Shown here: piece after piece, positions 1 through 39,703 of the stretch
How positions within the stretch are numbered: the stretch's first letter is position 1
How the letters are laid out: the number at the start of each line of letters is the position of its first letter
Source: Nanobdellota archaeon
Lineage (GTDB): Archaea > Nanobdellota > Nanobdellia > Pacearchaeales > GW2011-AR1
DNA: 39,703 nt
NCBI GenBank assembly: GCA_020053375.1
Contig: JAGVNG010000027.1
Location: 1-39,703, forward strand
Direction of reading: 5' to 3'
Made by a program: the position numbers and the translations under genes
Notes under the pieces: model-generated
Told to the model about the DNA's origin: nothing
The model's input: the letters and a program-made list of their open reading frames with translations, nothing else
Database searches by the model: none

Positions 1-320
1 CTGTTGCTCACTACATCAGTTCTTCTCAACCTTGGGTTTGTTAGTTTTGACATTTTATTTGTTGATACCTCGCCCTTTAGGGCGGGGTGATTCATTTTTG
101 TGTTATAGTTAGGACTATCAACAGACATTGTAATAGGAGCATACAATAAACCCTCTTTTCCCCTTGCTTTATGATATCTTTTTGCTCCCTTGAGAAATAA
201 TTCAAGATTAACTTTATCCACTCCTATATCCCAAAATGGAATAACATCTAAATTTATATCAATGACTCCTGAATAAGTCGGCATAGTCATTAGTTTTTGC
301 ATTATTTCTGATTTAAGCAT
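1..320 (-). CDS. Hypothetical protein, C-terminus beyond left edge
   Basis: Minus-strand frame open from ATG at 320 to the window edge (MLKSEIMQKLMTMPTYSGVIDINLDVIPFWDIG...); not in the ORF track because it has no stop in the window. Confidence 0.5.
   Translation of the reverse strand, partial: MLKSEIMQKLMTMPTYSGVIDINLDVIPFWDIGVDKVNLELFLKGAKRYHKARGKEGLLYAPITMSVDSPNYNTKMNHPALKGEVSTNKMSKLTNPRLRRTDVVSN
68..87. repeat. REP / IS200-IS605-like hairpin
   Basis: CCTCGCCCTTTAGGGCGGGG, near-perfect GC stem in AT-rich DNA; resembles palindromes of IS200/IS605 ends. Confidence 0.45.
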
Positions 321-587
321 CTATCTGCTAAAAAAATATTCTTTAAAAGAATTTATGTCTTTTACAGGTTGGTTAAATTTTACAAAGAATTATTTACACG
401 CTTCTTGCCTCAGAATTTTATTTATAGAATTATACGCTTCTTGCTCTTCTGGCTTTTCTCTTGTGCTTCTCTTTCCTGAGACGCTTTCTCTGCCATTTCC
501 ATCTCATTTGTCTCTTCTTTTTCCAACGCCTAGAACTTCTTTTCATGTAATACTTTTTTGGCTAATTTGGTTTTTAAACTTTTGTAA

Positions 588-1658
588 TTAGAATCCTAGT
601 TTCAGCTTCTCAAGCTCCGTTTTTAATGCCATGAACTTGTTCCGAGGGATTATTTCCTCGTTTACAGACTCTTCTATATTTGTAGAGATTATTTTGTCAA
701 AACCTATTCCTTTGACTACTTTGTATATTTCTTGGTTGGTGAATCCTACTTTTGAAAGCAGTCTCCATCCTGCAATTGAGACTATCTCTCTTATGCTTCC
801 CTGATTCAAGGCATTGAGTATCTTCTCTTTTTCAAGCAGTTCCTCATATGACAGGTTGTCTAGTATCTTTATTGATTTTTTATAGTCCACATCCGCATAG
901 TCTTTTATTATAAGATTTGTCTCGTCTTCTATATCAAGAAGAATTTCGCTTAGACGGTTCTCAAAAAGCTTCCCCTCATTTCCAAGTTCAATTAGATATT
1001 TCTTTAAGTCTTGTGATATCTTCTGAATTACTTTTCCTTTTTGTATTGTCTTGACAGCATGGCTCAGGTTTATATAATTTCTCAGCTCAAGCCTATTGAG
1101 ATTTTCAAGATACATATCAAAGAGTTCTCTCTGTTTTTCAAGGATTTGCAGATATTCGTTTGCCTTTCTTGTTATCTCGGAAGTGTCGTTCAGTCGGTAT
1201 ACTCTTGTTTTGTAAAATATTGTTATCTCTTTTCTTCTCTCAGACACTGCAATAACAAGTCCTGAAATTTGCTTTGCTGTTCTTTCTCCCGCCTTGTGCC
1301 TTGAACCTGTCTGCGATGTTCTTATCTTGCTGTCAGGGGTAAGAAGCACATTCACGAGATTTATTTTTTTCAGATCTTTTGACAAAATTATTGCCCCGTC
1401 CATCTTGCTTAATTCCATCAGTCTCTGGGAAGTAAATTTGCAGTTGACTTTGAATCCACCATCAAGAAGCGGTGGCAAAAAATTATTTTCAATAACAATC
1501 AACACGCCTTTCCCCGCACTTATTATCCCCCTCAACGCTGCTCTTAGGCTTGTGCCCGGAGCCACCAATTTCAGAACCAGAGATAATTCCTCGTCAGATA
1601 CTGCTTCATCCACATGATTCTCTAATATTTTTTGTTGTACTTCTTTTTTTTCTTCCAT
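588..1658 (-). CDS. disA: DisA-type diadenylate cyclase (c-di-AMP synthase)
   Basis: DAC motifs DGA (MDGAIILS) and RHR-like (TGSRHKAGERTAKQ), followed by helical linker and C-terminal HhH-like region. Confidence 0.85.
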   Translation of the reverse strand: MEEKKEVQQKILENHVDEAVSDEELSLVLKLVAPGTSLRAALRGIISAGKGVLIVIENNFLPPLLDGGFKVNCKFTSQRLMELSKMDGAIILSKDLKKINLVNVLLTPDSKIRTSQTGSRHKAGERTAKQISGLVIAVSERRKEITIFYKTRVYRLNDTSEITRKANEYLQILEKQRELFDMYLENLNRLELRNYINLSHAVKTIQKGKVIQKISQDLKKYLIELGNEGKLFENRLSEILLDIEDETNLIIKDYADVDYKKSIKILDNLSYEELLEKEKILNALNQGSIREIVSIAGWRLLSKVGFTNQEIYKVVKGIGFDKIISTNIEESVNEEIIPRNKFMALKTELEKLKLGF

Positions 1659-1773
1659 TCCCTATAAAAAATAAATTATGAATAAATTTGCTATCACATC
1701 TTAATAAATGTTTTGTAAAAAAATGATAATATTTGAGAGCACTCAGGTTAAAAATTAAATTATAGAAAATTGA

Positions 1774-2193
1774 TTATTCTTCCGGCAAATCTTGGAATTT
1801 AGAATTTCTTGAAGCTAATTTCATTCCTAGGAATATAATTCCGGTCAGACCTCCCGCTACACCCATTGCCATTATTTCCATCATAACTTCCTCTTTTGGA
1901 GAATATTCATTTTTAATTGTAACAGCACTATCTAATTTTTCTCCTTTTGTTGTGGATATTAAACTATCCAATCCTTTTGTTGCCGGTTTGTTTTTTTGAC
2001 TTTCACTTCTCCTTTCCATATGCTGCTGATATAATGGGCTAGTTGGATTATTTGGATTAAGAATGTTACCAGGATGAGTTGGACTAGAAGGATGAGATGA
2101 ATTCATACTACGCTGAGAATAAACCTCATTAAATATCCCTAGACTAGATAGACTAATTAATGTTCCATAAACAATCTTTTGATAGTTTTTCAT
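1774..2193 (-). CDS. Small secreted/membrane-anchored hypothetical protein
   Basis: N-terminal signal-like hydrophobic segment, P/S/N-rich middle, C-terminal TM segment. Confidence 0.5.
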   Translation of the reverse strand: MKNYQKIVYGTLISLSSLGIFNEVYSQRSMNSSHPSSPTHPGNILNPNNPTSPLYQQHMERRSESQKNKPATKGLDSLISTTKGEKLDSAVTIKNEYSPKEEVMMEIMAMGVAGGLTGIIFLGMKLASRNSKFQDLPEE

Positions 2194-2237
2194 ATTTTTC
2201 TCATAAATTTCTGCTTTATAAAAGTTATGAAATTGAG

Positions 2238-2249
2238 CGCCCCGACCGA
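2238..2249 (-). repeat. Duplicated tRNA-Glu 3'-end fragment (att-like)
   Basis: CGCCCCGACCGA identical to 2860-2871 (3' end of tRNA-Glu), same orientation. Confidence 0.6.
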
Positions 2250-2266
2250 ACTACAATATGGTGTAG

Positions 2267-2599
2267 CTAATCTTTCAAAAAAGAAATTATTTTATTTATA
2301 ATTTCTTTAAATTTTTCTGGTTTTAAAGAGCCAATTTTATATTTTATCAGGGATTTTTCTATGGAGAATATCTTATCTAATCTAAGATAACTATCTACTT
2401 TTAATCCACCGCCAATAAAGTCTTTTTTACTAACGGGAACTTCAACAGAAGATTCATATGATTTGCCAGTTATCTGGTTAACTATAATATCATCCCCTTT
2501 CGGAATCTTAATAATTAAAGCAGGCCTTCGTTTAACTTGAACTAAATTTGAGAAAGGAAAGTCTATTATAATTACATCTCCTCTTACAAGTCTTTCCAT
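2267..2599 (-). CDS. mazF: MazF/PemK-family mRNA interferase toxin
   Basis: RGDVIIIDFPFSNL...KRRPALII and length typical of MazF; 16-nt overlap with upstream antitoxin. Confidence 0.85.
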   Translation of the reverse strand: MERLVRGDVIIIDFPFSNLVQVKRRPALIIKIPKGDDIIVNQITGKSYESSVEVPVSKKDFIGGGLKVDSYLRLDKIFSIEKSLIKYKIGSLKPEKFKEIINKIISFLKD

Positions 2600-2802
2600 A
2601 TTTCATCTTCCTCTTTATTCAACCATGTCTTTGCCAAAGATTTCTCTGACATTAAAGCTGTTTCTGGAATAGACTTTCTTAAAATTATTTCATCATCTTT
2701 TCTTATTACAATTAATTTATCTCCTTCATTAATCCCTTTACGTAAATCTAATGGAATTACTATCTGTCCTCTTGAACTCATTTTTGTTGTGTCAATTTGC
2801 AT
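2584..2802 (-). CDS. AbrB/MazE-family antitoxin
   Basis: SSRGQIVIPLDLRKGINEGDKLIVIRKDDEIILRK: swapped-hairpin AbrB domain. Confidence 0.85.
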   Translation of the reverse strand: MQIDTTKMSSRGQIVIPLDLRKGINEGDKLIVIRKDDEIILRKSIPETALMSEKSLAKTWLNKEEDEIWKDL

Positions 2803-2823
2803 AAATAAGATTAATCTTACTTA
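2802..2823. promoter_or_regulatory. Palindromic operator at antitoxin start
   Basis: TAAATAAGATTAATCTTACTTA (20/22 symmetric) next to TATA-like TTTAAATA. Confidence 0.55.
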
Positions 2824-2859
2824 TATTTAAATCTTTCGTAAAAAGAACTTTTGACAGAA

Positions 2860-3010
2860 CGCCCCGACCGAGATTCGAACTCGGGTCACGGCCGTGCTCC
2901 AATGAGAGTTTTTATTTTCTCGTTTGAATCGGAACTAAAGTTCCTCAACAAACGCCTCCTTGCGGAGTCATTTGAGAGGGCCGCATTCTTGGCCTCTGAA
3001 CTATCGGGGC
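2860..3010 (-). tRNA. tRNA-Glu(CUC) with 78-nt intron (2895-2972) at position 37/38
   Basis: Acceptor GCCCCGA/TCGGGGC, T-arm CCGAG-TTCGAAT-CTCGG; exons match tRNA-Glu(UUC) at 36426-36498 except the anticodon. Spliced loop CTCTCAC. Confidence 0.9.
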
Positions 3011-3051
3011 TTCTGATTTTTTAACAAGAATTATCTTTAAAAGGGTTATGT

Positions 3052-3735
3052 TCACAGCGCACTGAAGTAGAAGATTAAGAAGAATGAAAATGTGTGGAGC
3101 AGGAAGCTTATCACTGCTAATTTTAATGGTTTTATTGTTGTTAGACCTGCAAGCATGGAAACTCCAAGTTCGTCAGGTAAAGGTGTTGCAAGAATTATTC
3201 CCGCGAAGATATAGAGCAGATAATGCCTTATGAGAACGTGCTTGTTGTTTTGAACTATTTTTTCTATCTTCTTTATGACTTTTTTCCTTTCCAACTCCCT
3301 GAATTCATCCATGAATGAGAATTTTATTGTCTTGAAAATAATCATGTCTCCTATTACTGAACCAACTCCCGCTGCGATGGTGGCAATCCATATGCTTATA
3401 GGGTGAGAGGTTATCAAAAATCCAATGCTAAAAGGAGTGGTGAATCCGAATGAAAACAGGATGCCTGCAATAAAGTTGCTGAAATAACTGAATTGGTTAA
3501 GAACAAATACAAAGTTTTTTACAACAGTTAAGGTGAATAAATAATATGCTACTGCTATTGCTGTAACCAGAAAAAATAATTTGTGATATTTGAAAGCCAG
3601 AAGTCTCTTTGCCTTATGGACTCCCTTAGGAGAATGCTTCCTAAGTGTCTGGTGAATATGTCCGTGGGCTCCCCGTCTTAGTATCTTTTCTCCCAAAGCC
3701 TTGCCCGGCTTATTCTCCTCTTTTCTTTCTTTCAT
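3052..3735 (-). CDS. Polytopic membrane protein
   Basis: Basic N-terminus, multiple TM helices. Confidence 0.6.
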   Translation of the reverse strand: MKERKEENKPGKALGEKILRRGAHGHIHQTLRKHSPKGVHKAKRLLAFKYHKLFFLVTAIAVAYYLFTLTVVKNFVFVLNQFSYFSNFIAGILFSFGFTTPFSIGFLITSHPISIWIATIAAGVGSVIGDMIIFKTIKFSFMDEFRELERKKVIKKIEKIVQNNKHVLIRHYLLYIFAGIILATPLPDELGVSMLAGLTTIKPLKLAVISFLLHTFSFFLIFYFSAL

Positions 3736-3913
3736 TTAAGAAACATATAAATATAATATAAAAATCTTTGTTAGGTTGATATTTAAAAGGGATATGCTAA
3801 GGTTAGTGCCGAAGAAACAATGTTATCAACAAAAACTTAATTTTAACTTTTCACAGCTGATTAAAAGTTATTTTATCGTTAAAGATTTTTTCTATGGGTC
3901 GAAATCTTAAAAC

Positions 3914-4252
3914 TTACTTTACAAGAAGAACTTGGTCGTTGGGCCTTACTTTGTCCTTTACTTTTATTCCGATGTGGTCGCCTTTTTTTGCTTCCTTTAC
4001 AACTTTATTTTCTATCTGCATACTTGAAACTTTTTCCTCGAAGTCGGTTGTATGTCCCTTGAAGTGAATCTTATCTCCGACTTTCAATGGAGCCGTGAGT
4101 TTTATGGCTGCAACACTTACATGACTGAACCATCCAGAAACTTTTCCCACTTCATTTCCTTCTTTTTTCTCTTTTACTTCTGTCTTTTTTTCTTTCCCAA
4201 CCACTTTTTTTACTACCTTTTTCTTAACGACTACCATCCTTTTTGAAGGCAA
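3914..4252 (-). CDS. EF-Tu domain II-like translation-factor-related protein
   Basis: Lys-rich N-terminus then LKVGDKIHFKGHTTDFEEKVSSMQIENKVVKEAKKGDHIGIKV. Confidence 0.7.
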   Translation of the reverse strand: MPSKRMVVVKKKVVKKVVGKEKKTEVKEKKEGNEVGKVSGWFSHVSVAAIKLTAPLKVGDKIHFKGHTTDFEEKVSSMQIENKVVKEAKKGDHIGIKVKDKVRPNDQVLLVK

Positions 4253-4334
4253 GGGGGATATTTAAATTTAATTATTTTTGATTGATGATAATTTTGGGCA
4301 TAATGCTTAAATATCACTGTTTATTGATAAAACG

Positions 4335-4490
4335 ATGGTAACGGATGATTGTCCAAAGTGCAGAGGAAAAAGAACAATCATGGAAAAGGATGGAACTGTT
4401 CATACTTGTTTTGATTGTTTGATTAGTGGCAGGATAGACCAGCACGACAAGAAGATAAAGAGTGCTGAAGAATTGAGGATAAAGCTGTAA
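4335..4490 (+). CDS. 51-aa zinc-ribbon-like microprotein
   Basis: MVTDDCPKCRGKRTIMEKDGTVHTCFDCLISGRIDQHDKKIKSAEELRIKL*; CPKC...CFDC; below the ORF-track cutoff. Confidence 0.7.
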   Translation: MVTDDCPKCRGKRTIMEKDGTVHTCFDCLISGRIDQHDKKIKSAEELRIKL

Positions 4491-4552
4491 GATTTTTTCT
4501 TGGATAATTTAATTATGTAGTTTAGCAGTCAAATAGTAAATTATATAAATAT

Positions 4553-5476
4553 TTGAATATTCTTCTAGAGATGAGATTAAAATTAAAAAAGGGAAAACAA
4601 AGAGAGTTAATACTTAAAGCAAAAGAAGGCAAAACATGGAAAGAGTTATCTAAAATTTTAGAGATTAATGAGCAATATCTTTATAGGGAATTAAAAAATG
4701 AAAAAAGGTTGTTATCCGATAAAATCTATAATCACTTGTCAAGATTAGTTAATGAAGATTTTAATAGATTTATAACACAAAAATTAAGCGATAATTGGGG
4801 CAGGAGTAAAGGGGGATTAAATTCCATCGGTTCTACTAAAATTTTGCAAGATGTGAAATTTAATGAGAAATTAGCCGAGTTCATCGGAGCAGTTTTAGGT
4901 GATGGTCATGTTCAATTTAATAAAATGAAAGGAGTATATTACATAAGAATAGCTGGTGATTTAAAGAAAGATGAGAAATATCATATGAATTATCTTAAAA
5001 ATTTAGTAAAAGAGATATTTAATTTTGAGATAACTGAACAAAAAAGATCTAAAAGCAATGAAAGATTTATGGATATTTATGGCAAAAAACTTGTTGAATT
5101 TTTTATTTCTATGGGCATAAAGCCAGGTAACAAGATAAAAAATCAATCAACAATACCATCTTGGATATGGAAAAATAAAAATTTCCTTAAGGCATGTATA
5201 AGAGGGTTGATAGATACTGACGGGTCTATCTTCAGAATGTCAAGAAAAGACCCAAATCTTCTTAGGATTGGTTTCACAAATTATAATAAAACTCTTCTTC
5301 AGGATACGAGGAAAGCACTAATAGAAATCGGCTTTAATCCTTCTAAGATAATCAACAATAGGCAATTTTATATATCTCGACAAATGGAAATAGAGAAATA
5401 TTTAAAAGAGATTGGATTTTCCAACAATAAACACCAAGAAAGACTTAAAGCATTTAATAGCAGCCTCGTCTTCTAG
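4553..5476 (+). CDS. LAGLIDADG-type homing endonuclease
   Basis: Two LAGLIDADG-like motifs (FIGAVLGDGHVQF; CIRGLIDTDGSIF). Confidence 0.85.
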   Translation: MNILLEMRLKLKKGKQRELILKAKEGKTWKELSKILEINEQYLYRELKNEKRLLSDKIYNHLSRLVNEDFNRFITQKLSDNWGRSKGGLNSIGSTKILQDVKFNEKLAEFIGAVLGDGHVQFNKMKGVYYIRIAGDLKKDEKYHMNYLKNLVKEIFNFEITEQKRSKSNERFMDIYGKKLVEFFISMGIKPGNKIKNQSTIPSWIWKNKNFLKACIRGLIDTDGSIFRMSRKDPNLLRIGFTNYNKTLLQDTRKALIEIGFNPSKIINNRQFYISRQMEIEKYLKEIGFSNNKHQERLKAFNSSLVF

Positions 5477-5534
5477 CGGTCAAGGAAACGGGACTCTGGC
5501 TCCCGTAACCCAGGTTCGAATCCTGGCGAGGCTA
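5462..5534 (+). tRNA. tRNA-Gln(CUG)
   Basis: Acceptor AGCCTCG/CGAGGCT, anticodon loop CTCTGGC, T-arm CCAGG-TTCGAAT-CCTGG. Confidence 0.9.
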
Positions 5535-5594
5535 TTCTATTTATTATTATGTTTTTTGTAGACACTATCTTTGCTGGTAAAAAGTTAGATTTTA

Positions 5595-6092
5595 TTAAAT
5601 ATTCAGTCTAATGTTAAAGTCTGTCTTGGCATACATATTGAAACTTCTGGGAATAGTGCCGTCTTTATGAATATGATAAACATCCGCGCCATCAACAATC
5701 TTTGGTAAATCTAATTTAGAAAGATGATGTTGTTTTAGCCAGTCTAATTCATAAAAAAGATTTTGTAATTCAACTGTTATCGGGACGCATCCCATTGCCC
5801 CACTGCTTAAAGTGTAATCCATCATATTTTCTAAATTTTCTCTTTCAAAAAGCGGACCATCATGATGATGTATTACCTTGAGCTCAAGCATATCAATATT
5901 AGTATTTAGCTGTTCCAACATTAAGAAACGACGTGTATGATAATTAGAGAATAAAACGAACGTGCCACATCTATTACTCTTTCTACATCCGAATCCGATA
6001 GATATCAATGCATACATGCCGACTTCGCGCATATATTTCCAATCTGTTTGCACTTCAGATTTATTATGTGTCTGGTGTGATTTGCTAGGCAT
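5595..6092 (-). CDS. Hypothetical protein
   Basis: 165-aa ORF, no recognised domain. Confidence 0.45.
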   Translation of the reverse strand: MPSKSHQTHNKSEVQTDWKYMREVGMYALISIGFGCRKSNRCGTFVLFSNYHTRRFLMLEQLNTNIDMLELKVIHHHDGPLFERENLENMMDYTLSSGAMGCVPITVELQNLFYELDWLKQHHLSKLDLPKIVDGADVYHIHKDGTIPRSFNMYAKTDFNIRLNI

Positions 6093-6235
6093 AGATTATC
6101 TCCCAACGTATACAATAATTAACTTAGATTGATTGTACAAGTTCATTAAAATCTTATCAGTTGATCTACCAATGTCTTGACTATAGGTATCTATTATGTT
6201 ATATCTGTTTCCGTATTTTTTATCAAAAGAGATCA

Positions 6236-6586
6236 TTATGATAACCCTCCCAACATATGGAATTCCAACTCCTCAAAATTTTTTCTTGATGGATTGAACT
6301 GAAGTGGTCCAAGCGCTTTATAACCTGTTTTGATAGATTTTTTGTTATATTTCTTTTTAAGGGGATGACTTTCAGGGATATTCAGAAATTTATCATAACA
6401 ATCCTTAACCGTTGGTAAACTGGAAGAACTTTTATGGAACGAAGCACAAATACTTCTGTGTTTTACAATAATTTCATTACCCAAATAGTTTATTTTACAA
6501 CTAAACTCATCATAGATTTCACAATCTGCTCCAATATCTGATAACACCTTCAAGGTTGAATCTATATGCTTTTCCAATGTATCCAT
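6236..6586 (-). CDS. Hypothetical protein
   Basis: Internal start MDTLEKHIDSTLKVLSDIGADCEIYDEF more plausible than the longer ORF reaching into the promoter. Confidence 0.45.
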   Translation of the reverse strand: MDTLEKHIDSTLKVLSDIGADCEIYDEFSCKINYLGNEIIVKHRSICASFHKSSSSLPTVKDCYDKFLNIPESHPLKKKYNKKSIKTGYKALGPLQFNPSRKNFEELEFHMLGGLS

Positions 6587-6623
6587 GCCGAAGAGAATCA
6601 TAGCGAGTATAAAAGATATAGTG

Positions 6624-6638
6624 GTGGTTATATACCAC
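6624..6638. promoter_or_regulatory. Inverted repeat in divergent promoter
   Basis: GTGGT-TATAT-ACCAC between 6586(-) and 6672(+). Confidence 0.5.
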
Positions 6639-6671
6639 AACAATTATAAATATGTACTTATTACTGCCATT

Positions 6672-7406
6672 ATGCTTGAAGAAAATCTTTCGAAGTTAGG
6701 ATTCAGTCCTTCTGAAATTAAAGTATATGTGCATCTCCTGAAATCTGGAGCCAGTTATCCGAATAGAATAAGCAGTGAGACAAAGATAAACAGAACTAAT
6801 GTCTATGAAGCATTAGACAGACTTGTGGCAAAAGGCATTGTTTCATTTATCATAAAGAACAACATTAAGTGGTTTGAAGCAAATATTCCTGAAAGGATAT
6901 TATCTCTCATAGAAAAAGATGAAGAAATATTGAGAAATACAAAAGAAGATATAATTAGAGATATTAAAAGAATAATATCCTCACAAAAAAAACATCTAGA
7001 GGCAAACATTTTTGTCGGCAAAAAAGGATTGCGGATGATATTTGAGGAAATACTAGAACTGAAAAAACCCATATCGTTAATAGCATCAGAACTTCAGTTC
7101 AAAGACTTATTTGGATCCTACTTTGAACTGTGGCATAAGAAAAGAATAGAATTCAAGATATATCAACGATCTATATTTTCGGAAAGATTTGAAGGTAAGG
7201 TTGAAAATAGAAAATACTTGAAATATAGATTCAGTGATGATGAGTTCATTAATCCAACCACAACAATAATTTATGGCGACAATTGCGTTTTTATACAATG
7301 GTCTGAAGAGCCAATTGCAATAAAGATGGAAAATATGCAAATAGCCAAATCTCATCAAAATTATTTTGAAGTTCTGTGGAAAACTGCAACGAATTCTCGA
7401 AGATGA
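6672..7406 (+). CDS. TrmB-family transcriptional regulator
   Basis: N-terminal wHTH (LSKLGFSPSEIKVYVHLLKSGASYPNRISSETKINRTNVYEALDRLVAKGIV) and C-terminal sensor-like region. Confidence 0.85.
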   Translation: MLEENLSKLGFSPSEIKVYVHLLKSGASYPNRISSETKINRTNVYEALDRLVAKGIVSFIIKNNIKWFEANIPERILSLIEKDEEILRNTKEDIIRDIKRIISSQKKHLEANIFVGKKGLRMIFEEILELKKPISLIASELQFKDLFGSYFELWHKKRIEFKIYQRSIFSERFEGKVENRKYLKYRFSDDEFINPTTTIIYGDNCVFIQWSEEPIAIKMENMQIAKSHQNYFEVLWKTATNSRR

Positions 7407-7506
7407 GAAAAAAGATTGATAGTGTCCTACTTTAGCACAGGAGGGCACTACATGTGTACAGAGCTATCTCAATAATACTTATATATTTCAGTAAAATATT
7501 CTTGAA

Positions 7507-7947
7507 ATGGATAGACTAGAGTTTAAGGGAATTCAAAATACTCATAAAGGAGATGTTTACTTGGAGGGGTATATCCAAATATTACCCAAAGAAGAAGAAT
7601 TTCAAATTCCTGTTAAAGGGCTGATTACCATAAATGACGGCAGAAATTTCACCCATGATTTTACTGGGTCAATAACTCAATTAATAATGAGTGCTCCTGC
7701 TAAAATGACATTATACACAAAAGGCAATATCGGAGAAAAATTATATTATAGATTTGAAAAAACGAAGTTTTCTTCTGGAAAAGTAACTTATTCAGGCATA
7801 TGGTGCCCTCTTAATCAGGAAACTATGACTGTGTTAGTAAAAATGCCAATTGCCATTCCTGAAAACTCCAAATATGCTGAACTGGAATTTATACTTAAAA
7901 ATAATGATTACCTTTTATTAATGGAAGAGATAGGATTACACAGATAG
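7507..7947 (+). CDS. Hypothetical protein
   Basis: 146-aa ORF with upstream TATA-like sequence, predicted beta-rich. Confidence 0.5.
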   Translation: MDRLEFKGIQNTHKGDVYLEGYIQILPKEEEFQIPVKGLITINDGRNFTHDFTGSITQLIMSAPAKMTLYTKGNIGEKLYYRFEKTKFSSGKVTYSGIWCPLNQETMTVLVKMPIAIPENSKYAELEFILKNNDYLLLMEEIGLHR

Positions 7948-7979
7948 CACGAAATCTTTTTATAGTTGTCGTACTTTTT

Positions 7980-8285
7980 TTGTGTATGGTTGCAAGCGGC
8001 ACAATTTTGATTATAGTGGTTTTTCTGATTGCATTGTGGGTTATATCCAAGATAATACCCTTCAAACATAAATTATTGACTATCTTCCTTATTGCCTTGA
8101 TTATCCTCGGATATTTTAGTTTTACTGCGGCATTTAAGGGGCAGGAGGTTAATTTAACTGACTTTAAAGGACTGATGGAAGCATCCACAGTTTATTTTTC
8201 ATGGATTGGCTCTGCTTTTGGAAATGCGCAGATGCTGACAAGCAGGGTGGTGGCAAATAACTCGCAGGATGAACGATTGGAATAG
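7980..8285 (+). CDS. Small membrane protein
   Basis: Two N-terminal TM segments. Confidence 0.5.
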   Translation: MCMVASGTILIIVVFLIALWVISKIIPFKHKLLTIFLIALIILGYFSFTAAFKGQEVNLTDFKGLMEASTVYFSWIGSAFGNAQMLTSRVVANNSQDERLE

Positions 8286-8333
8286 AAATTCGTAAATCGC
8301 AATACTTAAAAACCATTCCTGCCTGTATATACA

Positions 8334-8603
8334 ATGGCAAAAAGAAAGTCAAGAAAAGTCGCGAAGAGAGCTTCTTCTCAACCGGTTGCTTTAAGATCGA
8401 CTTCAGATAAGATAAAGGTAGTTACAAAAAACTTTATTGCCTTTCTTGTTTTGTTTGCAGTTTCTTACATATTGTATAAAATTGTCTCAAGTGGCTTCTT
8501 TAATAATTTATTTTTTCTTTTGGTATTGGTATTTGGCTTTGTAGCCCTCGCGTTCTTTATAGTTTGGATGGTTTTGCTTCTTGTCAAGTCAATGAAGAAA
8601 TAA
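8334..8603 (+). CDS. Small membrane protein
   Basis: Basic N-terminus, two TM helices. Confidence 0.6.
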   Translation: MAKRKSRKVAKRASSQPVALRSTSDKIKVVTKNFIAFLVLFAVSYILYKIVSSGFFNNLFFLLVLVFGFVALAFFIVWMVLLLVKSMKK

Positions 8604-8622
8604 GGCTGGACTGAAGATTTTC

Positions 8623-8826
8623 TTATATTCTTTTCTCAAGAGCCTTGCCAGATCTTGTTCTAAATTTAACAGCAGGTTCTCCTGACTTAACGTAATATAC
8701 TTTTTTTGTGTTATCTATAAGATTATAATAATTGCTAGGCATCCTGTCTTTTGGAGCAGGCAATCCCAGTTCTCCACATTGTTCTTTCGGTTTGACAACT
8801 CTTTCAACATATTCCTTTAGGAACAT
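8623..8826 (-). CDS. Small conserved-looking hypothetical protein
   Basis: 67-aa ORF in an otherwise empty interval. Confidence 0.45.
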   Translation of the reverse strand: MFLKEYVERVVKPKEQCGELGLPAPKDRMPSNYYNLIDNTKKVYYVKSGEPAVKFRTRSGKALEKRI

Positions 8827-8913
8827 TAAAAAATAATCCTAAAAGATTATTTAATATTTGTTGTGCTTCATTTTCCATCAGTTTTTTATACCCCCGAGAT
8901 TATTGTTTTTTAT

Positions 8914-8985
8914 GCCTGTGTAGTTCAGCGGTAGAACGTTACCTTGGTAAGGTAAAGGTCCTGAGTTCAATTCTCAGCACAGGCT
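8914..8985 (+). tRNA. tRNA-Thr(GGU)
   Basis: Acceptor GCCTGTG/CACAGGC, D-arm GTTC..GAAC, anticodon loop TTGGTAA, T-arm CTGAG-TTCAATT-CTCAG, U73. Confidence 0.92.
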
Positions 8986-9003
8986 TTTTTCGAAGAAAAA
9001 GAC

Positions 9004-9027
9004 TTCACGAAACTTTAGTTTCAGTGT
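9004..9027 (+). repeat. 24-bp hairpin repeat, copy 1
   Basis: TTCACGAAACTTTAGTTTCAGTGT; reverse complement identical at 31392-31415. Confidence 0.7.
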
Positions 9028-9058
9028 AGGCTTTCATCAGGTTTATAAACGTCAGTAA

Positions 9059-9571
9059 TTGAAATTTATTATGACATCGGATAAAGACAAAAAAGAAGAT
9101 CTTGAGAAACTTAAAAAAGACTATGGAATTCTGAAAGCAAAATACGGGCTTCCCGACTTTTCAAAACTCACTGAGGATTTTAACGGCGTGGAAAGAGCAT
9201 CAGATATAGAAACGGATTATCCTATAAGGGAAATAAGAAGATATATTGTTGATAAGATGTTTAATTACCTCAGATTCCTCGAGGCAATGTTGAATCCGTC
9301 TAATGTTCCAATGTATGTGTTCTCTATGGTTAAGACTCTTGGAGTTGATGATAAAAAGAAACTTTCTGAGGTTTACAAAGAGCTTGCAAAGATTGAAATC
9401 AAAGTCATGGAGCTTGACTTGGACTTCTCAGAGAAAAAAGAAGCAGAATTCATAAAAGATTCATACAACCTTTGGCAGAGCATAAAAAAGAATATATCAT
9501 CAGTAACTGAAACCATAAAGAAAAACTGGGATATAAAGTCAGATGAGGGAAAGAGAGACTATTTTGGATAA
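9059..9571 (+). CDS. Hypothetical alpha-helical protein
   Basis: 170-aa ORF, Lys/Glu-rich. Confidence 0.55.
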   Translation: MKFIMTSDKDKKEDLEKLKKDYGILKAKYGLPDFSKLTEDFNGVERASDIETDYPIREIRRYIVDKMFNYLRFLEAMLNPSNVPMYVFSMVKTLGVDDKKKLSEVYKELAKIEIKVMELDLDFSEKKEAEFIKDSYNLWQSIKKNISSVTETIKKNWDIKSDEGKRDYFG

Positions 9572-9605
9572 AAAAATATAAATATAAACAAATCGGATAT
9601 GATTT

Positions 9606-10004
9606 ATGAATAAATGGGTAAAATATATTTTAATCTGGATTTGGTGCTTTCCTCAGATGCTTCTTGGGTTAATGTATTATATTGTTTTGAGAAATAAGAT
9701 TGTTAAAAAGGAAATATACAAGGGAGTTCCAATTTATTGTTTTAAGGGAAAAATGGTATTTGGAGTTTCATTGGGAACATGGATTTTTATTGAAAAAAGA
9801 TTTTATGATAAAAACACAATTAAGCATGAATATGGTCATACCCTCCAACATTTTATTTTGGGACCTTTTGCTTTATTGATAATAGATATTCCTTCTGCAA
9901 TTATGGCATTAATTTCAAGATGTAATAAGAATTTTTCTAAAAATTATTATAACAGGTTTCCTGAGAATTGGGCAGATAAATTAGGAAAGGTTAAAAGAAA
10001 GTAA
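9606..10004 (+). CDS. Putative membrane zinc metalloprotease-like protein
   Basis: HExxH-like KHEYGHTLQ motif, TM segments. Confidence 0.5.
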   Translation: MNKWVKYILIWIWCFPQMLLGLMYYIVLRNKIVKKEIYKGVPIYCFKGKMVFGVSLGTWIFIEKRFYDKNTIKHEYGHTLQHFILGPFALLIIDIPSAIMALISRCNKNFSKNYYNRFPENWADKLGKVKRK

Positions 10005-10056
10005 ATTTATAAGATATATAGATAAGATTTTTAAAGAATACAATCTTAGATAAATT

Positions 10057-10314
10057 ATGATGAAACAAATATTAATATGCCCTGTATGTGAAGAAGGAAA
10101 ACTTATAGAAGTTAACAAAAAAACTCTTCTGGAATTTTCTAATCCTGGGAAGATAGTTGTAGAGAGCAAAGTAAGCGAATGTAACAAATGCGGTGAAATA
10201 CTATTAAATGAAAATCAATCAGCAATTTTTGCGAAAAAGGCAGATAAATTATTAAAACATAAAAGCGAATCCAAAAGAATCTCTGTAAAAGAAGGGGACA
10301 TATTACTTCTCTGA
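10057..10314 (+). CDS. YgiT/MqsA-type zinc-ribbon antitoxin-like protein
   Basis: CPVC...CNKCGEILL ribbon typical of YgiT-type proteins. Confidence 0.7.
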   Translation: MMKQILICPVCEEGKLIEVNKKTLLEFSNPGKIVVESKVSECNKCGEILLNENQSAIFAKKADKLLKHKSESKRISVKEGDILLL

Positions 10315-10653
10315 TTTATCCTGTTTTCTTTTATTTATTAATCTCTTATAAATCTTTATTTGTTCATTATTAGCCGGATAAATTGTCTTAATCAAAAAAG
10401 TATTCATGCTAACAAAAGTTACTGGACAGCATACAATTATCCCTTTATCTGATTTAAATAAACAGAGATATTTGCAATCATCCCTCATTAGAGGGTATAT
10501 AAAAACACCAAAAGACCTAATTGCATTTATAGTTATCTTATTAGCCTTTTCCAATGAACTAAATAGTTTCTTTTCTTCAACTCTTTCAAAAAAATGCTGC
10601 GGTGAAATGAAAATCTTTCTAAATTTTCTTAATTTATCTATTATTTCTTCCAT
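10303..10653 (-). CDS. Hypothetical, possibly DUF4258-like toxin partner
   Basis: Convergent, 12-nt overlap with the YgiT-like ORF; ISPQHFFERVEEK segment. Confidence 0.4.
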   Translation of the reverse strand: MEEIIDKLRKFRKIFISPQHFFERVEEKKLFSSLEKANKITINAIRSFGVFIYPLMRDDCKYLCLFKSDKGIIVCCPVTFVSMNTFLIKTIYPANNEQIKIYKRLINKRKQDKSEK

Positions 10654-10654
10654 T

Positions 10655-12307
10655 TTACCTGCCCAGAACCAGTTCCAAATTAATCTCCATCAGCGCTACA
10701 GGCATTTTTATCTTCCAGTTTTTCAGAATCTTTGGATGAATTTCTCCCAATGTCCCAATTATGGTGTCTCCTATTTTTATCCCTATGCATCTTCCTTCTA
10801 TGAAATGAGACGGAACACTTGCAGGCTCATTTATGCTGATCTTTATTCCAAGCATCCTGAATAGGTACTCTAGCATCTGCTTCATCTCTGTGAAATTGCC
10901 GGGTGCTAAGGCTATTGCAAGAGATTCATGCTCTTTTATTTGGTCTGTTTTTGATTCGATATTGAAGACTTTTCCAATTTCAAATACGCGGTGCGGATAT
11001 TCAACGTCCACATTTTCAGCTAAAGTTTTCAGAAGATAATGCGTCAAGTCTTTTCTTAATATTGTGAAATCTGTCTTTGAGCTTTCCATTTCTATAAAGC
11101 TTTTCTCCTGCTTTTCCGGAACACCCATGCTTGTAAATTGATTATGCTTTGATGTGAGGTGATAGTTTGAGATTTCAAGCAATCCCAACCCTGTTAGTAT
11201 CTCAGCTATCTTTCTCTTTAGTATTTCTTTTTTATCCTCTTCACCTATTGTTGATACTGCGGGAATTTCTGGAATGAAGTTCTCATAGCCATATGCTATT
11301 GCAACATCTTCTATTAAATCAACCTCGTGCAGGACATCTGTTCTCCATGATGGAATATATACTTCTCCTTTTTTGCAATCATAACCCATTTTTTCAAGCA
11401 ATTTTTCTATTTGTGTTGGCTTTAATTCAAGCCCAAGCAGCTTGTTTGTGTTTTCAGTGGACAGGCGCATTTTTTCAGGAGTAAAATCAGGGGTTAAGAT
11501 TTTCTTTGCAATACCGCTCTTAATTTCCATTTGGTAAATTTTTCCGCCCATATCTGCGAGGCAGGTTACAAGGATATTAAGGCATCTGCCCAAAACTTTC
11601 TGGTCAAAGCCAGAGCATTCCACAAAAACATCTTTTGTGTCCTCGGCAACCTTGCCTATCGTCTGGGAGTTTATTATTGGAGGCATGCTTAAAATTTTAT
11701 CTTCAGCATCTACAAAAATAGGAAATTTTTGTTTTCCAGCGAGAAGCTGCGCATATTCTTTTCCTGCTGCTGTTTTCTGAAGTATCTCCAGTCCAGACAT
11801 TTCCTTATCAGAATCCAATGGAATGAATTTTACTTTATCAGGTTCAAGGGCGCTGAAGGTTAATGGAAGTTTTATTTTGTCAAGCGGATAAATTCCAATA
11901 GCAAGTTTTTTTCTTTTTCTTCCCATAGTAAGATGCAATTTTTCCTGTATTTCCATTATTTCTTTTATTCTAGAATTATCTAATTTTAATCCCTTTATTA
12001 TTGCACAGGCTGTGAAAGGCCTTATATCTTTTACTGAGGAAGCAATGCTTATGAGATAATTCTTTTCTGGCTTGTTTATTTTGTACTCCCGCAAGCCAGT
12101 GTCTTTGCCAAGGAAGGCTCTGAAAGCTCTCCTGAAACCTTGGAATGAAAGAAGGTCAGGCCTGTTTGGGAAAATCTCAATCTGTACCTTCTGCTCGTCC
12201 AGATGGTCTATTGGAGTTCCGAACATTGCTACCTTCTCCTTCATTTCCTCGTCAAGCTTTCCTATTTCATCTTCGAATTGTTTTTTGCTGAATTCTATTA
12301 GTGCCAT
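10655..12307 (-). CDS. pheT: Phenylalanyl-tRNA synthetase beta subunit
   Basis: Archaeal PheT features (FPNRPDLLSFQGFRRAFRAFLG; SWRTDVLHEVDLIEDVAIAYGYENF). Confidence 0.95.
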   Translation of the reverse strand: MALIEFSKKQFEDEIGKLDEEMKEKVAMFGTPIDHLDEQKVQIEIFPNRPDLLSFQGFRRAFRAFLGKDTGLREYKINKPEKNYLISIASSVKDIRPFTACAIIKGLKLDNSRIKEIMEIQEKLHLTMGRKRKKLAIGIYPLDKIKLPLTFSALEPDKVKFIPLDSDKEMSGLEILQKTAAGKEYAQLLAGKQKFPIFVDAEDKILSMPPIINSQTIGKVAEDTKDVFVECSGFDQKVLGRCLNILVTCLADMGGKIYQMEIKSGIAKKILTPDFTPEKMRLSTENTNKLLGLELKPTQIEKLLEKMGYDCKKGEVYIPSWRTDVLHEVDLIEDVAIAYGYENFIPEIPAVSTIGEEDKKEILKRKIAEILTGLGLLEISNYHLTSKHNQFTSMGVPEKQEKSFIEMESSKTDFTILRKDLTHYLLKTLAENVDVEYPHRVFEIGKVFNIESKTDQIKEHESLAIALAPGNFTEMKQMLEYLFRMLGIKISINEPASVPSHFIEGRCIGIKIGDTIIGTLGEIHPKILKNWKIKMPVALMEINLELVLGR

Positions 12308-12310
12308 TTT

Positions 12311-12772
12311 TTATGCAGATACCTCCACTATTTCAAATTTGATAACTTTATTCAAATCATGAGCATTCATTTCTAATCCATATAAATGGTCTCCTGAACC
12401 AAAATTTATTTTTTTAGTTTCAAAAACTTTTTTATCAACAAAAATAGACATATCCATTAGCAAAGGGCATATTGCTCCAGGTTCTGTTCCCGTAGTTTTT
12501 ACCAAATCATCATAACTGACAATACTTATCTTTTTCCCGATAATTTCTTTTGCTTTTGAAAAATCAATCTTTTCATCTCCTTTTAAGAAAAAAGCATATT
12601 TATTATCTTTTTTATCTTTAACAATAATAGTTTTGCAAATTTCTTCTGGATTAATTTCTTCTTTCGCATTTTTTATAACATCTTCAAAAGAAATACCCTT
12701 GTCTGACAACTCTATTAATCTATAAGGAATTTTTTTCTCTTTCAATATCTTTATGCTTTCTAATTCTTTCAT
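12311..12772 (-). CDS. YbaK/aminoacyl-tRNA deacylase-like protein
   Basis: YbaK-like fold sequence (CKTIIVKDKKDNKYAFFLKGDEKIDFSKAKEI; TGTEPGAICPLLM). Confidence 0.85.
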   Translation of the reverse strand: MKELESIKILKEKKIPYRLIELSDKGISFEDVIKNAKEEINPEEICKTIIVKDKKDNKYAFFLKGDEKIDFSKAKEIIGKKISIVSYDDLVKTTGTEPGAICPLLMDMSIFVDKKVFETKKINFGSGDHLYGLEMNAHDLNKVIKFEIVEVSA

Positions 12773-12773
12773 C

Positions 12774-14285
12774 TTATTTTATCCAAAACTTCATTTTCCT
12801 TAATTTATCTATATTATTTTTATATAATTCACGCAGGTCCTTTATCTCATAGTAATCCATAAGCATTCTGTCAAACCCAGGGCCCCACGCAAGCACTGGA
12901 ATGTATTCTCCGAACAAGGGGATGGTTACTTCTGGCCTGAATATGCCTGCTCCGCCAAGTTCAAGCCACATTTTTTTTTCAGGATGCCACACATCAATTT
13001 CAACAGATGGTTCTGTGTATGGGAAATACGACGGACGTATTCTTATTTTTTCAAAACCCATTTTCTTGAAGAACTGCTTTAGATAACCCAGAAGATGCCT
13101 GAAGTTAACATTTCTGTCAGCCACAATTCCTTCTGTCTGATTGAATTCAAAGCCATGATTCCAGTCAAGTGTTTCATTCCTAAAATTTTTTCCTATCGCA
13201 AAATACTTTGCAGGAAGCTGCTGCGTGTTCAGTTTTGCAAGAGTTTGCGCAGACAGACAAGTAGTATGTGTTCTCAAGACAAGTTTCTTTGCCTCTTCCT
13301 CATTCCACGCGTATTCCCATCCCTTGCTTCCTCCGACTCCTTCTTCATGAGATTCTTTCACTGACTTAGTGAGCTTTTTGTCTTGCAATTCATCTTTTTT
13401 GTTTATGAAGAATGTATCCTGCATTTCTCTGACAGAATGATCTTGGGGAGTGAACAATGCGTCGAAATTCCAGAAAGAACTTACTATCATATTGCCACTC
13501 ATTTCCTTGAAACCCATTTCTGTCCATACAGTTCTTGCGTAATCTATCGATTGATTTACGAAATGCCTTTTTCCTCCGCTCATCAGGGGAACTGATGAGG
13601 TTACATCATACCTTCTGAATTTTTTCCCTTTCCATGCTTCTCCTTGAAGTACTTCTGGTGTTATCTGCTCTATCATATTTTCTGAGGTTAATTTTTCTCC
13701 GATTAGTTTTTTGCCAGGCTCTGTCAGTTTTATAACAGCAGACTTTTCTTCTTCTATGCGAATAATGTCTTTTCTGCCCTCGAGATATTTCAGGACAGAA
13801 AGTTGCTCTTTTGACAAGGAATCATAGTCAAGAGGCAGCGATTCCAAAAATAATTCCTCCGCGAATTTTTTGGAAACATCTTCCTTGTTTCCGCCGAGGA
13901 TTATCTTGTCGTTTTTTATTTCTATCATGGCCTTTTTCTTGAGGGCGCCAAGCGAGGCCTTCAGTTCATCATCTGATAGTTTGCTTTCTTTCTGAGCATC
14001 CTTTAAACTAATTATTCTTTTTTCATTAAGCAGGTGCATAAGCCTTCTTTCGGGCAAGCCTTTTTTCCTGTAAAGCGCGCCATTTATTCCCACATCAACT
14101 ATCTTTTTTACTATGTAAGACAATTCGAGAATTTTCTTATTCTGGAGATAGGTAAGCGACCTTGTCACGGAAACCTTGTCCAGATTTGACTTTCTGCATA
14201 TATCCTCTATGCTCTTTTCATCCAGATGGGGAAGAATCTTTCTCTCGTTCGGGCTTAGTGATTCTATTATTTTCTTTGTATCCAT
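12774..14285 (-). CDS. pheS: Phenylalanyl-tRNA synthetase alpha subunit
   Basis: Class II motifs (FEFNQTEGIVADRNVNFRHLLGYLKQF; LGGAGIFRPEVTIPLFG; LAWGPGFDRMLM) and N-terminal wHTH repeats. Confidence 0.95.
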   Translation of the reverse strand: MDTKKIIESLSPNERKILPHLDEKSIEDICRKSNLDKVSVTRSLTYLQNKKILELSYIVKKIVDVGINGALYRKKGLPERRLMHLLNEKRIISLKDAQKESKLSDDELKASLGALKKKAMIEIKNDKIILGGNKEDVSKKFAEELFLESLPLDYDSLSKEQLSVLKYLEGRKDIIRIEEEKSAVIKLTEPGKKLIGEKLTSENMIEQITPEVLQGEAWKGKKFRRYDVTSSVPLMSGGKRHFVNQSIDYARTVWTEMGFKEMSGNMIVSSFWNFDALFTPQDHSVREMQDTFFINKKDELQDKKLTKSVKESHEEGVGGSKGWEYAWNEEEAKKLVLRTHTTCLSAQTLAKLNTQQLPAKYFAIGKNFRNETLDWNHGFEFNQTEGIVADRNVNFRHLLGYLKQFFKKMGFEKIRIRPSYFPYTEPSVEIDVWHPEKKMWLELGGAGIFRPEVTIPLFGEYIPVLAWGPGFDRMLMDYYEIKDLRELYKNNIDKLRKMKFWIK

Positions 14286-14457
14286 TTTAATAATAGTAGG
14301 AATAAGTTATAGGTTAAAAGGATTTTGCTTTTGAAAATCCTTTTGCGAATTTGACAGGGCAAAAGAACAGATGTTAATTTGAAAGCAGTTGAGCAGAGGT
14401 TTAATGTTGTTGGGAATTGTTATAGATTTATTTTATTATAATTTTTCCCTTGTTTTA

Positions 14458-14919
14458 TCATAGGTTCTTGGTCATAGAAGTAGGCATTCCAAGAACAAGC
14501 CCCAGCGACTTTAAGTCATATATATCTTTTTGATTATTTTCATGGATAAAAATCATTTTCAGCTTGTTTTTTTTGCAGAGACTGATATTTTGTTCTAATC
14601 TTGCAAGTATTCTTATCTTTTCTTTTTTGTCCGAACCAAGAATTTCATCAAGGTTTATTCCTATTGCAATGCCTTTTTTCTTTGCAAGTTTTGCCAATAC
14701 ATGATTAAAGCCTGAATTTCTCTGTTTTATCCTGTCCTTTCTCCCGCCAAGTTTTATCAGAAGCACGTCTATTTTCTCTTTCTCAAGAATTTTTCTGTTT
14801 AAATCATCATTGAATGTGGAAAAGATTATCTTCTTGCTGAAAGCCGCCTCTCTTGCCTTTTTTATTGCATTACGGGCTTTCTGAAAGTCTTCTTCTGAGA
14901 TTATAACATAATTTTCCAT
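14458..14919 (-). CDS. rnp3: RNase P protein component 3 (Rpp30 family)
   Basis: KIDVLLIKLGGRKDRIKQRNSGFNHVLAKLAKKKGIAIGINL. Confidence 0.75.
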   Translation of the reverse strand: MENYVIISEEDFQKARNAIKKAREAAFSKKIIFSTFNDDLNRKILEKEKIDVLLIKLGGRKDRIKQRNSGFNHVLAKLAKKKGIAIGINLDEILGSDKKEKIRILARLEQNISLCKKNKLKMIFIHENNQKDIYDLKSLGLVLGMPTSMTKNL

Positions 14920-14920
14920 G

Positions 14921-15610
14921 TCAGCCAGATATTATTGTTCCTTTAAACTTTCTGTTGTTTAATAGATTATCTAGCTGAGCCATGTCTTTTCCCAGTATGT
15001 ATGTTGTTATCCTGTTCTTCTTTATTATCTGCGCAGCAGCCTGGTCAAGCACAAAATGCTGTCCTGGCTTGAATTTCATTTTGTTGGCAAGCATGTCAAA
15101 ATCTTTCCAGGACACTGCACGAATAAATCTTGCATCCTTATGCTCCTTAGGATTTTTATTATACAATCCAGCAACATCTGTTAAGTTGATGAATATGGAA
15201 TTAAATTTTTTTGCAATCTCAGCTGAAGTTGAATCAGATGTCTGGTTTGGCTTGTATTCCAACGCTCCGCAGAAGACGATGTCTCTGTTTTGGATATCTT
15301 TCCTGACGGTTTCTATTTGATGGGGAATTCCCATATGCTGATTGCATCTGAAAAAATAACTCATGAATCTCGCGTTTGTCCTTGTTGCGGCTATTCCCGC
15401 AAAACTCTGAAAGTCATTTCCTATCCCTTCTTTTTTTAGGGCATTTATATATTTCCTGGCGATGCTTCCCCCGCCACATACTATTATGAACTTGTATCTT
15501 TCTGAGTTCTTAGTTATTATTTTTTTGAATCTGCTTAAAAAGACCGCATCAACTTCGTCTGGAATTATGAGGCTTCCGCCAAGGCTTATGACAACTATCC
15601 TCTTTTTCAT
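14921..15610 (-). CDS. pyrH: UMP kinase, archaeal type
   Basis: Amino-acid-kinase fold: VISLGGSLIIPDEVD, CGGGSIARKYI, LTDVAGLYNKNP. Confidence 0.9.
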   Translation of the reverse strand: MKKRIVVISLGGSLIIPDEVDAVFLSRFKKIITKNSERYKFIIVCGGGSIARKYINALKKEGIGNDFQSFAGIAATRTNARFMSYFFRCNQHMGIPHQIETVRKDIQNRDIVFCGALEYKPNQTSDSTSAEIAKKFNSIFINLTDVAGLYNKNPKEHKDARFIRAVSWKDFDMLANKMKFKPGQHFVLDQAAAQIIKKNRITTYILGKDMAQLDNLLNNRKFKGTIISG

Positions 15611-15702
15611 ATTTTAATAAGCAAAGAATTGTTTTTATTTGTTTCGCATTATTAGCATTAAAATAGCACAAAGTTTTTAAATAGGGATTATTTCTTTTCC
15701 TG

Positions 15703-15966
15703 ATGGCAGATAGAACAAAGGTTGTGATAGCTATTCTTGTTGTGTTAGTGGTCGCTCTTGGAGCATTCATTCTGTATTCTTTTGTAATACAGCCAACAAT
15801 TCAAGGATATGTTGTCCAAAAACAGACTGAAGGAGTGCAGATTGCCGTGACTACAATTTTGGCGCAGATTCAGCAATATGGATATGTTCAGATTCCTCTT
15901 GCAGAAAATCAGACGCTAACATTGATTCCACCGCAGATGTGCTCGCAGATTCAGCAACCTCAGTAG
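15703..15966 (+). CDS. Small membrane-anchored protein
   Basis: Single N-terminal TM segment, short exported tail. Confidence 0.55.
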   Translation: MADRTKVVIAILVVLVVALGAFILYSFVIQPTIQGYVVQKQTEGVQIAVTTILAQIQQYGYVQIPLAENQTLTLIPPQMCSQIQQPQ

Positions 15967-16010
15967 ATATATGGAATTAGATTTATAAAGTTCTTTTCCT
16001 TATTTTTATT

Positions 16011-17138
16011 ATGAGTAAAAGACTCTCACGTGTTTCAGATGACAGGCGGTCTGCACCGTCTCTGATGAGCCAACGCAAGGGACTCTCAGAGGTTGTGACT
16101 ACGCTTATAATCATTCTTCTTGTTCTTGTAGCAATCGGCATTGTCTGGGCTGTTGTAAGCAATATACTTTCAGAGGGCTCAGATCAGGCAGGTCTCGAGC
16201 AATTTTCAGTTGACATTAATTTTCTTCAGGCTTCTGTCAGTGGAAATGACATAATTCTCACGGTAAAAAGAGCGGCAGGTCTTGGCAATATGACTGGAAT
16301 GAAGTTCATATTAAGCGATGGCTCAAACAGCGAAGAATTTACTCAATCAACTGGATTGACAGAACTTCAGGCAAAAACATTTACAGTGACTCCTACAACT
16401 TTCAGTCCGAGCAATATAAAAACCGCTTCTATTGCACCTCTCTTCATAAGAAGTGGAGAAGAGGTTTTGGGTGATGTTACTGATATTTATACCTTTAGCG
16501 GGAGTTCTTCTGGCAACAATGGAAATGGAAATCCAAATACAGGAGTTTGTGGAGATGGGATAATTCAAACTCCTAATGGAAACAGCATTACTGAACAGTG
16601 CGATGGAACTAATCTAGGAGGAAATAGCTGCACTACAATAATTGGCGGGTTTGTTGGAGGAACATTAAGCTGTAATATGCAATGTCAGTTTGATACTTCA
16701 CAATGTATTGCCAACGTACCAACTTCATGTAATGGAGCATGGAGCCCTCCTGAAGATTCAGGAGTTTTATGTGACGGAACTCCTCTTCCAAATGGCTGTA
16801 CTGCAATCTGTATATGTGAACCAGGATTTAGTGCAACCGGTACTGGAGAATGTGTCATAAACTCTCCAATAAATGAAGGAACAATAAATTCTGTGTGGAA
16901 TAAGATATACTTTGATAGTCAGAATCTTCCAAAGAGTCAAGTTACCATGGCAGGCTATATTGGTTATTATGTTAACTTTAGCAATTCTCCAGAAGTTGCA
17001 TGTTTCCCAATAACATTTGCGGATTATGTAACTGAAACCGATATTAGTTATTTGAGGCTTGAAGATGCTTTGGGTTTCCCAAACATTGCTCAAAATGAAA
17101 ATTATCAGATATGGCAAGCCCAGAACTGCGGATTATAA
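16011..17138 (+). CDS. Type IV pilin/archaellin-like protein with Cys-rich DUF4215-like repeats
   Basis: Class III-like cleavage site (QRKGLSEVVTTLIIILL) and CGDGIIQ...EQCDG...C repeats. Confidence 0.75.
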   Translation: MSKRLSRVSDDRRSAPSLMSQRKGLSEVVTTLIIILLVLVAIGIVWAVVSNILSEGSDQAGLEQFSVDINFLQASVSGNDIILTVKRAAGLGNMTGMKFILSDGSNSEEFTQSTGLTELQAKTFTVTPTTFSPSNIKTASIAPLFIRSGEEVLGDVTDIYTFSGSSSGNNGNGNPNTGVCGDGIIQTPNGNSITEQCDGTNLGGNSCTTIIGGFVGGTLSCNMQCQFDTSQCIANVPTSCNGAWSPPEDSGVLCDGTPLPNGCTAICICEPGFSATGTGECVINSPINEGTINSVWNKIYFDSQNLPKSQVTMAGYIGYYVNFSNSPEVACFPITFADYVTETDISYLRLEDALGFPNIAQNENYQIWQAQNCGL

Positions 17139-17298
17139 TTTTAGTTACCCTACATAAAAACCTTTAAATAGAACTTTAATTTTATACCAATAATCAAATA
17201 AAGATTATTGGATTAGTTACTTACATATAATCTTTTTACAAAATAAACCTTTAATAAAGGTTTCCAAAAGAGAGTAGACAAAGCCCAGAAAGAACAAA

Positions 17299-18879
17299 AT
17301 GGCATACAAGAAATATATAAAAAGAGACGGGAAGCTTTATGGACCTTATATATATGAAAGCAAGAGAGTAGATGGAAAGGTTGTTTCAGAATATCACGGC
17401 TCGAAGAGGACAGCGAATCTAAAGAAATTCTTGTGGATTTTTGTCTCGTCTGTTTTTGTTTTGTTCTTGGCTTATTTTCTGTCAACTTTTGATTTCAGCG
17501 GATTGACTGGGCAGGCTGTGCTGGGTACGGACATGAACTATACTGCAAATCAGCCCATTTTAGGAAATGTTGTTCTTTCCTTAAAAGAAGGAGAATTAAT
17601 TCCCTCTTCTTCAAAATTGGTTCTGGAAAACTCCGGGCAGAGTTATGAGTATAACTTGAGGGACTTAGTTTCAAATCTGCCCACCGCAGGCAAGTTTTAC
17701 ATGGAAGGTGTTTTCTTGTCGGGCATGGGCGAGGGATATGGGCTTGCGGGAGAGAAACAAATTTATCCGGAAGTTAGTTTTACATTAACAATATATCAGC
17801 CTAATTCAACAAAAAATATTGCTATTCCTAATTCTTCCAACGAAACAATAAATGAAAGCGCTAATAATTCAAATACTAATTTAACAATTCCTGCAAATGA
17901 AAGCATTAATGCCACGAATACTGCAAAAACATCAAACTCTATAAATGAAACAATTTCCGCAGTTGAAAATAATACTGATAATTCTAATACAACAGAAGTT
18001 GGCAATGAGACTGTTATTGATAATTCAACATCTCCTATAACAGGATTTTTTACCAGAATTTATAACCTCTTCCTGGGCCTGGTTCCAACAGGGAAGGCAA
18101 TATCAGAAAACGGGGAGATAAATGGGCAGGCATCTTTCGAAAAACCCTTCGCATATAATCTTTCTGAAGGAGAGGCGGTTCAATTGAAATCAGGCAGCGT
18201 TTCTGCTTTGGGCAATGCTATTCCAGATACAACTGTTTTGGTTAAAGTTGCAGAAAATCAGGCATTAATTGAAACATCTTACTCTGAAATTGAAAAAGGA
18301 TACGGACAAGAGTTTATAGGAGATGGCGCAGAGACACTCAGCATAAATCTATCTTCTTTGGGACTGGTTCTGAATGACGGAGAATTGATTATAAAGATAG
18401 TTTATGGAAACGAGGAGATAATTTCAAACAGCGTTGTTTTGGCTTCGGGGATTTCTGCGTCCAATTTAACCAATGTGGCAAATTCAACAGCATTAAATGT
18501 TACGATTGAAGAGAATCAGACTCTTGCAAACTTCTCTCAGATTTCACAGGGTTTGCAGATAATAATGGCTGAGACTGTAAGCCTCATATTGACAGAAGAT
18601 GAGAAAACACTGCTTGCGCAGGAATTCGGAGCAGATATGCAGGTTCAAACAACCGCTCCCGAGATATTAAATGGAAGATTAATTGGAAAATATGAAATTG
18701 GAAGCAGATGGATTGGATATTCATATGATTCTAATCTGGCGCAGGCTGATTTGGACTACCAGATGACATCGGACAGGATGAGGTGGCTGAAAGACTTGGC
18801 ATACAGGCTTAAAACTAACAAAGCCACAGAACAGAAGAATACAACTTACTTAGATAATTTTTCGATTAATAGCGGGTGA
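17299..18879 (+). CDS. Single-pass, Asn/Ser/Thr-rich surface protein
   Basis: N-terminal TM then long exported region with many N-x-S/T sequons. Confidence 0.7.
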   Translation: MAYKKYIKRDGKLYGPYIYESKRVDGKVVSEYHGSKRTANLKKFLWIFVSSVFVLFLAYFLSTFDFSGLTGQAVLGTDMNYTANQPILGNVVLSLKEGELIPSSSKLVLENSGQSYEYNLRDLVSNLPTAGKFYMEGVFLSGMGEGYGLAGEKQIYPEVSFTLTIYQPNSTKNIAIPNSSNETINESANNSNTNLTIPANESINATNTAKTSNSINETISAVENNTDNSNTTEVGNETVIDNSTSPITGFFTRIYNLFLGLVPTGKAISENGEINGQASFEKPFAYNLSEGEAVQLKSGSVSALGNAIPDTTVLVKVAENQALIETSYSEIEKGYGQEFIGDGAETLSINLSSLGLVLNDGELIIKIVYGNEEIISNSVVLASGISASNLTNVANSTALNVTIEENQTLANFSQISQGLQIIMAETVSLILTEDEKTLLAQEFGADMQVQTTAPEILNGRLIGKYEIGSRWIGYSYDSNLAQADLDYQMTSDRMRWLKDLAYRLKTNKATEQKNTTYLDNFSINSG

Positions 18880-19536
18880 TTATTTGAACACGTTAGCATA
18901 ATTCATCTTGTTTATCGAGAACTTTGAGCCTATCACATCCGAAACTATTGCTGAGAAAATAAGTTTTCCGACCACCACTCTGTAAATTCCCTCTGTTGCA
19001 GGAATCTTTGACATTCTCTCAAAAGTTTTTATAATTTCATCTATCTCTTCCTTATTCAGGATTATGTCAGTGAATTTTTGCAAGGGCACCATAACAGCAA
19101 TTTTTTCTCCGGGTCCGTTGCATTCTATTCTTCTTATAACTGGGTCTTTAATTAAGGGATTTAATTTGCCCAACTCTATTTCAATATTTTGGAAAGTTGG
19201 CTTGAGATACTGAAGTCTTTCAGGAAGCCTTGTTTCTGGAATCTTTAGCACTCGGGGACGCACTCTCACGGGAATTATTTCTTTTTCTTCCAGTTCTTTT
19301 CCAATATCGTCCCGCATTTCCTGTTTTTTTATTTCTTTTATTTCATTTTCCTTTTCTTTTATTATTCCTTTTATTATTTCTTTATTTGAAGAGCCGATTT
19401 TTTTATTGTCTTTTTCTTCTTCTCTTATTATTTGTTTTAGTTCAGCCAATTCGCCATAACCAGAATGCATAAGAAGACTTTTGGTAAATTCGATAAAAAT
19501 TACAGCTCTGCTTTCTTTTGATATATCCTTTAACAT
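18880..19536 (-). CDS. Hypothetical charged/coiled-coil protein
   Basis: 218-aa ORF, Lys/Glu-rich. Confidence 0.6.
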   Translation of the reverse strand: MLKDISKESRAVIFIEFTKSLLMHSGYGELAELKQIIREEEKDNKKIGSSNKEIIKGIIKEKENEIKEIKKQEMRDDIGKELEEKEIIPVRVRPRVLKIPETRLPERLQYLKPTFQNIEIELGKLNPLIKDPVIRRIECNGPGEKIAVMVPLQKFTDIILNKEEIDEIIKTFERMSKIPATEGIYRVVVGKLIFSAIVSDVIGSKFSINKMNYANVFK

Positions 19537-19537
19537 A

Positions 19538-20035
19538 TTATCCCTGTGGCAACTTCCTGAACTTCTTACTATCAGAAGGAACAGGACTCTCGAAATTGCC
19601 CGTGTTTTCTCCGCTTACTATTGATTTTTGATAACCTTCAGTTCCTGTTTCAACAGGCTTTGGGCCAGCCGAGTATTCAGTCGGAGCTTTCTGGTTTGAA
19701 CTTAATTCGTGCATAAGCGTAAGTCCCCGGGCTATAATCTTATTTTGGTCGAGAAGGGTGTCAATTTTTTGCACTACTTTTTCATTCATTCTGTCTCCTG
19801 ATATTAAAAAATTCTTTTCAGCGAGAGCTTTTGCCGATATCTCAAATAATTCAAGAAGTTTTGAGACCTGATTTGCGAGATTGTCAATTTTTCCAGAAAG
19901 ATTGACCATTACTCTTTGAGTAGCCACAAAATTTTCTATCAATGCCTTGTCAATATTAGTCTGGGGCTGAGAAAATGCTTTTTGTCTTGGCTCCCTTTGC
20001 GCCCTTTTTGCATTGTCTTTGGTTTTTTTAATCAT
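19538..20035 (-). CDS. Hypothetical coiled-coil protein
   Basis: Immediately upstream of 18880-19536; likely operon. Confidence 0.55.
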   Translation of the reverse strand: MIKKTKDNAKRAQREPRQKAFSQPQTNIDKALIENFVATQRVMVNLSGKIDNLANQVSKLLELFEISAKALAEKNFLISGDRMNEKVVQKIDTLLDQNKIIARGLTLMHELSSNQKAPTEYSAGPKPVETGTEGYQKSIVSGENTGNFESPVPSDSKKFRKLPQG

Positions 20036-20081
20036 CTTATATGCAGTCTTTTTTTCTTTATAAATTTAATGAGTTCAATCA

Positions 20082-22724
20082 TTAAAATACACTTGAAATA
20101 TCATCTTTCCCTGACTTGGCGCTGCCAGGACGAGTTTCCTCCAGACCGGGAATACCTTGGTTTTCTTCGTCATCTTCATCCTGCATCCCTCCTCCGCCCT
20201 CGTTATCCTCGTTTTCATCATCTAGTCCTGCATCGCCGGATAAGCCCTTCTTTTTAAGATACTCCTTTTTCTCCTCTTCTATTGCATCTATGTCCTTCTC
20301 TATTCTATCTTCGTCAACTTCTTCTAAATCAGCCATCTTTGGATAGCCTTCTTTTTTCACATTTTTTGCTCCTTTTATTTTTGGGATATATTCTTCTTTG
20401 TTTTCTTTTTCTGGCTGATATTTCCTTGGCTCCTCATCTGTTCCTCTTATCATTTCCTTTTCTATTTCAGCCACATACTCCGAGATTTCTTTTGCGGCGT
20501 CTGCATTCACGCTTATGCTGTCTATTCCATTTTCCACTAGAAATTTTACCATCTCTTTTTTGCTTCCTGCCTGCCCGCATATGCTTGTTTCAACATGGTG
20601 TCTTTTGCATACCCTTATCACATATGCAAGCTGATACAATACTGCTGGATGCATCTCATTATACAAATGCTGAACACTTCGGTTTCCACGGTCCACCGCA
20701 AGAATATACTGGGTTAAATCATTTGTTCCGAAAGATATGAAGTTCATTCCCTCCTGGCAGAATTCTTTTATCATTTGCACAGCAGCAGGCGTCTCCACCA
20801 TTATTCCAACCTTTGCCCTGTTGAAATTTATTTCATCAAGAATTTTTTTCACTTCTTTAAGCTCCTCAACGCTAATTATTTGGGGCATCATTACCCCTAT
20901 TTTCTTGCCATTGTCCGCAACTCTTTTAAGGGCTTTTAATTCTGCCCTTAATATTTCCGGATTCTTTAGTCCGTATCTTATCCCGTGCATTCCGAGCATT
21001 GGATTTGCCTCAATTTCTTTTGGAGCCCCTTCTAAATCTTCAAACTCATCGCTTCTTATGTCAGATGTCCTTACCCATACCTCTTCAAAAAAATCTGCGA
21101 TTCCTTTTATGCCCTTAAATATCGTATCTTCATAATCTTTTATTTTTCCTTTCTCAATAAAATAATAAGGATGCTTTCCAGATTCAGCTATTATTCCTTC
21201 CATTCTCGCAAGACCCACTTTTTTTATTCTTGTTTTTGCAGCTCTTCCGGCAAAACTTGGCAAATCAACCATTACTTTTATTTCTGTTTCTGTTTTTGTG
21301 GTTACAGGCATTATATCCTGCTTAACATCCTCAGAAGTTTTTCCCTTGTATATCTTTCCAGTTGTTCCATCCACTGTTATGATTTCTCCTTCCTTGAGTT
21401 TTGTTGTTGCAGTATGCGTTCCCACCACGGCGGGTATGCCCATTTCCCTCGAGACAATTGCAGCATGAGCTGTAAGCCCTCCATCATCCGTTACAATAGC
21501 CGCTGCCCTCTGCATGCTAACAACCATATCCGGATTTGTCATTGTTGTGACAAGCACATCCCCTGCCTTCATCTTGTCAAGATCCTGCATCTCATGAATT
21601 ATTCTTATTTTTCCAGAAGCTATTCCTGGAGAAGCTCCAAGTCCTGTCAGTATGACTTCTCCTTTTACATTGCTCGCTTCTTCTTCAACCCTTTTTTCAA
21701 TTGTAGTTATTGGCCTCGTTTGCACAATGTATACATTTTCGTTTTCTATTGCAAATTCTATGTCCTGTGGTTTTTTGTAATGTGATTCAAGCATGAGGGC
21801 GGTTTCCGCGAGATTTTTTATTTCTCTTTCATTGAGAACCTGGGCATTTGCCCTTTGTTCTTTCAGCTTTACAATCTCCTGATTTCCCGATGCATCTCTT
21901 GTTATTGCTATCCTTTTGTCAGCTATGATTTTTTCAAGAATCTCGAGATTAGGAGACACAATATATCTATCAGGAGTAATTTGTCCCGATACTATTCCCT
22001 CACCAAGCCCCCATACAGCCTCTATAATAACATCATTTTTTTTATAGCTAGGATCTTTTGAGAATATGACTCCTGATTTGTCGGAATCAATCATCTTTTG
22101 CACAACAACTGCAAGCTTCGCATCCTCATGCTTGAATCCTTTTTTATTTCTGTAATATGTTGCTCTTGATGTGAAGAGGGAGGCAAAGCATTTTTTCATA
22201 TTTTCTATAATCTCTGCGTTTCCCTTTACGTTCATGAATGAGTCCTGCTGTCCCGCAAAACTCGCCTCAGCCAAATCCTCGGTGGTTGCGCTGCTTCTGA
22301 CGGCAACAAAGATGGGCTCGTCTGAGCTTTTTATAAGCTTTGAAACATCTCCTGACGTGAAGTCCGGCTCTTCTGTTCCCAGAGTATCATAAGCCTCTAT
22401 TATTTCATTCTCCATTTCTTTTGGGAACTTGGCTTTCACAATTAAATTTCTTATTTCTTTGGTTATCCTATCCAATTCAGCGGTATCCTCATAATTTATT
22501 TTTCCAAGGAGCTCCCTTATTTTTTTGTCAAGTCCCGCTTTCTTTATGAAATAGCTGTATGCCATTGCCGTCACAACAAATCCCGGAGGCACTGCAACCT
22601 TAAGATTGTAAATTTCCGCAAGATTTGCGCCCTTTCCTCCAGCAACGCTTCCTGAGTTCTTGTCCAATTCAGAGAACCACTTGACAAACTCGATTTTATC
22701 ATTTATCATCTCTTTTTCCTTCAT
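20082..22724 (-). CDS. ppsA: Phosphoenolpyruvate synthase with acidic C-terminal extension
   Basis: GGKGANLAEI, phospho-His loop GGLTAHAAIVSREMGIPAVVG, C-terminal FGTNDLTQYILAVDRGN and CGQAGS. Confidence 0.92.
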   Translation of the reverse strand: MKEKEMINDKIEFVKWFSELDKNSGSVAGGKGANLAEIYNLKVAVPPGFVVTAMAYSYFIKKAGLDKKIRELLGKINYEDTAELDRITKEIRNLIVKAKFPKEMENEIIEAYDTLGTEEPDFTSGDVSKLIKSSDEPIFVAVRSSATTEDLAEASFAGQQDSFMNVKGNAEIIENMKKCFASLFTSRATYYRNKKGFKHEDAKLAVVVQKMIDSDKSGVIFSKDPSYKKNDVIIEAVWGLGEGIVSGQITPDRYIVSPNLEILEKIIADKRIAITRDASGNQEIVKLKEQRANAQVLNEREIKNLAETALMLESHYKKPQDIEFAIENENVYIVQTRPITTIEKRVEEEASNVKGEVILTGLGASPGIASGKIRIIHEMQDLDKMKAGDVLVTTMTNPDMVVSMQRAAAIVTDDGGLTAHAAIVSREMGIPAVVGTHTATTKLKEGEIITVDGTTGKIYKGKTSEDVKQDIMPVTTKTETEIKVMVDLPSFAGRAAKTRIKKVGLARMEGIIAESGKHPYYFIEKGKIKDYEDTIFKGIKGIADFFEEVWVRTSDIRSDEFEDLEGAPKEIEANPMLGMHGIRYGLKNPEILRAELKALKRVADNGKKIGVMMPQIISVEELKEVKKILDEINFNRAKVGIMVETPAAVQMIKEFCQEGMNFISFGTNDLTQYILAVDRGNRSVQHLYNEMHPAVLYQLAYVIRVCKRHHVETSICGQAGSKKEMVKFLVENGIDSISVNADAAKEISEYVAEIEKEMIRGTDEEPRKYQPEKENKEEYIPKIKGAKNVKKEGYPKMADLEEVDEDRIEKDIDAIEEEKKEYLKKKGLSGDAGLDDENEDNEGGGGMQDEDDEENQGIPGLEETRPGSAKSGKDDISSVF

Positions 22725-22812
22725 GTTATTATGAAAAATCAGAAACTTAATAAAGGTTTTTATTTGGCATAGTCTCCATTAAGTTTATAAATTTAATTTG
22801 CCATTTTGCTAA

Positions 22813-23679
22813 ATGGGATTTATAAGAGGAGGATTATTTGTCATTATTTCATCTCTGTTTTTTATATCTCTTTTGCTGGCAAATTCCCTTTTTGTTGTCA
22901 CGTCTTCTCTTGATTATCAAAACCTTCGGCAAGAATTAATCCCCGTTGTAAAGCAGACATTAAACGAGCAGATTAACATAACATCGCTTATAGAAGATGA
23001 GAAGTATCCTTTAATGCAGAAATTTTGCGCCAATTCCTCGCAAGAATTGGAATATGCGTTCAGCGAAGAAAATTACACCTTTGCAGTTCCATGCTCTGCA
23101 ATCACAAACGGAACACCTGAAAACATCGTGAATTCCGCAGTAGACAATTTATTTCATGAATCTTATTATAAGGAATATAATTGCAATTTCTTTGACTGCA
23201 TGCAACAAGATTCAATTCCATTTTTCCTTGTTTCAGAGCATTCAAGAAATTACTGGAGCGGCAAATTTTATTATTCTATTTTGGCATTGATAGTCTTATT
23301 GGGACTTATGTTTCTTTTCATAGAGAAAAAGACAAATCTGCCTCTTGTGGCTGGCTCGCTTATAATCTTATCATCTCTTTTATTTGCCAAGCTTGAATCA
23401 TTGGCAATATGGCTAATCAATATTATATCAACTTCTCCAATAAATTTGGATAAATACCTACGGTTTTTCACCCTGATATTTGCCCAGTCATATAGGGTAT
23501 TTTTGATAATGCTTATAATAGGAATAGCAGTTCTTGCCTTCGGAATAATTCTCAAGTTTTTTGCAATAGGCTTCAAGATAAACGAGTTCTTTTCTAAATT
23601 TGATTCAAAAAAAGAGACCGACATAGAAGCTAAAAAGAAGAGCAAAGATGGAAGCGTTAGAAAAAATAATAATAAATGA
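22813..23679 (+). CDS. Membrane protein with exported loop
   Basis: N-terminal TM, exported region, cluster of TM helices. Confidence 0.6.
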   Translation: MGFIRGGLFVIISSLFFISLLLANSLFVVTSSLDYQNLRQELIPVVKQTLNEQINITSLIEDEKYPLMQKFCANSSQELEYAFSEENYTFAVPCSAITNGTPENIVNSAVDNLFHESYYKEYNCNFFDCMQQDSIPFFLVSEHSRNYWSGKFYYSILALIVLLGLMFLFIEKKTNLPLVAGSLIILSSLLFAKLESLAIWLINIISTSPINLDKYLRFFTLIFAQSYRVFLIMLIIGIAVLAFGIILKFFAIGFKINEFFSKFDSKKETDIEAKKKSKDGSVRKNNNK

Positions 23680-23890
23680 AACAACGGCTGATTTAAGAAG
23701 GAAACCAGATGAAGCGCAATTCTGGCCGATATTAGGCTTATATTTTGCAAAAAAACATGAGATGGAAGGCATTCCAACAATATTAGACAGCTCAACCGTC
23801 AAACAGGGGTATTTTTTTGCAGCATGGACAGAACATGTCTCTTTTATGATTTTTGGCTTATCTTATCTGGCATATCTTCTAGAATTGTGA
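23648..23890 (+). CDS. Hypothetical protein
   Basis: 80-aa ORF overlapping the end of the previous CDS. Confidence 0.45.
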   Translation: MEALEKIIINETTADLRRKPDEAQFWPILGLYFAKKHEMEGIPTILDSSTVKQGYFFAAWTEHVSFMIFGLSYLAYLLEL

Positions 23891-23914
23891 GATTCGGAAA
23901 TTTAGATGACTTAT

Positions 23915-24130
23915 TTATTTTTGGGCAGTATTCTTTTTTTGTCTTTCAAAGGCAGAATATATCACATCAAATGGTGTTGGCAAAAGTGCAAAGATAGTGT
24001 CATGTTTTTTAACACGAGGATTGTTATAATATAGCCCGTCTATTGCCTGAACCAGGCATATAGACGCCTTTACTGCAGATGTGCAAGATACACCTATCAA
24101 ATAACTTCCCAAAACAGTTTCTAAATTCAT
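23915..24130 (-). CDS. Hypothetical protein
   Basis: 71-aa ORF directly downstream of 24134-26131. Confidence 0.4.
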   Translation of the reverse strand: MNLETVLGSYLIGVSCTSAVKASICLVQAIDGLYYNNPRVKKHDTIFALLPTPFDVIYSAFERQKKNTAQK

Positions 24131-24133
24131 TTT

Positions 24134-26131
24134 TTATTTTTCCATTCTGTCAAGGAATCTTCTTATGAATTCACTGGATCTTTCTTCGTCCCTTATTTCC
24201 CTTATTGTGTAAGCTGCGGTTCCCGCCACTTCTTTTTTCTGGGTTTTTATTCCCGAGCCTAATTTGTCTCTTATCTTTTCACTCAATAATGCCTCTCCCT
24301 CCGACAGCGAAGCCAATTTCTTTGAGCTGTTCATCAATGTGCCCAAGCTCATAAATTTCAGCATGTTTCCCTCTGAATTTGCGACTATCGCTCCGTAATC
24401 TACAGAAATTCCTCCCAGTATCTTTTCTTTTGCAAGCTTGTTGTATGCTCCGATTATCTGCTCTATTTTCTGCGCCAAATCTATTGCTGTTTTTTCATTT
24501 CTGAATGTCTTTGTCTTTGTTGGAGCATATATAAAGAATATATTTTCCTGCGCTCCGTAAATGTAAGCCTTCTGCTCCTCGGCAACATTGACTATTTCCT
24601 GAAGCACTCCCTCATAGTTTGTTTTGCTTCCCTTTAATTTATCTATGTTCTTTATCTTCAAACACACTACACTGACATCCTGCTGATCCCCTTTTATTGA
24701 AAGTTCCAGTTCAGCCTTGTTCCGCGTGATTACAGAGCTTTTTTTCAACTGGACAATTTCTTTTTTATTTTCACTTCTAAACTTTGCATTTCCAGAAGGA
24801 ACATATCCAAAGAAACTTTTATTATGCCATTTTTTGAACAGCTTTACCCCAAAAAATGCAAGAATAAGAATAACAACAATCCATACTGCAGTGTTGTTTT
24901 CAAGGCTTATTCCGCTTTCCCGAATATCCACTGCCTTTCCAGTAAGAAGAACATCCTCGCTTATGCTGCTTTTTCCATTAACTATAACTTCTACTCCGTA
25001 TTTTCCATCCGGAGCGCTTAATGTGTATTTTTGCGATTCTCCAACATCCAACAACACATCAATATTCAATGGCTGTTCTCCAACCTTCACCAGCACAGTA
25101 TGATTATACAACACATTTCCAATATTGGCTACTATAAGGGTTTTGTCTATTATTTCAGTCTTTATTTTCTCAACAGTTTTTATTTCGAATTTCGACTCGC
25201 TTGCAAGCTGATTGGATGAAGCCTTTATTGTCCAGTTTGAGGGAAGGCTATCAGAAGGGATTTGAACCTCAAGAAATTCATTGGTTGCAATTTCCTTTTG
25301 CTCTATTGTCTTTCCCCTGCTGTTCTGCACAATAATATTTGATGCGGCATCCATTGGCACTCCTGTCTGATCATGCAGAACTGTTTTGACTCTGGCGGTT
25401 TCTCCTGGCGCCAGTTTCTGGCTTTCAACGAAGATTTCAAGGCTTGTTGGAACTTGGCTAATGAATATATTATAATTTGCAAATCCGTTGTTGGTTATTT
25501 CGCTCTTTGAATCTTTTTCATATGCATTTATTTTCAGGAGGTATTGTCCTGAGGCTGTTTCTTCTGGGACAGAGAATTTTAGTGTGAAAATTCCGTTTTT
25601 CACAGTATCTGACGCAAAAATATTTTTTGATTCATTGCCCTGAATAAGTTCCATATCAACGAACCCATTTGCTTCCTTTCCATTTTCCTTTTTTGCCTGC
25701 CCATCAACTATTATTTCCTGCTCTGGTGCAAATTCGTTTCCTGATGTGCTTATGTTTATCATAACCAAATCTGAAATTGTGAATTCATTTGTCAGCTTTG
25801 CTTCGTTTCCAAAGACATATTTTAACCCACATGCTCCCTTCGAGTTTCCTATAAACCCCTTTATTAAGGGGAGGGGGGGATTTTTTTCAATTTCTTCTCC
25901 TGCTTGTATAAGAACATATTCCCTATGAAGCTCTATTTCTGCCCCGTTGCATATAAGATTTATTGAAAATACCTCTCCTGTTGCGGCAAGGCTTGTTATT
26001 TTTATGGGAACTGAAACTATATCTCCCAAATTATATAGCCCTGAAGGGCTCTGGAGAATGACTATTTCTGCAGACACGTAATTCATTAGGAAAATTAATG
26101 CTACTGCCAGAACAAAAAACCTCAATTTCAT
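24134..26131 (-). CDS. Exported multidomain protein, one TM, cytosolic degenerate class III cyclase-like domain
   Basis: Signal peptide, Ig/CARDB-like region, TM (AVWIVVILILAFFGVKLF), then VSVVCLKIKNIDKL...GGISVDYGAIVANSEGNMLKFMSLGTLMNSSKKLASLSEGEALLSEKIRDKL. Confidence 0.65.
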   Translation of the reverse strand: MKLRFFVLAVALIFLMNYVSAEIVILQSPSGLYNLGDIVSVPIKITSLAATGEVFSINLICNGAEIELHREYVLIQAGEEIEKNPPLPLIKGFIGNSKGACGLKYVFGNEAKLTNEFTISDLVMINISTSGNEFAPEQEIIVDGQAKKENGKEANGFVDMELIQGNESKNIFASDTVKNGIFTLKFSVPEETASGQYLLKINAYEKDSKSEITNNGFANYNIFISQVPTSLEIFVESQKLAPGETARVKTVLHDQTGVPMDAASNIIVQNSRGKTIEQKEIATNEFLEVQIPSDSLPSNWTIKASSNQLASESKFEIKTVEKIKTEIIDKTLIVANIGNVLYNHTVLVKVGEQPLNIDVLLDVGESQKYTLSAPDGKYGVEVIVNGKSSISEDVLLTGKAVDIRESGISLENNTAVWIVVILILAFFGVKLFKKWHNKSFFGYVPSGNAKFRSENKKEIVQLKKSSVITRNKAELELSIKGDQQDVSVVCLKIKNIDKLKGSKTNYEGVLQEIVNVAEEQKAYIYGAQENIFFIYAPTKTKTFRNEKTAIDLAQKIEQIIGAYNKLAKEKILGGISVDYGAIVANSEGNMLKFMSLGTLMNSSKKLASLSEGEALLSEKIRDKLGSGIKTQKKEVAGTAAYTIREIRDEERSSEFIRRFLDRMEK

Positions 26132-26222
26132 CTCAATGAATTAAAATTAGACTTATTTATAAATATTTGGCAATTTTTCATTCGGTTGTAAAGTTTAAAA
26201 ATCCTTTCCGCCTTGGTTAAAT

Positions 26223-27341
26223 ATGACAAAGGAAGAGATGAAGATAACCCCCTGGGAAGTCAAGGGGGAGATTGATTACGGCAGGCTGATTAAGGAGTTT
26301 GGGATAAAAGAACTGCCTCTTCTTTTGGAGGTTTTTTACAGCAATATTCTTTTCAAGAGAGGAGTTGTTTTTGCGCACAGAGATTTTGACAAAACCATTC
26401 TTGGCTGCATAAAAAACAAAAAACCTTTTGTGATGATGACCGGCTTAATGCCAACAGGAAAGTTTCATTTGGGACATATGCTTCTTGCCCAACAGATGAT
26501 TTTTTACCAAAAATTAGGCGCAAGATTATATATCGCTGTCGCGGATTTGGAAGCCTATAATGCAAGAGGGCAAAGCATTGAAGACAGCAGGAAAATAGCA
26601 ATTGAAGAATACGTAACAAATTACATTGCGCTTGGATTGAAGCCAGAAAACTGTCATATTTATTTCCAGAGCGAGCGGTCTTCCGATGCAAAAAAATCCA
26701 ATGCCTATTATAGATTGGCTTCAAATTTCTCGCGATATGCAACATTCAATGAGTTCAAAGCAGTTTATGGAGAGATTTCTCCAGGTAAGATGGATTCTTC
26801 CCTGTTTCAGGCCGCGGATATGTATCATCCCCAGCTTCCCGAATTTGAAAACGGCGCTCCAACATTCATTCCTGTAGGAATTGATCAGGACCCCCATATA
26901 AGAATTGCAAGGGACATGGCTAGCAGATACAAGCAGATTAAATTTATTCCTATTGCTTCGATATATCATTTATTCCTTCCAAGCCTGAAGGGAGATGGTA
27001 AAATGTCAAGCAGCGATGAGGCTTCATATATCGCAATGACAGACACGGCAAAAGAAGTTGAAACTAAAATTAAAAAATACGCCTTTTCAGGAGGGCAGGA
27101 TACCCTAGAGGAGCACAGAAAGAAAGGGGGAAACCCTGACAAGGACGTGAGCTTCCAGTATCTTAAAATGTTTTTTGAGCCTGATGACAAGAAACTTGCT
27201 CAGATAGAAAAAGATTATAGAAGCGGAAAAATGCTTACTTCTGAATTGAAGGAATATTTAATAAAAAAGATAAACTTTTTTCTTGCAGAACACCAGCGAA
27301 AAAAGGAAAAAGCTAAAAAGGAGATTGGCAAGTTTATTTAA
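26223..27341 (+). CDS. trpS: Tryptophanyl-tRNA synthetase
   Basis: GLMPTGKFHLGHM, GKMSSSDE (KMSKS-like) and archaeal TrpRS context. Confidence 0.92.
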   Translation: MTKEEMKITPWEVKGEIDYGRLIKEFGIKELPLLLEVFYSNILFKRGVVFAHRDFDKTILGCIKNKKPFVMMTGLMPTGKFHLGHMLLAQQMIFYQKLGARLYIAVADLEAYNARGQSIEDSRKIAIEEYVTNYIALGLKPENCHIYFQSERSSDAKKSNAYYRLASNFSRYATFNEFKAVYGEISPGKMDSSLFQAADMYHPQLPEFENGAPTFIPVGIDQDPHIRIARDMASRYKQIKFIPIASIYHLFLPSLKGDGKMSSSDEASYIAMTDTAKEVETKIKKYAFSGGQDTLEEHRKKGGNPDKDVSFQYLKMFFEPDDKKLAQIEKDYRSGKMLTSELKEYLIKKINFFLAEHQRKKEKAKKEIGKFI

Positions 27342-27347
27342 ACGAAG

Positions 27348-29081
27348 ATGAAAATCCTAACACTTCACGTTGATTACATAAACTTCAAGCCACTGAAGAA
27401 AGCCCTGAAGAGTGTTGAGGAGCTTTCCGAGAAGGAGAAAAAAGGCGGAAGTGCAAAGGATGCGCTTGTTGTTTTAACAGCTATTGAAAAAATTGATGAT
27501 AATGTGAAGGAAGTTACGAAGAAATTTATCGAAGCTGTGAAAGATGTTGCATCTCAGGTTAAAACAAATAATATAGTCTTGTATCCATATGCTCATCTCT
27601 CAAGCAATCTTGCAAGCCCTGCGCTCGCTACGGAAGTCTTGAATAATGTTGAAAAGGAATTGAAGAAGGATTTCAGCGTATTGAAAGCTCCATTTGGATA
27701 TTACAAGGAATTTGAGATGAAGGTTAAAGGACATCCATTGAGCGAGTTGAGCAGGGAGATTAGAGTTGAGGGTGAGGGAAAAGAAAAAGAGGAAAAAATT
27801 GACACAGATGAGCTTTTAAGAAAAATGACAAAAGTTCACATGTCTGCTCCCAAGGGAGAGAAGGGATTGAAGAGCAATGTTGAGATTGGGAGAGATTTGG
27901 ACCTGTATATTGTAAGCGAGATTGTTGGAAAAGGATTGCCTTTGCTTACTCCAAAGGGAACAACAATAAAAAGAGAGATTGAAAGATTTGTGACAGATGA
28001 GGAATTAAAGAGGGGGTATCTTCACACATCCACACCCGTGATGGCATCTTCTGATTTATACAAGATATCAGGACATTGGCAACATTACAGGGATTCAATG
28101 TTTGTTCTTGATGTCAGAGGAGACAAATTTGCATTGAGACCGATGACATGCCCTTTCCAATTCATATTATACAAAAGCAAACCAAGAAGCTACAAAGAAC
28201 TCCCAATAAGATATGCGGAAATTGCAACCCTGTTCAGAAATGAAAAGACAGGGGAATTAAGGGGACTGACAAGAATAAGGCAATTCACTCTGGCAGATGC
28301 GCATATAATCTGCGCCCCAGAACAGATTGAGGAAGAGTTTGTTCAGGTCCTTGATCTAATAAAATATGTGATGAACAGTTTGGGAGTTAGCGACAACGAC
28401 ATATGGTACAGATTCTCAAAATGGAATCCTAAAGACAAGGAAAAATACATTGATAATCCAGCGGCATGGGAAAGTTCTCAGAAGCTTATGAAAAAAATAC
28501 TTGACAAATTGAAGATGAAGTATATTGAAGCAGACGGAGAGGCTGCATTTTATGGGCCAAAATTGGATTTGCAATATAAGGATGTTTACGGAAAAGAAGA
28601 CACATTATTTACTGTTCAAATAGATTTTGCGCTTCCGGAGAGATATGATATGACTTACAAAGATAAGAACAATAAGCAGGCACGGCCAATGGTTATACAT
28701 CGCTCATCCACAGGGGCAACAGAAAGGATGATTGCATTCCTTTTGGAAAGGAACCAGGGAAACCTTCCTGTATGGTTAAGTCCTATTCAGGTTAAAACAT
28801 TAAGTCTTACAGAAAGAAATATTGATTTTGTTAAAAAGCTGAATGAACAATTGGTTAAAGAAGGCATAAGAACAGAGATTGACATTGATGAATCCCCTAT
28901 TAGTGGAAGAATTAGGGAAGCCTCTCTGATGAAAATTCCATATTTAATAGTTATCGGGGACAAAGAAGAAAAGGAAAAAAAGCTGGCTGTGCGTGACAGG
29001 ACAGGAAAGAATATTGTTGATTATAACACAGAAGAATTTATTAAGAAAGTAAAGGAAGAAATCAAGAATAGAAAATCTTAA
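27348..29081 (+). CDS. thrS: Threonyl-tRNA synthetase with archaeal N-terminal editing domain
   Basis: N-terminal MKILTLHVDYINFKPLKKALK; class II core RPMTCPFQFILYKS, GELRGLTRIRQFTLADAHI. Confidence 0.95.
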   Translation: MKILTLHVDYINFKPLKKALKSVEELSEKEKKGGSAKDALVVLTAIEKIDDNVKEVTKKFIEAVKDVASQVKTNNIVLYPYAHLSSNLASPALATEVLNNVEKELKKDFSVLKAPFGYYKEFEMKVKGHPLSELSREIRVEGEGKEKEEKIDTDELLRKMTKVHMSAPKGEKGLKSNVEIGRDLDLYIVSEIVGKGLPLLTPKGTTIKREIERFVTDEELKRGYLHTSTPVMASSDLYKISGHWQHYRDSMFVLDVRGDKFALRPMTCPFQFILYKSKPRSYKELPIRYAEIATLFRNEKTGELRGLTRIRQFTLADAHIICAPEQIEEEFVQVLDLIKYVMNSLGVSDNDIWYRFSKWNPKDKEKYIDNPAAWESSQKLMKKILDKLKMKYIEADGEAAFYGPKLDLQYKDVYGKEDTLFTVQIDFALPERYDMTYKDKNNKQARPMVIHRSSTGATERMIAFLLERNQGNLPVWLSPIQVKTLSLTERNIDFVKKLNEQLVKEGIRTEIDIDESPISGRIREASLMKIPYLIVIGDKEEKEKKLAVRDRTGKNIVDYNTEEFIKKVKEEIKNRKS

Positions 29082-29110
29082 AAACCATAGAAAAGTATTA
29101 ATATTATATA

Positions 29111-29150
29111 CACCCCAGGATTGCCCTGCAAACCTGGGTTTTATGTTTTT
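29111..29150 (+). terminator. Hairpin plus T-tract
   Basis: CCCAGG...CCTGGG followed by TTTTATGTTTTT after thrS. Confidence 0.45.
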
Positions 29151-29193
29151 CCATTTTAGTTAATTTTATTAAGTTGTTAATTTATTATTTTTT

Positions 29194-29742
29194 ATGGGTA
29201 CGCAAGAAAGGATAGCTATTTTTATTGATGGAAGCAACCATTATCATATTGTTAAAGATATGTTTAAAGATAAGTTAAGCCTTAATGATTTTAATTTTGA
29301 TAAATTCATTAAATATTTAATTGATGGCAGGAAGCTTATAAGAACTTATTATTATTCTGCTCCTTTAGATGTTAATTTTGACCAAGAAACATATATTAAA
29401 CAACAGAAATTTTTTGATAAATTGAGTAAAATGCAGAATTTCAAACTTGTTCTTTGCAGAATGCAAAAAGTAAAGATTGATGGAAAGACCATCTATCAGG
29501 TTAAAGAAGATGACATTCATTTGGCAGTGGATATGGTTAAACTTGCCTATAATAATGCTTATGATACAGCCATTTTAGTTTCTTCTGATGGGGATTTTGT
29601 GCCTGCTATCCAAGCAGTAAAAGAGGTTGGCAAGAATGTAGAAAATATAGGATTTGAAACCAAATTTTCTTACCACTTAAAATTAGAATGTGATAAATTT
29701 AAGAAATTAAATAAAGAGATTGTGAAGCCTTTCTTTGATTAA
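29194..29742 (+). CDS. NYN-domain (LabA/DUF88-like) protein, putative RNase
   Basis: IAIFIDGSNHYHI, KEDDIHLAVDMVKLAYNNAYDTAILVSSDGDFVPAIQ. Confidence 0.8.
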   Translation: MGTQERIAIFIDGSNHYHIVKDMFKDKLSLNDFNFDKFIKYLIDGRKLIRTYYYSAPLDVNFDQETYIKQQKFFDKLSKMQNFKLVLCRMQKVKIDGKTIYQVKEDDIHLAVDMVKLAYNNAYDTAILVSSDGDFVPAIQAVKEVGKNVENIGFETKFSYHLKLECDKFKKLNKEIVKPFFD

Positions 29743-30247
29743 AATGAACTTCCAGTTTTATGCTGAAAAGCTAAAAGCTTCCAAGAACTTCAAGAAATTT
29801 GCAAAGGAAAACCGACAGGCATTTCCCTGCTCATGCTTCTTCATAATTGACAAAGAGGAAGGCAAAGACAAACAGCATTTTGATTTCTTTATTCCATCTT
29901 CAAAAAAAATATTAAGCTTTCCGCTTGAAGAAAATGCAGAGGAGACACTTGTGGAAACAAAGGACACCAAAATTCCAACAAAAATCTCTATAGAACATAA
30001 TTTTGATTTTGATGAAATAGAAAAAGTTATAGGAAAAAGGATGGAAGAAGAAAAGATAACCAATAAAATTCAGAAGATGCTTTTTTCACTTCAGAATGTG
30101 AATGGAAAGGACATGTTCATCGCAACCATCTTTGTTACGTCATTTGGGCTGATTAATGCTGTAATTGACGTTGATGCAATGAAGATTAATGACTTTAAGA
30201 AAAAATCATTCTTTGATATGATGACTATTTTCAAGAAAGACAAATAA
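29735..30247 (+). CDS. Hypothetical protein
   Basis: 170-aa ORF overlapping the NYN gene end; probable operon. Confidence 0.55.
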   Translation: MIKMNFQFYAEKLKASKNFKKFAKENRQAFPCSCFFIIDKEEGKDKQHFDFFIPSSKKILSFPLEENAEETLVETKDTKIPTKISIEHNFDFDEIEKVIGKRMEEEKITNKIQKMLFSLQNVNGKDMFIATIFVTSFGLINAVIDVDAMKINDFKKKSFFDMMTIFKKDK

Positions 30248-30255
30248 ATCATTGC

Positions 30256-30963
30256 TTAAAAATATTTTGTCCTGCCGTTTCCTCTCTTGAATTGATGCCC
30301 TAAGAACATTCCCGCCAGAAAATAACCATTCTTCAGAAGCATCCTGACTTCTCTTCCCTCAAATCTTCTTGGGGATATTAGGGCTTTTTCAGGAGTCTCG
30401 AGAATTCCGAATTTGTATCCTCTTTCAACCGCCGTTTTTGCATATTCAGAATCTTCTCCAAATTCAAGGGTTTCGTCAAATCCCCCTATTTTTTGATGGA
30501 CTTTCCTTCTTGCAATCATGAAATTTTGCATTAGGGGTCTTTTTGTGTTTTGCGCCGCTTTCATAGAGCGATTAGTCCCCTCATAAATCAAATGATATAA
30601 GAAATCTCTGGATTTATTTTCTGTGATAATAGGCGTTTGCAAGGTTCCCGCAACATCAAGCCCTCTCCCGTAAAATTCATCAAGCGCAGAATGCAAAAAG
30701 CCAGGAGGAAGAGTCAAATCCGCATCCTGGAACATCAAGATGTCTCCCATGCTTGCTTTTGCCCCATTGTTTCTTCCTTCGCCAGGATGTCCGCCTTCAA
30801 CCACCTTGCAGCCATACTGCCCGGCTATATCCCGAGTTTTATCCGTTGACCGAGCATCAGCCACTATTACTTCCAAATCTTTTGGCTTCTGCATATATAT
30901 GGAATGCAGTGTTTTTGGAAGGTATTTCTCTTCATTTTTTGTTGGTATTATCAAACTTATCAT
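30256..30963 (-). CDS. Family 2 glycosyltransferase
   Basis: SLIIPTKNEEKYLPKTLHSI...VIVADARSTDKT...QDADLTLPPGFL. Confidence 0.88.
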   Translation of the reverse strand: MISLIIPTKNEEKYLPKTLHSIYMQKPKDLEVIVADARSTDKTRDIAGQYGCKVVEGGHPGEGRNNGAKASMGDILMFQDADLTLPPGFLHSALDEFYGRGLDVAGTLQTPIITENKSRDFLYHLIYEGTNRSMKAAQNTKRPLMQNFMIARRKVHQKIGGFDETLEFGEDSEYAKTAVERGYKFGILETPEKALISPRRFEGREVRMLLKNGYFLAGMFLGHQFKRGNGRTKYF

Positions 30964-31027
30964 AATTTTTAGACAATTTTTTGCTTTATAAGTATTGCGG
31001 TTGTATTAACTTGTAAGTAACAATTAT

Positions 31028-31342
31028 TCAGACAATAAGTAGGATAAGCAAAAGAAAGACAATAATCGTTATGGCTAAGAAGATACCAAGGGTGTAAAAG
31101 AGCAATGAAAGAGCCTCCTGCTTTCTTCCGTTAAGATACCAGACAATTGGACGGCCGAAAACCAATGTTCCGGTAAAAGCGGCTGAAAAGACAAAGAGCA
31201 TAAGCATTGCAATGGGAACAAATACTGTCTTGCCTGCTCCAAATGACCCTTTTTCTACAAAATACATAAAAGATGCGATTAGTGCTATATAAGCGGTTGT
31301 TCCAAGTGAATCAAGCAGCGCATACTTGATTGTTTCTTTCAT
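31028..31342 (-). CDS. Small membrane protein
   Basis: Start at MKETIKYALL; three TM segments; the longer ORF extends into non-coding-looking DNA. Confidence 0.6.
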   Translation of the reverse strand: MKETIKYALLDSLGTTAYIALIASFMYFVEKGSFGAGKTVFVPIAMLMLFVFSAAFTGTLVFGRPIVWYLNGRKQEALSLLFYTLGIFLAITIIVFLLLILLIV

Positions 31343-31391
31343 GATGAGATTAGAAATTTTTTGTTTAAAAGATTTGTGAAAGGAGCACCCC

Positions 31392-31415
31392 ACACTGAAA
31401 CTAAAGTTTCGTGAA
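31392..31415 (-). repeat. 24-bp hairpin repeat, copy 2 (inverted)
   Basis: Reverse complement identical to 9004-9027. Confidence 0.7.
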
Positions 31416-31473
31416 CGTCGCCGACAGGAAGTCAACGATCCGACCGCACTCATGGCAGGGCGCAGGAGAGATG

Positions 31474-32358
31474 TTATATATAACTTTTATGCTCATCTAA
31501 ATACCTTCTAAAAAACCATTGAACAAAGATATTATCTTCTTTTTTTGTTTGAGACCTTTCTAATGCATTGTAATAGCTGGTTCTTTTTGAATATTGAATG
31601 TCTAGTAAAGGGAATTTATGCCTTTTTAGGATAAAATTCATCATGAGTCTTGATATTCTTCCATTGCCATCTGCAAAGGGATGGATTGTAACAAATTTTA
31701 GATGAACTAAAGCTGCCAGTTCAACAGGATGCAAATTAAATTTATTTTGGTTATACCATTCAAAAAATTCTTTTAATAAGATATCTATTTCAATATGCAT
31801 TGGGGGCTTAAATTTAGATTGAGAAATAGCTACTTTATGATTTCTTATTTTTCCTGCAATATCGCTTTTTGTTTCATTCATTAATTCTTTGTGCCATTTT
31901 AGCACGATTTGCAAATTTAAGTCTTTTTCGTAATCTAACATTTCAAAAAATACTTTTTTATGGGCTTCAGCTTCCTTAACATCATTTAAGGGTCTTGAAT
32001 TTGGGGTTATTCCTCTTTCTAAAAGATTTGCTGTTTCTTTTAATGTTAAGGTTGAACCCTCTATTCTTTGAGTATTATATGTGAATTTAACAGCAAAATT
32101 TTCTTTGGATTTTTCTTTGGCGGTTTTTGGAAGATTTTTATATTCAACAGCAAAATTCTCTTTTATTTTATCAATATCTCCTATAAATTTCTCTTTATAG
32201 AATTCCTGCATAAATTTCTTCTTTTTTTCATCTAAATCTTTTGGAATTGCATCTCCTAAATAAGCCTGTTTCTTTTTAACAGATTTACCCTCCCGATGGC
32301 TATGAACAAGATAAAAATATTCCTTTTTTCCTCTCCTAATTTTTTTTAATTCTACCAT
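31474..32358 (-). CDS. Fic-domain protein (class II-like, N-terminal inhibitory motif)
   Basis: HPFADGNGRISR active-site motif; TQRIEG fits [S/T]xxxE[G/N]. Confidence 0.88.
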   Translation of the reverse strand: MVELKKIRRGKKEYFYLVHSHREGKSVKKKQAYLGDAIPKDLDEKKKKFMQEFYKEKFIGDIDKIKENFAVEYKNLPKTAKEKSKENFAVKFTYNTQRIEGSTLTLKETANLLERGITPNSRPLNDVKEAEAHKKVFFEMLDYEKDLNLQIVLKWHKELMNETKSDIAGKIRNHKVAISQSKFKPPMHIEIDILLKEFFEWYNQNKFNLHPVELAALVHLKFVTIHPFADGNGRISRLMMNFILKRHKFPLLDIQYSKRTSYYNALERSQTKKEDNIFVQWFFRRYLDEHKSYI

Positions 32359-32415
32359 GAGATTTAGTATATCTACATATTTATAAATTTATTGTTTTTA
32401 ACTAAATGTAGGTAT

Positions 32416-32430
32416 ACGCCCCGACCGAGA
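32416..32430 (-). repeat. Duplicated tRNA-Glu 3'-end fragment (att-like)
   Basis: ACGCCCCGACCGAGA identical to 36425-36439, with further degenerate T-arm similarity. Confidence 0.7.
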
Positions 32431-32470
32431 ATCTAATTACAGAAAGGGGATTATTTAATATGGAGGAGAA

Positions 32471-32716
32471 TCATAAGAACATTCTAGAAATTAAGGGCGA
32501 ACTATCTTCTTTCTTAATCTTTATTAGGATTTCTTTTTCTCTTGGCACTTCTTCAAAATATAGCTCTAGAGCTTCCTTTAGCCTAGCCTTCGCCTGTTCT
32601 ATAGTATCTCCTTGAGTAACTATATTAGGAAATTGTATAGAACTTATGCTATAAATTCTATTATTGCCCTTGCCTTCAGGGGTTATAATAATGTCAATTT
32701 CCATTCTATTTTCCAT
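32471..32716 (-). CDS. hicB: HicB-family antitoxin
   Basis: SISSIQFPNIVTQGDTIEQAKARLKEALELYFEE. Confidence 0.82.
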   Translation of the reverse strand: MENRMEIDIIITPEGKGNNRIYSISSIQFPNIVTQGDTIEQAKARLKEALELYFEEVPREKEILIKIKKEDSSPLISRMFL

Positions 32717-32751
32717 GCTATAATTTAAACATTTAACCTATTTAAGACTTT

Positions 32752-32915
32752 TTAAAATATACCTTCAAATTCCTCCCTTTTTATCCCTGCTTCTTCACAT
32801 TCCTTAAGCAAATTTAATCTTACAGCATTGCTCGGTCTTTTCACATTAACTAAAACTATTGGTCTTTTCAAAGAAGGTAAGCTATCTATCCTGTTTATGA
32901 TTATATGGTCTCCTC
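32752..32915 (-). pseudogene. hicA: hicA toxin, 3' part (interrupted)
   Basis: Joins in frame to 36266-36353 when the 32916-36265 insertion and one TSD copy are removed; ends ...LLKECEEAGIKREEFEGIF*. Confidence 0.82.
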
Positions 32916-33005
32916 TACTCTGGTGCATTAATTGGTCTTAATGTCTTAATAACAAAATATAAAAATCTTGCAAGAATTAGCAGGCATAAGAAATGAAATT
33001 GCAAA

Positions 33006-33041
33006 TTCAGGCACCGAATAATTTAAATAGTTCAGGTACCT
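33006..33041 (+). promoter_or_regulatory. Operator-TATA-operator module of the 52-aa AbrB-like gene
   Basis: TTCAGGCACCGAA...TTTAAATA...TTCAGGTACCT; boxes 25 bp apart. Confidence 0.65.
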
Positions 33042-33050
33042 CTATCTTTT

Positions 33051-33209
33051 ATGAAAATAAGAAAAGTACTTGATAAAAGAGTTGGGAACACTGCTTACTT
33101 CAAATATCTTATAACTTTGCCAAAAGAGATTGTAGAAAATTCAGGACTTCTTGAAAAAGATTTAAAAGTAAAAAAAGAAGAACACAAAATTATAATTGAA
33201 AGAGATTAA
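33051..33209 (+). CDS. 52-aa AbrB/MazE-like DNA-binding protein
   Basis: MKIRKVLDKRVGNTAYFKYLITLPKEIVENSGLLEKDLKVKKEEHKIIIERD*; below ORF-track cutoff. Confidence 0.7.
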   Translation: MKIRKVLDKRVGNTAYFKYLITLPKEIVENSGLLEKDLKVKKEEHKIIIERD

Positions 33210-33210
33210 A

Positions 33211-34566
33211 TCAGTTAAAATGATATGTGCTCCCACGTCTTTCTCCATAATGTTTAGCTAATCCTTTTGATACTAATTCATTTAATATGCGAATTGCAGT
33301 GGGTCTGCTTATTTTGTGTACTTTCATAACATCTGAAGTTGAAAGAATTCCTCTTTCACGCCCATATAATAAAATAATATCTCCTAATGTTTCAGGTTTT
33401 CTTTCAGCAAATTTTAAATTGAGATGAAATATATTTGAAAGAATTGTTATCTCTGGCTGTTCTAATCCTCTACGCATCATTTCTCTTTTTATTATGGGTA
33501 TGCCCTGTCCAGCTGCTTCTGCTTTATGTACTGGACGCAAGAAATTATATATCCATTGATTACGATGAGTTGGAATTCCCTGATTTAATATTTTTTCTAA
33601 TTCTGCAGGGGTTGGTGCACCTGGATTTTGAAATTCAACCCTATCATCAAAAATCCTAATTAAAGATTCTTGTGGGTCACTATAATCTCTATGAACAATC
33701 ATATTAACCACAATTTCTCGGAGCACTATCTCTGGAATTATTGGTTCTTCAAATCTATCAGAACCCTGATAATATGTTCTCACAGGTAAATTAAGCTTTA
33801 AAAAATTAATACAACTATCAATTAATTTTCTTGCAGTTGTGCTTAAAAGAATGGCTGCAATTCTATCTATGGGTTTATCTCCTCTAAATCTTACAAGTTG
33901 AATTTTACATTGCGGTAAGAAGTATGATGGATTATCAACTAAAACAATAGTTCCTAAATTAGTTAATTGGTCTCCTTGTTCCATAATTGCTTTATTGCTT
34001 TTAAGAAAATTTTCTTCGGTTTGTGGATTTAAGGAATTACGTTCAGCTGCTTTTTTCATATAAAAAAGAAGCTCACTTCTATCTATGTCTGTTTTAGTTG
34101 CTGGACTTGGTCTCTGTTCCCACGTCAACATATTTCTACGAGTAAATATATCCCTAAAATTATTCTGAGTCATTTTCTTTGCTGAATCTTGAACCCTATG
34201 ATAACTAACATCTCTGTAAGAACAAATGTTCCCTCCTAAACCTGTTATTTTATATATGGCAATTTTTTTACCCTGACGTTCAATAAATTTTGGACTTGAG
34301 GTTGTAGGAATAGGGTCACAATTTCTCAATACACTTCCTACCTGTGTAATTACTGTTTGTTCATCATTTACCCCTATAACTTTAGGAGGACGTTCATCAT
34401 TAAGTCCAATTATTAACCAACCACCACCAGATGTCGCAAATGCAGCAATTTTCTCCCCTAAGACATCTAAATTTTTTGTTCCTAATGTCCAATCAACTTC
34501 ATAGCCTTCTGGCATCTGTCCCGCTAAAATTGAATCTACTATTTCTTCTGGCTTAAAATTTTCCAT
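33211..34566 (-). CDS. Schlafen/AlbA_2-type putative ATP-binding regulator with C-terminal wHTH
   Basis: EVDWTLGTKN...AAFATSGGGWLIIGLNDE; EIVLREIVVNMIVHRDYSDP; C-terminal winged helix. Confidence 0.8.
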   Translation of the reverse strand: MENFKPEEIVDSILAGQMPEGYEVDWTLGTKNLDVLGEKIAAFATSGGGWLIIGLNDERPPKVIGVNDEQTVITQVGSVLRNCDPIPTTSSPKFIERQGKKIAIYKITGLGGNICSYRDVSYHRVQDSAKKMTQNNFRDIFTRRNMLTWEQRPSPATKTDIDRSELLFYMKKAAERNSLNPQTEENFLKSNKAIMEQGDQLTNLGTIVLVDNPSYFLPQCKIQLVRFRGDKPIDRIAAILLSTTARKLIDSCINFLKLNLPVRTYYQGSDRFEEPIIPEIVLREIVVNMIVHRDYSDPQESLIRIFDDRVEFQNPGAPTPAELEKILNQGIPTHRNQWIYNFLRPVHKAEAAGQGIPIIKREMMRRGLEQPEITILSNIFHLNLKFAERKPETLGDIILLYGRERGILSTSDVMKVHKISRPTAIRILNELVSKGLAKHYGERRGSTYHFN

Positions 34567-34642
34567 AATATAAATGTAAAGATATATCTTTATATATTTT
34601 ACTATTTTACATTTTTTGAATTATAGATAAAAAAGACAATAA

Positions 34643-34680
34643 TTCAGGTACCGAAACATATATAAACATCAGGTACCTGA
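34643..34680 (+). promoter_or_regulatory. Operator-TATA-operator module of the transposase
   Basis: TTCAGGTACCGAA...TATATAAA...TCAGGTACCTGA; boxes 25 bp apart. Confidence 0.65.
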
Positions 34681-34687
34681 ATGTCTT

Positions 34688-35581
34688 ATGGAAACGAGAC
34701 GTTCAAAGTGCCAAAGCGATAATATAGTAAAACGAGGCACTTTTACAACACAAGCATATGGAAAACAACAAAGATACTATTGCAAAAACTGCAATAAGAA
34801 ATTCATAGAGCATACTGGCTTTTACAGAATGAGAAACACCCCACAAAAAATTACTTTATCTCTTGACCTATTCTTTCGTGGTTTAAGCACTCGTGAAGTC
34901 CAGAGCCATCTACAAGCATTTTATCCTCATAATTCAGACCACAGCACAATATTAAGGTGGATTAGAAAATACTCTCTGCAAATTGCTAAATATACAGATA
35001 AGTTAAAAGTCAATACTGGCTCTTACATAGAAGTTGATGAGATGGAATATCATAGAAGAAAAAGCCATAAAGCAAAATTAGGTATAGATGAGAATTGGTT
35101 TATTGATGCAATAGATGTTAAAACCAGATTTATGCTTTCTTCTGCTTATACAAAAGAAAGAACTGGAAAAGAAGTTAATTCTGTTCTTGAAAAAATCAAA
35201 AAGAAATCTGACAATATTAAGATAGTCACCACAGATGGTTTTACAGGATACATAAAACCAATAAAAAGAGTTTGGGGTTACAATAAGCATACAAGAAATC
35301 ATAATGTCAAGCATAATATTGTAAATGCTTCAAGAGGTGAAGGCTTTAATATTTGGGTTGAAAGAATGCACAATAGTATAAGACAAAGAACACAGAATTT
35401 TAGAGGTTTTCACGGCTCTATTAATTCTGCATACTCAATAATGAAAGGCATAGAAATCTTTTACAATTTCGTAAGAAAACACGAAGCCCTTAAAGGCAAA
35501 ACTCCATCTGATGTTGCTATTTCATCTTTGAAATTTGAAAGCCCTAATAGATGGCTTGAATTGATTAAGATGTCAAATTAA
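34688..35581 (+). CDS. DDE transposase with N-terminal zinc ribbon (IS6/IS240-like)
   Basis: CQSDNIVKRG...YYCKNCNKKF; DEMEYH, TTDGFTGY, VERMHNSIRQRTQNFRGF...NFVRKHEALKGKTPSDVA. Confidence 0.82.
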   Translation: METRRSKCQSDNIVKRGTFTTQAYGKQQRYYCKNCNKKFIEHTGFYRMRNTPQKITLSLDLFFRGLSTREVQSHLQAFYPHNSDHSTILRWIRKYSLQIAKYTDKLKVNTGSYIEVDEMEYHRRKSHKAKLGIDENWFIDAIDVKTRFMLSSAYTKERTGKEVNSVLEKIKKKSDNIKIVTTDGFTGYIKPIKRVWGYNKHTRNHNVKHNIVNASRGEGFNIWVERMHNSIRQRTQNFRGFHGSINSAYSIMKGIEIFYNFVRKHEALKGKTPSDVAISSLKFESPNRWLELIKMSN

Positions 35582-35931
35582 ATTTTTTGTATATATTTAG
35601 AAATCTCGTTCACATCTCTTTTAACTCTTTCAACACCTATTTCAGAGTCAGCTCCAATAAAAAATCTAATCTCACTATGAACATATACACTTGTGGCTAA
35701 TTTTGTTGTTCCTGCTTTATGTTTTCCAGAATCTCTTATCTCTCTTGCTTTACTGCCTGAATAAATTTTAGCGTCTGCTCTTATCCAAATCGTATCAAAC
35801 ATTTCTTTTGGTTTGGATAAAACAAATAAGACAATTGTAACTATCCAAGATATGACAGCAAGAGTTATAATAGTTGAAGAACCTTGAAAGGCAATAATTG
35901 TAAGTAAAACAGAAACTCCTAAACATATCAA
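35578..35931 (-). CDS. Membrane protein, transposon cargo
   Basis: Two N-terminal TM segments; starts in the 4-nt overlap with the preceding ORF. Confidence 0.6.
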   Translation of the reverse strand: MICLGVSVLLTIIAFQGSSTIITLAVISWIVTIVLFVLSKPKEMFDTIWIRADAKIYSGSKAREIRDSGKHKAGTTKLATSVYVHSEIRFFIGADSEIGVERVKRDVNEISKYIQKI

Positions 35932-36203
35932 GCATATTTTCTTAATTCTTTAGCATTTTTACGCGATTGTTCTTCTGACCTTTTAGCTTCCATTTTTGCT
36001 ACAAAGTCTGAAACTCCATCTGCTACATTATCTTTTGTAACTTCTGGATTTGGATATGAAACCTTATATCCTAAATCCTCTAATTTTGTAGAAAGGTTTT
36101 CAATAGTAATTTGTGGATGCCCAGATTCCAAAGGCACTTGTGTATAAACAGGTTTTCTCTTCAAATCTTCTTTTGAAGGAAAATCATCATCTTCATCACT
36201 CAT
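35928..36203 (-). CDS. Acidic hypothetical protein, transposon cargo
   Basis: 91-aa ORF overlapping the start of 35578-35931. Confidence 0.6.
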   Translation of the reverse strand: MSDEDDDFPSKEDLKRKPVYTQVPLESGHPQITIENLSTKLEDLGYKVSYPNPEVTKDNVADGVSDFVAKMEAKRSEEQSRKNAKELRKYA

Positions 36204-36265
36204 TCTTTTTTAAAGAATCTTATACTTAAAAATTTAACTAAAAGACCAATTAATGCACCAGAGTA

Positions 36266-36353
36266 GGTCTCCTCTGATTCTTTTGATTTCCAAGTTATGT
36301 TTCTTTAATATGGAAATTATACTACTTACTATCGGAGTCAATCTGTAGCCCAT
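36266..36353 (-). pseudogene. hicA: hicA toxin, 5' part (interrupted)
   Basis: ATG at 36353: MGYRLTPIVSSIISILKKHNLEIKRI|RGDH...; continues in frame at 32915 after excision. Confidence 0.8.
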
Positions 36354-36425
36354 TAATAGTTGCAAGAATTAAGCAATTTTATACTTTTCTACCAACGCCC
36401 ACTTAAACTCTACAAAGTTTAGGGA

Positions 36426-36498
36426 CGCCCCGACCGAGATTCGAACTCGGGTCACGGCCGTGAAAGGGCCGCATTCTTGGCCTCTGAACTATCGGGGC
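36426..36498 (-). tRNA. tRNA-Glu(UUC), intronless
   Basis: GCCCCGATAGTTCAGAGGCCAAGAATGCGGCC-CTTTCAC-GGCCG...TCGGGGC. Confidence 0.93.
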
Positions 36499-36559
36499 TC
36501 ACTCACTTCGTTCGCTCACCCTACGTCGCCTGTAAGTCGCCGTAAGGCTTTGCTTAATT

Positions 36560-36602
36560 TTCACTAGGAAACTTCACTCGGAAACCTTTTCACTAGGAAA
36601 CC
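36560..36602. repeat. Three short tandem repeats TTCACT(A/C)GGAAAC
   Basis: Copies at 36560, 36573 and 36589, upstream of tRNA-Glu(UUC). Confidence 0.6.
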
Positions 36603-36655
36603 TGTTTATTTTAGACAAAAACAGTTTTTAAAGATAACTGAAAATTTTATTTTTC

Positions 36656-36985
36656 CTACTGCAATGCTAATCTTATTTTTTGATTAATATCGTCCTTTAT
36701 TTTTGAACTATTTATTTCTCCTATTTTTCCATAAATAAGACTTTTATGCAATGTGAATATCATGTCAACATAAATAAAAGAATCGAAACGGATATCTCCA
36801 CTACATGCATTTTTTGGCAAAAATATTCCATATTTTTGGAAATCTCTTTGTTTTGTGGTAATTTGACAAACAATTGAATTTTCGCCTTCTAGTGGATTAA
36901 TAATTAGTGCAGGTCTTTTCTTAGCATTTTTTAAATTAGTGAACGGGAAAACAGTAAGGACTATATCGAACTTTTTTAATATCAT
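36656..36985 (-). CDS. mazF: MazF/PemK-family toxin
   Basis: KFDIVLTVFPFTNLKNAKKRPALIINP. Confidence 0.83.
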   Translation of the reverse strand: MILKKFDIVLTVFPFTNLKNAKKRPALIINPLEGENSIVCQITTKQRDFQKYGIFLPKNACSGDIRFDSFIYVDMIFTLHKSLIYGKIGEINSSKIKDDINQKIRLALQ

Positions 36986-37212
36986 TGCAAATAGGCAAAC
37001 GCTTTTTCATCTTCTTTGGATAACCATGATTCAGCCAGCAATTTTTCATCTGCAAGGAATTTTGTTTCTTCCCAATCACTCATGCTTATTTTTTCCATTT
37101 CTTCAACTCTTTGCTTTATTACTTTTCTTACAAATTCACTCCACTTTATTTCTGAGAATTTTTTCATTTTTTTATAGACATCATCATCTATTGAAAGGGT
37201 TATGTTTGTCAT
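36982..37212 (-). CDS. RHH-like antitoxin
   Basis: TLSIDDDVYKKMKKFSEIKWSEFVRKVIKQRVEE; 4-nt overlap with the toxin. Confidence 0.78.
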   Translation of the reverse strand: MTNITLSIDDDVYKKMKKFSEIKWSEFVRKVIKQRVEEMEKISMSDWEETKFLADEKLLAESWLSKEDEKAFAYLQ

Positions 37213-37219
37213 TTGAGAA

Positions 37220-37235
37220 TAAGTGAGCTCACTTA
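37220..37235. promoter_or_regulatory. Perfect 16-bp palindrome upstream of antitoxin
   Basis: TAAGTGAGCTCACTTA between TTTAAATA TATA-like box and start codon. Confidence 0.65.
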
Positions 37236-37298
37236 TTTAAATCTTTCTTTTGTTTTAAATAATTAATGTAAAAATAATCTTTTTGGAAAAGATTGAAT

Positions 37299-37493
37299 TT
37301 ATTTTTTCTCATCTTTTTCCGGCATGATAATCCAAGCTATCAGATAGGCAAATATTCCCGCTCCCCAAGCCAGGCTTGCTATGACCCATAAAAGCCTTAT
37401 TAGGACAGGGTCTGCATCTAAATACTCTGCAATCCCCCCGCATACCCCTCCGATTACCTTGTTTTTCTTGCTTCTGAATAGTCTCTTTATCAT
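37299..37493 (-). CDS. PspC-domain membrane protein
   Basis: KRLFRSKKNKVIGGVCGGIAEYLDADPVLIRLLWVI. Confidence 0.9.
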   Translation of the reverse strand: MIKRLFRSKKNKVIGGVCGGIAEYLDADPVLIRLLWVIASLAWGAGIFAYLIAWIIMPEKDEKK

Positions 37494-37537
37494 TGTTCCT
37501 TTTCTGCCATTACAGTTTCTTTTTTAAAAGAAACCCA

Positions 37538-37556
37538 TGAGCCTACACGGATAAGT
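37538..37556 (-). repeat. Partial copy of tRNA-Ile 3' end
   Basis: ATGAGCCTACACGGATAAG vs ATGAGCCTGCACGGATTTG at the tRNA-Ile 3' end, about 64 bp away (boundaries approximate). Confidence 0.5.
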
Positions 37557-37602
37557 TTCCCTTTCCATTTAAACCGATTAGTCAAATCCTCATTTGACAA
37601 TA

Positions 37603-37724
37603 TGAGCCTGCACGGATTTGAACCGTGGACCCCTGCCTCTCTTAGATGAAATCCAAAAGAGATTAACTCTATCGAATTAATTTCTTATAAGAGCAGTGCT
37701 CTGACCAGGCTGAGCTACAGGCTC
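37603..37724 (-). tRNA. tRNA-Ile(UAU) with 47-nt intron (37639-37685)
   Basis: Acceptor GAGCCTG/CAGGCTC, A73, T-arm CACGG-TTCAAAT-CCGTG; canonical BHB: central helix CTTA/TAAG with 3-nt bulges TAA and AGA; spliced loop CTTATAA. Confidence 0.85.
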
Positions 37725-37777
37725 ACGAATAGCCCCCACTCAAATGAGAGTCTCCATTTGGATCTGGAAATCTCATA

Positions 37778-37790
37778 GAGCTACAGGCTC
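37778..37790 (-). repeat. Partial copy of tRNA-Ile 5' end
   Basis: GAGCTACAGGCTC identical to 37712-37724, 66 bp upstream of the tRNA. Confidence 0.5.
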
Positions 37791-37930
37791 GTTCTGAAAA
37801 GATATGATAGAAGTATATTTAAAAGTTATCCTATCTTAATCATTTTTATCTATAATTATCTTATTCTAACAATTAAAACTATATTTTTCACAGACAATAT
37901 CCTTAAAAGGCGGGTGTTTATGATGAGACC

Positions 37931-38200
37931 ATGGCAAACAAGCCTTATCAAATTACATTTAATTACAATCTTTCCACACTTCCATTGACCGAAGCATCCA
38001 AGGAGATATTCTTTGAACTGACAAATAGGAAATTAGAGTTTATGGCGGAACCGAGTGTAACTAACTCTGGTTTTGGAGCTATAAGTGTTTTTATAAACTA
38101 TAATCATGTTCAAACAGGATATCACTACCTAGATGGGTTTACAAGGTTGACAAAAGCATTAGATACAATTGTTGAAGGCAGTTTAGAATCCATTAAATAA
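37931..38200 (+). CDS. Hypothetical protein
   Basis: 89-aa ORF convergent with an RHH-like ORF. Confidence 0.5.
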   Translation: MANKPYQITFNYNLSTLPLTEASKEIFFELTNRKLEFMAEPSVTNSGFGAISVFINYNHVQTGYHYLDGFTRLTKALDTIVEGSLESIK

Positions 38201-38419
38201 TCATTGATTCTTTACAGGAAACAAAGTTTTCAGCATTTTTCTCAAATTATCATCCAAAAAGCAGATATCTTCTCCAGCTATTTTTTCAATAAATCTTGTC
38301 AGAGAACCTCTGCCATTAAATCCTGTTTCATTGGCTTTTTTCAATAGCTTTCTTTGGGTTTCAGAATCGAGATATATCTTAATAGGCTGTTTCATTTTCC
38401 TCTTTTTCTTAAAAAGCAA
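38201..38419 (-). CDS. Small RHH-like DNA-binding protein
   Basis: KQPIKIYLDSETQRKLLKKANETGFNGRGSLTRFIEKIA. Confidence 0.6.
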   Translation of the reverse strand: MLFKKKRKMKQPIKIYLDSETQRKLLKKANETGFNGRGSLTRFIEKIAGEDICFLDDNLRKMLKTLFPVKNQ

Positions 38420-38620
38420 GGTTTTTGCCTTTTATAAATTTTACCTACAACTATTTTTTTCAAATTTGTCGTCGATAAAATACCTGAGGGATTTTACCTA
38501 CAGTAGGAAAAATGTAAGGAAACTGATATTTTTTATAAAGTTGCATAAAGGCCCTAATCTTCCTAGTTAAGCACCTATTAGGGACTTAACCTTTATGTTT
38601 GTTTTTTTCCTCTAATTTAC

Positions 38621-39703
38621 ATGTCTGGAGGTGTATGGTTTCTTTCATTTAGCAGGAAAAAGATTGAATTCAAAAGATATCAAAAAAAGAAAAAAAATCG
38701 TCCAAGCTTGGCCAATTTTAAGCAAAAAAAGAAAAACAATAAAGCAAAAATAAGCCTCGTATTTTTATTTTTTTTAACAGCTTTGATATTGTCTCTTAAT
38801 TTTATTGCCGCAGCGGCAGTAGGAGAAGACTTACACCTGAATATTCAAACCCTTTATGACAATGGAAGCGTAAGAACAGGAACGTTTGCCTTTGCGTTTA
38901 ACATCTCGCTGGCAGATACCTGTGACGCGATTGTTTATTCAAACTTAACCACTCTTACAACAGATGCAAGGGGCATAATTTCCTATTATCTGAATAGTGT
39001 TTCCCTGAATTATACAGACCAGTATTGGCTTTGTTATTACAGGAATGGAACTCTGATTAATACATCAAAAATAGCAAGAACCCCATACACTTTTTCGGCA
39101 AGAAATGTAACATTAAGCGGAGTTGATGTTGACACTAACCTTAATGCAACGGGCTATAATGTGACTGCTGATTATGGATTCTTTAACTGGCTTGGGAGTT
39201 TGGCATCCAGAATCACCACCCTTTTCACACAGAATGTGCAGTTTAACGGAACAATAAACGGAAGCGGAAATATAACAACTACGGGTAGAATAGGCATAGG
39301 GACAGAAAGCCCCCAAAACCCTCTTAATGTCATAGGCGACATAAACGCAACTACAACAATCTACTCGCAAGGCAACAACCTTTCATCGGCATTTTACTAT
39401 TCAACCAATGGTTCTGGTGAACCAAAGTGGAACGCAAACTACTCTAACTTCACGGCTGTTTATGGCTATGCATTGAACGACAGCCTGTGGACATTGAACT
39501 ACACAGATTATTTGGCAATAAGAGGTTACTCTTTAAATAATTCCTTGTGGACTTTGAATTATTCAACATACCTTACAAAGCCAACATGGGCTCAGGTAAA
39601 CAACGGGACAATGGCTTCTTGGGCTAATGTTGTGAATGGCACGATGGCAAGCTGGACAAATGTTATCAATGGAACAATGCTTAGTTACGCACAAGCTCTC
39701 AAC
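38621..39703 (+). CDS. Large exported repeat-containing surface protein, truncated at right edge
   Basis: Open frame from ATG 38621 to edge; signal/TM segment SLVFLFFLTALILSLNFIAAAA, many N-x-S/T sequons, repeats NNGTMASWANVVNGTMASWTNVINGTM. Confidence 0.8.
   Translation, partial: MSGGVWFLSFSRKKIEFKRYQKKKKNRPSLANFKQKKKNNKAKISLVFLFFLTALILSLNFIAAAAVGEDLHLNIQTLYDNGSVRTGTFAFAFNISLADTCDAIVYSNLTTLTTDARGIISYYLNSVSLNYTDQYWLCYYRNGTLINTSKIARTPYTFSARNVTLSGVDVDTNLNATGYNVTADYGFFNWLGSLASRITTLFTQNVQFNGTINGSGNITTTGRIGIGTESPQNPLNVIGDINATTTIYSQGNNLSSAFYYSTNGSGEPKWNANYSNFTAVYGYALNDSLWTLNYTDYLAIRGYSLNNSLWTLNYSTYLTKPTWAQVNNGTMASWANVVNGTMASWTNVINGTMLSYAQALN

Follow-up and report, generated by a model that had tools for sequence, protein, structure and literature searches.

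Archaeal integrative elements that target tRNA genes, such as the pNOB8/SNJ2-type elements and the thaumarchaeal iMGE, insert at the tRNA 3′ end and are bounded by short direct repeats (PMC8371274, PMC6563490). Thaumarchaeal att sites can be as short as 8 bp, with a median of 17 (PMC6563490), and such elements occupy tRNA genes in tandem and use intron-containing tRNAs as well (PMC8371274, PMC6563490). The dif (pdif) modules of Acinetobacter plasmids are small, site-bounded and recombinase-less, often carry toxin-antitoxin (TA) genes and are believed to depend on the host Xer system, acting in trans, for their movement (PMC6449649, PMC12907356). Integron gene cassettes, archaeal ones included, form single-gene arrays rich in TA genes, and their archaeal setting includes Nanoarchaeota (PMC9668308). 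Integrase attachment sites of DPANN archaea were hardly covered in the literature that we searched.

The genomes of DPANN archaea are very small, and gene gain and loss in them is poorly understood. The locus described here comes from an archaeon of Candidatus Pacearchaeota with a genome of 679,461 bp in 33 contigs, and lies in a window of 39,703 nucleotides, by which we mean the whole stretch of DNA that was analysed. The genomes compared with it were draft assemblies throughout, mainly metagenome-derived. A sequence-only reading had noticed that the 3′ end of tRNA-Glu(CTC) is repeated directly at 2238-2249 and 2860-2871, delimiting a 622-bp unit, and both coordinates and strand were reproduced. 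The features of this locus are the following.

2860..3010, minus strand: tRNA-Glu(CTC), the proposed insertion target, with a 78-nt intron at about 2894-2971 (ARAGORN with introns)
2860..2871, minus strand: 12-nt tRNA 3′ tail TCGGTCGGGGCG, the att-like core on the tRNA side
2824..2831, minus strand: TATA-box-like sequence TTTAAATA, kept in homologues
2806..2819, minus strand: palindrome TAAGATTAATCTTA, immediately 5′ of mazE and kept in homologues, a likely operator
2584..2802, minus strand: mazE antitoxin of the AbrB/MazE type, 72 aa (PF04014, E 1.5e-8; TIGR01439)
2267..2599, minus strand: mazF toxin of the PemK/MazF type, 110 aa (PF02452, E 1.3e-12), overlapping mazE by 16 nt
2250..2859, minus strand: TA cassette insert, 610 bp with 27.5% GC, or 622 bp including the orphan tail
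2238..2249, minus strand: orphan 12-nt tail, lying 622 bp downstream of the tRNA-Glu(CTC) end and bounding the cassette on its far side

At 2860 the repeat coincides exactly with the 3′ end of tRNA-Glu(CTC), discriminator base included. The insert is bounded by a direct repeat of the tRNA 3′ end and the tRNA itself is left whole, as at the boundary of a tRNA-integrated element. Between the repeats we found MazE, MazF, TTTAAATA and TAAGATTAATCTTA and nothing further, as had been claimed for an antitoxin, a toxin and an operator, and both proteins exceeded their Pfam cut-offs (PF04014, PF02452). The MazE/AbrB gene stands 5′ of the PemK/MazF gene in one operon, the two overlapping. Judged by its gene families and layout, the unit at 2250..2859 is one type II TA operon (MazEF). 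The 622-bp unit contained no integrase gene, only mazE and mazF; the 610-bp insert contained no integrase remnant, and terminal inverted repeats were absent from the unit. Gene content thus bore out the description of a TA-only unit bounded by copies of a tRNA 3′ end, with no recombinase inside. A small hairpin was seen just before the orphan tail at 2238.

The 12-nt tail CGCCCCGACCGA had four matches across the 679,461-bp genome, all inside the window and on one strand, with 0.00 expected in the window from shuffles. Besides the two copies set 622 bp apart on the same strand, there is one at 36426 that forms the 3′ end of tRNA-Glu(TTC), and an orphan at 32417, 4009 bp downstream of that gene. 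This genome search for further fragments, proposed by the sequence-only reading, therefore showed that the repeat is not common away from tRNAs. We then compared the last 10-11 nt of each tRNA with its own downstream DNA (36 tRNAs of the genome, with about 270 kb). Copies of the own tail lay downstream of 6 of the 36, all on the same strand; the opposite strand of the same 36 tRNAs and ~270 kb held none. When the tails were swapped as a control, 11-mers matched in 3/1260 pairs, and all 3 were true orphans reached from a neighbouring tRNA. Chance repetition was ruled out by the genome-wide CGCCCCGACCGA count together with this control.

The proposal of a minimal cassette was right about the TA-only unit but overlooked that such units are many: tail copies follow 6/36 of the genome's own tRNAs and recur in relatives. 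Integrase-less cassettes beyond MazEF were found at tRNA-Lys, tRNA-Leu and tRNA-Glu(TTC). Two units stand in tandem behind tRNA-Lys(CTT), each closed by a tail copy: the first, of 472 bp, has a single RidA-family gene, and the second, of 671 bp, has an 87-aa ORF together with a toxin that weakly matches RelE/YafQ. A 1238-bp unit and a 90-bp unit follow tRNA-Leu(TAG), and tRNA-Arg(CCT) and tRNA-Leu(AAG) have short structured units only, of 88 and 69 bp respectively.

Short units of 66-190 bp with strong hairpins were observed behind many tRNA types, at L399, L400 and L402 in this genome and at L248, L197, L246, L149 and others in relatives. They end in a 10-23 nt copy of the tail of their own tRNA and often bear the antisense T-arm motif GATTCGAAC, and in this genome the tRNA-Leu(TAG) and tRNA-Arg(CCT) units have the inner sequence GAAAAGGGAAGCTTATAAAAGAAACNGCAAGGTGTCTTTTATT in common. 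Rfam at gathering scores found only tRNAs, and no other RNA family, in the short tail units. They could be either a structured RNA or a mini-element.

The second tRNA-Glu gene of the window carries a unit that was interrupted by a transposon, with the following features.

36426..36498, minus strand: tRNA-Glu(TTC), the second proposed insertion target, with an identical tail
36267..36353, minus strand: 5′ piece of a HicA-like gene, across the transposon from the 3′ piece (tentative; the pieces were read separately)
32915..36266, no strand assigned: transposon inside the cassette, with perfect 25-nt terminal inverted repeats and target duplication GGTCTCCTCT
34688-35581: IS1/IS1595-like transposase within the transposon
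33211-34566: SLFN/AlbA_2 protein within the transposon
32752..32928, minus strand: 3′ piece of the HicA-like gene, broken by the transposon (tentative, without a Pfam hit)
32471..32716, minus strand: HicB-like antitoxin, a weak match below the cut-off (PF15919, E 4e-4)
32417..32428, minus strand: orphan tail of tRNA-Glu(TTC), 4009 bp downstream, with 14 nt in common
31474..32358, minus strand: Fic protein directly beyond the orphan tail at 32417 (PF02661, E 5.7e-22)

Subtracting the length of the transposon leaves a cassette of ~650 bp, and this HicAB-like unit is in the size class of the MazEF (622), RelE-like (671) and RidA (472) units. The Fic gene is possibly a second cassette of the array, and a Fic gene likewise follows a tRNA-tail copy in the relative G050. 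A degenerate tail after Fic, at 31436, has 3 mismatches in 12 positions and was left out of the counts. Separately, a second MazF-like gene (36656-36985 of the window, 39% identical to the first) was seen between tRNA-Ile(TAT) and tRNA-Glu(TTC), and G048 (L046) has a similar TA at the equivalent place, after an orphan tRNA-Ile tail.

Relatives without the TA keep the order tRNA-Gln, membrane protein, tRNA-Glu(CTC). Two of them, G144 and G073, have the membrane gene, tRNA-Glu and DisA with no TA, DisA being found at 725 and 1462 bp respectively; in the window DisA lies 1202 bp beyond tRNA-Glu, with the 622-bp unit between. Because the gene content from tRNA-Glu to DisA differs in all three, these are syntenic cassette-free loci and not base-perfect empty sites. 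The comparison for empty sites proposed at the outset was thus answered in part: the same neighbourhood does occur without the TA, but in other genera, to which all the TA-free syntenic loci belong, and with different genes. As to the genes themselves, the DisA-type diadenylate cyclase near tRNA-Glu (588-1658 of the window; PF02457, PF10635) is also present in G073 and G144, and the latter has a second DAC-like ORF between tRNA-Glu and DisA. A LAGLIDADG-like ORF, named by eye, occupies 4553-5476 of the window, its 3′ end overlapping the tRNA-Gln(CTG) gene (5462-5534), and a homologue (45%) sits just upstream of tRNA-Glu(CTC) in G057.

Within the same family, 11-nt tail copies were found at 18-19 of 115 tRNA-Glu-type loci, in 633 kb of downstream DNA. 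Every copy was on the same strand and had its end exactly at the discriminator base; the other strand gave none over the same 115 loci and 633 kb. Tail-bounded units of 5-8 kb at tRNA-Glu in relatives encode a tyrosine recombinase of ~385 aa that matches XerA and phage-integrase profiles. This protein occurs in 65/191 genomes and is often placed within 400 bp of a tRNA end, frequently behind tRNA-Glu and also behind tRNA-Asp, Gly, Ser and Leu. The family is absent from the genome of the window, whose single PF00589 protein is XerA (NF040815 over the cut-off, TIGR02249 under it). The flank motif TTGT/GGG of the integrase elements was enriched (9/39 vs 10/210, p = 7e-4), which serves as a lead only, the pattern having been picked after seeing examples; it is present in the tRNA-Glu(TTC) unit and absent at the left end of the MazEF unit. 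At tRNA-Glu(TTC) of G073 (L177, contig C6), a 5.6-kb integrase element and then a 1034-bp HepT-MNT TA-only unit stand in tandem, each closed by the tRNA tail. Over their final 51 bp the HepT-MNT unit and the adjoining integrase element are 94% identical, which fits a TA-only unit that would use the same end as the integrase element.

MazF relatives (43-79% identity) were patchily distributed over 24/191 genomes, our own included. The relatives come from Candidatus Pacearchaeota MAGs, one of which is filed as Nanoarchaeota. The closest sit in other genera, where the conserved membrane protein is only 42-56% identical; for this reason the MazEF pair is likely, on these identities, to have moved between genera. 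Its homologues adjoin tRNA-Glu or tRNA-Arg tail copies in 9/23 loci. MazEF lies behind a tRNA-Glu tail in G171 and G081, with a tail on one side only, and beside TCGTGGGGGC[AG] in G050, G015, G155 and G040, with degenerate TCGTGGGGGC[AG] in G247 and G163. In several of these genomes TCGTGGGGGC[AG] is the 3′ tail of tRNA-Arg(GCG), and in G015 the tRNA-Arg-type tail bounds MazEF on both sides at a 655-bp spacing. GGGGC[AG] occurred on the coding strand beside these MazEF pairs 8 times vs 1.3 expected (p = 7e-5), 2 of the 8 coming from the window itself.

Short arrays of the tRNA-Arg-type sites were also seen behind tRNA-Arg in G163 and G247. At L354 (G163:C153), three units delimited by tail-like sites come after tRNA-Arg(GCG), encoding a 1112-aa secreted-looking protein, a C39-peptidase-like protein and a 310-aa protein, and an AbiE-like pair comes next. 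G050 has a serpin cassette at two loci (L352, L353), whose 92.5% identity begins precisely with the core's first base; these loci come after uS9-like and TrmY-like genes, named by eye from sequence. In G155 and G015 contigs break at the tRNA-Arg-type core, as would be expected if cassettes there are variable or repeated. At the DNA level, MazEF loci resembled each other only over the operon and promoter, so no conserved cassette ends were seen across genera. Long direct repeats reported by a repeat-finder on the TA contigs were mostly low-complexity, G155 having a 43-nt pair 622 bp apart. Viral origin was considered and rejected, as neither MazF nor the integrase, the latter queried by only two short patterns, had relatives in viral contigs.

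Given its boundaries and cargo, the recurrence of such units both here and in related genomes, and the integrase elements at the same kind of site, the 622-bp MazEF unit is likely to be an integrase-less gene cassette that was inserted at the tRNA tail by site-specific recombination, with a recombinase most likely acting in trans. The recombination site would be the last 11-12 nt of the tRNA gene, that is about 3 nt of the T stem, the 7-nt acceptor strand and the discriminator. A circular cassette with a matching tail would recombine with the tRNA end; the tRNA would keep a full 3′ end and its old 12-nt tail would come to lie beyond the insert, where the copy at 2238 is seen. Either a tyrosine integrase of the tRNA-end family, on a helper element that is now absent, or the host XerA could be the recombinase. 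With TA genes as cargo, losing the cassette would carry a penalty, and such an addiction effect may have kept it in place. Mobilisation in trans is probable on the genomic evidence and has indirect support, because integrase elements and TA-only units have a common right end, because homology of the multi-copy cassette starts exactly at the tRNA-tail core and because the genome has more integrase-less cassettes, at tRNA-Lys and tRNA-Leu. We counted against the cassette reading the missing flank motif at the left end, the one-sided tails in G171 and G081, the lack of conserved ends across genera and the absence of the integrase family, with XerA only. A tentative extension, which we would not yet call probable, is a general Pacearchaeota gene-cassette system anchored on tRNA genes, one recombinase serving many tRNAs. 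Recombinase-less single genes or TA operons would be inserted serially at the tails of tRNA-Glu, Lys, Leu, Arg and others. The T loop, near-identical in all tRNAs, would be one half-site and only the 11-nt tail would have to match. Such a system would resemble integrons or dif modules on tRNA genes, and its TA units would stabilise the arrays.

The unit could instead be the remains of a larger element at tRNA-Glu, from which an integrase and other genes were removed by internal deletion; the tails would then be old scars and the remainder immobile. Integrase elements of 5-8 kb do sit at tRNA-Glu in relatives, this genome lacks such an integrase, and the 1034-bp unit of G073 starts GC-rich with an integrase-N-terminus-like stretch fused to the MNT gene (by eye, with no Pfam support). 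Yet the 610-bp insert holds no integrase remnant, the serpin cassette has more than one copy and is bounded exactly at the core, and random deletion would hardly yield several tidy units of 470-670 bp at three tRNAs in a single genome, each with just one gene or TA operon; we regard this origin as unlikely. Direct repeats of 11-23 nt around the inserts could also be target-site duplications made by a Cas1-type (casposase) or DDE transposase preferring tRNA ends, rather than att sites of a tyrosine recombinase, and casposons too have flanking target-site duplications (PMC6563490). The repeats, however, always end at the discriminator base with no variation there, the MazEF unit has no terminal inverted repeats and the integrases at these sites are XerA/integrase-like, which makes a transposase very improbable. 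Least probable, to the point of being barely credible, is that the tail copy belongs to an RNA unit of the 66-190 bp class downstream of tRNAs, with the TA between by accident: such structured units do occur behind many tRNAs and there is the small hairpin before the orphan, but gene-sized units at tRNA-Glu, Lys, Leu and Arg have tail copies without that structure, and the short class, which has 10-23 nt in common with the tRNA, contains a conserved inner sequence that is absent from the MazEF unit.

The many small gene units held behind tRNA genes by this genome and its relatives suggest a cassette system docking at tRNA ends. Recombinase-less, TA-rich arrays of sub-kilobase units at tRNA ends would be a compact route of gene exchange in DPANN archaea and, if the arrays are real, would tie TA systems to array upkeep, as has been proposed for integrons.

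Compared with the known systems, the toxin and antitoxin families, the overlapping genes and the palindromic operator are those of MazEF/PemK type II TA systems; the proteins are ordinary and the difference lies only in the genomic setting. Single-gene cassettes standing in TA-rich arrays in an archaeal host recall integrons, whereas the anchor here is a tRNA gene. Integron attC sites were rejected at 27 tRNA-Arg-type sites, where GTTRRRY/RYYYAAC cores were absent or scattered and not at the expected place, and the genome held no integron integrase above the cut-off (TIGR02249 being under it). Like dif (pdif) modules, the unit is small, TA-bearing and recombinase-less in a genome with XerA; its boundaries are directly repeated chromosomal tRNA 3′ tails, which would set it apart from modules bounded by dif-like XerC/XerD sites. 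With the archaeal tRNA-targeting elements it shares insertion at a tRNA 3′ end, short repeats, tandem occupation and an intron-containing tRNA, but those elements are multigene and typically bring their own integrase, whereas here several tRNAs of one genome have units of 0.5-0.7 kb that lack a recombinase and carry one gene or TA operon. As far as sequence comparison can place it, the MazEF unit appears to belong in kind to the tRNA-end integrative elements, in an integrase-less, single-operon form that differs from those known.

What the first reader, a model, noticed from the sequence alone, without database searches (positions are those of the whole stretch)
32752..36353. hicA split by a 3.35-kb transposon; excision restores an intact ORF
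Seen: joining 36353-36266 to 32915-32752 on the minus strand (one TSD copy removed) gives 243 nt: MGYRLTPIVSSIISILKKHNLEIKRIRGDHIIINRIDSLPSLKRPIVLVNVKRPSNAVRLNLLKECEEAGIKREEFEGIF*, HicA-like and directly upstream of hicB. No frameshift or stop, so the insertion looks recent or the element is still able to excise. An ORF caller would miss both halves.
Basis: partly seen in the sequence, partly recalled or inferred. Interest (0 to 1): 0.8.

Follow-up and report, generated by a model that had tools for sequence, protein, structure and literature searches.

The report
Cargo transposon inserted into archaeal hicA
In a tiny-genome archaeon a 3.35-kb jumping element has landed in the toxin gene of a toxin-antitoxin pair; the element belongs to a large, apparently undescribed family of archaeal transposons that carry passenger genes, often DNA restriction-modification systems, and seem to keep their own transposase switched off with a small self-made repressor.

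Summary
Window 32916-36265 (3350 bp) is a transposon with perfect 24-bp terminal inverted repeats and 9-bp target duplications (GGTCTCCTC). It lies inside hicA: the two halves, searched separately, match one uninterrupted orthologue upstream of hicB in a related genome (76% and 83% identity). No other hicA of this kind exists in the genome. "Still able to excise" is unsupported: any recent insertion with a clean target duplication has this property.

The more interesting part is the element. Its transposase (zinc ribbon plus DDE core; below every NCBIfam IS cut-off) defines a family in DPANN archaea. I delimited 46 elements (2.0-7.8 kb) with 24-bp repeats and 9-bp duplications. Nearly all carry passenger genes; at least 19 carry a DNA methyltransferase. 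A 2019 survey stated that passenger-gene transposons had not been detected in archaea. In the 11 elements encoding an AbrB-like protein, including this one, the transposase promoter has an operator on each side of the TATA box, and the operator variant is shared with the abrB promoter in nearly all. This suggests an autoregulated repressor (inferred, untested). The hicA insertion itself is ordinary; the family is a new variant of a known kind.

The parts
36266..36353 (-). 5' half of hicA (codons 1-29, plus the TSD copy)
   Evidence: 76% identity to residues 1-29 of the intact orthologue in L035
32752..32915 (-). 3' half of hicA, including the conserved G-D-H motif and stop codon (plus the TSD copy); readable as a 58-aa ORF (32752-32928) from an ATG in the terminal repeat
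   Evidence: 83% identity to residues 27-79 of the L035 orthologue
32471..32716 (-). hicB, antitoxin-like, intact, downstream of hicA
   Evidence: weak Pfam HicB_lk_antitox (20.9 bits, cut-off 27); 73% identity to the hicB next to intact hicA in L035
32907..32915 (.). target-site duplication, left copy (GGTCTCCTC)
   Evidence: exact 9-bp match with 36266-36274
36266..36274 (.). target-site duplication, right copy
32916..32939 (+). left terminal inverted repeat, 24 bp
   Evidence: 24/24 match with the right repeat; fits the family consensus
36242..36265 (-). right terminal inverted repeat, 24 bp
32916..36265 (.). whole transposon, 3350 bp; only copy in the assembly
33051..33209 (+). AbrB/MazE-like protein of 52 aa, proposed autoregulated repressor
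   Evidence: weak Pfam MazE_antitoxin (E 0.078 here, 0.002 and 0.004 in homologues); 11 elements encode a homologue
33006..33043 (+). abrB promoter: operator (33006), TATA-like ATTTAAATA, operator (33031)
34643..34681 (+). transposase promoter: operator (34643), TATA-like ATATATAAA, operator (34668)
33211..34566 (-). SLFN_AlbA_2 / HATPase_c_4 / winged-helix protein, 451 aa, divergent from the transposase; cargo or regulator
   Evidence: Pfam above cut-off for both domains; same arrangement in the L080 element
34688..35581 (+). transposase, 297 aa: zinc ribbon (C8, C32, C35 invariant) and DDE core (D117, D183, E225)
35578..36203 (-). cargo gene read as two ORFs (91 and 117 aa); one 210-223-aa ORF in relatives, so probably frameshifted near 35930
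   Evidence: L106 and L105 homologues are single ORFs

Best explanation
A unit transposon of an archaeal (DPANN) family inserted once into hicA by DDE-transposase chemistry, duplicating 9 bp of target and cutting the toxin gene just before the conserved histidine codon. This most likely inactivates HicA and leaves an antitoxin-only locus (shown: structure and disruption; inferred: loss of toxicity). The family works as a cargo carrier: two 24-bp ends, one transposase, a small DNA-binding regulator in many members, and exchangeable passenger genes, most often restriction-modification genes. In this element and ten others the regulator is an AbrB-like protein. It most likely binds paired operators that flank the TATA boxes of the transposase promoter and of its own promoter, keeping transposition low in an established host and allowing a burst when the element enters a cell without repressor (inferred from operator position and co-variation; no binding was tested).
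For: Ends and duplications. Intact orthologue and no second copy. Family: 89 distinct transposase copies examined, 46 with TIR at least 17/24 and an exact 9-bp TSD (one further hit judged false); the same cut gave 9 copies with an 8-bp and 2 with a 10-bp duplication (the 7-bp hits arise from sliding inside a 9-bp duplication). Transposase found in 80 of 181 genomes of the taxonomic family and 80 of 371 sampled in the phylum; of 80 loci from genome contigs nearly every title names a DPANN archaeon. Cargo: at least 19 of 46 with a DNA methyltransferase (Pfam), restriction enzymes of MjaI, Bsp6I and HNH types. Regulation: operator-TATA-operator pairs in 8 of 10 AbrB elements by an automatic pattern, 1 of 36 others; the one exception encodes a missed AbrB 90% identical to the window's with the same operator; the two pattern misses show variant operators in the printed promoters. 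Within-element match of abrB and transposase promoters exceeds permuted pairing (26 of 200000 permutations reach it; 1 of 100000 with hand-read cores). DDE core fold: (Z 15-17 to retroviral and IstA cores).
Against: No transposition, excision, binding or toxicity was tested. The window's element is single-copy and its 210-aa cargo gene seems frameshifted. The L149 abrB promoter shows no clear operator. Related elements are not independent, so permutation numbers overstate the evidence. Most source genomes are metagenome assemblies.
Confidence: 0.78

Rival explanations
1. Reversible switch: the element excises precisely at useful frequency, so hicA is turned off and on.
For: Clean 9-bp duplication and undamaged halves leave the gene restorable in principle.
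Against: True of any fresh insertion. No empty site of the same species, no circular form, no read data. Precise excision of DDE elements is usually rare and depends on host slippage rather than transposase (general knowledge).
Confidence: 0.06
2. The insertion is an assembly chimera in a metagenome bin and does not exist in any cell.
For: The window is a whole contig of a draft assembly (33 contigs, 91% complete).
Against: Perfect TIRs and an exact 9-bp duplication with the same geometry as 45 other elements are not produced by misassembly; no second copy exists in the assembly to recombine with.
Confidence: 0.03
3. The element is an ordinary archaeal IS6-family insertion sequence with a few hitch-hiking ORFs.
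For: IS6 is the best NCBIfam match and all 30 aligned transposases match it; zinc-finger IS6 transposases exist in Clostridia (PMC7986276).
Against: 79 bits against a cut-off of 125; 9-bp instead of 8-bp duplications in 46 elements; no GG tips; 24-bp repeats; passenger genes in nearly all members, whereas a single IS6 member with a passenger gene is noted (PMC7986276); the archaeal IS6 signature E--F---K-R (PMC6807381) is not seen, E-R-HN--R-R stands there instead.
Confidence: 0.15
4. The shared promoter motif is only a promoter element (BRE plus TATA plus start region), or is bound by the AlbA_2 protein or a host factor, not by the AbrB-like protein.
For: CCGAAA overlaps the expected BRE position; the AlbA_2 protein has a winged helix.
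Against: The motif pair is absent from 35 family members without AbrB, and its variant follows the AbrB subtype; most AbrB elements lack an AlbA_2 protein.
Confidence: 0.2

Closest known systems
IS6/IS26 family insertion sequences
   Same: Best NCBIfam profile match; DDE transposase; short inverted ends; a minority with N-terminal zinc finger (PMC7986276)
   Different: Score below cut-off; 9-bp rather than 8-bp duplications; 24-bp ends without GG tips; 2-8 kb with passenger genes instead of about 0.8 kb
Transporter IS (tIS) and unit transposons with passenger genes in bacteria
   Same: Single transposase plus unrelated passenger genes between the ends
   Different: Found here in DPANN archaea, while a 2019 survey said composite transposons with passenger genes had not been detected in archaea (PMC6563490); passengers are often restriction-modification genes
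Tn3-family transposons with toxin-antitoxin genes or repressing resolvase (PMC7157771)
   Same: An element-encoded DNA-binding protein, in one case AbrB-like, lies beside the transposase; TnpR represses transposase and itself
   Different: No resolvase or toxin partner recognised here; operators flank an archaeal TATA box; unrelated transposase
IS256 (ISCth4) and retroviral-integrase-like DDE enzymes
   Same: Predicted catalytic core fold
   Different: Low sequence identity (11-16%); no family-level match
hicAB toxin-antitoxin loci
   Same: Gene order toxin-antitoxin, HicA Pfam match in orthologues, conserved histidine
   Different: The window copy is interrupted; function not tested

Membership tests
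HicA (PF07927) | Profile match of the protein family above cut-off | tested here: met
   Met by orthologue L037 (29.6 vs 27 bits); 3 of 6 orthologues match at E 0.01; window halves alone do not match, as expected for short pieces
HicA (PF07927) | Conserved histidine in the G-x-H motif | tested here: met
   G28-D29-H30 invariant in six orthologues and present in the window's 3' half
HicAB module | Adjacent HicB-like antitoxin | tested here: inconclusive
   HicB_lk_antitox match below cut-off (20.9 vs 27), but the pair is conserved in related loci
HicAB module | Toxicity (mRNA cleavage) and neutralisation | not testable with these tools
   needs experiment
IS6 family | NCBIfam transpos_IS6 score above 125 bits | tested here: not met
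   79.4 bits
IS6 family | 8-bp target duplication (PMC7986276) | tested here: not met
   exact 9-bp duplications in 46 elements
IS6 family | Terminal repeats of 15-20 bp with GG tips (PMC7986276) | tested here: not met
   consensus TGCATTGTTACGTTAACGGGTGTT, 24 bp
IS1, IS256, IS481, ISL3 families | NCBIfam score above the curated cut-off | tested here: not met
   50.6/100, 39.2/150, 44.3/224, 32.3/180 bits
DDE transposases (RNase H fold) | Invariant D, D, E and integrase-like core | tested here: met
   D117, D183, E225 invariant in 30 sequences; model pLDDT 84, Z 15-17 to integrase cores
Cargo (unit) transposon | Passenger genes inside one pair of ends with target duplication, repeated in independent insertions | tested here: met
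   46 elements
Cargo (unit) transposon | Demonstrated transposition | not testable with these tools
   needs experiment or population data
AbrB-family repressor | Pfam MazE_antitoxin/AbrB match above cut-off | tested here: inconclusive
   13.4-18.5 bits against 24.7 in three homologues
AbrB-family repressor | Binding to the operators | not testable with these tools
   only co-occurrence and co-variation shown

The most novel reading that the evidence does not exclude
An undescribed family of archaeal cargo transposons is a main vehicle spreading restriction-modification systems among DPANN archaea, with element-specific AbrB repressor/operator pairs that silence transposition in an established host and release it on entry into a new cell.
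Probability: 0.4. Interest if true: 0.68.

Novelty: new variant of a known kind. Interest (0 to 1): 0.5.

Why it matters
DPANN archaea have very small genomes and often live on other archaea; how they gain defence genes is poorly known. A transposon family that carries restriction-modification modules between fixed ends gives a direct route, and the literature searched states that passenger-gene transposons had not been seen in archaea. The repressor/operator pairs, which change together from element to element, make transposition control in archaea testable with short DNA and a 52-aa protein.

Tried and rejected
A first TIR search without a duplication requirement gave mixed hits; the 9-bp requirement resolved it, and hits in L116 and L128 and the short L123 copy were set aside. 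L036 was dropped from the HicA alignment because its reading frame is broken. A PDB sequence search with the HicA profile found nothing. Plasmid records hold no relative of the transposase. PADLOC gave only weak, partial matches for the AlbA_2 protein, so I do not call it a defence gene. The idea that hicAB sits at a conserved tRNA integration site was not supported: no tRNA lies near hicAB in ten related loci. Structure matches say only that the core is integrase-like; families missing from that list are not excluded.

Full report
Observation. The window holds two perfect inverted repeats, 32915-32939 and 36242-36266. Requiring an exact duplication beside 24-bp ends places the element at 32916-36265 (3350 bp) with the 9-bp duplication GGTCTCCTC at 32907-32915 and 36266-36274. 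The insertion lies inside a minus-strand gene. I kept the two halves apart. The 5' piece (29 codons) is 76% and the 3' piece 83% identical to one uninterrupted 80-aa ORF in L035/L107, a genome of another genus of the same family, and the two pieces meet there at the RGD codons. In that relative the ORF lies directly upstream of a hicB-like gene 73% identical to the window's. Further related loci show hicA-like sequence next to hicB. The intact orthologue used as query against the window's own genome finds only the two pieces. HicA identity rests on the orthologues: three of six match Pfam HicA, one above the cut-off, and G28-D29-H30 is invariant.

Consequence for hicA. The insertion falls right before the conserved histidine codon, so the N-terminal helix and first strand are separated from the rest (inferred from the HicA fold in general). 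A 58-aa ORF (32752-32928) begins at an ATG inside the terminal repeat and runs in frame through the 3' half, roughly 30 nt downstream of a TATA-like stretch in the element end; it could keep hicB transcribed, but nothing shows that it does. Amino-acid changes in the halves against L035 (7 of 29 and 9 of 54 codons) are not more frequent than in hicB (22 of 82), in keeping with a recent insertion. Nothing shows excision: a restorable reading frame is what every clean insertion with a target duplication gives.

The element. Genes: a 52-aa AbrB/MazE-like protein (33051-33209, +), a 451-aa SLFN_AlbA_2/HATPase_c_4/winged-helix protein (33211-34566, -), the transposase (34688-35581, +), and a cargo gene read as 91- and 117-aa ORFs (35578-36203, -). 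In L105 and L106 the last two are one ORF of 210-223 aa, so the window copy looks frameshifted, or mis-sequenced, near 35930. There is one copy of the element in the genome.

The transposase. It has an N-terminal zinc ribbon and an invariant D117, D183, E225. NCBIfam matches IS6, IS1, IS481, IS256 and ISL3, all far below their cut-offs. The AlphaFold2 model (pLDDT 84) has a retroviral-integrase-like core (Z 15-17 over about 150 residues); Foldseek ranks ISCth4 first, an IS256-family element by my own knowledge. So it is a DDE transposase not assigned to a curated family by these tools.

The family. The transposase occurs in 80 of 181 genomes of the taxonomic family, 81 of 200 in the order and 80 of 371 sampled in the phylum. 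A scan of one genome per species across bacteria and archaea returned 80 loci; nearly all titles name DPANN archaea (Pacearchaeota, Woesearchaeota, Nanoarchaeota, an Aenigmatarchaeote, a Parvarchaeote). Of 89 distinct copies, 46 have 24-bp ends matching at 17 or more positions plus an exact 9-bp duplication; at the same cut an 8-bp duplication fits 9 and a 10-bp one 2. Apparent 7-bp fits come from sliding inside a 9-bp duplication. Consensus end: TGCATTGTTACGTTAACGGGTGTT. Sizes are 1993-7820 bp, median about 3.7 kb.

Cargo. At least 19 of 46 elements carry a DNA methyltransferase: N4/N6 type, D12 type, C5 type, a type I M-S fusion and an Eco57I-like enzyme. Among the other cargo proteins are MjaI- and Bsp6I-type restriction enzymes and HNH nucleases. 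L075 carries what looks like a branched-chain amino-acid ABC transporter set. L080 resembles the window's element: an AbrB-like and an AlbA_2 protein arranged around the transposase. A 2019 survey states that composite transposons with passenger genes had not been detected in archaea (PMC6563490). My literature searches found no description of this family; the library holds open-licence papers only.

Control. In the window, CAGG[TC]ACC occurs at four places only (33008, 33033, 34645, 34670), one on each side of the TATA-like boxes of the abrB and transposase promoters. Eleven elements encode an AbrB-like protein. An automatic pattern for an operator pair around a TATA box in the transposase promoter hits 8 of the 10 first recognised and 1 of 36 others. 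That one, L088, proved to encode an unlisted AbrB 90% identical to the window's, with the same operator. The two misses, L091 and L127, show variant or displaced pairs in the printed sequence. The core varies: CAGGTACC (window, L088), CGGGCACC/CGGGTGCC (L080, L141, L149), CATGTACC (L101, L147), CGGTTACC (L091), TAGGTACC (L127, L144, L182). It agrees between the abrB and transposase promoters of an element, except that L149's abrB promoter shows no operator, and elements with like AbrB N-termini share a core. An automatic comparison gives a within-element excess reached by 26 of 200000 permutations. Relatedness among elements weakens these figures. The simplest account is an autoregulated repressor blocking the TATA box.

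Verdict. The hicA disruption is real and by itself ordinary. The family to which the insert belongs is a new variant of a known kind (unit transposon with passengers) in a group of organisms where it appears undescribed, and its proposed repressor circuit can be tested directly.

Noticed in passing
window 2859-3010: A second tRNA-Glu gene on the minus strand, apparently interrupted by an intron of roughly 80 nt near the anticodon and therefore missed by ARAGORN.
   Followed up: partly
window 32416-32436 and 36425-36445: A 21-bp copy (two differences) of the 3' end of tRNA-Glu lies about 4 kb downstream of the tRNA-Glu gene (36426-36498); the two bracket hicAB and the transposon, like an old attachment-site duplication.
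   Followed up: partly
window 36656-37212: PemK/MazF-like toxin (Pfam above cut-off) with a small upstream ORF that may be its antitoxin, next to hicAB.
   Followed up: no
window 31474-32358: Fic-domain protein beside hicAB (Pfam 78.8 bits).
   Followed up: no
L106:7247-7941: Intact 210-aa homologue of the window's frameshifted cargo gene, between genes that look like elongation factor 2 and EF-1A, with a single family-type terminal repeat 62 nt from its start, the same distance as in the window; perhaps a retained cargo gene of a decayed element.
   Followed up: partly
L123:5823-10145: Two family elements side by side with three copies of the same 9-bp duplication TTGTTGTAG, the first apparently decayed: a second insertion at the first one's duplication.
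   Followed up: no
L153 (= L084) and L179 (= L099): Elements with near-identical 313-aa left-hand cargo but different methyltransferases, suggesting cargo exchange inside a shared frame.
   Followed up: no
G000:C8:65681-66496 (L108): A distant second transposase of the superfamily (32% identity) in the same genome, without recognisable 24-bp ends.
   Followed up: partly

What the first reader, a model, noticed from the sequence alone, without database searches (positions are those of the whole stretch)
32907..36274. Precisely delimited DDE element with large TIRs, 9-bp TSD and unusual cargo
Seen: 24-bp perfect terminal inverted repeats, TSD GGTCTCCTC, and contents: 52-aa AbrB-like gene, Schlafen/AlbA_2-type protein, zinc-ribbon DDE transposase, and two overlapping small ORFs (one membrane, one acidic). 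Simple IS6-like elements are normally single-gene with 8-bp TSDs, so a five-gene, 9-bp-TSD unit is atypical. Inference: a cargo transposon, possibly with defence or regulatory function.
Basis: partly seen in the sequence, partly recalled or inferred. Interest (0 to 1): 0.75.

Follow-up and report, generated by a model that had tools for sequence, protein, structure and literature searches.

The report
Archaeal cargo transposon with own repressor
This is a jumping DNA element of tiny DPANN archaea, one of a widespread and apparently undescribed family whose members share a transposase and a small, probably self-controlling regulator but each carry different passenger genes, often restriction systems that defend against foreign DNA.

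Summary
The element is real and correctly delimited: 3,350 bp (32916-36265), perfect 24-bp inverted ends, 9-bp target duplication, single copy in a 679-kb DPANN genome. It is not a one-off. I delimited 25 elements of its transposase clade (this one included), then 10 more in a later set. Of 31 exact target duplications 30 are 9 bp (one 10). All carry cargo (2.0-7.7 kb); none is a bare IS. Near-identical cores carry unrelated cargo (L038/L041). Sixteen of 35 carry DNA methyltransferase (restriction-modification) genes. The 52-aa AbrB-like protein belongs to the core: most elements have either it or a 48-aa zinc ribbon, never both. In AbrB elements, similar operators flank the TATA boxes of tnp and of the AbrB gene, and the operator sequence varies with the element; a later element (L150) fits. 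I infer an autoregulated repressor of transposition.

Corrections: the two small ORFs are one gene broken by a frameshift; the transposase lacks one zinc-ribbon cysteine; 9 bp is the clade's rule. Published archaeal IS6 elements are 671-853-bp single-gene ISs with mostly 8-bp duplications. This one is IS6-like but fails several IS6 criteria. What this copy's cargo (AlbA_2/GHKL/wHTH protein) does is unproven.

The parts
32907..32915 (.). left copy of the 9-bp target site duplication GGTCTCCTC
   Evidence: sequence; length set by relatives
32916..32939 (+). left terminal inverted repeat, 24 bp
33008..33040 (+). two operator half-sites (CAGGCACC 33008, CAGGTACC 33033) flanking the TATA box of the AbrB-like gene
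33051..33209 (+). 52-aa AbrB/MazE-like regulator (core gene, inferred repressor)
33211..34566 (-). cargo: 451-aa SLFN_AlbA_2 + HATPase_c_4 + winged-HTH protein
34645..34680 (+). two operators (CAGGTACC 34645; palindrome TCAGGTACCTGA 34669-34680) flanking the tnp TATA box, same 25-bp spacing as at the AbrB gene
34688..35581 (+). 297-aa IS6-like DDE transposase (D117, D183, E225); degenerate N-terminal zinc ribbon
35578..36203 (-). cargo: one gene broken by a frameshift into the two small ORFs 35928-36203 (acidic part) and 35578-35931 (membrane part)
36242..36265 (-). right terminal inverted repeat, 24 bp
36266..36274 (.). right copy of the 9-bp target site duplication

Best explanation
A unit (non-composite) cargo transposon of an IS6-like, zinc-ribbon DDE transposase clade that is widespread in DPANN archaea. 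Shown: the ends, the 9-bp duplication, a conserved core (transposase plus a small regulator) and interchangeable cargo between the same kind of ends. Inferred: the transposase recognises the TACTCTGGTGC-type ends and inserts the whole unit with a 9-bp stagger. Inferred: the 52-aa AbrB-like protein binds sites that flank the TATA boxes of tnp and of its own gene, blocks TBP/TFB or polymerase there, and so keeps transposition low and self-limited. Inferred: the passengers (here an AlbA_2/GHKL/wHTH protein and a now broken membrane-protein gene; restriction-modification systems in many relatives) persist because they help, or addict, the host. This copy shows signs of decay (frameshifted cargo gene, lost zinc-ribbon Cys), unless these are assembly errors.
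For: TIR, TSD and single copy. 25 clade elements delimited with any TSD of 8-11 bp allowed: 22 exact 9 bp, one 10, one 9 with a mismatch, one none. Later set: 10 of 15 loci delimited, 8 exact 9-bp TSDs, none of 8. Cargo in every element, sizes 1,993-7,723 bp. Core/cargo independence: L038 v L041 share 1,369 bp at 89.6% and differ elsewhere; likewise L082 v L083 and L157 v L074. AbrB and zinc-ribbon partners mutually exclusive, P=0.0004, and again in the later set. Operators flank the tnp TATA in 10 of 10 AbrB elements; the tnp/AbrB promoter match is best within the element, permutation P=0.0008, shuffled maximum 70 against 88. The palindrome occurs once in the genome. L150, examined afterwards, has the same layout. 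Joined flanks restore one open reading frame.
Against: No movement, DNA binding or repression has been measured. The AbrB protein of the window is below Pfam's cut-off. Delimitation favours well-preserved copies, and 5 of 15 later loci could not be delimited. Some clade elements have no recognised small partner. The permutation test uses only 8 elements. All genomes are draft assemblies.
Confidence: 0.8

Rival explanations
1. It is a plain IS6-type insertion sequence into which unrelated genes happened to fall; the AbrB gene and cargo have nothing to do with the transposon.
For: Published archaeal IS6 elements are single-gene ISs (PMC6807381), and ordinary 941-945-bp ones exist in a relative of the same class.
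Against: All 35 delimited clade elements carry cargo inside TIR+TSD; the small regulator recurs and its operators sit on the tnp promoter.
Confidence: 0.05
2. The AbrB-like protein is an antitoxin or cargo regulator and not a repressor of transposition.
For: The weak Pfam match is to MazE antitoxin.
Against: No toxin gene pairs with it across elements; it keeps company with tnp while the cargo changes; in the window the operator sites are found only at its own and the tnp promoter.
Confidence: 0.12
3. The AlbA_2/GHKL/wHTH protein is part of the transposon's own regulation and not a defence or other cargo gene.
For: It has a C-terminal winged HTH; relatives of it are common, and those inspected lie outside such elements; PADLOC gives only a partial match to a pAgo model.
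Against: None of the other 30 elements of the first set carries a homologue by all-against-all BLASTP, so it is not a needed helper; defence genes (restriction-modification) are the commonest recognised cargo.
Confidence: 0.25
4. The element is a decayed, immobile remnant.
For: Frameshifted cargo gene and loss of one zinc-ribbon Cys.
Against: Ends and TSD are perfect, the DDE triad is intact, and the tnp reading frame is open.
Confidence: 0.3

Closest known systems
IS6/IS26 family, archaeal branch (ISH14, ISPfu1, ISC735 and others; PMC6807381, PMC7986276)
   Same: DDE transposase related over the catalytic core (NCBIfam IS6 E=2.9e-22); G at position 7 of the ends; relatives' ends such as TACACTGTTACC resemble GGCACTGTTACC of ordinary archaeal IS6.
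   Different: 9-bp instead of 8-bp TSD, no GG tips, 2.0-7.7 kb with several genes instead of 671-853 bp with one, N-terminal zinc ribbon, below the IS6 model cut-off.
ISDsp3, the single passenger-carrying IS6 member listed in PMC7986276
   Same: An IS6-like transposase with a passenger gene between its ends.
   Different: Bacterial, 1,456 bp, 8-bp TSD, one passenger, no intact zinc finger (PMC6807381, PMC7986276).
Clostridial zinc-finger IS6 elements (clades VII/VIII, or h/i; ISCpe7, ISTet2)
   Same: Zinc finger at the N-terminus of an IS6-like transposase.
   Different: Single-gene elements with 8-bp TSDs from Clostridia (PMC6807381); no cargo or regulator described.
Tn7-like transposons with defence cargo (PMC8649781, abstract only read)
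   Same: What it works like: a conserved transposition core with exchangeable cargo that includes defence systems.
   Different: Multi-protein TnsABC machinery (own knowledge); here one IS6-like transposase and far smaller units.

Membership tests
IS6/IS26 family (ISfinder sense) | DDE transposase with IS6-type catalytic core | tested here: met
   IS6 is the best NCBIfam match; D117, D183 and E225 invariant, including IS26 and other IS6 rows.
IS6/IS26 family (ISfinder sense) | Score above the NCBIfam IS6 equivalog cut-off (125 bits) | tested here: not met
   79.4 bits.
IS6/IS26 family (ISfinder sense) | 8-bp target site duplication | tested here: not met
   9 bp here; 30 of 31 exact TSDs in the clade are 9 bp. 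Two of the 37 archaeal ISs in PMC6807381 are also recorded with 9.
IS6/IS26 family (ISfinder sense) | GG at the tips | tested here: not met
   Ends start TA (TT, TG in relatives). Many published archaeal members also lack GG (PMC6807381).
IS6/IS26 family (ISfinder sense) | Single transposase gene, about 0.7-0.9 kb | tested here: not met
   3,350 bp; clade 1,993-7,723 bp.
IS6/IS26 family, archaeal branch | E--F---K-R signature of published archaeal transposases | tested here: not met
   E--H---R-R in this clade; the sister clade L080-L084 does show E--F---K-R.
IS1 family | Score above the NCBIfam IS1 cut-off (100 bits) | tested here: not met
   50.6 bits.
tIS / cargo transposon (descriptive class) | Passenger genes between the TIRs, within one TSD-flanked unit | tested here: met
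   This element and 34 relatives.
AbrB/MazE-type regulators | Pfam MazE_antitoxin above its cut-off | tested here: inconclusive
   13.4 against 24.7 bits here; relatives L059 and L082 also below; only the weakly related L057 protein passes (38.4).
SLFN_AlbA_2 + HATPase_c_4 proteins (cargo) | Both Pfam domains above their cut-offs | tested here: met
   30.7/25.3 and 54/26 bits.
Known anti-phage defence system (cargo of this copy) | Match over the full length of a PADLOC model, with its partner genes | tested here: not met
   Only a partial match to a 1,121-position pAgo model.
IS6-like copy-in mechanism | Cointegrate formation | not testable with these tools
   Needs a transposition assay.

The most novel reading that the evidence does not exclude
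A previously unrecognised family of IS6-like unit transposons is a main vehicle for restriction-modification and other genes among DPANN archaea. Its control modules (an AbrB-like repressor with operators that vary along with it, a zinc-ribbon partner, or a CGAA-hairpin leader before tnp) are exchanged between elements.
Probability: 0.5. Interest if true: 0.75.

Novelty: new variant of a known kind. Interest (0 to 1): 0.62.

Why it matters
DPANN archaea have tiny genomes, and how they gain genes is poorly known. Small, precisely bounded transposons with exchangeable cargo, nearly half of them carrying restriction-modification genes, give a concrete route for moving defence genes in this group, and their TIR plus 9-bp TSD makes further cargo easy to find. 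Repressor/operator pairs that vary together from element to element make transposon self-control in archaea directly testable with purified proteins and short DNA. It also widens what IS6-like transposases are known to carry: the main review lists one passenger-bearing member.

Tried and rejected
Plasmid, phage and viral-contig collections hold no relative of this transposase. IS1 membership rejected on score. No Rfam RNA inside the element; only the neighbouring tRNA-Glu. The TIR is not repeated elsewhere in the genome. AlbA_2 as a clade-wide core gene rejected: no homologue in the other 30 elements of the first set. The IS1 row of the tree was a 91-aa fragment and its place is an artefact. 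Operators were not found directly upstream of the L150 AbrB gene but at the promoter of the short operon that holds it. Two weak hits of the 91-aa ORF (G057, G074) are radical-SAM-type proteins in another reading and were dismissed. Literature searches found no description of this family; the library is open-access only and ISfinder could not be queried.

Full report
1. The observation. The ends (32916-32939 and 36242-36265, 24 bp, perfect) and the 9-bp repeat GGTCTCCTC outside them are as described. The end sequence occurs nowhere else in the 679-kb genome. From this copy alone one could also read a 25-bp inverted repeat with an 8-bp duplication, because the TSD begins with G and ends with C. 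Relatives settle it: ends start with T, have G at position 7, and the duplication is 9 bp.

2. What lies inside. A 52-aa AbrB/MazE-like gene (33051-33209, +). A 451-aa protein with SLFN_AlbA_2, a GHKL ATPase domain (HATPase_c_4) and a winged HTH (33211-34566, -). A 297-aa IS6-like DDE transposase (34688-35581, +); IS6 is its best NCBIfam match, at 79 bits against a cut-off of 125. The two small overlapping ORFs are one gene: both match one intact 210-aa protein of another genome of the same family (60% and 49% identity), where it lies between EF-2-like and EF-1alpha-like genes (my reading of the translations). Here it is broken by a frameshift. The transposase keeps D117, D183 and E225 but has Arg where 22 of 23 clade transposases have the first zinc-ribbon Cys. 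This copy may therefore be decaying, or these may be assembly errors.

3. It belongs to a large family. Relatives of the transposase at E<=1e-3 are in 67 of 186 related genomes, and closer ones (E<=1e-60) in 36 of 371 genomes spread over the phylum. Named records among them are Pacearchaeota, Woesearchaeota and other Nanoarchaeota/Nanobdellota. I delimited 25 elements of the clade, the window's included, with TSDs of 8-11 bp allowed: 22 have an exact 9-bp TSD, one 10, one 9 with a mismatch, one none. Sizes are 1,993-6,924 bp, median 4,334. From a later set of 15 loci, 10 could be delimited: 8 have exact 9-bp TSDs, none has 8, all have cargo, up to 7.7 kb. No bare, cargo-free member was found. 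A sister clade (L080-L084) has ends beginning TGAGCTGT and 8-bp TSDs in 5 of 5, also with cargo. By contrast G142, of the same class, has ordinary 941-945-bp IS6 elements with GGCACTGTTAC ends, one of them with a clear 8-bp TSD.

4. Core and cargo are separate. L038 and L041 share 1,369 bp (zinc ribbon, tnp, right end) at 89.6% but have unrelated left arms. L082 and L083 share 1,130 bp at 89% with unrelated right arms. L157 and L074 share 1,317 bp at 80%. DNA methyltransferase genes, often beside a restriction gene (MjaI, MvaI/BcnI, HNH or fused Eco57I type), occur in 12 of the first 25 elements and 4 of the later 10; a few of these are assigned by BLAST cluster or by motif rather than by a Pfam match of their own. 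Independently, 11 of 77 strong N6/N4 methyltransferase genes in 102 related genomes lie within 4 kb of an IS6-like transposase, against about 0.65 expected under uniform placement (a rough estimate that assumes a mean genome of 0.75 Mb).

5. The small regulator. Profile searches find the AbrB-like protein in 10 of 31 elements (an 11th weakly) and a 48-aa zinc ribbon in 13, never both (chance 0.0004). Two more have a ribbon-helix-helix protein. The later 10 follow the same rule: eight zinc ribbon, one AbrB, one weak AbrB.

6. Operators. In all 10 AbrB elements the tnp promoter reads operator - TATA region - operator - start, with a core that differs by element: CAGGTACC (window, L065), CATGTAC (L059, L072, L084), TAGGTACC (L034, L040), TAGATACC (L067), CGGGTTCC (L082, L083). 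The AbrB gene's own promoter carries the same core in the same element, as a pair or as a single site. The match between the tnp and AbrB promoters is best within elements (sum 88; permutation mean 80, P=0.0008; maximum 70 in shuffled sequence). In the window the half-sites occur only at these two promoters, with the same 25-bp spacing, and the palindrome occurs once in the genome. In L150, examined afterwards, CGGG(C/T)(A/G)CC sites flank the tnp TATA and CGGGTTC sites flank the TATA of the operon that holds its AbrB gene. The window's AbrB gene and promoter are most like those of L065 (77.5% over 209 bp) although their transposases fall in different sub-clades, so regulator and operators seem to move as a block. 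Inference: an autoregulated repressor of transposition.

7. Insertion. Taking the element out with one TSD copy leaves one continuous minus-strand reading frame across the junction, next to an ORF weakly like a HicB antitoxin. The split gene looks like the small toxin partner of such a pair (resemblance only), so after noticing this I used the joined gene no further.

8. What is known. The 37 archaeal IS6 entries in PMC6807381 are 671-853 bp with 206-237-aa transposases and mostly 8-bp TSDs (two with 9). Zinc-finger IS6 transposases are described there from Clostridia. PMC7986276 lists one passenger-carrying member, ISDsp3. I therefore call this IS6-like, not a member of IS6 as defined; PMC6807381 already argues that archaeal elements should leave that family. 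In working principle it resembles other cargo transposons that carry defence genes.

9. Limits. Nearly all genomes are draft assemblies. Delimitation favours well-preserved copies. Nothing here shows movement, binding or defence by experiment. The literature library is open-access only, and ISfinder could not be queried.

Noticed in passing
Upstream of tnp (or at its start) in L038, L041, L048, L051, L055, L057, L060, L061, L071, L074: A short hairpin with an invariant CGAA loop and covarying stem (4 of 5 pairs change on both sides, 100% paired), in ten elements and in none of the ten clear AbrB elements; possibly a leader RNA that controls tnp.
   Followed up: partly
L085:7337-10887 (contig C8 of the same genome): A second long IS6-like element: GG ends, 8-bp TSD TAAGAAAG, 3,551 bp, zinc-ribbon partner and several other genes.
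   Followed up: partly
L088:8011-12304, L099:7741-11107, also L091 and L105: A further group of related transposases of about 410 aa with an N-terminal extension; L088 and L099 also sit in 3-4-kb units with inverted ends and 9-10-bp direct repeats.
   Followed up: partly
L139:7247-7879 and L140:7645-9009: Homologues of both cargo genes of this element lie near the EF-1alpha gene in two different genomes, a shared neighbourhood that may be an insertion hotspot.
   Followed up: no
window 32471-32906 and 36275-36353, minus strand: The element splits a small ORF next to a weakly HicB-like ORF, probably a toxin-antitoxin pair.
   Followed up: partly
L040:7034-8050, L048:6602-7534, L041, L156, L157, L150: Other cargo: ClpP/SDH-type serine protease genes (L040, L048), ABC-transporter-like operons (L041, L156, L157), a Fic-domain protein (L150).
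   Followed up: no
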